DNA of 64,000 bases from Marvania coccoides. Lineage: Eukaryota; Chlorophyta; Trebouxiophyceae; Chlorellales; Chlorellaceae. Under the pieces are notes generated by a model. That model was not told the DNA's origin, made no database searches, and saw only the letters and a program-made list of their open reading frames with translations. Every line of letters starts with the position of its first letter. Position 1 is the first letter of the stretch. Both the position numbers and the translations under genes were made by a program. Shown here piece after piece: positions 1-64,000 of this stretch. The DNA is taken from the NCBI GenBank assembly GCA_963854735.1, contig OY978103.1, forward strand, positions 806,001-870,000, written 5' to 3'.

Positions 1-371
1 GGGAAGTGCACCCATGGCGGCAGTTCGTCGCCCATGATGCCCACGAGGAGCTCACGGCGACGGGAGGCGGCGTCTGCCTCCCCCCAGGTCAGTGCGTTTG
101 TCACGTCCACAGCCTTGATGAAGCGCGCTCGCCGGTGGGCTTTGAGGCTGAAGAGGAAGAAAATACCGGCGACGGTGGCGATGGAGCCGTGGATGATGAA
201 GGAGGCTCCAGCTGCATTGATATCTGTGCATGCCTGCTTCCATACCGCTCCTGCTGCCCTCCCCAGCCCTCTCCCCACGGTGCTGACGCCCGCTCCGGCT
301 AGCTTGGGCACCGCGCATGCCACGCTCAAGGAGCCACCCAGCGCGCTTCTAATCAGTGGTTTGGACCGCAT
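1..371 (-). CDS. Extended synaptotagmin/tricalbin-like SMP-domain protein, N-terminal part (cut by window edge)
   Basis: The reading frame opens with ATG at 371 and runs off the left edge without a stop (123 codons seen). The protein starts with a short basic segment, then one hydrophobic helix (FIIHGSIATVAGIFFLFSL), a basic stretch (KAHRRARFIKA), and GDELPPWVHF at the cut. In extended synaptotagmins, tricalbins and plant SYTs an N-terminal membrane hairpin anchors the protein in the ER. The lipid-transferring SMP domain then begins with a motif very like ELPxWVxFPD. I therefore infer an ER-membrane contact-site lipid-transfer protein. C2 domains would lie outside the window. The call rests on the membrane segment plus about ten residues, so another SMP-domain protein is possible. 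Its promoter lies in the AT-rich stretch upstream of 371. Confidence 0.6.
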   Translation of the reverse strand, partial: MRSKPLIRSALGGSLSVACAVPKLAGAGVSTVGRGLGRAAGAVWKQACTDINAAGASFIIHGSIATVAGIFFLFSLKAHRRARFIKAVDVTNALTWGEADAASRRRELLVGIMGDELPPWVHF

Positions 372-1600
372 TGTGCTTTTTATTTGGAGAGGATCAAATA
401 ATATTCTGAAGTCACCACGCAATGAAGGCCGCCCGGCGAGCTGGAAACAGAATGCCTTTTTTTAATTGTTAAGCAAAAGCAAGGAACACTTATTATCATA
501 TCGTTTTATGGCGAGGGGGGGATGAAATTTGTTCCGGGCAAAGCCCTAAGACGGAAAATATTTCCTCTCCCTTTCCCTCTCTGTTACAGTCTATAGCATC
601 GAGGAAAGCCTTGCTGCCTTCATTTCCAAAACAAAATATGGCCAACAGGCAAAAATATACTCTTTCAGTCTAAATCATCATCAATTCAATCATCATCCAT
701 TCAAATCGAAGCCGTGGGACTTGGAAATTCACATTCATATGCTCAATATGCACCTGGAAATGTATTACTTCCAAAATATTAATAAATCAAATATATTGGA
801 GATTGCGTATTCATGGCATGAGGGGCTGGACTACGAACAAATGAAGTGCTGTGAATTTTGTCATGGCGAAGCATTCCTGTCCGGAGCTCACCCTTCAAGG
901 GCGTCTATTTATAGGCTGCTGGAAGCCAAAGTTGAGGGGGGACTGTTTAATGAGGCTGTCGTAGAGTCTTGGTCCCTGGATTTAGATCTAGATATTCGAA
1001 TTGAGTTTGCCGCCAGGTTGAAAATTATTTAGTGCTAGAGAGTTTTTGGTGTCGTGGGTGCTGGCTTATTTGCGCTCAAACTACAGCCCTGGTGCAATTT
1101 TTTTTAAGCTTGCAGAGGGGTTGGAAACCTTTTAAGTCCCATGCTAAAGACCGTCGTTCTTACACAATGACCGAAGAATGCACTGTAAGTGTGTTTATGG
1201 TGAGAGCAAGGAGAGGAAAGAGATGATATACTGTAGCCGTTACTCCAGATGATAGATGCAAGAGAAACTCAAAAAGTAAGGAAAAAGTATGAATATGCAA
1301 GAGGGGCATAATTATCCTCGGAGTGTATTGGGGGAATGAATAACAAGAGAAGTGCGGTGGCAGGATGGGTCTGGGAATTAACAATACGAGAAGAATTGCC
1401 GAGGGAAAAGGGACCTCGAAAAAGAGCTCTACTCAGTAGACTACTGAGCACTAAAAAAACCTCACTTAATAGGAACGGAAATTGTTATATTACTCATCAT
1501 ACGTATCGGGCCACACAGGCACTTCAATAAATAAAAATTTAAAGTCAAACTCAACAACAAACGACGGCATCCCCGAAACAAAATACTTGAGAGGATCTCA
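372..1600. other. AT-rich intergenic region
   Basis: About 1.2 kb between the 5' end of the SMP-type gene and the 3' end of the ParA-like gene, both on the minus strand. Short open frames occur (for example 721-1032) but start with non-ATG codons, have no splice-consistent extension and no family signature. A minus-strand TGTAA-type poly(A) signal is not obvious close to 1601. The only structured item is a 21-base word at 1359-1379 that recurs exactly at 49049-49069. Confidence 0.5.
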
Positions 1601-2830
1601 TCACAGCCTGCTGTTCAGCTCGCGAACGTTCTCAATCAGCCGCAGCAGCATCGCCTCGTTGTCCACCGTGTACACCCCGTGCTCCCCGGTATAGGTGGCC
1701 TTGTTGTCGATGCAGCAAAAGGGGATGCCCAGGTCGCTGCCCAATATGCCCGCCTTTTTGAACTCCTGCATCACCATGAAGCAGCTCTTCTTGAACGTGG
1801 CAATGCGCGCCGCCTCGTCGTCGCCAGGGACCATCAGTGGCACGCTGGTGAAGAGGCCCAGGCTTTGAATCCTGGTGCGGGGGTCCAGGACGAAGGAAGA
1901 AAGTTTGTTGGCAAACGACGCGACCAGATCCCGCACAGCGACCATGTGAGGCTTCACAGAGCAGCCCAGCTCCTCAAAGGGCTGCAGTTTGGGGTCGGGG
2001 GCGACTTTGTTGAAGCACACGACAGCGATTCCGGCGCACCCAATGGCGTCTATCTTCATGTCATCAACCTTGATTCTGAACAGATCTTCCACAAAAACAC
2101 GCACGCGTCTGAAATCAGACGGGTCGGTTTCGGTGAACAGTGCGCAGGTGTTGCACGCGCGGATAACCACGTGCATGGACGTTGACATGTCCATATCACC
2201 GTCCGTATCGAAAAACACGCGCCAGACGCCGGGCAAAGCCTCGAGGTGGGAGCTCAGAGCCGTGGCCATGCGTTGCTTCTCCTCCTCGCTGCTGATGCCC
2301 AGCCCAGCGCACGGCTGGCGGCCTTTGGCGCCACCAGGAACCAAAAACAGATTGCTCAGACCAATTCTGGGGTTGATGTCCTCCACAGGCACGCCGAATT
2401 TTTCAACGATGTTGACAGTCAAGGGATCAGGGCCCTGTTCACGACCAGTGATAGAAAAACGACGAAATGCTGCCATAAAAGGGCTCTTCTTCTCCGATGC
2501 CGGAGTTGATGGGGCCATGTTGGCGTACAGGTGCTGGAACAGGTGGGTCGCCGACTTTTTCTGCTCGTAGAGGTTTTCAAAGGCCGCTTCTCCGGCGGTC
2601 CTTCCTTCGGTTTGAGCGGCACCACCCAACAGCCGCTCAGACACGTCGCCGGCGAAAGAACAGTCAACGACGAGAACATTCTGACGAGGGTAATCAGCGG
2701 CATACTGGGCAGCGGCGTGAAACAAAACAGAGGTCTTGCCGGTGCCTCCCTTGGAACCAGCAAACACGTGGCACTTGAGAGAAGTCGAACCAGACGGGCC
2801 GCCTTTCTGGGGGGTTGAAAAATCGGCCAT
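1601..2830 (-). CDS. ParA/MinD-like (SIMIBI-class) P-loop ATPase
   Basis: Single-exon gene of 409 residues, ATG at 2830, TGA at 1601-1603. Residues 27-33 read KGGTGKT, the deviant Walker A motif of ParA, MinD and Soj ATPases with its extra signature lysine. VLVVDC follows (end of strand 2), then a switch-II-like FFDTDGDMD segment and a late VVCFNKV. These are ParA-type landmarks, but the protein is longer and more divergent than chromosomal ParA (about 250-280 residues). Such ATPases dimerise on ATP and position DNA, proteins or metal cofactors. The substrate here cannot be told. No intron, no plastid-like leader and a bacterial-type family suggest transfer from bacteria or a large virus, followed by adaptation to host base composition. 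It is divergently paired with the gene starting at 3190. Confidence 0.7.
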   Translation of the reverse strand: MADFSTPQKGGPSGSTSLKCHVFAGSKGGTGKTSVLFHAAAQYAADYPRQNVLVVDCSFAGDVSERLLGGAAQTEGRTAGEAAFENLYEQKKSATHLFQHLYANMAPSTPASEKKSPFMAAFRRFSITGREQGPDPLTVNIVEKFGVPVEDINPRIGLSNLFLVPGGAKGRQPCAGLGISSEEEKQRMATALSSHLEALPGVWRVFFDTDGDMDMSTSMHVVIRACNTCALFTETDPSDFRRVRVFVEDLFRIKVDDMKIDAIGCAGIAVVCFNKVAPDPKLQPFEELGCSVKPHMVAVRDLVASFANKLSSFVLDPRTRIQSLGLFTSVPLMVPGDDEAARIATFKKSCFMVMQEFKKAGILGSDLGIPFCCIDNKATYTGEHGVYTVDNEAMLLRLIENVRELNSRL

Positions 2831-3189
2831 CGCGCAACAGCTCGCAGTCAAAAAGGGGGTTTCACACTCGGTTAAGGCTCTGTAGCACTTTCAAAATGGT
2901 GAGAGAAATGCGCGACTTATTCCGAAAAACGTATGTCGATGTGACGACTTGACGAATATATGTGCCAATTTCCGAAAAAGGGGTGATTGGGTTTCAATTG
3001 AATAAATCCGAGAGAAATAATCGAGATTTTTTATCAGCAGCTGATACTCTCTTTCGGGGTCTATTACCTAACCTCATTCGCCCATAATCAGAATAATTAT
3101 AAATGCGGGAATTGCTAATCTGATTGGCTGCCATTCGCAACAATCGAGCATATACGCGCCCATTTTGTGCAATAAAACCAGGCGTCAAA
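2831..3189. promoter_or_regulatory. Divergent promoter region
   Basis: 359 AT-rich bases between two head-to-head start codons (2830 minus, 3190 plus). No TATA box or known operator stands out. It must hold both promoters. Confidence 0.5.
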
Positions 3190-4957
3190 ATGGAGCGAGC
3201 AGCGGTGAAAGTAGATTTTCAACTCGATGACGAAAGTGAAGCCATCTCAGTCCGAGTGCGAATGGTTCCTTCGGCATCAAACACGCTGGAGTCTTTCGGA
3301 GAGCAAACTGATCGCAGCAGGTCACCGAAAGCCGGCTGTGAGGCAACTTTGCCTCTCGTTCTCCCAGCGAACAGGGATGCCATCGCTGAGGTTTTCAAAG
3401 GTCACAAGCCAAGATTTGTTTTCAGTACAGGTTCTTCGTTCTCATTCGAAGGCACGGGCTACTACCTGAACACGCTGGCGGGTAAGCAGTGTATTTAGTA
3501 GGCATCTCTACTACCATTCAAATAAATGAGTTTGTACCTTACGAGGCAATCCCATCACCAATATGCGTTACACTCTACAGCTGCAGGATCGAGTGTCGAG
3601 GAGACGCGGGGCGGAACCTTCGAGGAAGAAGAGGCAGGAAGCTCAACTTCCATCGGTGAAAATGTAGACGTCACCACTCATGATTACACTGGCAGTCCCT
3701 TAGAGCATCAGTCACCCAGGGCGAGCGAGCCTGGGATGCCTGGGATGCCGTAGGTGATGCCCAGTCCAGCATCCTATGCGCCTTCCGCTGCTATTGGTAA
3801 CATTATACAATTCGCCCCCCCAGCGCGCCATCACCTGCTTATCCCAGTGCAGAGAGCGGAGCGTTTGGATACACCCGTCCGGACCCCGTTGCGAAATTGA
3901 GGTTAATTCATTCAAACAGCGGGCTGACGAAGATTTTCTGCGAAGAAATTCTGGGCAGCGTCTTGGAGGACAAACCCTCCATGTGAGTTGTATACAAATA
4001 TTATTTCTGTTTAAACACACATTATTTTCTTGGTGTGCATTTGATCCCTTGCGCTGCTGCAGATGTCGAGCTCCAAAGCAGAATTTCGACCGTTGCTCAA
4101 ATGGCGCAAACGTTTGGCTTATTCCTGAAAAGCTGGGGTTCTGCACAGGAGCAAAGCACCATCCAGGACAGGGATTTGAAAATGTTATGGCCGAGAAACT
4201 GCTGGACCCCCGAAAGCCTCCAATGATTCTGAACGTAGCCGAAGCCAGCCTGATGAGCATTGAGGACAAGCACCGGCAACAGATCCGCGATAAACTTTCG
4301 CAGGAGCTGATCGTCTTATCAAACAACCCCACTGCAACAATCAAGGATAAAGACGGCTGGCTGTATGCTTATACAATCGCAGATACGTTCAACAGCAGAC
4401 GGCTTGATGCCTGGTCTCATCAAATGCGGCATGACCGAGCAGTCTAGAGTGGAAGATCGTGTTACGAGGAGCGGAAGGCCGCCGTTCCCCTTCACCAGGC
4501 TCATGGATGCGAAGGAAATTACTCCAGAGGCCCTTGGCCACGAAGGAGGTTTTCAAAGATTCCAAAAAAAAGTGGCAACCGAGGTGAGCACAGTTGCACT
4601 AATTATATCCTCCAAGTTATTTTTAAACATATTTTGGCGTTATTGCAGATTCTCGATAGGGTCCGGGTCCCAGTAGCCAAAAGAATTGACGTATTGGTAA
4701 GAGATTACCTCGAATGGTATAAAACGCCAATGCAAGGCCACAATGGTGGGACGGAATTTTAATAGATCTCTCTGAATAAAATACGAGAACTTTGGGTGCG
4801 CGCAATTAAATTTGTTCTCAAGGAAGCGGCAGCTGTTGGCCTCGAGCTTCCTGCAGACTCGTACGGAGCTACACAAACATGGCTTAACATGCGAGACCCC
4901 TTGCCCTCGGGCTCTCGCCCTCCGTTTGAATTTGGACGGGGAAGAGCCACGCAGTGA
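3190..4957 (+). CDS. Unrecognised seven-exon protein
   Basis: Model: exons 3190-3481, 3581-3749, 3848-3982, 4063-4312, 4383-4583, 4649-4696 and 4766-4957 give 428 residues. Every junction keeps frame and all introns are 65-100 bases. Donors are mostly GTAAG or GTGAG. The intron-4 donor (GTCTTA) and intron-2 donor (GTAGGT) are weaker, so exons 2-5 carry some doubt. The protein has a compact N-terminal 95 residues, an acidic Ser/Glu-rich linker (about 97-155), and a C-terminal half rich in charged helices (segments such as EDKHRQQIRDKLSQEL and KIRELWVRAIKFVLKEA). I see no signal peptide, membrane segment or catalytic motif and recognise no family. It may be lineage-restricted. Confidence 0.55.
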
Positions 4958-5760
4958 TCAGTGCGGCAGGGGACAAGCGGCAGTGGGCTGATGGCTCAGG
5001 GTTTTTTCTTCTTAATATTATATTCCCCATTCTTTTAAATATGATTGATAATAACTAATTATGTGCGATCCACGCTAGCAAATTTATTATTTAAAATTCC
5101 TTTAAAATCGTAAACAGCTGTAAATAGAAATCCAGCATTCGCCGCCATGCAATCCCCAAGACCTACTTCTAAGTAGACAACTCTGCAGACATGGTTAATG
5201 GTTTGTTGGTGTATGTCTTGCTGAGTTGCCAATGCAGGTAAAGACGACCAGGGTGCGGGAGCAGTAATCCAAGGCGGCAACCGCCGCCTTCAGCTCAGGA
5301 GGACGAGTGGCCTTTCTATGACTGCAGCACACCATCTCCTCATTGAATGCCGCAATGGAGGTAATGCGAGCTTGCAGGCCTTACTGCAAACGGCGCACAT
5401 GCTGGGAACGTTGATCAATTAACTGAATCAAAAATAAAAACCATGCGCGAGCTAGATAGCATGTGCCGCTGCCTCAGCCTGGCCTGGTATACGCACATAC
5501 CGTTTTACATAAATATAAACTATGTTTCACAGCGCTGCTGGCCAGGAAAAGGTACACTTCAGAAGGACGGCTGCAAAGAGACTCTCAAAAACCGCACGTT
5601 TTGTAGAATCTTCAAATAGTAAATCATTTTTTCACACCACATCTTGAGTAGCACACCAAAGCGGGTTGGAGGAAATCTGGCTGCGATCATAAAATAAACT
5701 CATCGACGTGTTTTTCTTTCAACCTTTTTGTGGGGAGCGCCTGTTCACCACCTAGCAAGC
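4958..5760. other. AT-rich intergenic region upstream of importin alpha
   Basis: About 800 bases between two plus-strand genes. It holds the 3' end of the upstream gene and the importin alpha promoter. I see no convincing gene, RNA or repeat. Confidence 0.5.
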
Positions 5761-8132
5761 ATGAGTTCGAAGCCTGGTGCGGCGTCGCGGGCACGCAACA
5801 TCAAGAAGGGTAAGCTGGCCGCTTGTTTTCCGCTGCTCAACGAACAACCGCCGCTTTCACGTATAATTCTGCAGGCTGCGTTCCCTGACACTCGGTTGTT
5901 GCGATTGAACACTTCATTACTGACCCAAACCTGCCCGTTTTACCCCCCAGGCATCGACATGGACGAGGCCCGCCGGAAGCGCGAGGACAACATCGTTCAG
6001 CTGCGCAAGGACAAGCGTGATGAGAACCTGCAGAAGAAGCGAATGGTCAGCAGCGTTATGACGCAGGGCTCGGAGGCGGACATCGCCCCTGGCCCCGGCG
6101 GAATGCAGCAAAAGGTGGGTTCCTTTCATGTCTGGAGATCAGATGTTCAGTTTTCAGAGCGCAGGCTGGATCACTGCTCCCCCTACTCTGCCCTGCAGCT
6201 GGAGGCCCTCCCGGCCATGGTCCAGAGCCTCTACTCTGAGGACCCCAAGACGCAGCTGGAGGCCACCACCCAGTTCAGAAAGCTGCTGTCCATCGGCAAG
6301 TGTGTCTTCACTCTTATTTGAGCCTTTTAGGGCCTATTTTCTGTCAAAAGTCATATACGACCCCTCCAACATTTCGCTTACCCTTGCATACTTGAAGCCT
6401 GCACAAAATCCCACCATTTCCCGCCCAATATCAATAGTTTTTACTCGTTTTTTCCGCTCATTTTTACCGCCGCCCTTCTGACTTTTCTCTCTCGCTCCCC
6501 AACCCTCCATCCTCTGCAGAGCGCAGCCCCCCCATCGAGGAGGTCATCGCCCAGGGCGTCATCCCCCGCTTCGTGCAGTTCCTGCAACGCGCAGACCTGC
6601 CGCAACTCCAGTTCGAGGCCGCCTGGGCGCTCACAAACGTTGCCTCCGGCACGTCAGACCACACACGAGTGGTGATTGACGCGGGCGCGGTGCCCATCTT
6701 CGTGCTGCTGCTGGCCTCCCCCATCGACGACGTGCGCGAGCAGGCTGTGTGGGCGCTGGGTAACATTGCAGGTCGGTAATAATGTTCGATTTGCCAAAAA
6801 TAGGGGTCGGTGTAGCAGTTGTTTGGTAATGGCGATTATATTTCTGTTTTGGGGCTATTGGGGATATGCCAGAAGCAGCAGAGCACGGTGCAGTAACTGG
6901 AGTTTGACCAGGAAATTGACTGCGTTTCTGCCGTCGTTCCAGGTGACTCCCCCAAGTGCCGCGACCTGGTGCTGGGCCACGGCGCGCTGGGTCCCCTGAT
7001 GGAGCAGCTCAAAGACAACTCCAAGATCTCGATGCTGCGCAATGCCACGTGGACGCTGTCGAATTTCTGCCGAGGCAAACCCCAGCCCGACTTTGCGCAG
7101 GTGAAGCTGGCGCTGCCCGCCCTCGCGCGCCTCGTGCAGAGCAACGACGAAGAGGTAAAAACCATTAGCCGTTCTTAAATGACGTATTCCCAAATTTTCT
7201 AGCTCCAACTCCTCACAAATTACCATAATTTATAAAAGCTCACCCGTTTTTTTTTGTTTTTTTTTCTTCCTTTCTTTCTTCTCCCTCGGCAGGTGCTCAC
7301 CGACGCCTGCTGGGCGCTGTCCTACCTGTCCGATGGCTCTAACGACAAGATCCAAGAGGTCATCAACTCGGGTGTGTGCCGCCGCCTGACGGAGCTGCTG
7401 CTGCACCCCTCGGCGTCGGTTCTTGTCCCCGCCCTCCGCACCGTGGGCAACATCGTGACTGGAGACGACATGCAGACGCAGATCATCATCAACTGCGGCG
7501 CGCTGAACTGCCTGCACAACCTGCTCACCACCTCGCACAAGAAGTCTATCAAGAAGGAGGCATGCTGGACAATCTCGAATATCACCGCTGGCACCAAGGA
7601 CCAGATCCAAATCGTGATTGACCAGGGCATCATCGCGCCGCTGGTGATGCTGCTGGGGCAAGCGGAGTTTGACATCAAAAAGGAGGCAGCTTGGGCGATT
7701 TCCAACGCCACTTCTGGCGGGTCTGCTGATCAGATCCGCTACCTGGTGAGCCAGGGCTGCATCAAGCCGCTGTGCGACCTGCTGGACTGCGCGGACGCGC
7801 GCATCATCACGGTGGCGCTGGAGGGGCTGGAGAACATCCTGAAGGTGGGAGAAACCGAGCGGGAGCTGGGCGGAGCCACTGCGGTGAACCCCTATGCTAA
7901 CCTGGTGGACGAGGCTGAGGGGCTGGACAAGATCGAGGAGCTGCAGAACCACAGCAACGAGGATATTTACGAGAAGGCGGTGATGCTGCTGGAGACGTAT
8001 TTCGAGGTGGAGGACGGTGAAGTTGAAAACTTGGCACCAGCGGTGGATGTCAGCGCAGGGACGTACGCGTTTGGCGCGGGTGGGCCCGCGGCGGGACCCC
8101 CCGGCGGCTTCAACTTCGGAATGCAGCAGTAA
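5761..8132 (+). CDS. Importin subunit alpha (karyopherin alpha)
   Basis: Six exons: 5761-5809, 5951-6114, 6199-6295, 6520-6771, 6943-7154 and 7293-8132, giving 537 residues, the usual length. The N-terminal importin-beta-binding domain is clear ([19 protein letters not shown], about residues 20-45). Tandem armadillo repeats follow with the NLS-binding WALTN, WALGN, WTLSN, WALSY and WTISN signatures. The acidic C-terminus ends in a Gly/Phe-rich tail. It carries NLS cargo to the nuclear pore with importin beta. Intron 3 starts GCAAGT instead of GT. The split Glu codon and the [10 protein letters not shown] sequence shared with plant importins confirm this GC-AG junction at 6296. A TGTAA signal lies at 8454. 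Confidence 0.97.
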
Positions 8133-9045
8133 AATTTGGATGGAAAAGTTTAAACGGCAGCTTGAAGGGAAGAGTGGGAACGGCGTGATTCCCCAATTCT
8201 CTTTGTTTTTATAATAGTTTTTATAATAGGTTGTCTTTATTTCCTTCTTCTTTGTTTTTAATAGGCACTCACTCAACGTCACAAATTCATTCATTTTCTT
8301 CTTCTTTTTTGTTTTGGTCATTTTACAAATGCCCGCTTGCTTGCTTTGAATGACCGACCCTACCGTCCGAAATTGACTATACTTTCTTGTCGAAGGCGGG
8401 GATGCTGCAACCTCAATGCGCGCCCCCCAGAAAGGAGACCCCTCTTTATAAGCTGTAACGCTCATTAATCGCCTTTTAATAGGACAACTCGTATAAACTG
8501 TTTTCTCCCGACAGCTTGAGGAGAAAAAAAGGAAACGCTGCTACTGGTACATGGCAAGCTGCTGAAGTCAATTTCTAAATGATCCTGACGGAAATAGAAG
8601 AAATGGCTGCAGCTCCCTTCCTCCTTCCTTCATGCTCTCATTCTCGCGTTGTTTTTTATCTTTTTTCTTTTTCCCCTCCTCCCCCAGATAATTTCGCTCT
8701 GCTGGTACCAATTTTACTTTCTTTTTTAATTGAACAAACCTAAGCGTGTGTTGCTCACCAACCACCTGACGTTGCGGCTGGGTAAATCAAAGGAAAAATG
8801 CCAAACTCAAAAAATTAAGATGCTGCCATCGCCGGCAGGGAGGTAAAAGGAAAAAAACAAAAAGGAAATAAGAATGACGGAGGGGCGACAGATAGCAATT
8901 GGGGGAGACGTTGAAGCTCGCGTCACGTCAAAATAAGGAGGAAAGGAAAAATAAGAGAATACAATTTCGACTCGAATAGAATAGGAACGCTCAATTCAGG
9001 TGCGGAAGGCCACAAAAGGGGGGACTACAAAGAGCAAAAGGAAGC
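8133..9045. other. Convergent 3' untranslated region
   Basis: About 900 bases between the stop of importin alpha (plus) and the stop of the EF-Ts polyprotein (minus). T-rich on one side and A-rich on the other, as expected for two 3' UTRs. TGTAA for importin alpha is at 8454-8458. No other gene is seen. Confidence 0.6.
8454..8458 (+). promoter_or_regulatory. TGTAA poly(A) signal of importin alpha
   Basis: The pentamer TGTAA lies 322 bases after the stop. It is the standard chlorophyte polyadenylation signal and recurs after several other genes here. Confidence 0.55.
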
Positions 9046-12000
9046 TCAGAGCTTGCCGCCAGTCTGCGCCGCCACCTCAGCCGCGAAGTCGACCTCCTTC
9101 TTCTCCACCCCCTCTCCCAGCACAAAGCGGCCAAAGCGGCGCACCTGCATGTTCTCACCAATGGCAGCCACCTGCTCCTTGATGTGCTCCGCAACCGTCT
9201 TGTTGGTGTCCTTGATGAAGGGCTGTTCCAGCAGAGCGAACTCCTTGGCGATCTTGTCCACGCGGCCCTGCACAATCTTCTCGCGAATGGCCTCGGGTTT
9301 GCTCTTCAGGTCCTCCTTCTCCATCTCGATGGCGCGCTCCTTCTCCAGCACGGCCGCGGGCACGTCAGATGCCGAAACAAACTTCACGTCGGGGCAGGCA
9401 GCGATCTGCATTGCCATGTCGGAAACCAGCTCGCGGAACTTCTCGCCGCGCGCCACGAAGTCGGTCTCGCAGTTCACCTCGACCACAACGCCCAGGCGGG
9501 AGCCGGCATGGATGTAGGAGCCGATGGCGCCCTCAGAAGCCACCCTGCTAGACTTCTTGTCAGCGGAGGCAAGGCCCTTCTTGCGGAGGTACTCCTTCGC
9601 GGTCTCCAGGTCGCCGCCGCACTCCGCCAGCGCCTTCTTGCAGTCCATCATGCCCGCGCCAGACGCCTCGCGCAGCTGCTTCACCGCAGCAGCGGAGATG
9701 GCCACAGCGGGGACAGCGGCAGCAGCAGGCTTATCGTCGGCCTTCTCCTCCACCTTCTCCTCCTTCTTCTCAGCAGCCTTGGCAGCCATGGCGGAGGTCT
9801 GGGCCTCCACCTCGGCGGCAAAGTCGCCCTTGGCGGCCACCTCAATACCCTCGCCCAACACAAATCGGTCGAAACGACGAACCTGCATGTTCTCGCCGAT
9901 AGCCGCGATCTGCCCCTTGATGTGCTCCGCAACCGTCTTGTTGGTGTCCTTGATGAAGGGCTGTTCCAGCAGAGCGAACTCCTTGGCGATCTTGTCCACG
10001 CGGCCCTGCACAATCTTCTCGCGAATGGCCTCGGGTTTGCTCTTCAGGTCCTCCTTCTCCATCTCGATGGCGCGCTCCTTCTCCAGCACCGCCGCGGGCA
10101 CGTCAGATGCCGAAACAAACTTCACGTCGGGGCAGGCAGCGATCTGCATCGCCATGTCGGAAACCAGCTCGCGGAACTTCTCGCCGCGCGCCACGAAGTC
10201 GGTCTCGCAGTTCACCTCGACAAGGACACCCAAGCGGGAGCCAGCGTGGATGTAGGAGCCGATGGCGCCCTCAGCGGCGACGCGACTAGACTTCTTATCA
10301 GCAGACGCCAGGCCCTTCTTGCGGAGGAACTCCTTCGCGGCCTCCAGGTCGCCGCCGCACTCGGTGAGCGCCTTCTTACAGTCCATCATGCCCGCGCCGG
10401 ACGCCTCGCGCAGCGTCTTGACGACGGCGGCAGAAATGCCGGCAGCAGGAGCGGGGGCAGCCTTCTCCTCCTTGGCGGCAGCAGGGGCAGCAGCGGCAGC
10501 GGCCTCCTCCTCAACCACGGGGGCAGGAGCAGGGGCAGCGGCCTCCACAGGGGCGGGTGCAGGAACCTCCTCCACTGGGGCAGCCTTCTCCTCAGCCTTC
10601 TCGCTCTGCTGCTGCACACACAAAAAAAACACAGAGGAAAATGTAAGTCTTTCTGCCCTATTGTTCTGCGTTTGGTGCCCAAAATAATGTGCCCAGAATA
10701 ACGGAGAAATAGTTGTGCTGCTTCCTTTGCCACTACTGGACGCTGCTGCCACTTCTTGTTCTGTCTGTTCTGTGCGCTTGCTGAGGGCGGTGGGTGCCTC
10801 CCCCGACTAAGGGGTTGCTTCTTCCTCACTGCACTTTGGCTTTAAGTTGGGTTTGGGTTACAGCACGGGACGACTGAGCGCCCCGAGGCACCCTCCCGCC
10901 TCAGCCGCCCCTTTAATGGGGGCACGCGAACAGACAAAGATAAAAAAACCGATAAAAACGCAAAGATTATATAAAGGAAGGAAGCGCAGGAAGCATACAG
11001 AGGAGGGTGTCTAACGCAAAGAAACACGCTTTTGTTTATGCATGTTTGAAAGAAGAAAAATCGTCTATCAGAACATCAGGAAAAGATATGGAACACAATG
11101 AGAGACTGGAATAAAAAATCAAGGGAGAAAACGCCGCCCGATGTTCGAATTGTTGAAGGGGAGGAATGACAGCAGCAGAAGAACAACAGCAGCAAAGGAA
11201 ACACGATGCGTCACCATAATATCCCAGCGGTTATGATCATTAACAGTGGCTAGGGCATGGGTCATGTTGTTGAGCGATTTCCCCCCCGACCCACTCAATG
11301 ATTCTTATATTCAACCCACCGCGTTGAAGTCGCTGGACTTGACTCCAGCCCTGGCAAGCATGTAGGCCATGGAGCCAGATCCCTCGGGCAGGTCGGACAC
11401 TGCAAGAAAGAAAGAAGGAAAACCACAAGGCAGTTTGTGCATTAGAAATTCAGGAGGTACGCTGCTGCTCGCTCACGCAAGATTCGAGAATATTTGAAAT
11501 ACAGCGTCGCGGAACATCGACCCCCCCCCTTCCCCCCTCAATTAATCAATGCTTCATTCACTCGTAGCTCGTAGTCTGACTGATGCAACGTTGTTTTTAC
11601 AACGCTCTCACGCTACCACTACCACAGTAAAAAAACAATACCACCGCCAAAATCATACACCAATACTACAATATACACCGTGATCACCACCACGACATGT
11701 TCTCACCTGCCGCCAGTCCGCGAGTGCGGGTCTCCTCCTCGGCTGCGATCTCAGCGTCGCTTTTCTGGGTCAGCGCCACCTTGTCGCCGCCGCGTCCGAT
11801 GCTGCTCACGCGCACCTCCACGCTGTCGCCCACGTTGTAGTGGCGCATGTGGTCCTGCACGCCCTCGGGCAGCTTCATCTGAGACGAGTGCAGCATGCCG
11901 GTGTGGCCATCTCCCAGGTCGATGAAAATGCCAAAGGGCGCGACGGAGGAGATGGGGCCGGTGACCACGTCACCCGCCGCCACGGGGCAGGGGGTGCGGT

Positions 12001-13013
12001 TGGCGCGACGCTGCTTCTGGGCGCGGGCCTGGCGGGGGGGCTCCTGGCGGCCGGCTGAGTCGCCGCCGGCGTCATCCTCCCAGCGGTTGTTGCGCTCGCC
12101 GCGGCGGGGGGGCTCCTGGCCCTCGGGGATGGCGGAAACCGCGAACTTCTTGCGGTCGGTGTCCACGCTGAGCACGCGCACAGAGATGGGCTGGCCGATG
12201 GTCACGGCGTCAGCCACGTTGCGCACGAACTCCACGGAGATCTGGGAGATGTGCAGCAGGCCGTCGGTGGCGCAACCCACGTTGACAAAGGCGCCAAAGT
12301 CGGTGACGGACACCACGTTGCCTTCGTAAGTTCTTCCGATCTCCAGGTCGCCGACCTGCATGGTGCGGTCGGGGCCGTAGCGCGGCTTCTGGGGGCCGCG
12401 GCGGTTGTTGCCACCCTTCCTGGGGAAGCGCGCGGGCGCGGCGTCAGCGGCCTCGGCGGCCTGGGGGGCGGCGGCAGCCTCGGGGACAGCGGCAGCTGGC
12501 TGCTCCTCGACGACGTCAGCGGCCTCGGCGGCGGCCATCGCCACGCGGGGGAGGCGGCGGGCGGCGGGGCGGGCGGCGGGGCGCTGCTGCAGCCTGCGGG
12601 AGGGGAAGGAGGAGGGAGGAGAGAGAGAGGTCAGAGGTGAGATGTGAGGCTGTGGGAGGGTCGCGAGCAAAAAATGGGGGCGGGGAGGGGCGGGGAGGGG
12701 TAACATTGCTGGGTGATGATTTGAAAGGGCAAAATACCACCAGAAAGCCCCGGCACGGCCGCTGATACTTTGCGAGGTTGAATATTATCCACAGCTTTCC
12801 GCGACGATAAAGCGGGTGCTGCCAGGGTGTTAATGGCGCAATTAATGCTTACCCGTTGGCACGCGCGCCAATGGAGCGGAGAGCGCTGGGCCGCAGGCCC
12901 TGTTGAGCCTGTAGAGTGGGGAAATTGAGATGTGAGATTTGCGAAACGTGCGGCGCGAAGGTGCATTGTCGTTTTGGCGGGCTCAAATTTACCTGGAGTG
13001 CCCCGTTGATCAT
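9046..13013 (-). CDS. Plastid S1-domain/EF-Ts polyprotein (PETs, PSRP-7/EF-Ts precursor)
   Basis: Five exons: 13013-12993, 12908-12853, 12593-11707, 11399-11320 and 10611-9046, giving 869 residues. The N-terminus is a typical plastid transit peptide (Ala, Arg and Ser rich, no acidic residue for about 45 positions). Two S1 RNA-binding domains follow at about 107-177 and 231-300 ([10 protein letters not shown] and [10 protein letters not shown]). A Pro/Ala/Glu spacer leads to two EF-Ts units at about 407-610 and 650-860, each with a TS-N motif ([16 protein letters not shown]) and the [11 protein letters not shown] core. Chlamydomonas and plants make the same S1/EF-Ts fusion: it yields ribosomal protein PSRP-7 and the guanine-nucleotide exchange factor for plastid EF-Tu. 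The two EF-Ts units are almost identical at DNA level over 305 bases. Confidence 0.95.
9179..10221. repeat. Intragenic direct repeat of the EF-Ts unit
   Basis: Bases 9179-9483 match 9917-10221 at an offset of 738 with only two differences, both silent. Outside this core the copies diverge more. The pattern fits tandem domain duplication with later gene conversion. Confidence 0.9.
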
Positions 13014-13545
13014 TTTAAATTTCGGAAATGTTGAAAGAGGGCTCTAATTGGGCGTCTTCATGTTCTTCAAGCCGGCAAAAGGTCCAAAAAGAAAGTGCAC
13101 TTTTAATTGTTTATAAGGTTGCAGAACTAGCCGGAATGGCCTCGATGTCTATTTATAACACATCTCCAAAGTGTACTTATGCCAATGCGCCGGCACAGAG
13201 GTCCACTCAGCCAATTTTGGTAATAAAATGTTGGAGCGAACAGCACTTCTTTAATTTCGACTTCCGCAGGTAAATGTCGGTATATTCTAATTGTTCGCAA
13301 TTTAAATTGCCATTAACTGCAATTCCTGACAGCAATGGTTCACAACAAAAATTTAAAATTTTCGAGCCAACCAACATTTTGACTCTCTCGCAGACGCTGC
13401 CTTTGCCATCACCGCTGCGCGAACTGCAATTTAGCCTAACGTGGGGGCTGTTTCGCGACAGCGTCTTGGCCAGTTCGCCATGTCCTCCTTCAGAATCGTG
13501 GGCGGTGAAAGCTAATATTAAAAGAGGGGGGAAAATAGACAAAAG
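13014..13545. promoter_or_regulatory. Divergent promoter region
   Basis: 532 bases between the EF-Ts polyprotein start (13013, minus) and the next plus-strand start (13546). AT-rich, no recognisable element beyond that. Confidence 0.45.
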
Positions 13546-14892
13546 ATGATTGCTGAGCGCAGTGGACGCCGCGCAATGCAATGTGAAGAAGACACCCGCC
13601 ACGCCAGCGGCGATTCCAACAGCACCCGCTTTGCGCCGGACGCTGTGACCCGACATGAAATCTGCGGAGCTGCCGGCGCTGCTGCGCCGCAAAAAGCCCT
13701 GCCGGCGCCGCCGGCAGCCAAGAAACCCCGCACGCTAGCGTACCCGCCCCCGCGCCCGCCCTCCGGCGCGCTCATCAGCCGCAAAACAGCCAAAAACTTT
13801 CAATTTTTAGGCATTGACGAAATTGACTACGATGAAGAAGAAAGAGTGAATGCTGACGGGGCGTCAGGCTCCTGCATCGCTGACCTTCGTGCGCCTGGTG
13901 GGGCATCGCGCGCGCCCTCCGTGGCCCGTTCACAGCCCGAGCAGCCGTTGCAGCAGCCGCTGGCAGGACGAGAAACGAACTTGAATGGAATGGGGAACGA
14001 TGCCGCTGAGGCCATGGAGGTCGACGAGCGCTCTGGGCTGCCTGGGTGGGTCGTCAGAGCCGCTATGGCGCCTTCTCTCACGCCTGTGCTGGCTGCAGCC
14101 GCCGCCCGATGCTTCCCTACCATCCATTCACCGCTGTGGCGGATTACCGAGGCAGAGGCGGAGCAAGACGAGAGCTCTGGGGCAGTGCAGCAAGGGTGGG
14201 AGGCGTACGCCAACGGCGCGTCCTGTGACTCTGAATTAGCGGGCTGCAGTTCCTTGTTGGAGGTGTTATCCCTCGGAGCGGGGCGGCAGGCGAAAGCGCG
14301 GGAAAAAGAGCGGCAGTACGGCTCGACGGCGCTGGGTCGCTTAGCGGATGTGGGGCAGCGGCTGGATGTGCCGGATTTGGCGTCCAGAATGCATTTGACG
14401 GTGCGAGGGGCAAGGAGCCGGCAGGCGGTGCAAATGCCGCTGGCTGAGCGAGCAGACGGAGTGTTTTTAAACAAAGAGGAGCTGGAGGCGAAGGAAGCCG
14501 ATCCCTTCGTTCTCACGCGCGCCCTGAAGGCTAAAATTGCGCCAGAATTGGAGGCGCTGCGTCGCGTCCACGGCAAAAAGCATGGTGGCTTGGGAGGCGG
14601 CAGTGCTTACCGGGCGGCCAAGCAGAGGTTGCAGCGGGAACGAGGTGGTGGAGGGATTGGAGTTGATGTGGTTCCTTTACGAGCGCAGCAGCAGCAGCAA
14701 CATCAACAACCGCCGTCGGTTTGGCCTCGCCAGGCCTTGGCAGCGCCGTCTAATGGGGGCCCCAGGGCGATGTCTGTGGGCGAGGTGGCCAACGGACCGC
14801 TGTTTGACGGGTCGGCGTTTGACACCCGCGCGTGGGAAGTGCTGGCCAAGGTGCAGGAGACGGAAAGAGCGGCGGCGGAGAAAATTTCGTAA
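13546..14892 (+). CDS. Unrecognised single-exon protein, 448 residues
   Basis: Uninterrupted frame from ATG 13546 to TAA 14892 (a second in-frame ATG is at 13576). Strong GC coding bias supports it. The sequence is Ala/Arg/Glu-rich and low in hydrophobic runs. A basic Pro-rich N-terminal segment (AAKKPRTLAYPPPRPP) and a short acidic motif (IDEIDYDEEE) are followed by long helical stretches, a Gln/His-rich tract near residue 385, and a helical C-terminus. I see no signal peptide, membrane helix or enzyme motif and recognise no family. The composition suggests a nuclear or cytosolic scaffold. This is inference only. Confidence 0.65.
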   Translation: MIAERSGRRAMQCEEDTRHASGDSNSTRFAPDAVTRHEICGAAGAAAPQKALPAPPAAKKPRTLAYPPPRPPSGALISRKTAKNFQFLGIDEIDYDEEERVNADGASGSCIADLRAPGGASRAPSVARSQPEQPLQQPLAGRETNLNGMGNDAAEAMEVDERSGLPGWVVRAAMAPSLTPVLAAAAARCFPTIHSPLWRITEAEAEQDESSGAVQQGWEAYANGASCDSELAGCSSLLEVLSLGAGRQAKAREKERQYGSTALGRLADVGQRLDVPDLASRMHLTVRGARSRQAVQMPLAERADGVFLNKEELEAKEADPFVLTRALKAKIAPELEALRRVHGKKHGGLGGGSAYRAAKQRLQRERGGGGIGVDVVPLRAQQQQQHQQPPSVWPRQALAAPSNGGPRAMSVGEVANGPLFDGSAFDTRAWEVLAKVQETERAAAEKIS

Positions 14893-15020
14893 TTTCGGAG
14901 GAATGTTTTCACCCATTCGTGAATTGGATTGGCGTGGTTAGAATGGTTAATCAACCCTTTGAAGCAGACAGATTCACAACGAGAACCCGAAGAAACACAC
15001 AATTTTCATGTGTTGTGTTG

Positions 15021-15022
15021 CT

Positions 15023-15077
<55 letters not shown>

Positions 15078-15078
15078 C
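15021..15078. repeat. (CTTT)n microsatellite
   Basis: About 14 uninterrupted CTTT units in the 3' region between the 13546-14892 gene and the convergent ABC transporter gene. Copy number probably varies between strains. The rest of 14893-15152 is 3' UTR with nothing else to report. Confidence 0.9.
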
Positions 15079-15152
15079 TCCCTGAATACAGAATTGTTCA
15101 ATAAATTAAACAAATGGGATACGTTCAGGCTAAACAAAGGGGGAAACCCGAG

Positions 15153-18100
15153 TTAATGGCCAGCGCCTGTTTTTTCACACATCCATGCTCCGTTTTCCCC
15201 CGCCAGCTTCAACTGCACCGCCGCCAGACCCCTGAACGCCGCCGCGTCCTGAGTCACCACTACACACGTCACGCCCGCGTCTCTCAACCTCCCCATCAGC
15301 TCCGCGGCGTCGCCCTCAGCCACCGCTGATGTCGCCTCATCCAGCAGAGCCAGCCGGGGACGCCGCAGCAGCACCCTGGCAATGGCGATGCGCTGCATTT
15401 CCCCGGGGGACAGCTGCCCTGCCCAATCGGCAGATTCGATCCCCAAATCTCCGCCCATACGATCAAATAATCGACCCAGGCCAACGTCGGTTAATAATGC
15501 ACGAAGCATTACGTCATTTGGACGTTCTGTGCCAGGGTAGGCGATCTGCTGCCACAGCTTGGGGCCAGGGGCGGCCAGTGGGCGCTGTGGGAGGAACATC
15601 GCCAGCTCTGGCACCTCAAAAGGACTGTTGCTGCTGCCGTCAGCGCTGCTGGCACCGCTTCTTTGCGCTAGAGGGGCCGAATTTACGAGCAGGTCGCTGC
15701 CAAACGTGAGGGTACCAGCTGTGGGGGAGTATAGGCCGCACAGCACGCGCATCAAGGTGCTCTTTCCAGCGCCATTTGGCCCAGTAACTAAAACCCAACT
15801 TCCGGGGGCGATGGCTAAAGAAAGGTTGGTCACGAGGGGCTGCTTTCCATCTGGGGTGGACACGGACAGCCCTTGCAGCGTGGCGAGGGGCCTGGGGGTG
15901 GGGAGGGGGGTCTGGGACAGCGAGGTGAGGACCTCGAAAACGATTTCTGAGGGAGCGTCGGTGAAGAAACTGACAGGGTAGGCAGAGGTGCCTGCGGGGG
16001 TTTAAATGTAGAGGTGAGATGGGATACGCAACAGAATGGAGTTTATTATAGAAATGAGAGAGAAAAAAGTTCCCTCTTGAAGGGTCTTGGCTCTTGCAAA
16101 TAATTTTATATCTCGGGGCTCCAAATTTGCCTGAATTTGTGTGTTCTTACCGTGGGTTGGGTGGGCTACTAGCGGACACACCCCCGCGTCCCGCCTGTCG
16201 TATTGCAGTAGCGCCCTGGCGGCCGCCACTTCGCTCCAGCGAGCGCCACGAGCTCCGTGCAGCGCCATGCCCCTGCGCAGAATAGCGGGAAAAAAACAAC
16301 ACATAATTAATCTAGAATGAGGAAGAGAAATGTAAGTACACAAGAAATGAAAAAAATAGAGCTTCAAAATAAGGACGAAAAAGAAGAAGAAGAAGAAGAA
16401 GAAGAAACGTTCTTACGTTCTGGGGTCCACTGAATCGCTCCAAAAGGTGCCCTTGGCCACCAATGCCTCCCGCACCGCCTTCTCCCACCTCAGAAATGCG
16501 TCCAACAGGCGGTCCATCTCAGCAGCCGCCACCGCCACCGTGGCTGAACTTCTGTCTGGCGATAAATCTATGGAGCCCCCACCCGCGAACTGGAAGGTCA
16601 GCACGCACTGCATGGGACGCTGCGGGTCTCTGGGCGCCTCTGGGAAGATCTCTCGCACCTCCCTGCGCAGCGCAGCGCCCAGAGAATGCACCGACAGCTC
16701 CAGCGGGACGCTGCCGCCTCTCCCCAGAAACGAAAGCAGTACAGGCGGCTGCAGCACATCAGCAAAGTCTGCAGGGAAGTGAGAAATGTAGGGGATAGTA
16801 TGACGGGCATCGCGGGTGGTTGGTACTTCAGAAAATGACATCTAAAGATACCACAACGGTGGAAATTAAGATGTATTAAGATGTATTATTACCTGTTGGC
16901 CGCAGCTCTTGGGCCGTGTCACCCAGGCCGTGGCCCTGGGAACCTCCCTCTCCTGAAGTTCTCGCCCTCCCGGCCTGCAGCTGCCGCTCGTAGGAAGATA
17001 TTTTTTCCGCCGCCGCTGTTGGCGTTGGCGGCAGAGCCTCCAGCAGCCCCACCACGCGCGCCGCCAGCGCCGCCAGGATGCTGGCCTGCTCCGCCAGGTC
17101 CAGGATCTCAGTGAAGGAGTAGATCAGCGAAAGCGTCGAGAAAGACGCGTTGCTGACAAACTTTGCGACTTCGCCGCCCGTAGCTTGCCCTGCGCCCCCA
17201 GCAAACACCGCTGCTGCCACCAGCGCGTAGTTCAGCGCCGCCCCAGAGTAGTCGATGGCTCTGGTGACGCCCGCCATCCCCGCCCGCCACCATACGAGCT
17301 GTCTCTGGTTGGTTAAAGCGCTGCCGAGCGCGCCTGTCATGCTCTCTAGCTCCGCTTTCGCGCCTCGAGAAGCTGCCACGTCAGCAGCGCGGTCCCGCAA
17401 CCGCACGTGCACGAACCGCAGGTCTCCTTCCCTTCTTTCTTGAGCCACAGTGAGCCGTGCGAGCGGCGCCGCCACCAGCCGCTGCACCGCTGCCCCTGCC
17501 CAGAAGAAACCAAAGGCGGCGGCAGTGCCGCGCCACCCCAGGTACTTCCACGCCAGGCAAGAGTAAAATACCACCCGAAACGGCGCGCCGGTGGCCAGGC
17601 GCGCTGCTGAGGCCAGGGCATCGCAGAGCGTTGCCACCTCTAAAGAAATTCGCTGGTCGGGATTGTCTAACTCGCCAGGGAGCTTGGCGAAGGCGAGTCC
17701 GGTGCAGTAGCTGACATGCAGCCGGCTGGCGAGCATCCTGCGCCAGCGTAATGAAAGTAAGCCGGATATGTAGACGCCGAGCGCAGAGGCGGCGGCACAG
17801 CCGGCGTAGAGCGCGATGGCGTGCAGCAGGGCGGCTGCAAAAGCGCCGGGCTGTTTGTCGATGAGGAGCTGGTAGATGGAGCCCGCCACCTTGCCGACTG
17901 CAGATGAACACCATTGGAAAAAAAAGTTTGAATTTTTACAGTTGCACAAAATTAGGGTTGGGAGGAAGAAGAACGCGGTGACATTTGATGTGGTGTACCT
18001 TCAGCGACTAGGATGGACTCGAAAATGGAGAGCACGGCTAGAGATAGTGCCTGGTAGGGGCGCAGCTCGGCCAGCAAGCGGCGGAAGCGGCGAACGACCT

Positions 18101-18257
18101 GAAGGCCTTCTTGGGGCGGCGAGAAGGGCGGCTGGGGTGGGCCTCGCGATACTGGAGCGTCAATTTGGATCGAAGCCTCATCGGGGAGCGGCCGAGGCGC
18201 GCTGGAGCTCCGCAGAAGGGGAGTTGAGACGAGAACATCGGTCCAGGAAGCAGCCAT
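15153..18257 (-). CDS. ABCD4-like ABC half-transporter with an internal MMADHC (cblD)-like domain
   Basis: Five exons: 18257-17999, 17897-16893, 16768-16417, 16272-16151 and 15991-15153, giving 858 residues. Residues about 60-415 are an ABCD-type membrane domain with ELDNPDQR and EGDLRFVH. The run AIDYSGAALNYALV then FVSNASFSTLSLIYSF matches vertebrate ABCD4 better than peroxisomal ABCD1-3. Residues about 422-605 resemble MMADHC/cblD: LRREVREIFPE, then WEKAVREALVAKGTFWSDSV, then DPRTGMALHG, then HPTHGTSAYPVSFFTDAP. The ATPase domain follows: GPNGAGKST (about 650), FLPQRP (Q-loop), LSPGEMQR (signature), LLDEATSA (Walker B). ABCD4 exports cobalamin from lysosomes and MMADHC directs it in the cytosol, so the fusion suggests coupled B12 export and trafficking. 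Odd points: the H-loop position reads VVVTQD (Gln for His) and the signature is LSPGE. The domain assignment is by eye. Confidence 0.82.
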
Positions 18258-18919
18258 TTAGAACCCGTCCCTGAGCTACATGCCGTAAGTGTCGGAATAA
18301 TAATGCAATTGGCCCGAATTTGCTGCGGTGAGCGTTCAATAAATAAATGGAAATTTTGTGCTGGGCCTGCTCCGCAACTTTGGACTCCGGGAGTGCAACT
18401 TTGCAATTTAAAAAAAATACAAAAAACTACGAAATTCACTTATAATCATTTTTTGCATGGCTTTTCACGACTTTAGAATTATCGAGTTTTCATTTTTCAT
18501 TGAGACTTAAGCTCTAAAGTTAGGGGTCACCTAACGAGTTTTCCTTTCGCCAAGATGTTTCCGTTATTGAATCTCAATTTCGTTCATTCTTCTCAACTTG
18601 GCTGCCCGTGATGCGGCTCAGCACGTTTGGCCATAGCAAACTGCCAAACCTCCAATTCCAATGTGCAATCCGGCGTCCCACCCATCTTCGCGTTCAGCAT
18701 GCCTTTGGCAGTTTTTCTCTCGTCGATCGAGTCACAACTTTTGCTGCGACATTCAGCCCGCCACAGCCTCTGGCAAGCTCGCCAGCGTGACCATGCTGCG
18801 TCTGCTCGTTCATGGTGTTTGTCCTGGCTGGACAAACATAAGTTTGGTGTCTTTGGTTGCTGCTGCACGTCTCCCTTGGCGCTCAATGAATGGCGCTCAT
18901 TAACACATACCATTGTGCA
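18258..18919. other. Intergenic region upstream of ABC transporter
   Basis: About 660 bases. The half next to 18257 is AT-rich promoter-like sequence. From about 18590 the base composition becomes coding-like, but no frame joins the fragment downstream convincingly and no P-loop is encoded. It may be eroded exon sequence. Confidence 0.35.
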
Positions 18920-19304
18920 TGCAGATGGTTTCTCCGGCGATTTGCGAGATGTTGAGGTGCTGGGGGACTTTTCTCGTGAGGAGGCGCTGCGGTTTGTTCG
19001 TGGCGGAGGCCAGGATTCGTTGGGCCAAGAGTGGCCCGGCCTGATCAGCCAGTTTGAGGACGGCGGTACAAAGCTTGGACACACAGATGCGAAGCAAGCG
19101 GGGGTTCCCGCTGCAAGCCCCCACACCTTCTCCCAGTCCTCCCTGCGCAACTCGGGATCGCCGTCCTCAAACTGGCTGATCAGGCCGGGCCACTCTTGGC
19201 CCAACGAATCCTGGCCTCCGCCACGAACAAACCGCAGCGCCTCCTCACGAGAAAAGTCCCCCAGCACCTCAACATCTCGCAAATCGCCGGAGAAACCATC
19301 TGCA
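18920..19304. repeat. Perfect 146-base inverted repeat with 93-base spacer
   Basis: Arm 18920-19065 is the exact reverse complement of 19159-19304. A 17-base direct repeat containing AAAGCTT lies at 19062-19078 and 19309-19325, bracketing the spacer plus second arm. Both arms encode the same ATPase segment on opposite strands. Identity over 146 bases means a very recent event. Confidence 0.95.
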
Positions 19305-19861
19305 GCAAGGCGGTACAAAGCTTGGGGTGAAGGTAAGCCCCCTTTTAATTGGCCTTTGGTTCTGTTTCAAGTTTGTGTTTTTATTCCCTTTCATTGATTT
19401 TTTCATTGCGTGTTTCCGCTCGCGTGTTGCAGCTGTGGAGAAGGTGCTTGCTGCGCCTGCTGCTGACGTGGACACCGCACTTGTCAAACCTGACACCATT
19501 GGCTCTCCTGAGGGCGGTAGCCCTGCTCTGTGGACTGCAACGGATTACAAGACTGCCTTGCGTCTGATTACCGCTGCACCCTTCTTCGCAGTCCCTGAAC
19601 TGGTCTTGCAGGCTGAGTTGGAGAGCGACAGCCGCCTGGCAGGGCTGCCTGGTGCCCAAGTTTTGCTTTCCATGATCGAGTACAACCTCCTCTCCGTGCG
19701 GCTGTACTCGCGGCTGGCGAGAGACATCCCCCGAGGTGTGTTTTTAAGGAAGATCAAGGGAGTGGGGGGCGTTGTGGAGGAAATGGATGACTCTCTGGTG
19801 ATGATGCCGTCGCCTGCGCACCTCCACGCTGCTCTGAAGAACAGCCGCTTGGGGAGGCTGG
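18920..19861 (+). pseudogene. Rearranged fragment of a STAND/AAA-type ATPase gene
   Basis: Two coding-like blocks remain. Block one follows a good acceptor at 18920-18923 and encodes DVEVLGDFSREEALRFVRGG, the pattern of the lid region of archaeal-type/STAND ATPases (LxxLSxEEAxxF). Block two starts after an acceptor at 19432 and encodes a helical C-terminal region (SMIEYNLLSVRLYSRLARDI) to about 19861, where GGTGAGG could be a donor. Between them sits an inverted copy of block one, so a continuous transcript would be scrambled. The inverted copy on the minus strand extends further (DPELRREDWEKVWGLAAGTP), showing what the intact domain looked like. No Walker A or B exons are present. I infer a broken, 5'-truncated gene; an unusual assembled gene or an assembly error cannot be excluded. 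Confidence 0.5.
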
Positions 19862-20674
19862 GTGAGGGCTGTAGAGCCCCTTTGTATCCTTTGTGTTTGC
19901 ATCCATCTCTTTGCGTGTGCATGATGCGTCAAATGACAATGTTTGTGTACCATTCTCAAAGTTAGAGGGGACGTTCTAGAAAACCTCATTCGCTCTCTAA
20001 CCGAAATTCAGTGCATTCCATGCTTTCTTGTAAATGCTTTCTGATATGTATGTACTAGGGGCACCCCTCCTTAAATTCAAGACTTGCGAGCACAACGACA
20101 ACGTTACCGGAGGAGGCTTGCCGGCGAATGTGTGGGATGAGGCCCCTTCCTCGCTGACAGCTCGAAGTGTGTTCTCTGTGAGTAATGTTCTAATTGTCTA
20201 CAACCTTCAAGGGGCCAAGTTGGCGGCACCTCCTTTACACATACCCTCCCTTTTCTCAACGACTTTCATTCTTTCAATCCTTGCTTTGAGCACGCATATC
20301 GCGATCTACGCATATTTCACAGAATTAAAGTGTCCATGCTGCTTTGTTTAATGGTCTACGTTAAAATGAAATTGCCCACGTGGCGTCGACGTCGACGAAA
20401 ATGTTCTTTTCATTCCCTCACTTGCCTTGCCTGGCTATCTCTTCTTCCTCGTTCCGCCTGAACTTTGCCCACTTGCTACTCACGCCCACGTTCCGCAGCA
20501 GTCAGAACATAATTGGCTGGGTGACACACTCCGACGATATGCTCCTCTGAGTGATAATATTTTCGGCAGTGCTGTGGCTTCTGCTCCTGTCCTGTTGCTC
20601 CAATTTACTCAATTATCTGCACCATTCGATTTTCCTTCCTCTGATTTATTTCGGCGGCCCGATTTGGGCGATAG
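19862..20674. other. Gene-poor region
   Basis: No convincing gene. An open frame at 20034-20351 has low-complexity hydrophobic content and no splice support. The region probably holds decayed downstream parts of the ATPase fragment and spacer DNA. Confidence 0.4.
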
Positions 20675-21249
20675 GTAAGGGGGGCGTGAATTTGAAACGG
20701 CCCCTACCCTGGTAGAAAATGGCCATTTTTTTAAGATGGAGGTGGTACACCGCCCCAAAGGCGCAAGTCTTACCCCCACCCCCCACCTTTTGGCGGCAAT
20801 AAGTTTGACGGGGGTGGGTGTCCCCCCACCCCACCTACCCACTGTCTGAAAGTATAGTAATAATATAGTAATAATATAGCAAGTCGAGTATAATAATCAA
20901 ATCATATGTCGTTCATTTTGGTTCATTCAAAGCTTGTAGCTTTGCCGCCATAGCTGCAGCGGTGATTTCCCGCCTCCGAAGACTCTCCTGCTTGCGCCAT
21001 TCTTATGGTTGCCTACTAATACTAATTGTGTATTAGAGGGCATTCATGAGCCTGGAGGAAGCTCTGGTGACCCGCATGGCGGCCGATTGTCCTCAGCCCT
21101 TGCTGGCTCCGCCTCCAGTGGGGGATTAGGTCGGTGGTCACCCCCACCCCCTCCCGCCCACCCGCCGTCGCTCCCACAAACTCAAGGCCCTAAGCCATCC
21201 TCCCAGTTTTTTCAGGGTAGGGGCCGTTTCAAATTCACGTCCCCCTTAC
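20675..21249. mobile_element. MITE-like element with 37-base terminal inverted repeats
   Basis: The left end 20675-20711 and right end 21213-21249 are inverted copies with one mismatch in 37 (GTAAGGGGG start, CCCCTACCCTG inner end). The 575-base interior has no transposase, is rich in C/G homopolymer runs, and contains short subterminal words. I see no clear target-site duplication at the ends. This is the build of a non-autonomous DNA transposon. The superfamily cannot be assigned. Confidence 0.75.
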
Positions 21250-21487
21250 ACAGAAAAATGGAGCTTTGTTGCACATTAATAATAATAATAAAATGTCTAT
21301 CAATGTCGGTTTGAGCTAGAGAACGCCCAGAGTCGCCGTTTGAGGTCTCCTCTTATTATTTTTAAATCAAATTAGTGGAAAAAGGCTCTGAGAAAAACCG
21401 TTCGAGCCCTGTGCGATTGATTGATTGAGAGAAGATAGCGTTGAAACTGTTCGCCCGATATTCCCCCCAGCAAATCAGTGGAAAAAG
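21250..21487. promoter_or_regulatory. Upstream region of E2 J gene
   Basis: AT-rich 240 bases between the MITE-like element and the E2 start. The element ends about 240 bases upstream of the ATG and could influence this promoter. Confidence 0.35.
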
Positions 21488-22430
21488 ATGGCCTCCAACG
21501 CCTGCATATCCCGTCTCCAAAAGGAGCTTCGAGAGATTCAGAAGAACCCGCTGCCAGGCTTGAGAGCGTTACCGAGCCCTTCCAATATCCTGGAGTGGCA
21601 CTACGTGCTGGAGGGCGACAAAGACGGCGAATATGCCAACGGTGAGGAAAGAATTCCTCCGCTGCTTTTTTGGTATATATATGTACATTTTAAAACTAGA
21701 AATTGATGGATTATTGTACTCGGCTTAATCGAATGCAGGGTGGTACCACGGCAAGCTTATTTTCCAGCCCACCTACCCTTTCAAGCCCCCTGCCATACTT
21801 ATGCTCACCCCTAGCGGCCGTTTTGAGCCTGGAGCCAAAATTTGCCTCTCGATGTCAGATTTCCATCCCGAAACATGGGTGCCTAGGTCAGTACAATCTC
21901 TTCTTTTTCTGCGTTTCGCAGGTTCTGAAGTTTCGTATTTTTCGGGTTATTTTGCAAAACCAAAATTTTCTTCTTCATTCTTTTCCTCTTGCAGCTGGGG
22001 CGTGAATGCTATCCTGCTGGGCTTGCAATCTTTCTTCTACGAGAACACATCCACCACGGGCGCCATCACCGGCGTGCCTACGGCGCAGAAGCGCGTTTTG
22101 GCGGAAAGATCGTTGGAATTCAACGCCAGGAACATCACATTCAGAAAGCTCTTCCCCGAGCTAGTGGAGCTGCTGGAAGAGCAGACGAGAGAAAAGCAGC
22201 AGGCAGCGCAGCAGCAAACACAGCAGGCGCAGCAGCGAGGGGCGGGGCGAGCGGCAGCAGCAGCACAACCAAATGGACGGGACAGGGCTCCAGCAGCGGG
22301 AAATTTGCAGCAGGGGGATGTAGGTGATGCACAAAGGGGCCGCCAGCAGCAGCTGGGGCTTAGAGATATTTTTATGGGGGCAGCAGTGCTGGTGGCAGCG
22401 GTGGCGGTGGCATCAATGCTCTTACAATAG
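21488..22430 (+). CDS. Tail-anchored ubiquitin-conjugating enzyme E2 J (UBE2J/UBC32-34/Ubc6 type)
   Basis: Three exons: 21488-21641, 21739-21886 and 21995-22430, giving 245 residues. The UBC fold is clear: RLQKELREIQKNP at the start, GWYHGKLIFQPTYPFKPPAI, and the active-site region GAKICLSMSDFHPETW with catalytic Cys87. This J-class active-site context lacks the usual HPN arrangement. A Gln/Ala-rich linker (about 175-222) leads to a C-terminal helix (IFMGAAVLVAAVAVASMLLQ), the ER tail anchor. The family transfers ubiquitin to misfolded ER proteins during ERAD. The start MASNACIS follows the usual family N-terminus. A TGTAA signal lies at 22574. Confidence 0.95.
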
Positions 22431-22573
22431 TTTTCATGGAACAAAATCCTGTCCATCTCTATGATTAAATACACGTCTGAGCACTTGACTTGGGCATAGG
22501 CCCTTTTCACATGATAAAACGCAATATCGATCAAATAAACTTTGCACACACACAAACACAAATGCAAACTTAA

Positions 22574-22578
22574 TGTAA
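22574..22578 (+). promoter_or_regulatory. TGTAA poly(A) signal of E2 J gene
   Basis: TGTAA 144 bases past the stop, in the short convergent gap before the next gene's stop at 22619. Confidence 0.5.
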
Positions 22579-22618
22579 CAAAACTAGTTATTATTATACG
22601 GTTTTGCACCCTTTAAAA

Positions 22619-23767
22619 TCACTGCTGGGGCGTAGATTGCTCCCGCGCTGCAGCTGCCGCCCGCCTCTCTAGCTCCCGCTGCAAATCTTCGGCGCTCACC
22701 TCGCTCAACCCCCCCCCCTGCCCAGCTGCGGCAGCAGCGGCCACGCTCTTGGCGCTGGCTTCGATCTGCTCCGCCCCAATCACAAACAACGGCTTCCGCT
22801 CCTCGGCCGAAGCAGCAGCAGCAGAAGAAGAAACGTCCTCTTCAACTTCTCCTCCCGTCGTTGCCGCCGGGGCCGCTACCTCTTGGCCGTTATCTTCCTC
22901 CACCTCAGAAGGAGAAGCCCCAGCTACCTCCTCGTCGTCTGCTGTGCTGCTGAGCTCCGCTGGGTAGGCGCGGGGGCTATTATCGTCATCAGCTGCTGCT
23001 GAAACGTTGTTATGTTCTGCTCCCCATTCCCCATCCTCTTCATCTTCCTCCGTAGCAGCAGAAACGGCAGTAGCAGCAGCAGAGGCGGCCACAGGGCTCC
23101 TTTTGGCGGCCTCTGACAGCCCCGCCAGCACCGCGCTTTCCAGCCGAGCGTCCACCGATCTCTCTTCCTGTACCCCCTCCAGCCGCGCCTCAAACTGCGC
23201 CTGCTCCGCCGCAGCCCGCTTCTCGCGCTCCTCGATCGCCTTCATGGAGGCTGACATGGCCTTGTTGGCCCGCGAAATGGCGGGAAACCACGCTTCGTTG
23301 TTTTCTGAAACGACGGTGATGCCAAAGAGGCTGCTGGCGCCCAGCACAAACAGCAGCCACACCCGGCCTTTGTTGACGGTTTGCACCTTGAGCGGGCGGG
23401 CCGCGGAGGTCACCTGGTCGGCTGGCACGGTCTGGATTTCAGCCAGGGCGGCAGAAGGAACGGCAGTGAGTACAAGAGCTGCCGCTGCGAGGGAGCCCAG
23501 CGCGTGGGCGGCTGCGCGCTGCCAGACCGCCGCAGGGGCATTTTCAGATGGCGGCTTGGTGGAGTTCTGGAAAATACGAAGAGAAAAAAGAGGTTTGAGC
23601 AACAGCGACGCCAGAGCTCCCAGAGTGAAAATGAGAATTTGGATGGGGGGGCGTACCTGGGCAGCTGTGGTGACGCTGCGGTGCAGGATGGTTGGTTTGC
23701 GCGGCGATGCGTAGGATAGCGGCAGTGTGCGGCATGCCCTTCGCTGTGAAACGATGGACGACTGCAT
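22619..23767 (-). CDS. Plastid-targeted single-span membrane protein
   Basis: Two exons: 23767-23657 and 23566-22619, giving 352 residues. The first 37 residues are Ser/Arg-rich without acids, a plastid transit peptide. A second hydrophobic stretch ends AVPSAALA, resembling a thylakoid-lumen signal. About 30 residues later comes a membrane helix (VWLLFVLGASSLFGITVV) followed by ENNEAWFPAISRANKAM, which looks conserved. A coiled coil rich in Glu/Arg follows. The rest (about 190-352) is a disordered acidic Ala/Glu/Ser tail. I infer a thylakoid membrane protein with a long soluble tail. I do not recognise the family with certainty. It shares a 425-base divergent promoter with CCT3. Confidence 0.75.
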   Translation of the reverse strand: MQSSIVSQRRACRTLPLSYASPRKPTILHRSVTTAAQVRPPIQILIFTLGALASLLLKPLFSLRIFQNSTKPPSENAPAAVWQRAAAHALGSLAAAALVLTAVPSAALAEIQTVPADQVTSAARPLKVQTVNKGRVWLLFVLGASSLFGITVVSENNEAWFPAISRANKAMSASMKAIEEREKRAAAEQAQFEARLEGVQEERSVDARLESAVLAGLSEAAKRSPVAASAAATAVSAATEEDEEDGEWGAEHNNVSAAADDDNSPRAYPAELSSTADDEEVAGASPSEVEEDNGQEVAAPAATTGGEVEEDVSSSAAAASAEERKPLFVIGAEQIEASAKSVAAAAAAGQGGGLSEVSAEDLQRELERRAAAAAREQSTPQQ

Positions 23768-24192
23768 CTTGGGGAATGTGTAAAGGGCCTCAAAATGAGG
23801 ACGTGCCAGGACTGTCGCGCGTTCACTGAGAGTTGCAAAAGTGAATTTTGTGAATGGATTTGCGTTATAAAGAACGACATCTCTATCTTCGAGAGCAAAT
23901 TTTTGAAGAAAGCCGTCAATGCGAAAAATAAAGAGGTAGTCGGCGCATACAGGCAAACTGTACATTTGAAATTACATAGAACAGCATCAGACAGCCCTGC
24001 CGACTGCTCTTGCCGCTCGCCGAAGGGTCCAACTGTTCAATCAAAATCTGATCAGCCGCTGCTTCGCCTTTCTGTGTTCAAAGAGACCAGCCCTTTGCTC
24101 AGCACGCGGGTTATATTTTCCAGAGGACCAACTGCAGCACCACCCTTGAAAAGCGCTTGTGAGCCGGCTGCCTAGAGGCTTCTTTGGGCAAA
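23768..24192. promoter_or_regulatory. Divergent promoter region
   Basis: 425 bases between starts at 23767 (minus) and 24193 (plus). No recognised motif. Confidence 0.5.
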
Positions 24193-26166
24193 ATGATGCA
24201 GGCACCGGTAACTGTGCTGCAAGCCAACACCAAGCGCGACACCGGAAAAAAAGCACAGCTGGGCAACATCATGGCCGCCAAGGTGAGGTCACACGCCCCC
24301 TCAGCCTCGCATTCCCTCTCAAAACTGTCTTTGAACTTTTTCCCGCTGCCTTCTCCCCTTTGACCGACCTTTTCCGCCGTCCTGCAGGCCGTGTCCGACA
24401 TTGTGCGCACCACCTTGGGCCCCCGTGCGATGCTGAAGATGCTTCTGGACGCCAACGGAGGCATCGTGCTGACCAACGACGGCAACGCCATCCTGCGAGA
24501 GATTGACGTGTCGCACCCAGCAGCCAAGTCCATCATCGACCTCAGTCGCACCCAGGTACACTTATAAATAGCATTATCTGCTGTTTTCCAGCACTTTTTT
24601 GCACTTTTCACTACCAAAATCCGCCCAAAACTCCCCCCAAAACACCCTTTTTTTTAACTGGAAAAAATTAGTTTGATGCATAATTTTACACCGCAAGCTA
24701 ACCCAATGCACCCCAAACTGATCCAATACATTGTGAAGGACGAGGAGGTGGGCGACGGCACCACCTCCGTCATCATTCTGGCGGGCGAGATGCTGGCGAT
24801 GGCGGAGCCCTTCCTGGAGCGCAATGTGCACCCCACAGTCATCATCCGCGGCTACATGCGCGCGCTGGAGGACGCCATCAAGATTGTGGACCAGCTGGCC
24901 TTTCCTGTGGACACCAACGACGACGCCCAGATGCTCAACATCGTCAATTCCTGCATCGGCACCAAATTCACGCAGCGCTTCGGCTCGCTGATTGCCAAGC
25001 TGGCTATCGACGCGGTGCGCACGGTGGCAGTGGTGGACGAGAGCTCCGGCCGTCGCGAAATCGACGTTAAAAAGTACGCCAAGGTGGAGAAAATCGCGGG
25101 AGGTGACATTGAGGACTCCCGCGTGCTCAAGGGCGTCATGTTTGAGAAGGACGTGGTGGTGCCCGCCCGCATGCGGCGCAAGATCGTCAACCCCCGCATC
25201 TTGCTGATGGACTGCCCGTTGGAATACAAAAAGGGCGAAAATCAGACCAACGTGGAGCTGTCGCGGGAGGAGGACTTTGCGGCGCTGCTGAAGCTGGAGG
25301 AGGAGTGGGTGGCGCGCACCTGCGACCAGATTGCGGCGTTCAAGCCCGACCTGGTGGTCACTGAGAAGGGGCTGTCTGATCTGGCGGCGCACTACCTCAC
25401 CAAGGCCGGCATTTCAGCCATTCGGCGGCTGCGAAAGACCGATAACAACCGCATCGCCCGCGCGTGCGGCGCCACCATCGTCTCCCGCCCCGACGAGATC
25501 AGGGAGACGGACATCGGCACGGGGGCGGGGCTGTTTGAGGTGCGTAAGATCGGCGATGAGTTCTACTCGTTTGTCGTCGACTGCGCCGCGCCCAAGGCCT
25601 GCTCCGTACTGCTGCGCGGCGCCAGCAAAGACGTGCTCAACGAGGTGGAACGCAACCTGCATGACGCCATGGGCGTGGCGCGTAACGTCATGCAGGAGCC
25701 GCGTTTAGTCCCCGGCGGCGGGGCGGTGGAAATGGCAGTCTCCCGCGGGCTGGCCACGCTGGCGGACGCTGGCGCGGTGGACGGCACGCTTTCGGGGCCC
25801 TACCGCGCGGTGGGGCAGGCTCTGGAGGTCATTCCTCGCACCTTGGCGCAGAATTGCGGCGCTAACGTCATTCGAACGCTGACCAAGCTGCGTGCTAAGC
25901 ATGCTGAGGCGCCGGGGTGCACGTTTGGGGTGGACGGCACCACGGGCGCGATCACCGACATGAAGGAGCTGGGCGTGTGGGACCCCTACGCGGTGCGAGT
26001 GCAGACGATCAACACCGCCGTGGAGAGCGCGGCGCTGCTGCTGCGCATTGACGACATCGTGAGCGGGCTGAAGAAGCGGGATAAGATGGGAGGGGGGGGC
26101 GGCGCGCGCGGGCCGCAGGTGGAGGACGATAACAACGTGGACAGCGAGCAAATGCTGGCGGAGTAG
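24193..26166 (+). CDS. CCT3: T-complex protein 1 subunit gamma (CCT3)
   Basis: Three exons: 24193-24282, 24388-24555 and 24739-26166, giving 561 residues, normal for CCT gamma. The group II chaperonin ATPase motifs are present: TTLGPRAMLKMLL, GGIVLTNDGNAILREI, EEVGDGTTSVIILAGE and VPGGGAVEM. The N-terminus PVTVLQANTKRDTGKKAQ is characteristic of the gamma subunit. It is one of eight subunits of the cytosolic TRiC ring that folds actin and tubulin. The third acceptor (TTGTGAAG before 24739) is unusual but is fixed by the invariant SRTQ-DEEVGDG junction. ATG-ATG at the start leaves the exact initiator open by one codon. TGTAA lies at 26398. Confidence 0.97.
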
Positions 26167-26743
26167 GCAGAAAAGATTGAAGCGGGGGGGATTTGAGGAA
26201 CACGTTTTTTATGTTTTGTAGAATGGCACCCCAGGAACGACTTGAATGACCATGATGGTGTAATGCCTACGCAATGTTTGTTTGCTGGTACCAATGTTAC
26301 TTGACGCTGCTGCTTTGTGTTGAACTGAGTGCGGAGGAGGAGGCAACGAAAATAATATGACTCTCGTATCTACTTTTCTTTTTTTTATTCAGAAATTTGT
26401 AAAAGGTTGGTTTATTGCAGATAGTTTTTGCGGAGGGGGTCAAGAATGAAGGGAGCAGCCCTACGTTCTCTTCTCTGGTATTTGCCGCTCTTCAGGGGGA
26501 AGTACTACAAGCTTATTTCTTTCGCCCTCCTTACAAAGAAAAACAGAAGGACAATGCGCTCTGTCAAATTACAAATGACGAAAAAAGCAACTGTAGGCAG
26601 TAATTATCTCATAAAAAAGTTCGTTTCCTCTTCATCCCACCGCCACCGCCAATCCTCCTCCACAGCCACCCCACATGCGGCACATTTTCCATGCTTCAAG
26701 CTCCATTTTATTTCGTCCTTTTTTTATTTTCCAGCTTTCTTTT
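26167..26743. other. Convergent 3' region
   Basis: 577 bases between the stops of CCT3 (plus) and prohibitin (minus). It holds TGTAA at 26398-26402 for CCT3 and its complement TTACA near 26567 for prohibitin. No gene seen. Confidence 0.55.
26398..26402 (+). promoter_or_regulatory. TGTAA poly(A) signal of CCT3
   Basis: TGTAA 232 bases after the CCT3 stop, preceded by a T-rich stretch. Confidence 0.5.
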
Positions 26744-27737
26744 TCAGCGCTTGGTCGTCTTCATGGTGTCCAGCTCTCCGATGTTGAGCAGCAGCGAGTC
26801 CGCCGACAGATACACTCGGTTGGCTGACGCAGCGACGGTGGCGGCGATCTCCCGCGCCGCCTCGATCTTTCGCAGCGTCAAGAACGCGGGGTTCTGCTGC
26901 ACGGCCTGCCCAATGAGCGTGGCGGAAGCGGCCTCTCCCTGCGCCCGAATAATCGCGCTCTGCTTGTCCTGCTGCGCCTTCTCCACGATGAACTTGGCCT
27001 TCTCCGCGTCCTGCTGCGCCACCTGCTTGGCCTCCACCGCGGAGGTGTACTCCCGCGAGAAGGTAAGGTTTGTGATGGAGACGTCATCCAACACAATGTT
27101 GAAGTACCGCGCGCGCTGCGTGAGGATGCGGCGGATGTCGCGGGACACGACCTCGCGCATGGTGAGTAGCTGGGAGGCGTTGTACTGCGCGATGACCGAC
27201 TTCAGGGTCTCCTGGATGATGGACGGGAGCACCCTCTCGGCGAAATCTGTGCCCAGGGTGCGGTAGATCTCAGGGAGCTTCTCCGGCATGGGCCGAGTGA
27301 GCACGCGCAGCCCGATGTTGACCATCTGCAGGTCGCGCGATCCGGAGGTGGACTGGATGACGTTGGGGCGGGCGCGGACGTCGAAGATGATGGGACGCTC
27401 AAACCAGGGGAGCATGATGTGGGTGCCCTCCTCGTACACCTCGTCCTTGATGCCGCCTAACCGGTTGAACACGATGGCGCTGTGAAGGGGGGGGTGGGGA
27501 GAGAACAGGGAGGGAGAAGTGGGTGTGTGAGAAATTTGGACATGTTTGATGGGATTTGTTTGGTTTGGTTTTGATTGAGGCAGGGGGGAAGTGGGAGGGC
27601 GCTTACCGGTGACCACCCTCAACGTTGAATAGACTGTGGGTGAAGCCGTAAACCGCTGCTCCACCCAAAACGAGGACTTGGGCCAGCCGGCCGATGGGAG
27701 CCCCCTGAGGGATCTTGAAGCCTCGAACGCTCTCCAT
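26744..27737 (-). CDS. Prohibitin
   Basis: Two exons, 27737-27607 and 27479-26744, giving 288 residues. The N-terminus carries a single membrane segment (LAQVLVLGGAAVYGFTHSLF). The SPFH/PHB domain follows with FNRLGGIKDEVYEEGTH, PWFERPIIFDVRARP and the long C-terminal helix AKQVAQQDAEKAKFIVEKAQ. Prohibitins form ring complexes of two paralogous subunits in the mitochondrial inner membrane that scaffold m-AAA proteases and respiratory chain assembly. The GGIKDEVYEEGTHIMLPWFE signature points to the PHB2-like (BAP37) branch. It is divergently paired with the microprotein gene at 28124. Confidence 0.95.
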
Positions 27738-28123
27738 CGATATATGTTACTCGATTTTAAAAAATGAACAGGCGCTGCGAGGCGATAATTGTTGAATATC
27801 AAGAGATGATGAAATAAATTCCGCTGAACCTGAAGCCTGGAGCGCACCCCGTTTCTGAACAGTCAGGGGATTCGTATACTTATTTATTTACTCGTGCTGG
27901 ATGGCGGCTTGAGAATTCTCTCAAATTTTTGCCATTTTCTTCTTTCGAAGTTCGAGAGTCACTCATTTTTTCGTGCTCGAAACTCTGCTGCTATTTCATT
28001 TATATGCAGTTGGCTGCATCCTCGAGATATAAATTGAGCTCCAGCGAGTATCTTTTCGGGTGCAATTAGAAGTTCATTTTATGAAATTAATCTCAATCTA
28101 AAATAAACAGCTCTGAAGCAGCA
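27738..28123. promoter_or_regulatory. Divergent promoter region
   Basis: 386 AT-rich bases between prohibitin (minus) and the 55-residue gene (plus). No recognised motif. Confidence 0.45.
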
Positions 28124-28373
28124 ATGGCGTTGGGAGACACCATTTTTAAAACAACTGCCGCGGTTTTGGGTGCAACTACTGCCCTGGCAGGCGTCTGGCT
28201 CGGCGTCTCGATGTTCAAAGGCTTCTCTCACCACCGCAGCGTGAGTTATTTAATTACTGATGAATTCAAGCAATGCAACGTCTTCAATGTGATCATTTTC
28301 CCCTACCATAACCACTGCGCAGATCAAAGCTGAGCCTCAGCAAGCCTCAGGCTCCGGGCCCACTAAAAATTGA
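28124..28373 (+). CDS. 55-residue single-span membrane microprotein
   Basis: Exons 28124-28240 and 28323-28373 joined at a canonical GTGAGT donor and CGCAG acceptor give 55 residues. The first half is a hydrophobic helix (TAAVLGATTALAGVWLGVSM) followed by FKGFSHHRS. The second exon is polar (IKAEPQQASGSGPTKN). The context GCAGCAATGG is a good initiator. A one-span protein of this size with a short basic exit fits a small mitochondrial or ER subunit, but no family is recognised. Its stop is only 11 bases before the ATG of the next gene on the same strand, so both probably sit on one transcript. Confidence 0.7.
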
Positions 28374-28384
28374 CTAACTAAATA

Positions 28385-29189
28385 ATGATTTTCACGCCAT
28401 TGCTTCGCTCCCCCGCAGCTGCGCCATTGCCGCTGAGACGGGGCCAACTGCCCCCTCGGCACCGCCTCTGCGTCGTCACTGCCAAAGCCGCCCCTCAAGA
28501 AAGCAAAGCAGTGCAGCTGCTGGTCGGTCTGGCAACCGAAACTTTACGCCTGTTTGAAAAAAGGCCGTCGGAGGAAAAAGAATCTTCTTCTTCAGCAGCT
28601 GTTCCCCCTGGCACGGCAGAGCGCCCCGCCCCTGGAGACATAGGGGCTGTGCTGTCAGTTTTGAGATCAGACTACCTCGACAGAGCCTACTTTGTGACTG
28701 GCATTCTTTCCGACGGCATTTACGACGAAAACTGCCTTTTCGCTGACCCGACGATCTCCTTCCGAGGGCTGGAGCTGTGGAAACGAAACCTGCGGCTGCT
28801 GGTTCCCTTTCTAGTCGCTCCCAGCATCGATCTGCTGGGGTTGACTGTGGAAATGCCGGCCTTGTTGGAAAAGGGAAAAGGCGCGGTGCTGAGGGCGGAC
28901 TGGGTGCTGAAAACGGGCCTGAAGCTGCCGTGGAGGCCCTATTTTGAGGTGAAGGGGAGCACGGAGTATGAGCTGGATGCGGTGCGTTGAAAAACATAAA
29001 AGTTTCAATTTTTTTTCTAGCGCCGTTATTTATTATTTGAGAATGAGGCCTGCAAGCTGAATTAAACATGGAAATTTGTTGCAGGTTGAAAGCAACCAGG
29101 TAGTTCGCCACATCGAGGCGTGGGATATTGACGGCTGGGAGGCAGTGCGACTGGTGCTGACGCCCGCTTCTCTTTCGCAGCAAAAATGA
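28385..29189 (+). CDS. DUF2358-family plastid protein (SnoaL-like fold)
   Basis: Exons 28385-28981 and 29085-29189 give 233 residues. The N-terminus is an Arg/Pro/Ala-rich plastid leader ending near CVVTAKAAP. The conserved core reads YFVTGILSDGIYDENCLFADP, LFADPTISFRGLELWKRNL, LPWRPYFEVKGSTEYEL and VVRHIEAWDIDGWEAV, the pattern of plant and cyanobacterial DUF2358 proteins. The molecular role of this family is not established. The gene begins 11 bases after the stop of the preceding 55-residue ORF and has no room for a promoter of its own except inside that ORF. Confidence 0.85.
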
Positions 29190-29387
29190 CGTTTTCATTT
29201 GAACGATCCTGTTTTATCTTAAATTTGTTGAAAATTAAACGAATTCGGTTTAACAAGTATTTAAGAAGGCGGTACATGCTTGTGAACGCAGCCGTTGGGT
29301 TTTCTAGAGAGAAGGCGCAGCAGGTTCTCGACTCGCCATGCACGGTGGAGCAGTTGCGGGTGCAAACTTAACAAACGTCATTATTTC

Positions 29388-29993
29388 TCAAGGTGCAGGC
29401 ATGCCAGCGCTGGGGCTGGCTCTCAGCGTCAAATTCTTGGAGCCAAAGGTGCCGCCCAAATGCCCAGCCAGCGAGCCGTCTGCCGCCAGCCTGCCGTTGA
29501 GGACATATATGAAGGTAGAGGGCGACACCGTCAGGGCATCCACCCCCTCCTCCAGCTCCACAGAGAAAACTGCAACTAAATTGCCGTCCTCGTCTTTTCC
29601 TGCGGCAGTCTCGAATAGAGCAAAGGTCCCTTTGGCGGCGTTGATTTGGGCCGGAGAGAAGCTGGTGAGCTTGTAGCCTGCCACAGTGGCGCCTGCGCCA
29701 CTCTCAGCGACAACCACAGCATTTGCTGGGATCATTTCCCCGCTGGGGTCTGCGAAGCCAACCGCGGCCCACCCAGTGGCGCGAGCCTTGATGCCGCCCT
29801 TGAGCGTGGTCCCGGTTGGAGAAGGCTCCAGTGAGTAGAAGAGGGTCAAAAGGGGCGAGCCCAAGGGGGAGCAGTTGGCAAAGCAATAACTGACACCGGC
29901 CGCGTTGAGGGTGCAGGTCTGCGCTGAAACGGTGCCCAGCGAGAGCAACAGGATGACGGCCAAGGCGGCTGCTTGCTCTGGGTGGGGCATCAT
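29388..29993 (-). CDS. Secreted or luminal stand-alone DOMON-domain protein
   Basis: Single exon, 201 residues, ATG 29993 (a second ATG follows at once). The signal peptide AAALAVILLLSLGTVSAQ is clear. The DOMON core follows: LTLFYSLEPS, then ARATGWAAVGFADPSGEMIP, then ANAVVVAESG, and a C-terminal LNGRLAADGSLAGHLG repeat-like turn. DOMON domains bind heme or sugars at the cell surface or in vesicles. In plants and algae they usually precede a cytochrome b561 module, which is absent here. No GPI or membrane anchor is visible unless an unseen 3' exon exists. Confidence 0.8.
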   Translation of the reverse strand: MMPHPEQAAALAVILLLSLGTVSAQTCTLNAAGVSYCFANCSPLGSPLLTLFYSLEPSPTGTTLKGGIKARATGWAAVGFADPSGEMIPANAVVVAESGAGATVAGYKLTSFSPAQINAAKGTFALFETAAGKDEDGNLVAVFSVELEEGVDALTVSPSTFIYVLNGRLAADGSLAGHLGGTFGSKNLTLRASPSAGMPAP

Positions 29994-30872
29994 CGGCGGA
30001 GCTGAAACTTTTCTTAAGCGAGAGGTTGCGACAGTGGAGCTGTTGAGGTCTGAAGATTATACACAAAAAATTTGAATCTGGATGCCTCTCCCCCCTCAGG
30101 GAGAGGGTGGGGAGAGGATTCAGCTAGCGGATTTCTGTCTTGCGGACTCTTGGAAGAAACGAGCTATTTCTTTCTTTTCATATGCACGACATTTAAAATT
30201 TAAATAGCCGACTGCTCTCTAAACCGAATGTTTTTACGCTATTGACGAACAGCTGTGCAGTGTTTATAATAATGCGCTGGGCAGTGCCACACCAACAACT
30301 CTACCGGCGGAAGGTTTTCGCCTGTGTGTTATTTTGCGAGTTCTTCCGAATAAGTCTACCCTTTTTTCTCTCGCATGCTGCATGATGGACAATTGAGCTG
30401 CCCACGCATCCTCGCTGGCCTAACTTCGCGATCCAACTAATTGACGGCATGGGCTTTATTTGAGCGGTTGGCGTTAATTGCGCTGCTAGTGCAGTCGGCG
30501 ACGAGCTGGATGCATTCCGTGATTTGATTTATTTATTAGACACCTGGAATCAGCCAGATATCACCATGTCTTTCTCGCATTTTCGATGGGGAAACAATGG
30601 GGGAAAAAAAAGTCCAGAATTCCAGAAAAAAGGACAGCGACTTCCGTCGTCGCCGATTCTTTGCTTCAATACTACAATACGGCCTAAAAGATGGGAGAAA
30701 AGAATCGATGAGTACTCGCGAGATTTGTCATGTCCGTGACGAGGGTCCAAAATTCAATTAGTCAGCAGGTTTGACGAGGTGTTTTAAGCATTTCTCCACC
30801 TCCGCAATTAATTAATTAACTGTTTATCTTTTTCCTGCGGTCCCCTTGTCTACCCCCCAAATACCTGCAATC
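29994..30872. promoter_or_regulatory. Divergent promoter region
   Basis: 879 bases between DOMON (minus) and the acetate-transporter family gene (plus). It contains a purine-rich stretch near 30098-30120. No gene or RNA seen. Confidence 0.4.
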
Positions 30873-32232
30873 ATGTCTTCTTCCAATGCCGAGCTTGTCG
30901 CAGCACTCAACAGGATTCACACCGAAGGGGTGAAGACCGTGCCATCAACGGCAAACCCGGGTAAGATTTTGCATCCAATTGAATACATGCATTCCTTTGT
31001 GCCATGTGAAAGGGGCACCGCCTCCCGATATGGTTTGCTTTCACATCTTGATTTGTCATCTCACATCTTACTCCACATACACCCTTTTCGGTTTCGGCCT
31101 CTCCCTCCGCTGTTTTATATCACAATACGTGTCTCTATCAACAGACGTACCGCTCCTAACAAGACCAGTATCACCTTGTCTCACACCTTTCAAACCGGCT
31201 TCATCCATTTCACTCACTTTTAACCCCCCCTTCACCCTTGCCGTATTATCATTGTCGTCGATATTAGCCCTTTCAAAACTCACCCCTGTTTTTCCCTTCT
31301 TCTTTTTTTCCAGGTCCCCTCGGTCTCCTCGGTTTCGCCTTCACGACTTTCCTGCTTCAGGGCGTTGCCACCACCGCTGCCGGGCCCACCGGCTCCCTCT
31401 CCCAGAAGTTCACCAACCAGATGACCTTTGCCTTCGGCATGTTCTTCGGAGGACTTGCCCAGTTCGCTGCCGGCCTCCTGGAGTACCCCAGGTGCGCTCA
31501 CTTTTTTTCTTTCTTTCATCTCGCTATATATATACACACATATCATTATCTTTCACTAACCCCCGTCCTCTTCCTCCTCTTCTCCTTAAACATATTGCAG
31601 GAAGAACACCTTTGCCACCGCCGCCTTCTGCTCCTACGGCGCCTTCTGGATGTCCTTGGCCCTGCATGGCATCCTCGTCGCCGCCAAGGTCTTCCAGCCC
31701 TTCGCCGCCGTCGACGCCAACGGCGTGGTCACCGACAATGCTGTGGGCATGAAGGGCGAGCAGATGATGCTCTCCCTGTGGGGCTTCATCACCTTCATCT
31801 TCTGGCTGTGCACCTTCTCCATGAACGTCGCCATCTCCTCCCTCTTCCTCACCCTGGCCCTGCTCTTCTGGTTCCTGGCCGGCGGACAGAACCCCAACTC
31901 CCAGGCGGCCGTCAATCTCAAGAAGTTTGCCGGCGGGTGGGGCATGCTCGTGGCCTGCATCGCCTTCTACTGCGCCGCCGCCCAGCTGATGGAGGACTCG
32001 TACGGAAAGCCCATCCTCCCCACCATGCCCTTCAAAGCCATCAACAAGCGCCAGCTCGGCAACATCGGGTAAGCTTTTTAATTCATTATTTGAATGCATT
32101 TCATATCATAATATGCATGTTTCTGACCCGAGAGGTTTTCATATTCTTTGCCCCCCTGAGTTTTTCCTTCTTCCCCCCCCCCCCCCGTGCAGCACCAAGC
32201 ATTTTGTTGACACCCCCGTCACTGAGGTTTAA
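30873..32232 (+). CDS. GPR1/FUN34/YaaH (AceTr) family membrane protein
   Basis: Four exons: 30873-30960, 31314-31491, 31601-32068 and 32193-32232, giving 257 residues. It has six hydrophobic helices. The family signature NPGPLGLLGFAFTTFLL is formed across the first splice junction, and FGGLAQFAAGLLEYPRKNTF and AFCSYGAFWMSLAL follow. Members transport or sense acetate and other small acids (yeast Ady2/Ato, E. coli SatP, Chlamydomonas GFY proteins). In green algae several sit in microbody or plasma membranes during acetate growth. Strong codon bias suggests high expression. The last intron has a long C tract before its acceptor. Confidence 0.93.
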
Positions 32233-33141
32233 TTACCATTTATTACCCATTGGCTGCGTAATTGGTGCGCACAACAACATTATGTCCCTTCTATTATACA
32301 TAAAAATCTTTTAAACCCCCTTGGGCGCTCAGCGAAGCGTCCCCAGCGCAAGCTTCAAGTTTTCTCATTCACAGTGTTTTTCTTCTTTTTGTTTACCATA
32401 AAGCGTCAGTTTTCAACTTTTAATTCGTGTTTTTTTTCTACTTTTGGTTCTTTCCACTCCCCGCACTGCTCCTATGCAACACTGCGTGTTGATAGGCGAG
32501 GGCCTTAAACTTCCCGGCTCCAACCGCGAGCACGCAGCGCTGCGCGGCTTACCCTTTCCCCGCCTCTTGCATTTAGAGAATTTTCCCACTCTGTACTTGT
32601 GGAAAGGGATTTTTGAAACCTTAAGTATTTCTGCGTTTTAGTGTTCGGGCGCGGAGCCCAATTTCTTACAAGTATTATCTTTGCTTGTAGATGTGTGATG
32701 CACTGCTATGTACTATTCATCATCAACGCAACTAGAAACGCAGACAGAAAGAGAAAATTCAATTCTAGACAATTTTGGCGGCAAACAAAATTGACTCGGC
32801 TGATGCATCTCCATGCGCCGCGCAGCACAATGCTGGGAAACACATACGTTTAGGTGTGCAGTGAGTGGTGACATGCAGCTGCATGTGCGTTTAATTTTTA
32901 TGGGTGCGCCCCCCTCAAAGACACAAAACACATGAAAAAAAACACAAATTTTCATACTTAATTTACACTATGAATTCACTTCACACATGAGATGATGCAA
33001 GGAGAGATAGCACCCTCAAAAAAGTAAAATGCGTTTATACAGCATAGTATGTCTTCAAATACTGACTATTTATTCATCCATTCATTGGTTATTAATATTT
33101 AAAGGGGTCGAAAATTGCTTACGTCATACGAAATTGCCCCC
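32233..33141. other. Convergent 3' region
   Basis: About 900 AT-rich bases between two stops. Small hairpin-like words occur (32322-32352), too short to assign. No gene seen. Confidence 0.45.
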
Positions 33142-35083
33142 TCACTCACCAGCAAGCCGCGGCAGCTGCTGCCAGCAGCTCTCCATATTCCCCCACTCTT
33201 TCTTCCCCTCCTGCCACCCCCACTCCCTCTTTCCCAGCTTCTCCAGCCAATCTCCCGCTGCCCGGGCGTCCACCCCTAGCCATTCATTCCTCCTTTCTTT
33301 AGCAGCCGCGCACGCGTGCTGCAGCACCCCCAGCACCGCACCCCGGAACGCCCCGCTCTTGGGCAGCGCGTCCGGCCAGGCCTCCAGCGCCGCCGCCACT
33401 GCTGGCAAACTTCCCTCCTCGGCGCCCCGCTGCGCCCCCAGCACGTCGATCAGGAAAGCCTGCATAGAGTTCTCGTTGCCCGAGGATCTCCACAGGGCCG
33501 CTGCGGCTGCAGATGCTGCGCAGATCTCAGTTGGCGTCATCCCATTCGAAACATTTATATTATTTGTATTTCTATTTTGCGCTGGGCGGCGGGCCAAATA
33601 AAACACCACGCCCCTCGCGAGCTCCTTCGCCACAGCTGCACGCAGGCAGGGCCCTTTCTGCTGCGCTTTGGCCCCCTTTGTCCGCTTCTGGGGCTTCTGT
33701 TGGGGAGAAGAGGCAGCGGCGGCAGTGGCTGCTGTTGCTTCTTCTCCTGCTGCTGTTTCAACGTCTATTTGGGCCACCACGTGCAGCAGCCACGCCAGGG
33801 AATGACGCTCCAGCGCATGGGAGGCGTGCCACGTCCCTATAAACGAGTTCTGCTGTCCTCGGAGACCCACAGAATCACCGCCAATCCAAGCCATCGGCGA
33901 GAACTGCGGCGGCGCCAGCTGCGCCAGGGCCACCGGCGCCGCGCACCCCAGCACTGCATGCACCAGCGCAGCCACCGCTGCCCTGCGCTCCAATGATCCT
34001 TCTGCAAGGCTCCTGCCATCACTGTCGCTGCGAATGATTGCGACCGCTTCCGCCACTGCATCGGCCATCGCATCCGCTGACGCGTTCTTTATGGCATTCA
34101 AAGCGTCTGTTACCGCTTCAGCGTACCCTCTTTCTCTTTCGTCCTCTCCGTTGTGGGGAATAAATTCGCCGCCCGTCGCTGCTGCTCGGAGAATTTCGCG
34201 CGGCGCCGCTGGCTGGAGCACCGCAGCTAGAGAGGTAACCTGCTGCTGCTGCTGCTTTTGCTTCTTCTGCCTTTTGGGTGGCGGCGGCAGCAGGTTTTCT
34301 CTTGCTGCCGCTGCCGCTGCCGCTGCCACTGCCTCTGCCTCTGCTGCCACAGGCGGCTCCTGCACGCGCACGCGCTTCTTGGGGGGCGGCTTGTGCGGCG
34401 CAGCTTCTGTGTCCGGCGCGGCCCGTCGCACCTGCGCCGCTGCTCGCGCCCTCGCGTCGTTGCCATTACCACCTTCAGCCGCAGTCCCTTTCGCAGGCCG
34501 TACTGCTGCTTTCGCTGCACCGGCGCCAGTGCGTGGCTGTTTAGGAGACTTTGGCCGTTCACGGGCTTTCACCACCCCTATCAGCTCCTCCAGCCGCCCT
34601 CCCAAACGCCCCACCTCAGCTGCAAGCGCTGCCACGCTGGCAGGCACGGCATGCACAGCAGGATCCAGTGCAGCTGCAGGTGGCGCTGCCGCTTTGGCCC
34701 TCCCTCCACCGGCATTTGCAGCGGCGGCGGCTTTGCTGGCTTTTGCCGCCGCTTCCGCCTTCTTTCGCGCCGCATTTGCCGCCTCCAGCTCCTTCTCAAG
34801 CTGCTGGCAGCGCTGGATGAGCTGCTGGGCGTTGACCGCGTGCAGCTTCACGAGCTCCTGAAAAAGAAATAGATAAAAAAACAACGGTGGTGTATTAGTT
34901 CGTTGCTTCAGAATTACGTTTTAATCTGACGACACGTGTTTGATGAAATGGCAGACAGCTGCTTACCAGCTGCTTGCGCAGGTGCTGGCGGGCGGCCTCG
35001 CTGCGTTCGTACTTGGTTTTCCAGTCCTCCTCTCCTGCAGCGCCTCCTCCCTGGGCAGCAACGGCGGCGGTGTTACGCGGCAT
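33142..35083 (-). CDS. Coiled-coil protein with Ala/Lys-rich nuclear-localisation-like region, family unknown
   Basis: Exons 35083-34967 and 34857-33142 give 610 residues. The splice joins two halves of one coiled coil (KYERSEAARQHLRKQL then ELVKLHAVNAQQLIQRCQQL), supporting the model. After a Lys/Ala heptad region there are several basic clusters (PPPKKRVRVQEPP, PPPPKRQKKQKQQQQQ), typical nuclear-localisation signals. The C-terminal half (about 300-610) looks folded and helical, with segments such as FIGTWHASHALERHSLAWLL and MQAFLIDVLGAQRG. The ATG at 35083 is the first in frame. An upstream exon is possible because the frame stays open to about 35180. I recognise no family. A nuclear chromatin or RNA role is a guess. 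Confidence 0.65.
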
Positions 35084-35485
35084 CGCTCCCAGCACTGCCG
35101 CTGCGTTTCTCTCAAGCTTACGGAGCTGCGGGTGGCATTGGAGCGCTGTAAAGAAATTCTGGAGTACGTCACCCGTCAATCCAAGGTATTAACTAAACAT
35201 TTTCAAGGAAGACATGACAGATTTTTAAATCGGAGCCCAAGTTTTGACGACTTTAGGTCGCAAAAAGCTGCATATGCATACAGGGCGGTATCCCAATCGC
35301 ATACACATGATTTTTTTCTACTCGATATATAAGCCAGGCTGCGAAATTAAGTTTTTATTCTGCTGGACGGGGACAAAGAAAAACTTTCTTATTTGTTTGA
35401 GCTGAGCTCGCCGAAGGCTCAAAAATTGGCTCTGCGACTTCTCAAATCCTCTTTTTCAACATATAAATAAATAACAAAAACCACC
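35084..35485. promoter_or_regulatory. Divergent promoter region
   Basis: 402 bases between the coiled-coil gene (minus) and uL13 (plus). It may also contain a further 5' exon of the minus-strand gene (open frame to about 35180). Confidence 0.45.
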
Positions 35486-36528
35486 ATGCCGCAGGCAAGT
35501 CCCCAGAGAAAAAAGCAGCACGAAAAACAGAGGCCGCCATCCCATTTAATTTTCGACTCTCGCGGGGGGTTCCGAGCACTGAACACTGACATTGGCTTTT
35601 ATTTTAATGTTTGCAGACGGTCGTGGTGGACGCCCGCGCCCACATGTTGGGCCGGCTGGCCTCAGTCGTGGCCAAGCAGCTGCTCAGCGGCCAGCATGTG
35701 GTGAGTTTCAATTATTAGCGACTAGAGGCGTTGGAGAGATACGAAGAGGAGCCGATCGGGCCGCCGCCGCCGGTGTTTGGAGCCGAAAAAAATACAAAAA
35801 CATTCGGAAACCCATCACTGTTTTTATTAATTTCGACAGCATCGGCGGGGGGCGCACCGTCAATCATACCCCGAAATCGCCCGAATTAAACGCTGCAATC
35901 ACTCCACTTGCGCAGGTCGTTGTCCGGTGCGAGGAGATTGTCATCTCCGGCGGACTGGTGAGGCAGAAGGCGAAGTTCGAGCGGTTCATGCGCAAGCGCT
36001 CCGTCACCAACCCTCGCCGCGGTGCCGTTAAGTTCCGCGCCCCGTCCCGCATCCTGTGGCGCACCCTGCGCGGCATGCTGCCCCACAAGACCCCCCGCGG
36101 CGCTGCTGCCCTGGAGCGCCTTAAAGTGTTCGAGGGAGTGCCCGCCCCCTACGACAAGGTGAAGCGCCAGGTGGTGCCCGACGCGCTCAAGGTCCTGCGC
36201 CTGCAGCACGGTCACAAGAACGTAAGCTACTTGAATTTGAATTTCAGCGTTGGGGGGGGTTGGGGGAGGGGGCGTTTTTGGCCCCCAACACCCGTAAATT
36301 ATCTGCTGTATTCGTATTTCAACCGCGCACACGAATGGTGATATTAATTGATGACTGGTTTGCTCGTTGCAGGTGCGTCTTGGTGATCTCGCCACCCAGG
36401 TGGGCTGGAAGCACGGAGAGGCTGTGGCTGAGCTGGAGGCCAAGCGTAAGGTCAAGTCTGCGGCGTACTACGAGGCGAAGAAGAAGCTGCGCGCGCTGCG
36501 GGCCAAGGCGGAGTCTCAGGTTGCATGA
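35486..36528 (+). CDS. RPL13A: Cytosolic 60S ribosomal protein uL13 (L13A)
   Basis: Four exons: 35486-35494, 35617-35700, 35916-36221 and 36373-36528, giving 184 residues. The first exon is just ATG-CCG-CAG and its intron starts GCAAGT (GC-AG), confirmed by the continuing [20 protein letters not shown]. Core motifs: [32 protein letters not shown] and [18 protein letters not shown]. It is a structural protein of the large ribosomal subunit. The C-terminus stops after [10 protein letters not shown], about 20 residues short of animal and plant homologues that continue with a YTEVL-like tail. A TGTAA signal lies at 36601. Codon bias is strong. Confidence 0.96.
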
Positions 36529-36600
36529 TGAGGCGATAAAAATTATTGAAAAAAAATAGGATAAAAAAAACACTACCCTTTTACGAAAAAACAATGCCCC

Positions 36601-36605
36601 TGTAA
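36601..36605 (+). promoter_or_regulatory. TGTAA poly(A) signal of uL13
   Basis: TGTAA 72 bases after the stop, the usual spacing of a chlorophyte 3' UTR signal. The rest of 36529-37047 is convergent 3' UTR. TTACA at about 37018 serves the minus-strand eIF5B. Confidence 0.6.
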
Positions 36606-37047
36606 CATTAGAAATACTCAGATTCGTGTGTTGCCGTATTGGTGTCATGTTTGCGGCGTATGTGGAGGCGAATAGAAAGGAGGGTCGCAACAGATAAAGA
36701 GAGGGAGGTTTAGCAAGGCAATGCAGAGCGAAAGCATTAGGCTGGCAAAATGAAGATGCGTGCCGGAACAGTCGTGTGCCGTATGGCGCATAGCTGGCTA
36801 ACCACAGCTTTCTAGGCAATAAATTCCAGCAAGCTTTGAGCGGAATGGTGGTCCTTTTGATAGAGAGCTCGCTATAACTGCATGACTTCCATTACAAGAT
36901 CACAGAATAAAACACCATATTCCCTCAACAATCGAAAATTTTCTCACTCTCCACATCATATAGAAATAGAAATTGTTAAACGTATAAAACACTCGTTCGC
37001 TCGCTGCGAGCCCCCTTTTTACACTGCGTACCAGCCCAAACTCCGCC

Positions 37048-40000
37048 CTAGTTCTCGATGCCAAACACCTTCTTCAGCCGAATGACCAGCTTCCAGTCGT
37101 CCTTGCTCATCTCGTCCCGGAACATGTCTTTGAGCACGTTGATGCTCTTTCGCGAAATTCGCGACACCAAGGCATCATTGTGATCGAAATGACGGCCGTA
37201 CAGCCGCGCCGCCTCCTCGGGCTTGGTGCTCTCGATTTTCATGGCCACGCGGTCGCCCGGCTGCGCCTTCATCACCGACTTGTGGTCCTTCTCAAGGCCG
37301 GCAATGCGGCCCAGGTCAATCTTGCCCTGGGAGGGGATGCACAGCGGGGTGCCCACGCGGGCTACGCCCTCCACCACCTGCAATCGACGGCGAAAAAAAA
37401 GGAAGGAAGAACGAGCGTCAGAACCATGTGGAAATTTCAAAATTCCCATGACTGAAAAACACAAATTTTCTATGAAACATGAAGATGTTTGATGTGATGA
37501 GGGTACTAGTTATTTCTCACCTCAACGCCCACCAGGATGGGGTCCTTTTTATTGTACACGCAGTCAGGCAGGATGCGCAGCACGCAGGGGAACACAGCGT
37601 CCAGCTTTGCCGCCTCCTGCTCCTCCTCCTTCACGTTCTTCAGGTAGGCCGTGAACTGATCAAACAGGTGGTAAATGATGTCCGCGGTGAACACCTTCAC
37701 CCCCAGGTCCTCTGCCTGCTCCCTGGCTTCTTTAGTCACCGGTACGTCAAAGGCAAGAATCACGCCGAACTTTTTGGCGCCCCTCTCGATCATGACGTTG
37801 GCCCGCATGATGTCGCGCTTGTGCACGGGTCCGATGTTGATGGCGGACACCGGGATGCGCACGTCGGGGGAGCGCAGGAACTCGAGCAGCGCCTCCAGGG
37901 AGCCCAGCGTGGACGCCTAAAAGAAAGAAAGAAAGAAAGAAAGAGTGAGGGGTTGGGAAAGACAAGCTGGAAAAGAATTCAGAGATCAGCAGCTAAAGAT
38001 AACAAAACTACTGTAACTCCACAAGAAAATTAGGATTTACACTAAAATTTCAACGAGACTGACTGACCTGCACACACACGCCCTCGCCCGTCTTGTCCAC
38101 CCCGCTGAAGATGTCCTGCATGTCCTCCATCACCTCAGCCTTCAGCGCCTCCACGTCATCGCCCGGGTTCACCACCAGCAGCTGCGTCCCAGCCACAGCG
38201 CTCTCCAGGTTGTGAGCAGCGATTTTGACGCCCATGGCAGCACGCAGCTCCTTGTGGTGCACGTACCTGTTTAAAAACGCAATCAAAGTAACGCGTCAGT
38301 GACGATGGTGGAAATAAATAGTAAGTAGACCGAAAAAGGAATAAATTTAAAATAATTAGTCGGCAACCCAGAACAACAACGTTGGCTTGATTTATCCAGC
38401 GAAATAAACAATCGCAATTCACCCCTTACACCCCTCTTCTAAACCCTACTACTACTCACTGTCCTTTCACCCGGATCTCCCGCATCGGCTGTGGCGTCAG
38501 GAGCGCTCTGATCGAGGTGACAATGGGGCCGCCCAGGCCGCACACCACGATGGTGTCGCCCTCCCGCATCATGCCATTGACCAGCACCACGTCGATGGTG
38601 GTTCCCAGCCCCTCAATCTGCTTCACCTCCAGCACAGTACACTCGAGCTCGGGCACAAACATGAGGCGCTCCACCATGAGGCTCTGGGTGAGCTTGACCA
38701 GCAGCTGCAGCAGGTCAGGAATGCCTGGGGGAAAAAACGAGTGGAGGAGAGTAAGTGAGATGTTCCGGGAAAGCACGTAAGAAGTTGAAAAAAGCGGTGT
38801 ATAGTTGGCCTCCTCGGCAGAGGTTTCGTGCTAATATTTGTTGTTTTAGAATAAATAGACACACGGAAATCAAGCCGTGGAGGTGTATGTTTACGCTCTT
38901 GACATTCAATTAGAAACGACGAAATATTTTTCTCCGTTTTACCTTCTCCAGTGATTGCCGAGGTGGGCACGATGTTGACGAAGGTCTTGGGGTCCCTGTT
39001 CTTCCAGTACAGCGCCACGTTGAGGCCCTGCTCGTTGAGCTGCAGCGCCACCTGGTTGTAGCGATGCTCAAACTCCTTCATGGTGGTGTCGTCCTGGCGC
39101 TCAAAGGCCGCCTGCAAAAAATTTAATGTACGCGACAGCACCGTGGTCAGAAACAAGGTTGGCAGTAACTAATGTCCGAGAGAAATTCGTGTTGTGCAGC
39201 ATGAAGAAAGAAGGATTGGGCCCTCAGAGAGTGCGAAAACGAAGGGGAAAACTGTACTGAAAACCCTTTGAAGTTCAGGGGGGAAAGAACAATAAATAAA
39301 CTTGCCTGGATGGGGGAGTTGGGGACCGCTTTCCAGGCGAAGAGGCGGTCCACCTTGTTCATGGCGATGATGAAGGGCGTCTTCCGCATTCGCAGCAGGT
39401 TGATGGACTCGATGGTCTGCTGCTCCAGGCCGTGCATCAGGTCCACCACCAGTACGGCGATGTCGCACAGCCCGGAGCCGCGCGACCGCAGGTTGGAGAA
39501 GGACTCGTGGCCGGGGGTGTCAATGACCAGCAGCCCGGGGAGCTTGAGCTCAAAGTGGCGGCCGCCGCGGAGCTCCTCAGTGCGGGTGCGCAGGGCGTCA
39601 CCTACGCGGTTGAAAAAATTGAAGAAAAAGTCAAAAATTCAGTTGATTATGGACTGATTTCAAGGGGGGAAAAGCGGCGCCAAAATAATTCAGAATTTCC
39701 CCGTCGTTCTCCGTTGAAAATGCAAATTTGTAGGATTTTTCTACTACAGTGCAACATAAGCCATATATATATGCATTTAAACCTTTTGCATTTCCTAACC
39801 TGGGATGTAGGTGGCGCCGATCTGCTGGGTGATGCCTCCGGCCTCTCCGTCTTGCACGTTTGTGCGGCGAATGTTGTCTAAAATCTTGGTCTTGCCGGTG
39901 TCGACGTGGCCCAAGATGCAACAGATGGGGGACCGCAGGTCGGAGGGGTCGCGGGTGGCCAAGGCGGCCTGGCGGCGCTCATCGCGACGCTCGCGGGCGG

Positions 40001-43000
40001 CTGCAGAGAAAAAAGATAAAAAGGACATTCGGGGTTGGAAACCAGACGATTAATTAGCAGGAGAAGAGTATTAGCGTGCAATTCCCCATTTATTTCCCTT
40101 CGTTTGCTAAATAGAGCATTGGGGGGTGAAAGAATAAAAGAAAAAGGCGCAATATTTCGACGTCTTCTGGTACTTACCTGCGATGCGGGCCTCCATTTCG
40201 TCCCCGCTGCTTTCCTCCTCGCTGGAGGAGTACTCGCTGGAGTCCTCCTCGCTGCCGCTGTCGCTCTCAGAGCCGCTGTCGCTCTCAGAGCCGCTATCGC
40301 TCTCACTGCCGCTGTCCTCATCGCTTTCACTCTCCTCCTCCTCCTCCTCGGCCTTGGCCTTGGCCTTGGCAGCAGCAGCGGCAGCAGCCTTGGCCGCAGC
40401 CTGCTTCTCCTCTACGTCTTCCTCCTCCTCTGCGGCAGCAGCGGTCTTGGGCAGCTTGATTTCGTCCTCATCCATGGCCTCCCAGTCGTCAGCGGCGTCC
40501 TCCCAGCTGTCAGCCTCCACAGCAGCCGCAGCAGGCGCTTCAGTCTCGGCGGCGGTGGCAGTTTCAGCAGCAGCAGCTGGCTCCTCAGCGGGTGCTGCTG
40601 CAACTTCTTCCTCAGCAACAGCAGCAGCCTCCTCGGCCTTCTTCTTTGGCTGTGACTTTTTCTTGGAGTAGATCGGCTTCTTCTTGGGTCCAACTGCACA
40701 TGGCGAACACACGGATTTAGTCAACAGAAAAAAATCTTCTTGAAATTCTGAACTAAAAAAACAACAACGGGAAATTCACAACAGGAACTCACGTTCAGCG
40801 GGGTCCATGCCAGCCTGGCGCAGCAGCTGCTCCCTGACGCGGGCCAGGCGCTCCGCCTCGGCCTTGGCCTTGCCGGTCAGCAGCTTGCCTTCCTTTTTGA
40901 GCTGCTCCCGCCGCGCCGCCTTCTCCACCTTTCGCCGCTCTGCATCCTCCTTCTTCCGCGCCTCCGCCTCCTCCCGCAGCCGATCCTCTTCCTCCTCTTT
41001 GATCCGCTGCTCTTCAGCCAACCGGGCCGCTTCTTCCTCCGCCTTGCGCTGCGCTTCCAGCGCTTCCTGCATGCGCCGTACCGCAGCAGACACCTTGGGA
41101 CCGCCCTTTTTCCCTCCCGCTGCCGCTGCCGCAGCCGCTCCAGCAGCAGCAGCGGACTCCTCCTCTTCTGCCGCAGCTGCGCCGCCGCCTCTCTTAGCCT
41201 TTTCCTTGGCCTTCTTCTTGGCCTTCTTCTTGGCAGCAGCGGACATCTCCTTGCCACCCTCCTCCTCGTCCTCCTCCGCAGCTGCCTCAGCCTCAGCGGC
41301 AGCAGGCTCGGCCGCCGCCGGCGCAGCTGCGTCCGCCGCCGGAGGAGCGGCAGCAGCGGCAGTCTCAGAGGCCTCTGGTTTCATCCCCAGCTCCGCCAGG
41401 ATGGCATCCAGGTCCTCATCCTCCTCCTTGGCAGCCGCCCCGCCCTTGCCCTTCTTCTTCTTCTTTCCACCACCGGCAGCAGGCGCAGCAGCAGCCGGCT
41501 CCGGCATCGGCGCCTTGGGCCCATCAATTTCAGCCAAAAGAGCGTCCAGATCCTCATCGTCAACCGCCGCAGCTCCGCCCTTCTTCCCCTTCCTCTTCTT
41601 GTCCTTTTTGGATGCAGCAGCAGCCTCAGCAGGCACAGCAGGCGCAGCGCTTTCGTCATCGCCAGCAAGCAAAGCATCGATGTCCACATCCAACGTCTTG
41701 GACTTCTTTTTGCTCTTTTTTTTGGCGCCAAACACCTCATCCTCGTCCACAGCGCCGCCGCCGCCGCCCTCCTCATCCCCCAGCGCAGCAAACAAGCTGT
41801 CAGAGTCCAGCGCAACAGTCTTCTTCTTCTTGCTTTTTTTCCCCACCGCTACCGGCGCTGAAGCCTCCTCTTCCTCCTCTGCTGCGCCGTATCCCTCGCC
41901 ACCTAATTCCAGCGCCGCAAACGCCGACTCCGCGTCCGCCACCGGCGCTTTTTTCCCGCCCTTTTTCTTCTTTTCTTTGGCGGCAGCAGCGGGTTTCCCC
42001 CAAACCGCCCCTGCAGGCGGCGCAGAGGGGCAAGCCTCTCCGGGCTCGTACTCCCCTTCAGGCAGCCGCACCAGCACGCCGTCTGCTTCAGTCGCCCACC
42101 CGATATCGTAAGCGGAGCACAGCATGCCGTGGCTGTCAATCCCTCGGAGCGGGGCCCGCTCGATGAGCATCCCAGAGCCAGGGGTGGTGCATCCAGCGGG
42201 GGCCAGCACCACCAGCTGTCCCTCCGCCACCTCCGCGGCGTTGGTGACCACAGGGAGGATGCCAGCAGGCCCAGCGTCCACTCGGCACACCTGCGATCGG
42301 AGAAGGAAAAATTTGGCAAATTTAGTTGCGCGCGTTGATAAACGGCTCGTGAAAAGATTGAGATGGAGGAAGCTGTTGAAGTAAATGATGCTGGAGAGCA
42401 GTAAAAAGAGTGGAAGAGAAACAACGGAAAAAGAAAAGAAAAAAAAACTCACCCGCAGTCGGTCGGCTTTGGGGTGAGGAGCCACCGACAGGACCTCAGC
42501 GACAACGAGCGAAGGCGCAGCGCTCTGCTCATCTGCCTCCTCCTCTTCCTCACGCTCTTCATGTTCCTCTTCTTCCTCCATCAGCAGCGCAAATGCCGCC
42601 GCCGCCCCGCCCTTCCTTTTGTTCTTCTTGCCGGGCTTTTTGGCAACGGGGAGGGGGATGTCCTCCTCTTCCTCCTCGTCGCTGCCAACAGGGGGCAGCG
42701 CCAAGGTGGGTTCTGGAGCCTCGTCGTCGGAGTTGAACGCAGCAGCGGCAGCCTTCTTGTTGCCCTTCTTCTTCTCCTTTTTCTTCTTGGTGGCGGCTGC
42801 AGAGGGGGATATAAACGGCGCAATGACAGTGAGCGAAATTGGGTACAGTAGAGATACAGGAAGTGCAGCTGACGCTTCCTCTAAATTCTCACCTGGCGCC
42901 GCTGCTTCTGCAGAGACTTCCTCCTTCACGTTGCCGTCCTCGTCCATTTGGTCGAAGTCTGGGGGCAGTGGGGAGTAAATTGAGTCAAGCAATGGCAAGA

Positions 43001-43113
43001 GATAGGGACGGCTGCGAAAATTTCAGGTTGCAGCTGCAAAACTCCGATCATTTAAAACAAAAAAACCAACCTGCGAAGAATGCGTCCTCCAAATCCTTCT
43101 TTTTACGACCCAT
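37048..43113 (-). CDS. eIF5B: Translation initiation factor eIF5B with an internal tRNA-binding (EMAP/PheT-B2-type) domain
   Basis: Twelve exons: 43113-43071, 42958-42893, 42796-42453, 42290-40793, 40693-40178, 40000-39800, 39601-39306, 39111-38943, 38724-38460, 38266-38068, 37916-37521 and 37377-37048. They give 1440 residues. The GTPase begins near residue 850 (GHVDTGKTK, residues 853-), with DTPGHESF and NKVD. IF2-like domains II-IV end in LKKVFGIEN. eIF5B joins ribosomal subunits after start-codon selection. The Lys/Glu/Ala-rich N-terminal half contains, at about 132-240, [18 protein letters not shown], then [23 protein letters not shown] and GVLVRLPEG. This is the OB-fold tRNA-binding domain of EMAPII/Arc1p/PheRS-beta, which I do not know from other eIF5B proteins. 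The intron after exon 7 has a GC donor (39305-39304, GCAAGT). Confidence 0.95.
42024..42512 (-). other. tRNA-binding OB-fold domain region within eIF5B
   Basis: Coding segment split by the intron 42291-42452, encoding residues about 132-240. Hallmarks of the family are HPKADRL near the start and [11 protein letters not shown] near the end. The intron falls right after the first motif. In PheRS-beta, Arc1p, EMAPII and MetRS tails this domain binds the elbow or corner of tRNA. Confidence 0.85.
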
Positions 43114-44213
43114 GGTGCTATGTTATGTTGAATAAACGTCTGAACACCAAGCGAAAGGCTCTTGGAACCGCAAAAAAGATTAAATGCGGCAAAAAATGAG
43201 GCCAATCGAGGCCCAGTCGAAACGCAAGTGGCTTTGCACTATTTTGCTGCTTTTTAAAACATAACAAGTTGCGAATAATATGACTTTCATCGATTTTTGA
43301 GAGGGGAGGAAGAAAGACAGCCGTCAAAAGTGGTTGCATGCAGCCGAATTTTAAACTGGTTTTCAATCAGCATGTGCGATGCAAGCGTGTGAGGAACAGC
43401 TTCCCCGTCATGCCTGGCTCTCGAAATGGGATATCATGCTATGCGCACTCTGGAAAAGAAGGCATAACTAAATAATTACGCTTCTTAATAAATTGACGTT
43501 ACATAGTTTTTTTTTTTTTGATTGTCGTGCAACGGTGAATCCTTCAAGCTCAAGCTCTGAGACGGTGCTCCGTGAAACCGTGGCTTGAAGCTGGTTGTCT
43601 TCGAAATTAAGCTCCCTTAACTGCAGTTTGCTTCATTTCGGTAGCTTCCCTGACGCCTGAAGCTTCCTTGCGGAATCACTCCAAAAATTATTGATGTGAT
43701 GTCGCTGAGGGAGAAGCGAGAGGCAGTAGAAAGTATGAGAAGTGGAATTTTACTTTAACGACCTGGAGCAGCAGGTACTGGTGCAGCATGCAAACGTTCA
43801 TACCCGCTGTTAAGACCACTGCGAGAGGAGAGAGCTCAACAAGATGTACGCAGCGGGGGGAGTTTGATTGGGGAGGGCATACCAGTCTCCAGCATTGCCA
43901 CAGTTGATTCGGTTGACAGCTGATTTTGTTGGAGTAAAATATCAAGAGGCCCTCGACGGCTTGCGTCCTAGCAGTCGGGACGGGCGGATGACTGATATTC
44001 GACCATTTCATCTGCCAAGTCGAGGTCATCATTCAGGTCATGTCGGCTCCATCAGGAAAGAAAGTACAGTTTCCCCAGCAGGCCCAGCAGTATGCGCATT
44101 GGCAAGCTATTATTGGGCGTTTCTCGCTTGCTGTTAATTATTTTGAGATTGCCCGTGTAATATGGACGAATAGTTTTTATCCACGCCTGTGGTCAGTGCT
44201 CGCCGGCTCCAAA
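43114..44213. promoter_or_regulatory. Divergent promoter region
   Basis: 1.1 kb between eIF5B (minus) and RMI1 (plus). It contains an 11-base T run near 43509. An in-frame ATG at 44040 could extend RMI1 by 58 residues through AT-rich sequence. No other gene seen. Confidence 0.4.
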
Positions 44214-47200
44214 ATGGCAGCAATCGCTCAGCTGTCGGGCTTTTCGGACACCCTGGGCACCGAGGTCCTTGGGCAGCTCAAGTCTGGGTGGATTGCTGAG
44301 GCGTTGGCGTGTTGCCGGGTAAAGTGCATCGGCTTCGACCAGCAGCCCGAGGCTTTGCGATCGAAATTGTTTTTGGAACTTTTGCTGACGACAGACGCGC
44401 GCGAATCGTTCGTGGGCCGCCTTCCTGACCTTGCGGTACGTTACTGATATCATAAAAATGCGCGGAGGGCATCGAAAAGCTCGCTGGGCGCAACTGAATT
44501 TTGAGTCGTGCACTGCAGGGACGGACAGAGCTGGTGGGGACGTTTTTGGTGCAGGTGGAGGAGGTCATGGACACCTCAAAACCCATCAAGGAGCGCTATA
44601 CCGCCGCGCCGAGCAGCTCGCGCCTCCTGAAGCTCGATCTCTTCGATGGTGAGATCACTTTCACCTTTTCTCCTCAACAACTGCTCCCTATTGGCTCATC
44701 ACCCCTTTTCCCCATCGCGCAGGAGTCCGCAAGGTGGTTGCAATGGAGCACGAGCCCATCATGGAGCTGAACGTCTCCCTGGCTCGCGGCGCCAAGCTCG
44801 TGCTGGTGGGGCCCCTCCGAATTTCCCGCGGCGCGCTGCTGCTGCGCCCCGGCAACGTGCGCGTCCTAGGGGGCTATGTGAAGGAGCTGGAGGCTCAGCG
44901 GATGGCCATCATTCAAGAAATCACGAAGGATCCCATCGGCCGACGCGGTCCCCCGCTGAACCTCGAAACATTTTTGTCAATGGTTTGTGGCGCCGCCACA
45001 GCGGCGCTCTTCGCGCCCCGCGGCAGCGGCGCGCTCGAGCCAGCCCCTGGCGCAGCGGGGCAAGCAGCGCGCGCGCCGCAGGCAAGGCAGCAGGCCCCGC
45101 AAGCTCAACCGCCGCCCCCCCGCTCGCCAGAGCCAGAACCCAGGCCTGGCAGCGGCCCTGCAGTGCATCACCCACCCCCGCAGCAGTACCACAATCCCCA
45201 TCCCCCCAAGAACCCACAGCCTGCACCGCAGCAGCAGCAGCAGCACTACCAGCCGCCTCCGCATCGGGCGGCTGCAGTGCCGCCGCCGCCAGAGCGCGAA
45301 AGCATTAGCTTCGGCTCGGGCCACGTGCCTGATGTCCAGTGCTTCCCCACGGTCAACAATCAGCAGCAGCGAGGGCCGCAGATGCAGCAGCAACAGCAGC
45401 AGTGGGCCCCGCCCCCGCCACCTCAGATGCAGCAAATGCAGCAGCCTGAGCCTTCTGCACACTGTGGCGTCGGTGGTGTTCAAGCTCCACTCAACGGGCA
45501 ACATCAGCCGCAGCAGCAGCCCCCACAGCAGCCCGCCATCTTTCAAACTGGCGGCGGTGGCGATGGTGGTGATTCTTTCTACATTGACGGCGAAGATGGT
45601 GAAGGGTGGCCCTCATCGTCGGACGAAGAAGCTAAACAGCAGGGCGGCGGAAATGCAGCTCCCGCTGCCCCCGCCGCCGCTGCTGACAGGGCGGAGGAGG
45701 AGGCCATGGAGACTGATGACGACCTGGAGGAGCCTGCTGTGCGTTTGAGGCTGCTGGAGGAACCCCACGAGGGCGGTGGCGATGAGGTAGTGGCTATAGA
45801 CGTGGATGAAGAGGGGCAGGAACCTGAGATTATTCCCGAGACTGCCGAAGTAGAGGGAAACTCAGGAGGGGTAAGAGCGCAGCCGATGGGCGCTGCTAGG
45901 GAGGCAGAGGGTGATGGTGTCGTCAACCTGACCTCGCAGACCGAACCCAGGGAGGGGGAGCAGCAGGGAGCGGGGCAGCGGAATTATAACCCCGGTGCCT
46001 CTTCCCGCTCCCCACTTGACAGAAGCCGCTCCCGCGCTGGAAGGACTGCAGCTGATGACCTGATTGACGACTCGGATGACGACGAGGGCGGGCGGGGTCG
46101 CCCGCAGCCTGCGATTTCTTACCGAAGCTCCTCCGGCAAAAAGAAAGCACGGCGGCAGTCGGTGGGGCAGCGCCGCAGCCGCAGCCCCTCCCCTTCTATT
46201 CTGAACAACCCCGGAGGTGGCGGCGCGGCGGCTGCAGATGCGGCGCATCTCAAAAAGCGGTGCTCATCTGGGGGCGGTGGAGGCTTCCCTGAGCTGCAGA
46301 TGGAGCCAAAGCCGCAGCAGGCGGTGGAGCTCGCTGCTGCACCGTGGTCAAACGTTAGTGGCGGCGTTCCCCTTGCTCGAGCCAACCTGGGCGCCAAATT
46401 CAGCTCTGCAAGGGCGACGGGAGGGGAGGAACGAGGGGCAGGCAGTGGCGTGCCTTTTTGCAGCGGAAAGTCGCCAGGGCTGGGCCTGGGCGTGCGATTG
46501 ATGGACGCATCTCTGCTGTTGGACGCTCCGCCGCCGTCGCTGCAGCAGATGCGAGCAGGGTTTTCGCCGGAGGCGCCACCGCAGCAGCAGCAGCGCCGCA
46601 GCGGCGGCGGCGGGGACACCACCGCACCTCAAACCGTGGCTGCAGCTGGCAGGAATGTTCCGAATAATCATAATGAACCTCACGGCGGTGGCAGCTTTGC
46701 ATTCCCCGCCATCACCGCTGCTGCGGGTTCTGAGGCTGTGCGGCCCTCGTCCCTGGCGTTCCACCGCTCAGCGGGGCAGCATCATGGCTCTGCCGGCAGC
46801 GCCCCCTTCATTTACGTCCACTCTTTGGTGGGCCACATCAACGCAGCTGCGCCCGAAGACTTTCCGGTGCACGCCGCCATCAACGGCACAGTTTTGAAGG
46901 CGGCAAAGTCTGTGAAGACTGACAGAGTGAGACGCGCAATTCCTCAGGAACAATTTTTTTCACCCCGCTGAAATTCTTTGTTGCCCTCCTTCTCCGTTAT
47001 ATAACATAGCACAACTCCTTCTCCGTTGCTGCATCTAACAAAATAAATACACGGCTCTGGAGATGTGTCTGCATTGCATATCAGTATGAGTCATTCAGCT
47101 ACCTCCCTTTCTTAGCTTCCTATCTTTTTTCTGTGTAGGGTATTTCGTTTCAGGTCAAGGTGTGCGATGGCTCCGGCTCCCTCATCGTGGAACTGGCGCA

Positions 47201-47618
47201 GGAGCTGGTGCTGGACATGGTCAACAGTAAGTAAACGCAATAAAATAGATGTACATTTTTTCGGACGTTTCTTGTAGAAGTTATTAAAAATAGAAAATGC
47301 TCCAACCGCTAACTTTCTTTCTTTCCCCCCTCTATTCCACCCACCGCAGGCTACCTCAGCCAGGCTCGTACTATGCTAATCTCTTCCCCAGAAGACCTCC
47401 GGAAGAGATTGTACGAAGAAAGCACCACGGGAATCACTCCCGTTCGCAATTCACTGCAGCGGGTGAACAAGGACATCATGCAGCACTACGGGGTGATGGA
47501 GCTGCGCGTGGATGGCCCTGGACAGCGTCCCACGCTGGTGCAACTGCTGGGGGGCGGGCTGAGCGAGAGCCAACGGGATGCGCTGAAAGCCCGAGGGCTC
47601 GAGAACAGGGAGAGCTGA
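44214..47618 (+). CDS. RMI1: RecQ-mediated genome instability protein 1 (RMI1)
   Basis: Exons 44214-44435, 44519-44648, 44723-46926, 47154-47226 and 47350-47618 give 965 residues. The N-terminal RMI1 three-helix and OB1 region shows LKSGWIAEALACCR, SSSRLLKLDLFDG joined to VRKVVAMEHEPI, SRGALLLRPGNVRVLGGYV and VKELEA. A disordered Gln/Pro/Ser/acidic region fills about 190-790 and includes DDLIDDSDDDEGG, VVAIDVDEEG and SRSRAG patches. The last three exons encode the second OB fold (INGTVLKAAKSVKTDRVKVC, DGSGSLIVELAQEL). RMI1 acts with TOP3alpha and a RecQ helicase to dissolve double Holliday junctions. The start at 44214 is preferred because sequence upstream is AT-rich, but ATG 44040 is in frame. 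TGTAA occurs at 47627. Confidence 0.88.
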
Positions 47619-48407
47619 CGATGGCGTGTAAAGTATAAATGCGTGTGGAATGTGGGTGGGTATACATCTAATTATTAAAAAAATGACTAGATGTCGCTTT
47701 TTGAGAGGGGTGTTTTTTTTGGTTCAAAGGCAGCATTTGGAAAAATGAGAAATAAAAAAATGAATACATACATACAATTATTTGACGATGCTTTTTTTTA
47801 TTAAATGAAAAATGTGCAGCTTGCTTTCTAAAAAAAAACGTATATTTGTACTTGATTTTTTTTCTTTCTTTCTTATGAATACAATTTTATTTTTTGCTTT
47901 GACAATGTTTTGAGGCGGCGGTGGAGGATGGTGGCATTGCAGGGAGAAGCCAGGACAGGCAGATGGGTTGGGTCATATCATAACAGCTCCTCCACCGCCG
48001 CACCTCAGGAGGACGATGTAAATCTGGCCATTCTCCATTAAGTAGTTTATGTGAGTCATTACTTTTTTTTTAAGGACTAAGTTGCCTTCCGTGCGGCCTA
48101 CACTGCTTCGGTTTGGTTTTCTTTCAAAAAAGAAGTTTTGCGGTAGTGGATTGCCACGTCACAAATAAATGAAGTTTATTTACGAAACAACTCATCAAGC
48201 TTGCTGTTATCCTTATCAAATCAATTTATTCAAATGGCATCGGCCGTAGTTCTTTATTCAATACACAGATCTCGGAAAGCCTTCACTTTATTTTTTAAAT
48301 CTTGTTGATTAAATATTCTCCGAAACCATTTGTCTCGTGTTGAAGCTTTTCGACTGATAACGAAGGCGGAAAATCTACTCCAGCCATTTGTAAACCCTGC
48401 GGACGAA
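47619..48407. other. AT-rich intergenic region
   Basis: About 790 bases between RMI1 and the SYLF gene, both plus. TGTAA at 47627-47631 lies 9 bases after the RMI1 stop. T/A homopolymers are frequent. No gene seen. Confidence 0.5.
47627..47631 (+). promoter_or_regulatory. TGTAA poly(A) signal of RMI1
   Basis: TGTAA only 9 bases after the RMI1 stop. It would give an unusually short 3' UTR, so another signal further on may be used instead. Confidence 0.4.
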
Positions 48408-49411
48408 ATGAGCGACAAATTCGACCGGCAGCAGAAGTTTCGATCAGCCTGCGCCGCCGCTGAGGCCGCCCTGCGCGATATCCTCAAAGCTGAGCACCAC
48501 GACGACTTCACCCTGGCCATCAGCCTCGTCGATAGCCCCCTCAAGCCCTGGCTCATTGCCCACGCCGAGTGTCTCCTTATTTTCACCGTGGTCAAACGTG
48601 CTTTCTTCCTTGGTCACACCTCTGGCCGCGGCATTCTATTCGTGCGCCTGCCCACCGAGGATCTCAGCTTGATAAAGTGGTCGGCGCCGCTGTTTGTCAC
48701 CGCCAGCCTTCGTTCCTTTGGATTGAGTTTCGGCCGCCTCGACACCACAACTTTTGCAGTGGGGATGGGGAAAGACGCGCACTGCAAGCTGCTGAAGCGG
48801 CAACGGCATCGGGTGGAGGGCCTAGAGCTGCATTTGGGGTGCCATCCTCGCCTTGTTGAGAGCGCCGGCATCTTTTCTGCGGTGGCAGCGGAAGGAGCGC
48901 AACTGGTGGGCGTGAGCAAGGTTGCAGGGTGCCTGTGGGACCTATCCTACGCGAGTAAGCTTCTTAAATCTTCCATATTTCTTAATTCCTATTTTTAAAT
49001 TTTTGAAAATTCAAAAACTCTCCAAAATAAATTTCAACATAATTCGGCGGCAGGATGGGTCTGGGAATTTACAACGTAATTCGAAATCACTTTCACCTAA
49101 GTACGCTGTTTTTTTACGTGGCAGGAGGGCATTTGAAGGTGGATGCAGCGCGGCACGCGGCGGCCTATGGCAACCTTTCGCCGCAGCAAGTAGTGACGGG
49201 AGCGGTCTCCGCCCCCTCAGAAATGCAGCCTCTCTATTCAGAAGTGTCATTGATGGTGCAAGAAGGTCTCCGCCCCTCCGCTGGGCTGCACAGCGGCCTG
49301 GATCCAGAGCAAATGGCGGCGATGGCGAGCGAGGCGGTGGCGGCACAGCAGCATAAAGTGTTGATGGAGTGGCAGAGAGAGAAAGATAAACGAGTGGAGC
49401 TGGCGCGGTGA
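48408..49411 (+). CDS. SYLF (Ysc84/DUF500)-domain protein
   Basis: Exons 48408-48954 and 49125-49411 give 277 residues. The order of motifs follows the SYLF lipid-binding fold: ECLLIFTVVKRAFFLG, RGILFVRLP, KWSAPLFVTASLRSFGLSFG, TTTFAVGMGKDA, then a basic LHLGC segment and SAVAAEGAQLVGVSKVAGCL. SYLF proteins (SH3YL1, Ysc84) bind phosphoinositides and link membranes with actin. No SH3 or FYVE domain is attached here. The C-terminus is helical (EAVAAQQHKVLMEWQREKDK). Sequence identity to the family is low, so the assignment is moderate. A short alternative exon in the intron (49054-49078) is possible but not needed for frame. A TGTAA signal is at 49443. Confidence 0.75.
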
Positions 49412-49442
49412 CTGAGGAATTTAATGTTTGCCACCGAGGAGC

Positions 49443-49447
49443 TGTAA
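49443..49447 (+). promoter_or_regulatory. TGTAA poly(A) signal of SYLF gene
   Basis: TGTAA 31 bases after the stop. The rest of 49412-50434 is a convergent 3' region of about 1 kb with no other gene seen. Confidence 0.55.
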
Positions 49448-50434
49448 AAAATGCCAAATATATGCGATAACAGCATCAGAAGGCCAGATTTTCCCTTCAA
49501 ATAACCCCGTGATTTTGTAAGAAACTGAATTCTGAAAATAAGCTCCCAGCTTGTTAAAACCAGCCTGCCTCGACCATTCTCGCATTGGCTTGCTTTCATT
49601 TCCGACATGCAACTATTATTATTGTTAAAAATAAAGAATCCTTACAGTCACAACCGGCACATATAAATCTTGAATCTTGGGGAAAACAAAAGTGGTTTGG
49701 GGTAGGTACGACAGATATTATGCAGCACACGCCACGAAGGCTTAAAAGGGGCCAACACGAAAAGCAGAAGGCCTAACAACGCTTCGCGACGGGTTCATAG
49801 GTTTTTTTGATATCATGAATAATTGTGGCACACAAAAAGCAAGAGGTGGTTTTTTATTGACCACGATGAGGCAGCTACAAAGCGAAGGGAAAAAAATGTA
49901 ATGTTTCTGGGGCAAGTGCAAATAAAGAAAGTCCTCTGAGTGTGGGAGGCGAGAAGGGGTAGTGGGCGCAGATACAGCATGCACAGAAATTTACGGTGGT
50001 GGGAAAGGAGGCTGAGCCATACAACGATCCACAAAGCGCACAAGAGTCTGAAATTTGATTGCATTGCTTTTCGCTATATTTTTTTTCATCGGGGATAATA
50101 AAAGTCAAAAGAGGTACGACAAGAGGAGCCGCCAAAAATCCCTCGCCAAAAGTTCATTATTTATTGCAAAAGTAGAGAAGGTCGATCGGCAGCGCCCTTT
50201 GCGTTATCCCTCAAATATCCCACCCATGAGGAAAAAGAGACGAAACCCCTCTGTGCCCCTTTGGGAGGGGGCCACCGTGAGGAAAAGAGGAAGAAGAAAA
50301 TTGTAAAGAACAGAATAAAAAGAAGAGGAAAATCCCACTTTTTTCTCCCAAACAATAATAAAACGTTTTTCCCGCTTGCAGCATGCGATCTTTTGCCTTG
50401 CCTGCCCCCCTCCCACCTCAAAACAGAAGAAACT

Positions 50435-53400
50435 CTACTTGGGGGTGGCGGAGGTGCGCGCCAGCACCGCAGACACGCGCTGCAGGTTGGCGGCGGCCTC
50501 GTTGACGCCGTCCAAGCGCTGTTTGATCTCCGCCTGGTCGGCCTCGGAGACATAAGGTGCGATCTCGGCAGCGGCGTCGTTGACGTCCCTGATGGTCTGA
50601 GGGTCGATGGGCTGGGTTGACACGTTGGACACCGGCGCGATGGAGGTGCGGGCGGTGGCCAGGGTCTGGGAGACGCGCTGCAAGGCGGGGGGGGCGGCGC
50701 CGCCCAGAGAGTCCCGGGTGATCTGCTCGACCTTGGCGATGGCAGAGTCGACGCGGCGGCCGAGGAGCTTCTTCTCGACCATGCCCGTGGCCTCGGGACC
50801 CAGATCCGTCTCTTCGGGGCGCGCGGCGGAGCGCAGGTTGACCAGGGCGGCGGTGCGGGCCTGGAAGATGTCGTACCTGTTTGCGGAGAGGGGGGAAAGG
50901 AAGAGATTGAGAGTGAGTTAGTATAGGAAATGAAGGAGGGAAACGGATACAGTGCAAAATGTAAAATGACTGGGAGAAAGGGGAGAAAAAAAACGTATTT
51001 CATCTTTAAAAAAAATCCTGATTGCACGAAAGGATAGTTTGAGCTCACTTGAAGATGAAGTAGTAGGCGATGACCTTGCACGCGTCCTGGATGAACCAGA
51101 AGATGATGCAGAAGAGCCACACCCAGAGGGGCCACAGCTTGTAGTGCTCCTCGATGGTGGAGATGGTCTCGCCCTGCCACTCCACGGTCTCGGGGGCAAA
51201 CAGCACGTGGTCCTCGGTGATGGTGATGCCGGGGAAGCTGGCCTCCAGCTCGGCCGCTTCCGACTCCTCGATGTGTACGGAGTAGATCTGGGGGGCCTCG
51301 ATGAGGCCCAGGGTGGGGACATGGTCCACCTTGCCGTTGGGCCAAATGCAGGCCAGCACGGTGGAGATGGCCAGGGAGACGAGCGCGGCGAAGAACAGCA
51401 GCTTGCCGGGCTTCTGCGACCAGAAGAACCCGGGGGTGGTGCGGGCGGAGAAGAGGGTCAAAAAGTCGGAGAGCGACACCTTGAGGTAGATCATCATCAC
51501 GACCTGGCCGTAGGCGGGGATGGGCAGCCCCATCTTCTCGAAGAGGGACCCGGGGTTGGGGGAGTCCAGCGCGGCCCACACGAGGAGGAGCGAGGATCCC
51601 ATGGAGACCAGGCCGAGGACCGAAGAAATGAGGAACAGCACCCGGAGGTTCCACTTCTCGGGGCGGGGGGAGGGGATGACGTTGTCGTAGCCCACGGAGA
51701 TGAGGGTGCCGTCATTGAGCACGGTGATGAGCATGAGCAGGATGACGGGGAGCGAGAAGAAGTCTGGGCAGAAAGTGTCCTTGATCTCAGAGTACTGGGG
51801 CTCCTGCATCCACTCGTTCTTGCCACCAACCTTGCAGTAGTAGTCGGAGGGGGGGAAGGCGAAGACGGTGATGAAGAAGAACAGCAGCAGCTGCAGCGTG
51901 GCGGCGATACGGTAGTTGATGAAGTTCTTCACGCGCTGGAAGATGCAACGGGCCACCACGATGGCGGTGATGACCACGGAGAGACCGGGCTCGGTCAGCA
52001 CGATGTCGGCGGCGGCGCGGGCGGCGTCGGTGGCGCCGGAGACAGCAATGCCGACGTCGGCCTTTTTCAGAGCGGGGGCGTCGTTCACGCCGTCGCCGGT
52101 CATGCCCACGGCAAAGCCCTGCTGGCGCAGAGCCTCAACGATCAGGAATTTATGCTCGGGGTATACCTGGAGAAGAGGAAAACCAATTTTTAGGGGGGGA
52201 CAAGGAGCGAAGAAGAAAAAAACGACTATACACATTTTCAATGACATATTCAATGCTGCCTCACCTGTGCGAATCCGTCGGCCTCGATGATCATCTTGCC
52301 GTACTTCTCGCCCAGGTCCTTGGGGATCTTGCCGTCGGCGTCCATGGTGGGCAGCCCAGCGGCATCAGGAATGTTAGTTCCCAGGCCGAGAATGCGGGAC
52401 ATCTCCTTGGCGATCAGAACCTGGTCTCCAGTGATCATCTTCACGTCCACGCCCTTCTCAAGCGCGGCGTCTACGGTGGCCTTGGTGTCGGGGCGGGGGG
52501 GGTCCAGGAAAGTGAGCACGCCCAGCATGATCCACTTGGACATGGCCTCGTCCACGGTGCGGGACACAGCCAGCGCGCGAATTCCGCGGGACCCAAGGTT
52601 GAAGACCTCGGCGTTGACGCGGTCGGTGATGTCCTCGTCGCCCACGAGCTTGGTGATGATCTGGGGGGCGCCCTTGGTGATCCGGAACTGCTTGCCGTCG
52701 GGGCCCTTGATGATGGACTCGGTGCGCTTGAGGGTGGGGTCGAAGGGGGTGTGGTCCACCTGTGAATGAAGGATAGAAAGGAGAGGGTTATGAAGCAGTA
52801 AAAAAATGCGATTCCAGAGAGGTAGTTTGGCCATATTTTGCGGTGAAAAAAAAAACTGCAATTTGTGTCAAAAAAGGCTCAAAACACGTCATTTCCCCCC
52901 GCAAATACCCCCTTTTCCCCAGCAAAAAGTACAGCAGAGCGCTGGGAGTGCTACTCACCATGGTGTAGTCGTCCAGCTTGGGCATGTCCACGGCGCCCAG
53001 CACCATGGTGTCCAGAGCATCCTTAGGGGGCTCCTTCCACTTGGCGGCCATGGCTGCGTACAGCACGACAGTGGGCATGTCGGGGGCGTAGTCGGGGGAG
53101 TAGGTGGGGCAGTAGTCTTGGATGACCATCTTGTTGAGGGTGAGCGTGCCGGTCTTGTCGGAGCACAGCATGTTCATGCCAGCCATCTCCTCAATGGCCT
53201 GCGTGTTTCAGAGCAAGTTGCAGGGAAGCGAATGAAGGTTTAAATTTTTAATTCCGAGGGGTTCGAGGCAGCGCATTTAGTAATAACAATAGGTTGAATT
53301 GATAAAATAATAATCAAATTTTGCACCGAAAATTATGAATACATTTCTTAATTGGCCAACTGACCTGCAGGCGGGACACGATGGCGCCCTCCTTGGACAG

Positions 53401-54654
53401 CTGGCGCGAGCCCAGGGCCAGGGTGGTGGTGGACACGATCTCAATGGCGATGGGGATGGAGGCCACGAGCAGCACGACGGCAAAGGACAGCGCCCGCTTG
53501 AACTCGACGTCCTTGGCGAACACCAGGTAGAGCAGCGCGATGAGGCAGAGGGTGAGGGACAGCGTCACCAGCACGAACATGATCTTCAGCAGCAGCTTTT
53601 GCAGGTTGCCCAGGCCGTTGTCGGTGTTGAGCAGCGTGGCGGTCTTGCCGAAGAAGGTGCTGGAGCCGGTGAACTCGACGGTGCCCTCCACCTCGCCGCG
53701 GGTGATGGTGGAGCCCATCTTGGGGGTGTCGCCGCGGGTCATGGTGACGGGCAGGGACTCTCCGGTGAGGGCCGACTGGTCAACCTCGATACGCCCCTCA
53801 TTGACAATGCAATCAGCGGGGACAGCGGATCCAGCGCCCAGGAGGACCAGGTCGCCGGGGACGACGCCTCCGGCGTCGATATTCTGCCAGGTGCCATCGC
53901 GCTTGACGGTGGCGAGGGGCTTGAGGGCGGCCTTGAGGGCGGCCACAGCATCGGCGGCCTTGACGGTCTCGTACCAGCCCAGGGTGGCGTTGGCGAACTG
54001 GATGAAGAGCAGGATGCCCGCGTCGGGGTACTGCTGGATGGCCTGCGCGAGTCGAAGGGGGTAAAAGAGAGAGGGTCACACAGCTGCCAGCAAGTCAGAT
54101 CGATCCCCCAGAAGAATTTGAATATTTGGGAGTAAATTTGCTGATCGCACCAGCTCCACGATGATGGCAATCCAGATCATGATGGGCATGGGGCCAATGA
54201 ACATCTTCAGGTAGATAAGCAGCTTGTTCTGCTTCTTCTCCTGCAGCTCATTGCGGCCCCACTCCGCGAGCAGCGCCTCAGCCTCTGCGGGAAGGGGAAG
54301 AAGAGAAGGGATGAAACATTGAGCGGGAAGGGACAGACGGCAGAGAAATAGGCGTGATAATTTGCGATTAATCTCAGAGGGCTTTAGGGTAAGGTTTGGG
54401 CGGCAATATGCGGAGTAGTGCCCGACCAAATTCAGAAACCCAGTTGGGTGAAATACAGAGATCAGGCGGGACAATGCATGCAAAAAGGTGCATGTTTCAG
54501 CAAAAAACCTACCTGCTGATGTTAATCCAGTCGAGGCTTTGAAGTCATCCCGCCGCTCAGTGTGGCCAGACGATGCCTTGGTCGTCATCGTCGCCTCTAG
54601 CTTACGGGTCGCGTCCCCGTTCTCCTCGGGGGCGGCTCCGTTGCCTTCGCCCAT
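50435..54654 (-). CDS. Plasma-membrane P-type H+-ATPase (P3A)
   Basis: Seven exons: 54654-54513, 54284-54151, 54042-53365, 53198-52959, 52759-52265, 52166-51049 and 50876-50435, giving 1082 residues. P-type landmarks: QSALTGESLPVT (actuator), MLCSDKTGTLTLNK with phosphorylated Asp332, FRITKGAP (nucleotide binding), KMITGDQVLIAKEM and GMTGDGVNDAPALKKADVGI. About ten membrane helices are present. Together with DPPRPDT this marks the proton-pumping P3A group that energises secondary transport at the plasma membrane. The roughly 150-residue C-terminal tail (from YDIFQARTAALVN) is Ala/Val-rich and helical, and lacks the C-terminal 14-3-3 YTV motif of land-plant pumps. This resembles the form in other green algae. 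Codon bias suggests high expression. Confidence 0.96.
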
Positions 54655-55304
54655 CTTGGCGATTGCAGCACAGAATTCGGCCCAAAGAGGGTTGTGACGA
54701 AAGAAACAGCCCAGCAGGAGCTCAGAACTACTAGTGTATATACAAATTATCAAAATTTTGACGAAATAATTGCCCTTATTATTTTTGCGGGAATATTTCT
54801 CTCTTTCTTTTTCTTTGGTTTTTTTGGGGACCCTGCCGTTTGCTTCGACGGTTAGGTGAGCTTACTCACCTGTCGGCTGGCGTATTTCAGATGAGACTCT
54901 GTCCTGTCCCCACATCTTCCCACGTAGCCCAATTTTTACATTATTATCTCTTCAGAATTATTGAACACCGCCACCGATTCTTCCTGCAGCCGCCGCCCTT
55001 CTGCACCTTCCCATTGCAGCTGACCTGCCCATTGCAGCTGACCTGCCCATTGCAGCTGACCTGCCCATTGCAGTCCTCCAATCGAGCTATCCACCAGCAC
55101 CAGCCATGCCTGCCCTCCAAAAGAAAATATCAGCATTGCGCCTCCCAACTGCTGAAAAAGTTTAGCCTTGCACGTCGAAGGCCTGCTTGGAGAGTTAAGT
55201 CGATACCTAGGGGGTATTGGGCATGGGCCGTAATAAAGGACGGCCGAGAGAGGGGAGGGAGTTGTCGTTGAAAAATAAGTTCAACGTTTGCTTCTACTAC
55301 CCTA
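54655..55304. promoter_or_regulatory. Upstream region of H+-ATPase
   Basis: 650 bases between the H+-ATPase start and the stop of the WBP4-like gene, both minus. It contains the 18-base tandem repeat described separately. Confidence 0.45.
55011..55073. repeat. Tandem 18-base repeat, 3.5 copies
   Basis: Unit CCATTGCAGCTGACCTGC repeated exactly from 55011, with a half copy at 55065-55073. Each unit contains CAGCTG. It lies about 360-420 bases upstream of the H+-ATPase start codon. Confidence 0.9.
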
Positions 55305-56729
55305 CTACCCCAATCCGAACCCTGCCATGGTTCTCGACTGCACCCGCTGCCGCGCAGCTTCCCTCCGCGCCAGAAACTCCGTCTCCTCTTTTGTCACCGG
55401 CTTGTCCTCGGCTTTTCGCTTCCCCGCCGGTTTCTTGCCATTTTTTTTTCCTGCAGCACCCACACTCGTGGCCATTGCACCCACCCCTTTGGCGCCCCCT
55501 ATCCGCCCAGTCTCTGGCATGCTGTATCCGCCCACCCCCGCCAAGGGATGGGCAGCAACGGCCTTCATACCGGCAAAGACAGTCTGCGGCCGCGCCGGCA
55601 CTGCTGCGCCTGCTGTGGTGGTGCGTGCTGCTTCTCCTGAAGGCGCTGCTGCTGTGGGGGTGGCGTCTTCTGCCTCGTACAGCGCTTCTTTGGGGATGGG
55701 AGGCGATGCTGTCCAAGCAGTTGGATCTCCGCCGTAGTACATTTTAGACTTGAGGTCGTAATACCATCGCTGCACTGCATTGTAGTAGTAACCGCTCTTG
55801 ACGTGGAATTCCTGCAGAGAAAGAGAAGGAGAGAGAAACAGGCATAGAAATTAGATGTATTATTGACATTCGGACGCTTGGATAAGATGTGCAGGATAAA
55901 ACAAGGCAGGATATAATGAATGTTTGCACCAGTTACTTACCCATGCGCCCAGCTTTGCCCGCATTTCCTCTGCCGCTGCCGCTTTGTCGGCCGCATACTG
56001 TTTGGCGGCTGCCGCCTCAATGCGGGTCATAGAGCTCTCAGTGTAGGCCTGCTGCTTCTTTTCCTGGTCGCCCCGCCGCCGCATATCACTGAGCTCTGCA
56101 CGAAGATTAAACCGGGTGGTTTGAAACAGAAAAAATGTGGTTAATTTGTGGAATAATGAGGGAAGCGGTGCTGGAAAATGGGAGTTGAATAGGAAAGGAG
56201 AATTTGACGCCTCATAGGATAGATTTGGTCCCCAAGAATTATTCGGAAATTATTAATCTTCAACATTTCAATCTTTGAGTAGTAATCATCGGCATCTCCT
56301 CCAAAAAATAGTGGAAAAAACGAAAAAACAACACTTCTTTATGTGCGTAACAAGTGTGTGCACGAAGGGAAATAATGGCAATATAGGAAGTGAGAAAAGT
56401 AGGAGGCGGCAAACTCACTCCGCTCCAGGTTGGCCTTGTGCTTGAGGCCCCTGTCGTGGTTGGCCCTCACTTGCGGATGATCTGCCATCCATGACCCACA
56501 TATTTCACAGTGATAATTGGGGTTGGTTTTGTATTTCTGCAGCCAAAAGGGAGGGGAAGAAGTATAAGCAAAGGACTGTGCGCACTTTGTGCAGCAGGCT
56601 GTGCCAAGAAAAAACAAGGAAAAGGGGAAGATAGCGAAAGACATTTATTTGGGGAGGGCGAATGCAGAACGACACGCGACATGCATGCAACCGTGGAGAA
56701 TGTCGTGAGATGTCTCTCACATTTGCCAT
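55305..56729 (-). CDS. WBP4/ZOP1-like U1-type zinc-finger pre-mRNA splicing protein
   Basis: Four exons: 56729-56721, 56536-56419, 56095-55941 and 55811-55305, giving 262 residues. The first exon encodes only Met-Ala-Asn. The matrin/U1-type C2H2 finger reads CEICGSWMADHPQVRANHDR then GLKHKANLER. A Lys/Glu/Ala helix follows (KLSDMRRRGDQEKKQQAY), then the plant-type motif SGYYYNAVQRWYYDLKSKMY with YGGDPTAW, and a C-terminal ETEFLARREAARQRVQSRTM segment. Plant ZOP1 and animal WBP4 act in the spliceosome, and ZOP1 also in RNA-directed DNA methylation. WW domains of animal WBP4 are not obvious, so the plant ZOP1-like form fits better. Confidence 0.85.
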
Positions 56730-57130
56730 TATGCCCGGCTTTGCTGGAGAAAAACGTTAAGTTTTCGTTTTATTAATGTTCATTCAAGAATTTATGTGGC
56801 CGTGAAAGGCGTACGATACAATTGACCATGTGCACCGCTTCCGAAACCATTGCAAATTGATATAAAAAATAAAGGGGTGCGGCTGCTTTTTCGAAAAGAA
56901 TGTGATGGCGCGAAGGGAAGCCTTGCTTGCGGCCGCATTCGTGAATTCGGCGACCCAGAGGAGTCTCTTCTTTACATTGGTTGTTGCAGATTGGCCCCGC
57001 CGCGCATGGTGGGTGGCAGAAGGCGAACACTAGCCTCAACAACTTCAAACATCTGAATACGCCTTCAGCTGGCTGCTGTTCAGTGATCACGCGCACACAC
57101 CCTGTGCAGCAGGATCAGCAAGTTGACGGC
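56730..57130. promoter_or_regulatory. Divergent promoter region
   Basis: 401 bases between the WBP4-like gene (minus) and the kelch gene (plus). An in-frame open stretch upstream of 57131 could extend the kelch protein but lacks an ATG with support. Confidence 0.45.
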
Positions 57131-59929
57131 ATGTCAGTTGCCGAGGAGGATGGATCTGTGCAGACATCGGGACCGCCAGGTGAGCGATCTCGATTTTCAA
57201 TCAATTGTTGCCCCTCACTTTCCCGCTACCCAACAGCCCATTCACTCCCCCCGTCGTTTGTCCATTTGTCCAGGTCTTGTCAAGACCGTGAAGCGCCCGT
57301 CTCCCGTGCCAGTTCCTTCGGTGAATGCCAGCCCAGACACCCCGGCCTTTTTGGCTCAAGTGGAGGCCGCGATGGTGGAGCACCTGCAGAAGAGACCCCA
57401 CAACGAGGAGCATTGCCCCAAAATGGGCATCTTCCTGCGCGGCCGAGGTCTCAACCCCCAGGACGGTCTTAAAAAGTTCATCACCGCCCGCCCCCAAAAG
57501 TTTACCTACATCGAAGAGTGCGTTCTAGGCATTTGTGCTGCTACAAACTGGGGTTTAACATCTGTTTAACTCTTATACTTACGCCGACGCCATTTCCTAA
57601 CCCAAATTTGGCCTTTTGTTTTCAGAGGAAATGGTTCTAACAAGGTGGCCCTTGTGCGCCCGGCATCTGTAAAGCCCGCTGCAGAGGATTTCGGTGGCCT
57701 CCCCCCCGGAATGCTGCCCCCAGGCGTCGGTACGAAATCCTTTCCGTCACCGCTTCCCCCCAAATGATATATTTTTGAGTTTTAATTCAAGAGTACTAGA
57801 AACAAAGTAATTGCTTGTTGCAGATGAGAAGATTTTGGAGCGGCAGCTGGTGTCCTTCGTGGTGGAGCGCGAGGCCACGGGCCAGTCTGTCAACATGCCC
57901 TCCATGGGCGAGTTCTGCATCAAGCATCTAGGCTTCTCCATGAAGGGAGCCCTCCACCGTTTCGTCGCCACTCGCCCCCACCTTTTCATCCTCCCAGACG
58001 ACGGCCGACAGCTCATCAGGCTGCAGCAGGGCGCGGCGGAGGCCCTGGGAGTCACGGGAGACCTCCCCAGCCTGCCAGACTACAGCGAGGTGGGAGGAGC
58101 GGTTCGTCCTGGCGGCAGCTCGGCAGGGGTTGCGGCGGGCGCGAAATATCGCAGCCAGCGCCCCTCCGAGTACTCCAAGTGGGACCGCGTCACGCAGGAG
58201 ATGTACGACTACGTCGTGGCCAACGGCGGAGCGGTCCCCTTTAAGGAAGTCGATGCTTTCATGCGGGGCAAGTGCTCCCATCTCATCGAGGCCCAGGGCA
58301 TCCCGCTGGACGCCTGGCAGGCGCAGCGCCACAGCTGGAAGCGTCGCAACATCTTCAGGAAGGAAGGACCGCTGCTGGCGGTGCACGAGTCCTTGGGAGG
58401 AGGCGGCGCCAGCGGCAGCAGTGGCGCAGCGGCAAACGGCGGAGTGGAGGCCGCGGAGGACCAGTTTCCGCCGCTGCCCGGCGCCAAGCTGCCCCCCCTC
58501 CCCCGCAGCGCCATTAACGGCGCCGGCAAGGGCGCTTCCGTTGCCGTTTTAACCGGAGGAGGCTCTGGCGGGGGCGGGGCAGCTGCCGCAGAGGCCTGGG
58601 TGGCTGAGCGGCGCGCCATGGAGGCGCTGCGCGACGAGATCACCTCCAACCTTGCCTCCCTGAAGGCGCTGTCGGAGCTACAGAAAGAGAACGCGGGGCT
58701 GAGGGCCGCGTGCGTGACTCTGGGCCGAGAGCTGCTGGGCGTGAAAGACGAGGTTGCGGCCATCAAGGCGCAGCTCGCAGCGTCCCCGGTGACCGTTCCC
58801 GCCACGCGAACCGTCGTCACCGCGTCTCCGCTGCCCTCCCCCTCCGATTCCGTATTTTTGCAGTCGGTGTCGGCCATGTCTATGGCAGAGGCGGCTCCCT
58901 CGATCGTGCTGGTGGGCGGACACGACGGGGTGTCGTGGCTGGACTCCGCAGAGGCCTTCACGCCCTCCACCGGCGCGTGGAACATCCTCCCCGCCATGCC
59001 GGCGCCTCGCAGCTTCTGTGCGGCCGCCGCTGGGCCCGACGGCGCCACCTACATCATGGGAGGCGGCAACGGCGTGGACTGGTACGACTCCGTGTCGCGT
59101 CTGGAGCGAGGAGGCACCGAGTGGCAGTCTCTGGCCCCTCTGGGGGTGGCCAGAGGTTCCCTGGCAGCGGCATTTGCCCAGGGCTACCTCTACGCATTTG
59201 GGGGCGGCAAGCCCAAGGAGCAGTACAGTGTGGTGGAGTGGTGAGATGTGCAGCGCTTGATTTTGGGGTTACAAAATACATTTTTCTTGCTAAGAATGAG
59301 CCAATTCTCGTCATTTTCTTTTGGGGTTATTTTTCATCGATACTCACGGTTTATTCACTCGTATTGCCCCATTTTCCCCTCTATTGTATGTTAGGTACGA
59401 CGCTCAGAACGATTGCTGGATGCCTGGCCCCGAGCTGAGCTCCCGTCGCTTTGCCGTAGCCGGCGCGTCCCTCGGGGGTGCGCTCTATGCCGTGGGGGGC
59501 TTCAACGGCGAAGACTACCTGGCATCTGTGGAGCGCCTGGACCCCCGCGAGGGTCGGTGGACGCCTGTAGGCTCCATGCTCTCGCAGAGGGGCGGCCACG
59601 CCTGCACTGCCTCTGGTGATAACCTTCTCTACGCCCTGGGCGGATACTTTAAGGGCGCTATCGAGGCGTGCGAGGTGTACGACGCCCGCCAAAATGCCTG
59701 GCGCCCAATCGCCGCGCTGTCTGACAGCCGGGCGTACGGGGCAGCGGCGGCAGCGGGAGAGACTGAAGCCGCCGGCATTTTTGTGGCTGGTGGGCTGCGG
59801 TCCGACATGCAGACGCACGCCCCACTGATGGAGCGGTACTGCCCCGCCACCAACAGCTGGCAGCAGGTGGAGCTGCCCGCGCAGGCCAACCCTCGCCGCA
59901 GCTTCCTGGCTGTGTGCACGGTTGGGTGA
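57131..59929 (+). CDS. Triple winged-helix-like, coiled-coil and kelch-propeller protein
   Basis: Five exons: 57131-57179, 57274-57517, 57626-57729, 57824-59240 and 59395-59929, giving 782 residues. Three related 55-65-residue helical units lie at about 40-97 (GIFLRGRGLNPQDGLKKFIT), 133-196 (GEFCIKHLGFSMKGALHRFV) and 254-315 (DAFMRGKCSHLIEAQGIPLD). Each has the order helix, turn, Gly/Leu, helix, then an aromatic strand like FTYI or LFIL, as in LOTUS/OST-type winged helices. A low-complexity linker and coiled coil (about 395-451) follow. A six-bladed kelch propeller spans about 489-782 (blades marked by GG and Y/W, for example YAVGGFNGEDY). Kelch propellers bind proteins, often as Cullin-3 adaptors, but no BTB domain is present. 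Function unknown. TGTAA is at 60052. Confidence 0.85.
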
Positions 59930-60592
59930 AATTGGAAAAGAAATGAACGAAGGAAGGAAGGTGAATGGTGGATTGAAGAAGAGAAGAAGGAAGGAAACGA
60001 AAATTAGTGTGGCTAGGCTCTAATGAAGTAAAAAAATGTGGGGTTTTCCTTTGTAAAGAGCAGCCCCGGCTTGATGTTTTTTGTTTCTTTTTCCCTTTCA
60101 ATGCTTACCTTGTTTCTCATTATTGACGACAGCAGGAGTCATGGATGGGGAATGTATGTTTATCTTTCTCCGTATCGATGTCTATCTGGTACATTGGCTT
60201 TGTTTAATTGAATTGTATTGATACTTGGGAGTGTCACTAGGGCGAGGCGGAGCAGCAGACACATTTTGAATTGCGCTCAGAAGAAAAGACATGGCCACGC
60301 AGCTGCTGAAGCCGGGGAATATGGTGTCGGCTAGCTTGCCAAATTGTGGCGGTTAAAAAAACTAAAAAATGTTGGCCTGCATTTTTAGTCGATTCACCAC
60401 CTCATCAAGAAAGAAAGTCGGCAAGCCCGATTTTGCACAGAAATTTTACACGAATTCAACCGATTAAATGGCGGAAATCGTTATACAAATACCCATTTCA
60501 TTTATACTCGTCTGCGGCAGCCTGTTGCTATGAGGAAGCAGCAACACGCATAGTTATATAGTTTTCTGCTGCTGTTTTAAACTTCAAGACCC
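59930..60592. other. Intergenic region between kelch gene and receptor kinase
   Basis: About 660 AT-rich bases. TGTAA at 60052-60056 ends the kelch transcript. No gene seen. Confidence 0.5.
60052..60056 (+). promoter_or_regulatory. TGTAA poly(A) signal of kelch gene
   Basis: TGTAA 123 bases after the stop at 59929. Confidence 0.55.
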
Positions 60593-63500
60593 ATGCGTTT
60601 GCACATATTAATATTAATATTGCTCGGGGCGTGTGCCCCAAGAGCTAAGGCTCAGCAAAATTATCTAATCTTTAAATAGTGAGCAACCTTGTGATCCAAA
60701 GACACGGTGCTGCTCGAGGCGTTCTTGCACTGGATTAATGCATTTGATACGTTTATTGTTGGATACGTTTACCAGATTCCCATTATGGCCCCTGTCACGA
60801 AACACGTCTTTTCATCGTATATTCAACATCTTGTTCTCCCAAATCGGATGATTTACTGACGCTTTCCCCCCCTCCCTCCTCTTTTTGAAGTGACCATAAC
60901 CCCTCAAACTGTATCCTTGGCTCCACCACTCCCTGCTTCCAACCGCCCTTGTGAGCCCAAAATTAGTTATATTGTTTTATTCCATGTCTCAAGTCTCTGC
61001 TTCCCGTACTATTTACTCCTAGCACTTGTTTTCTAACCCATTTATCCCCTTCACGGCTGCCTGTAGCGAGGCGTTCACCATGTACGAATTTGGGTACCGC
61101 CCTCGCTGCTCGGAACTCAAATCACCGCTGACAGACGCAGCGGTCCTGGGTCAAATCCCCATCGAGGTGCAGCGGCAGCTGAACTGCTCGTTTCTGGACA
61201 GCGCAGTCGCCGCGGGGGAGTCCTCAGCCGGTCTATGGGCAGACATGTGGAATGGAGAAGGTGAATAACGTTTAGATTTAGATTTTATTTTGTGCCCGCC
61301 ATGCTCATTTCTCCATCCACCAAAAGAAGGAACCCACGTTACTGTACATAAATACCAGGCAACCCACCACTCGTTTCTTTCTCGGTTCTCCCTTTCTTCA
61401 GGCCACTGCCTGGGCCTCACCGTGGAGGAATACTTCCGACTGCTGGCGACGCTGTACAACCAGCGCAACGCCAACGACGCGATGAAGGCCATTGGCTACA
61501 CCGCCACGCCAAAATCCGTCGATCGTGACACCTTTGTGGCCAACCTTTCTTCCCATTACGGCGCCAAGTCTTGGGTTGAGTGCGATCAGCAAAAAAACCT
61601 GCTGGCGGTGGTGCTGTGCCTCAACACTGAGCCCCCCTACAACCCCATTGACTGCCCCTTTGACCCAAAGAACCCTGACCCCGGTTCCAACGGGCTAAAC
61701 TGCGCTGGGCCGCTCACTCTGCCGACAACCACTTCCACCCCCCCAGCAGGGCCCGTAAAGGAGGAGTGCGTGCCCGTGGTGCGCCCATACGCCCTCTCCG
61801 CGATCCCAAAGTCGCCGCCGCCGCCCAGCCCGGCTTCTAGCCCGCCTCCTTCTCCATCGCCTTCCACGCCCTCGCCCTCGCCCTCGCCCTCACCGGGCGG
61901 TGGGGGGGGCGAAAACGCGTCGCCCTCGCCTCCGCCTCCCCCTGACGGCACCGGGGATGATGTGTTTGATGGGGGAGCCGTGGATGCTGACGGCGGGTCT
62001 TCGAACGTGGGAGCCATCGTTGGTGGCGTGATTGCAGGAATTGTGGTGCTCGGTACGGTCCTTCTTTTTTCCTTCCTTCGTTCTTCCTTTTCCGCCCACC
62101 ACCTTTGTTTAACGTCGAACAAACTCCACTGTTTTTCAGCCTTGCTCCCAAACATTAATAATGCAGTCTTTTTAGTTTTATCTCAAATCATATTTTTCAA
62201 TTCCCGCAGCTGCCGTCCTCGCCGGAATTTTCGTCTACCGCAAGCGGCGCAACGTCTCCGACGGCCAAGACTACGATATGGCCCCCGTCACCCGCGAAAA
62301 CGGAGTGTCCTCCTACACCTACGCCAACTCCCCTGGCTCACCAGGCGGCCCGCCCCTCACCTCCATCGCAGCCTACAAGGCCGCCAGCTTCAACAACGGC
62401 GTGACGCCCAGCTCCCCCACTTCGCACACCTCCTCCCCTCCTTTCACTCCCAACACCTCCTATTCGTTGGGAGTACGCACCCCAGGCAGCGGAGCAACGG
62501 CGCTCGCTGCCGACCCCCTTATGCAGTACATCAACTCCCACCTCTCCAACACCTCAGGCACCTCCCGTGGGCCCCTCATGGCCTGGCAGCTGCGCTTCGA
62601 GGACATCAGCATCGAGCGCCCCATCGGCGAAGGCAGCTGGGGGCGCGTGTACAAGGGGCTGTGGCACCAGACCCAGGTGGCGGTTAAGGTTCTGTTGGAG
62701 GGGAACACCTCGGGGGAAGCGAGCGGCACTGAGTCGACGCTCGTGGTGGCCAACAGCCCCATTATGAAGCGCCTAGACCAGGAAGCTTCGCTGATGTCGC
62801 AGCTGCACCACCCCAACATCGTTCAGTTCCTGGGCATCACGCTGCAGCCGGCGGCGATCGTCACCGAGTACTGCGCGCGTGGCAGCCTCACCCGCGTGCT
62901 GCAGGCCGGCGGCGCCAGCCCGCAGCGCGCGGCGGAGCTCACCTGGGCCCGGCGCGTGAGTTTTGCCGCTGACTGCATGCGCGGCATCCTCTACCTGCAC
63001 ACCCGCAACCCGCCCATCCTGCACCGGGACATCAAGTCTGCCAACCTGCTCGTCACCGCCAGCTGGAGCCTGAAAGGTAGAGAGATAAAACGAAATTGTC
63101 ACAGCGTTTTAATTTTTGACGAGAACTAAACCTCCCCCCCCCCCTTTTTCTATATATATTTTGCAGTCACTGATTTCAATCTGAGTAAGATTGTTGAGGA
63201 CAGCACCCGGTCGTCGTCCATGAACGCCATGAACCCCCGCTGGCTCGCCCCCGAAGTCATCGGCGGCAAAGGCCACTCGCTGGCCTCCGACGTCTTCGCT
63301 CTGGGCGTCATTTTATGGTGAGAATAGCTTTATTTTACCTTTCCTGCTATTTATACCACGCTGTTTTTGATGCCGTTTACCTTTCTTTTTCAGGGAGCTG
63401 ATGACTTGGGAGCTGCCGTGGGGCACCAACAACCCGTGGAGCATCGTTGGAAAGATTACGAACGGCGAGCGGCTCGCTGTGCCGTCCAAAGACCAGCTGC

Positions 63501-63661
63501 CGGGCCCCAACAGCGGGGAATGGCCGCAGCTGGAGCGCTACGTGGCGTTGATGCAACGGTGCTGGGCACAGGAGCCGGCCGACAGACCTGCCGTTGGGGA
63601 AATCATGGCGGAGCTGCAGGAAATTGACCCTGCGGCTGGCCCAGACAATGGGGAGCTCTGA
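60593..63661 (+). CDS. Receptor-like kinase with RNase-T2-like (apparently inactive) ectodomain
   Basis: Seven exons: 60593-60678, 60891-60950, 61067-61260, 61402-62052, 62210-63076, 63167-63317 and 63394-63661, giving 758 residues. Signal peptide: MRLHILILILLGACAPRAKA. Residues about 21-198 follow RNase T2: NCILGSTTPCF, FTMYEFGYRPRC (site CAS I), LWADMWNGEGHC (CAS II), EEYFRLLATLYNQ, then AVVLCLNTEP and a final IDCPF. The two catalytic histidines fall on Tyr and Asp, and the Glu/Lys/His of CAS II are lost. A Ser/Pro-rich stalk precedes one membrane helix (VGAIVGGVIAGIVVLAAVLA) and a TKL-type kinase at about 461-750: GEGSWGRVYKG, VAVKVLL, LHRDIKSANLLV, DFN in place of DFG, LAPEV. It is probably a plasma-membrane sensor. 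Exon 1 and 2 calls rest on frame, splice sites and cysteine placement. Confidence 0.8.
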
Positions 63662-64000
63662 GCAGCCGCTTGATCGGCGCAGCAGCTCCTCTGGGTATCG
63701 TTTTGTCTTGTCCATATACACGGTAATAAATATATATTTACCAATTGGTGTAAATATTTCACCAATTGGTTGGTATATGCAAAATTCTGGCATTTGCACA
63801 GTCTTTTTTATTCTTTTTTTCCATCAACATCATCTTACTGACCGTGCTCCGCCCTTCAAATGTGGCTGATATGAAAAATTTGACTAGGGAGTTGGGTGCT
63901 TTTTTCTTGTTCTCTCTCTTCTTCTCTCGCCCACTTCTTTTACCCGGTTTTATTCGCGGGGGACGGCATCAAACACTATGTTCTTATGTTTTTTAAGTAT
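63662..64000. other. 3' region of the receptor kinase to window edge
   Basis: TGTAA at 63749-63753, 88 bases past the stop, is inside the palindrome-like stretch ACCAATTGGTGTAAATATTT. Beyond that the DNA is T-rich, with no gene recognised up to the edge. Confidence 0.5.
63749..63753 (+). promoter_or_regulatory. TGTAA poly(A) signal of receptor kinase
   Basis: TGTAA in a typical chlorophyte position after the stop at 63661. Confidence 0.55.

Follow-up and report, generated by a model that had tools for sequence, protein, structure and literature searches.

The window, a 64,000-nucleotide stretch of the Marvania coccoides genome, contains a five-exon gene (15153..18257, minus strand, as are all features below) that is predicted, based on its spliced open frame, domains and orthologues, to encode an 858-aa ABCD4-type half transporter with an inserted MMADHC/CblD domain. 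The spliced frame is open across 858 codons, and all four introns have GT..AG boundaries. Exon 1 (17999..18257; residues 1 to 86) encodes the N-terminus and the start of the membrane domain, and the alignment of relative P0013 begins at residue 87; exon 2 (16893..17897; residues 87 to 421) encodes the remaining membrane domain, based on the PF06472 match, and the linker. The first part of the MMADHC domain lies in exon 3 (16417..16768; residues 422 to 539), where the matches of relatives P0012, P0013 and P0017 stop at residues 539, 538 and 538, i.e., at the exon end. The middle of this domain, including the hairpin, lies in exon 4 (16151..16272; residues 540 to 579), and the matches of P0010 and P0011 end at residues 580 and 583, at or just beyond the exon end. 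Exons 3 and 4 together measure 474 nt, a length that preserves the frame. Exon 5 (15153..15991; residues 580 to 858) carries the final MMADHC strand and the entire ABC ATPase in a single unbroken open reading frame (ORF 15153-16001). The first-pass annotation had the coordinates, strand, frame and junctions right, and its description of a single polypeptide with three domains is upheld by the spliced frame and the order of Pfam domains. At the level of sequence, the transporter-CblD fusion is confirmed as genuine and as a single predicted polypeptide.

Pfam identified, from N- to C-terminus, ABC_membrane_2 (PF06472; residues 71 to 318, 17203..18047, spanning intron 1; 138 bits), the MMADHC/CblD core domain (PF10229) and the ABC_tran ATPase (PF00005; residues 634 to 801, 15327..15830; 77.4 bits). 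The MMADHC match covered residues 444 to 595 and scored 40.0 bits when the whole protein was searched (E = 4.8e-10) and 44.8 bits when the segment was searched alone (E = 1.7e-11); both scores exceed the curated cut-off of 27. We place the core domain, which spans introns 3 and 4, at residues 444 to 599 (15933..16703). Chance is ruled out for this sequence match because of the whole-protein E value and the presence of the same segment in 16 proteins from public collections (36-63% identity). The insert matched positions 124-264 of the 272 in the profile; exon 3 alone scored 24 bits, which is below threshold, and the exons therefore bear the MMADHC signal jointly. Among structures, the insert matched the CblD homologue 5a4r (E = 7.7e-7). 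The first-pass annotation had assigned the middle segment to MMADHC from motifs (LRREVREIFPE, EALVAKGTFWSDSV, DPRTGMALHG and HPTHGTSAYPVSFFTDAP), all of which are present, and had named a profile search as a possible refutation; in that search, MMADHC was the sole Pfam family to match the segment at E 0.01. A search against NCBIfam gave no match.

The protein has a single ATPase domain with Walker A, signature and Walker B motifs. We take GPNGAGKST to be the Walker A motif; LSPGE and LLDE also occur in the ATPase translation. In the alignment of fused proteins, codon 827 (15249..15251) encodes Gln at what we take to be the H-loop position, and Gln is found at this position in M. coccoides and 12 relatives. 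The best PDB match of the membrane domain was ABCD4 (6jbj; 144 bits, E = 6.9e-41), followed by ABC transporter D family member 1 (9wfu, 1337 aa; 86 bits, E = 4.6e-23), whereas matches to ABCD3 (E = 8.9e-9) and ABCD1 (E = 5.8e-8) in the PDB were weaker. Among ABCD transporters of known structure, the membrane domain is thus nearest to ABCD4, as the first-pass annotation had proposed. Based on alignment with 6jbj, Asn-165 is equivalent to human ABCD4 Asn-141, and it is invariant in the 12 aligned fused proteins; substitution of Asn-141 with Lys is reported to abolish cobalamin transport in the human protein (PMC8113721).

Codons 13-15 (18213..18221) encode Pro-Leu-Leu, a dileucine-type N-terminal motif common to fused proteins. 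PL[LI] occurs in 14 of 19 fused N-termini, where shuffling predicts 2.1; the 51 vertebrate ABCD4 rows have no such motif, against a shuffled expectation of 1.9. The 19 N-termini come from 31 rows, the others of which begin inside the protein or, like P0021, duplicate another row.

The first-pass annotation had presented the fusion as a feature of this alga, a scope that proved too narrow. Proteins with this domain order were also recovered from relatives of Chlorella, from Botryococcus and Picocystis, and from the streptophyte Klebsormidium. The architecture is thus conserved in both Chlorophyta and Streptophyta, and the fusion is not peculiar to M. coccoides. Among relatives, predicted proteins P0012, P0013, P0015 and P0017 join the membrane and CblD domains, and P0001, P0002, P0004, P0007 and P0008 each contain all three domains. 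Pfam MMADHC scored above the cut-off in 11 of the 18 fused relatives scanned, and the Klebsormidium domain, at 25.5 bits, fell just under it. At E 1e-4, the Pfam scan gave no MMADHC report in P0001, P0002, P0006, P0007, P0008 and P0014; nonetheless, these proteins are 47-70% identical to the M. coccoides insert. P0027 is ABCD4-like with a long linker and has no MMADHC match at E 1e-4; it is in the query alignment of the search that listed the vertebrate ABCD4 rows and outside the cysteine, identity, tree and N-terminus counts. We considered and rejected a haptophyte occurrence: P0026, labelled as a Pavlova lutheri scaffold, groups with P0023 and P0025 of Picocystis (99/97) and is probably a green contaminant, and it was retained in the cysteine, Pfam-scan, identity, tree and N-terminus counts. 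Public databases contain entries that have all three domains in this order and are named ABCD4 or ABC transporter after their ABC part; these come from Chlorella vulgaris, Micractinium, Nannochloris, Klebsormidium and Picocystis. Full-text searches of one open-access library found no paper describing the fusion.

Across 11 close relatives (P0001-P0009, P0018 and P0019), identity to M. coccoides was 59-70% for the insert, 51-61% for the membrane part and 46-53% for the ATPase. In 17 of 19 comparisons, conservation was higher in the insert than in the membrane domain; the two exceptions were P0014 and P0016, with 51% identity for the membrane part and 47% for the insert. Among 20 fused proteins, pairwise identities of the three domains covary (r 0.91-0.96), which fits inheritance as a single unit. 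In a phylogenetic tree, the 20 fused domains fell on one side of a branch with support 94/91, opposite just two canonical CblD sequences; the tree has long branches.

At codons 570-571 (16176..16181), the M. coccoides protein has Val-Cys in place of CblD Cys-261/Cys-262, and the first-pass annotation had read this change correctly: Val-570 has replaced the first Cys, whereas the second is retained as Cys-571. Of 31 rows examined, 25 were readable at this site; P0021, an annotated Chlorella vulgaris variant that lacks the hairpin, and the truncated P0012, P0013, P0015, P0017 and P0020 were not. None of the 25 has Cys at the position equivalent to Cys-261, whereas 22 have Cys at the position equivalent to Cys-262, and the Pro that follows is kept in 24. 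The three Picocystis-like proteins lack the second Cys as well and read Val-Ala or Ala-Ala. The CblD hairpin contains many invariant columns among 12 aligned proteins.

Elsewhere, the genome encodes a stand-alone CblD of the canonical type that has both cysteines (locus G000:C4); the fused domain is not the sole CblD of this alga, and the fused copy is therefore a second, specialised CblD domain. The genome context is B12-dependent: we identified B12-dependent methionine synthase (MetH; E = 3.4e-96), methylmalonyl-CoA mutase (E = 1.5e-199) and MMAB (E = 2.2e-57), and the MetE N-domain had no match in a search that was positive in 9 of 14 control genomes. The first-pass annotation had suggested looking for separate MMADHC and MMACHC genes, and only the former was recovered, as the canonical copy; CblC (MMACHC) gave no match in the genome with PF16690 or the human sequence in searches that lacked a positive control, so we do not claim its absence; the docking partner used in humans may be absent or may have escaped both searches. 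The genome has two LMBR1-family loci, neither of which could be assigned to LMBD1, and the ORF at one of them gave no PDB match.

In animals, ABCD4 and MMADHC/CblD are two separate proteins, and human ABCD4 is a homodimer of half-size transporters. Like human ABCD4 (cblJ, PDB 6jbj), the algal protein is a half-size ABCD transporter that keeps the Asn-141 equivalent and a DNPDQR stretch, and it shares the LSPGE stretch with the mammalian sequence P0041. However, the linker between the membrane domain and the ATPase in vertebrate ABCD4 appears by eye to be only a few tens of residues long, and a CblD domain is listed for none of the 51 vertebrate ABCD4 rows. The insert resembles the MMADHC/CblD core (PF10229; PDB 5a4r, 5cuz, 6x8z and 9mrs) in its hairpin and its W.D..DP and HP..G stretches; it differs in its location within a membrane transporter, the lack of the N-terminal region, the replacement of the cobalt-ligating Cys and a core identity of only 27% with 5a4r and 35% with the canonical CblD of the same alga. 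PMC8113721 reports that human ABCD4 performs ATP-driven transport of cobalamin from the lysosome lumen to the cytosol, as shown in liposomes, that its ATPase half is on the cytosolic side, and that ABCD4 and LMBD1 interact with CblC and CblD. According to the same source, delivery of human ABCD4 to lysosomes depends on LMBD1; many fused proteins, by comparison, carry the N-terminal PL[LI].

We propose that the insert probably serves as a tethered docking and hand-off platform for B12 on an algal ABCD4, and not as a cobalt-sulfur catalyst. The half-size transporter would move cobalamin from the lumen of a lysosome or vacuole to the cytosol, with the CblD core permanently tethered in the cytosolic linker between the membrane domain and the ATPase. 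The tether would hold the next B12 handler at the cytosolic exit, such that B12 leaving the pore would be handed on and not lost; candidates for this handler are the stand-alone CblD, methionine synthase itself and, should the alga have it, CblC. Cobalt-sulfur loading would fall to the stand-alone CblD, which has the CC pair; the fused domain is most likely a docking and hand-off surface because its cobalt-ligating cysteine has been replaced. The first-pass annotation had proposed that export is coupled to cytosolic capture, and the second half of this claim calls for revision: docking and hand-off are likelier than capture of the CblD type because Cys-261, which such capture needs, is missing from all 25 readable proteins. 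A bolder version, which we hold only tentatively, is an ancient green-plant machine that performs release and hand-off in one piece, in which the insert would dock the next carrier at the pore, sense whether an acceptor is available and couple ATPase cycles to this availability, and the N-terminal sorting motif would replace the escort that LMBD1 provides in animals; a putative LMBD1 homologue reported for Chlamydomonas in PMC10828217 makes it less likely that green algae generally lack LMBD1.

It is unlikely, albeit consistent with the retention of Cys-571 and the following Pro in most fused proteins and with the invariant hairpin columns, that the fused domain itself ligates cobalt via Cys-571 and genuinely accepts B12 on the cytosolic side of the pore. 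In human CblD, the cobalt ligand is Cys-261, and Cys-262 is the vicinal thiolate (PMC12272874); the ligand position is never Cys in the readable fused proteins, and the Picocystis-like proteins have neither cysteine. Loss of the ligand could instead mean that the insert is regulatory or structural without a role in B12 handling, e.g., a dimer brace or an ATPase brake, and both the H-loop Gln, which suggests that ATPase control may be unusual, and the unmatched CblC, in a search without a positive control, would fit. We consider this improbable, as the domain is CblD and no other family, is joined precisely to an ABCD4-type transporter, has kept its hairpin and exceeds the membrane part in identity in 17 of 19 comparisons. 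We give very little weight to the view that the transporter carries a different substrate, e.g., acyl-CoA, or works at a different membrane: the membrane domain matches ABCD4 best by a wide margin, Asn-165 is invariant and the fusion partner is a B12 trafficking domain, although ABCD1-3 are acyl-CoA transporters (PMC8113721), the membrane part has a further match to the full-size ABC transporter D family member 1, and the protein shown to be necessary for Chlamydomonas uptake is CBA1 (PMC10828217). We reject the joining of two neighboring genes by the gene model as exceedingly improbable, for although intron 2 (16892-16769) links the membrane and CblD domains in the window by splice signals only, the CblD C-terminus and the ATPase share one ORF, proteins of relatives span both joints, and named gene models from six genera concur.

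For the docking and hand-off platform that we favor, the cysteine change offers a means to separate docking from cobalt chemistry. In surveys of algal B12 genes, a search for CblD may match the transporter, and a count of CblJ may conceal a CblD domain. If the one-piece machine is true, it predicts that ABCD4 and CblD also meet directly at the animal lysosome. More generally, a conserved fusion of a transporter with a chaperone domain argues, at the genetic level, for physical coupling of the two steps; we infer that export of B12 may be coupled to its hand-off, and the fusion offers one protein on which that coupling is testable.

The gene (window 15153-18257, minus strand) has five exons with splice junctions at 17999/17897, 16893/16768, 16417/16272 and 16151/15991; all introns are GT-AG, and the spliced frame is uninterrupted over 858 codons to a TAA stop at 15153, bearing out the exons, junctions and single frame proposed in the first-pass annotation. 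A single unbroken open reading frame (15153-16001) encodes both the C-terminal strand of the CblD (MMADHC) domain and the ATPase. Among homologous proteins from the public collection, P0001, P0002, P0004, P0007 and P0008 align without a break from the membrane domain through the ATPase, and P0012, P0013, P0015 and P0017 each carry the membrane domain and the beginning of CblD in a single predicted protein. These proteins spanning the joints, together with the shared CblD/ATPase reading frame, therefore support both insertion joints without RNA. The matches of P0012, P0013, P0015 and P0017 end at residues 539, 538, 543 and 538, at or just beyond the end of exon 3; for P0010 and P0011 the last matched residues are 580 and 583, level with the end of exon 4 or just beyond it; and P0020 matches as far as residue 421, where exon 2 ends. 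The match of P0013 begins with exon 2, at residue 87, and those of P0012 and P0017 start slightly before it, at 81 and 80. Because P0007 begins without Met and P0015 has a non-conserved hydrophobic tail at the end of exon 3, these relatives are probably raw open reading frames called without introns. Exons 3 and 4 (window 16151-16768) together measure 474 nt and have the same phase at either end, so their skipping would preserve the frame; P0021, an annotated Chlorella vulgaris variant, is without the hairpin that carries the cysteine pair of CblD. Elsewhere in the window, where 10 of 22 long open reading frames were scanned for domains, the one at 9046-10806 matches elongation factor Ts in its C-terminal half, preceded by a long N-terminal part.

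Pfam identified ABC_membrane_2 (residues 71-318), MMADHC (residues 444-595) and ABC_tran (residues 634-801) in the minus-strand product, all above curated cut-offs. Of the 272-position MMADHC profile, the match takes in 124-264 and so lacks the family's first 123 positions. The middle segment had been annotated as MMADHC-like, and the profile search agreed: the insert alone scored 44.8 bits (cut-off 27), with no other Pfam family at E 0.01. Among solved structures, it came closest to the CblD homologue 5a4r (E 7.7e-7), with the CblD entries 5cuz, 6x8z and 9mrs ranking next. When 18 fused relatives were scanned with Pfam, MMADHC was above cut-off in 11, and the Klebsormidium protein scored 25.5 bits; MMADHC was unreported at E 1e-4 in P0001, P0002, P0006, P0007, P0008 and P0014, which have insertions within the CblD domain and 47-70% identity to the M. 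coccoides domain.

Sequence similarity identifies the transporter part as ABCD4. Among solved structures, ABCD4 was the best match of the membrane region (6jbj; 144 bits, E 6.9e-41); the runner-up, 9wfu (86 bits, E 4.6e-23), is a full-size protein of 1337 aa named "ABC transporter D family member 1", and ABCD3 and ABCD1 were both near E 1e-8. Codon 827 (window 15249-15251), which we take to be the H-loop position of the ATPase, encodes Gln in M. coccoides and 12 relatives and His in P0023, P0024, P0025 and P0038, the residue being readable with the pattern used in 17 of 31 fused rows. Asn-165, invariant in all 12 aligned fused proteins, pairs in the 6jbj alignment with the residue numbered here as human Asn-141, whose replacement by Lys is described as abolishing cobalamin transport (PMC8113721). 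In the algal protein, the CblD insert takes the place of the short linker that would otherwise connect the membrane domain to the ATPase; this insert should be cytosolic, since the ATPase half of human ABCD4 is described as facing the cytosol (PMC8113721).

Searches that depend on shared five-residue words and scored no more than 8000 candidates each returned at least 16 proteins with the CblD part as query, at least 31 with the membrane part and, as a profile search, at least 203, of which the best 120 were listed. The fusion, sought in related algae as the first-pass annotation had proposed, is present in Chlorella vulgaris, Micractinium tetrahymenae, M. conductrix, Nannochloris "desiccata", Botryococcus braunii (label Botrbrau1), Picocystis salinarum, the streptophyte Klebsormidium nitens and P0038 (label SM000315S11895), presumably the zygnematophyte Spirogloea. 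Chlorella, Nannochloris and Botryococcus belong to the Trebouxiophyceae, and taxonomy look-up placed Micractinium there too, Picocystis in the Picocystophyceae and Klebsormidium in the Streptophyta. We infer that the fusion is older than the Chlorophyta/Streptophyta split. Among the matches listed (best 120 of at least 203), the precomputed domain list lacked PF10229, the MMADHC family, in 51/51 vertebrate ABCD4-type rows (P0039-P0092 minus P0054, P0070 and P0077; many are isoforms), and in the lists from these searches ABCD4 of Chlamydomonas, Mamiellophyceae and land plants appeared neither fused nor unfused. The domain order is already visible in public Pfam annotation, and the public fused proteins carry names taken from the ABC part; we found no description of an ABCD4-CblD fusion in the open-access full texts searched.

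Across 20 fused proteins, mean pairwise identity was 48.4% for the membrane domain, 50.0% for CblD and 43.1% for the ATPase (61%, 70% and 52% between M. coccoides and P0001). When 19 fused proteins were compared with M. coccoides, 17 had higher identity in the insert than in the membrane part, and in P0014 and P0016 the insert was the less conserved (47 vs 51%). Pairwise identities correlated between membrane domain and CblD (r = 0.91), CblD and ATPase (0.92), and membrane domain and ATPase (0.96). In the CblD-domain tree, a branch with support of 94/91 (96% of 200 bootstrap trees) separates all 20 fused rows from the canonical M. coccoides CblD and the 5a4r sequence. This is consistent with a single origin of the fused domains and not proof of it, because canonical CblD is represented by two rows and long branches were flagged in the tree.

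According to PMC12272874, the sulfur of Cys-261 in human CblD ligates cobalt, and the thiolate of the adjacent Cys-262 starts cleavage of the cobalt-sulfur bond when methionine synthase is loaded; the functional importance of both is also stated in PMC13376404. The hairpin was readable in 25 of 31 fused rows. As the first-pass annotation had proposed for M. coccoides (Val, then Cys), the first Cys is replaced (0/25; Val, Ile, Leu, Pro, Thr or Ala instead) and the second retained (22/25), with Ala in P0023, P0025 (both Picocystis) and P0026 (labelled Pavlova lutheri, probably a green contaminant). The separate M. coccoides CblD has GCCK at the pair and scored 110.8 bits against MMADHC. Docking is predicted to fit the fused domain better than cobalt chemistry, because this second CblD domain has lost the ligand yet stayed well conserved.

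The M. coccoides assembly (22.46 Mb, 15 contigs) contains MetH, methylmalonyl-CoA mutase, MMAB and the separate CblD. The MetE N-domain had no match there, the same search being positive in 9 of 14 control genomes. The alga looks B12-dependent. Among the separate genes to be looked for, MMADHC was thus found, and two LMBR1-family loci are present; CblC (MMACHC) was undetected in the assembly by family or human-sequence search, neither with a positive control. By our own splicing, the separate CblD gene (G000:C4:475070-475861; locus L011 4071-4862) seems to encode only a core domain of ~176 residues and to lack the long N-terminal region found in animal CblD. It lies ~29 kb from the methylmalonyl-CoA mutase gene (G000:C4:443726-446196; loci L014 and L015), a gene that PMC11439496 describes as missing from chlorophytes with sporadic exceptions. 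CblF (LMBD1) is nearly confined to dinoflagellates in that account, whereas PMC10828217 mentions putative Chlamydomonas ABCD4 and LMBD1 homologues by BLAST, so the two sources disagree on LMBD1 occurrence.

An N-terminal PL[LI] motif (window 18213-18221 in M. coccoides) occurs in 14 of 19 fused N-termini, against 2.1 expected from shuffling, and in 0/51 vertebrate ABCD4 rows, against 1.9 expected, related rows in these counts not being independent. P0010, P0011, P0014, P0016 and P0038 are without it, and by eye only some fused proteins have an acidic residue at the classical acidic-dileucine place. As a lead, the motif may serve self-targeting to the lysosome or vacuole.

Contacts of human ABCD4 and LMBD1 with CblC and CblD are reported in PMC8113721, and the fusion would fix an ABCD4-CblD-type contact within a single chain. 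Export and cytosolic capture had been proposed to be coupled in one polypeptide; the single chain stands, and capture by cobalt ligation is less likely than docking, the ligand Cys being absent from all 25 readable rows. Should CblC really be absent, the separate CblD and MetH would be left as candidate docking partners. The best reading of the insert is a putative docking platform, which would sit at the cytosolic mouth of the transporter.
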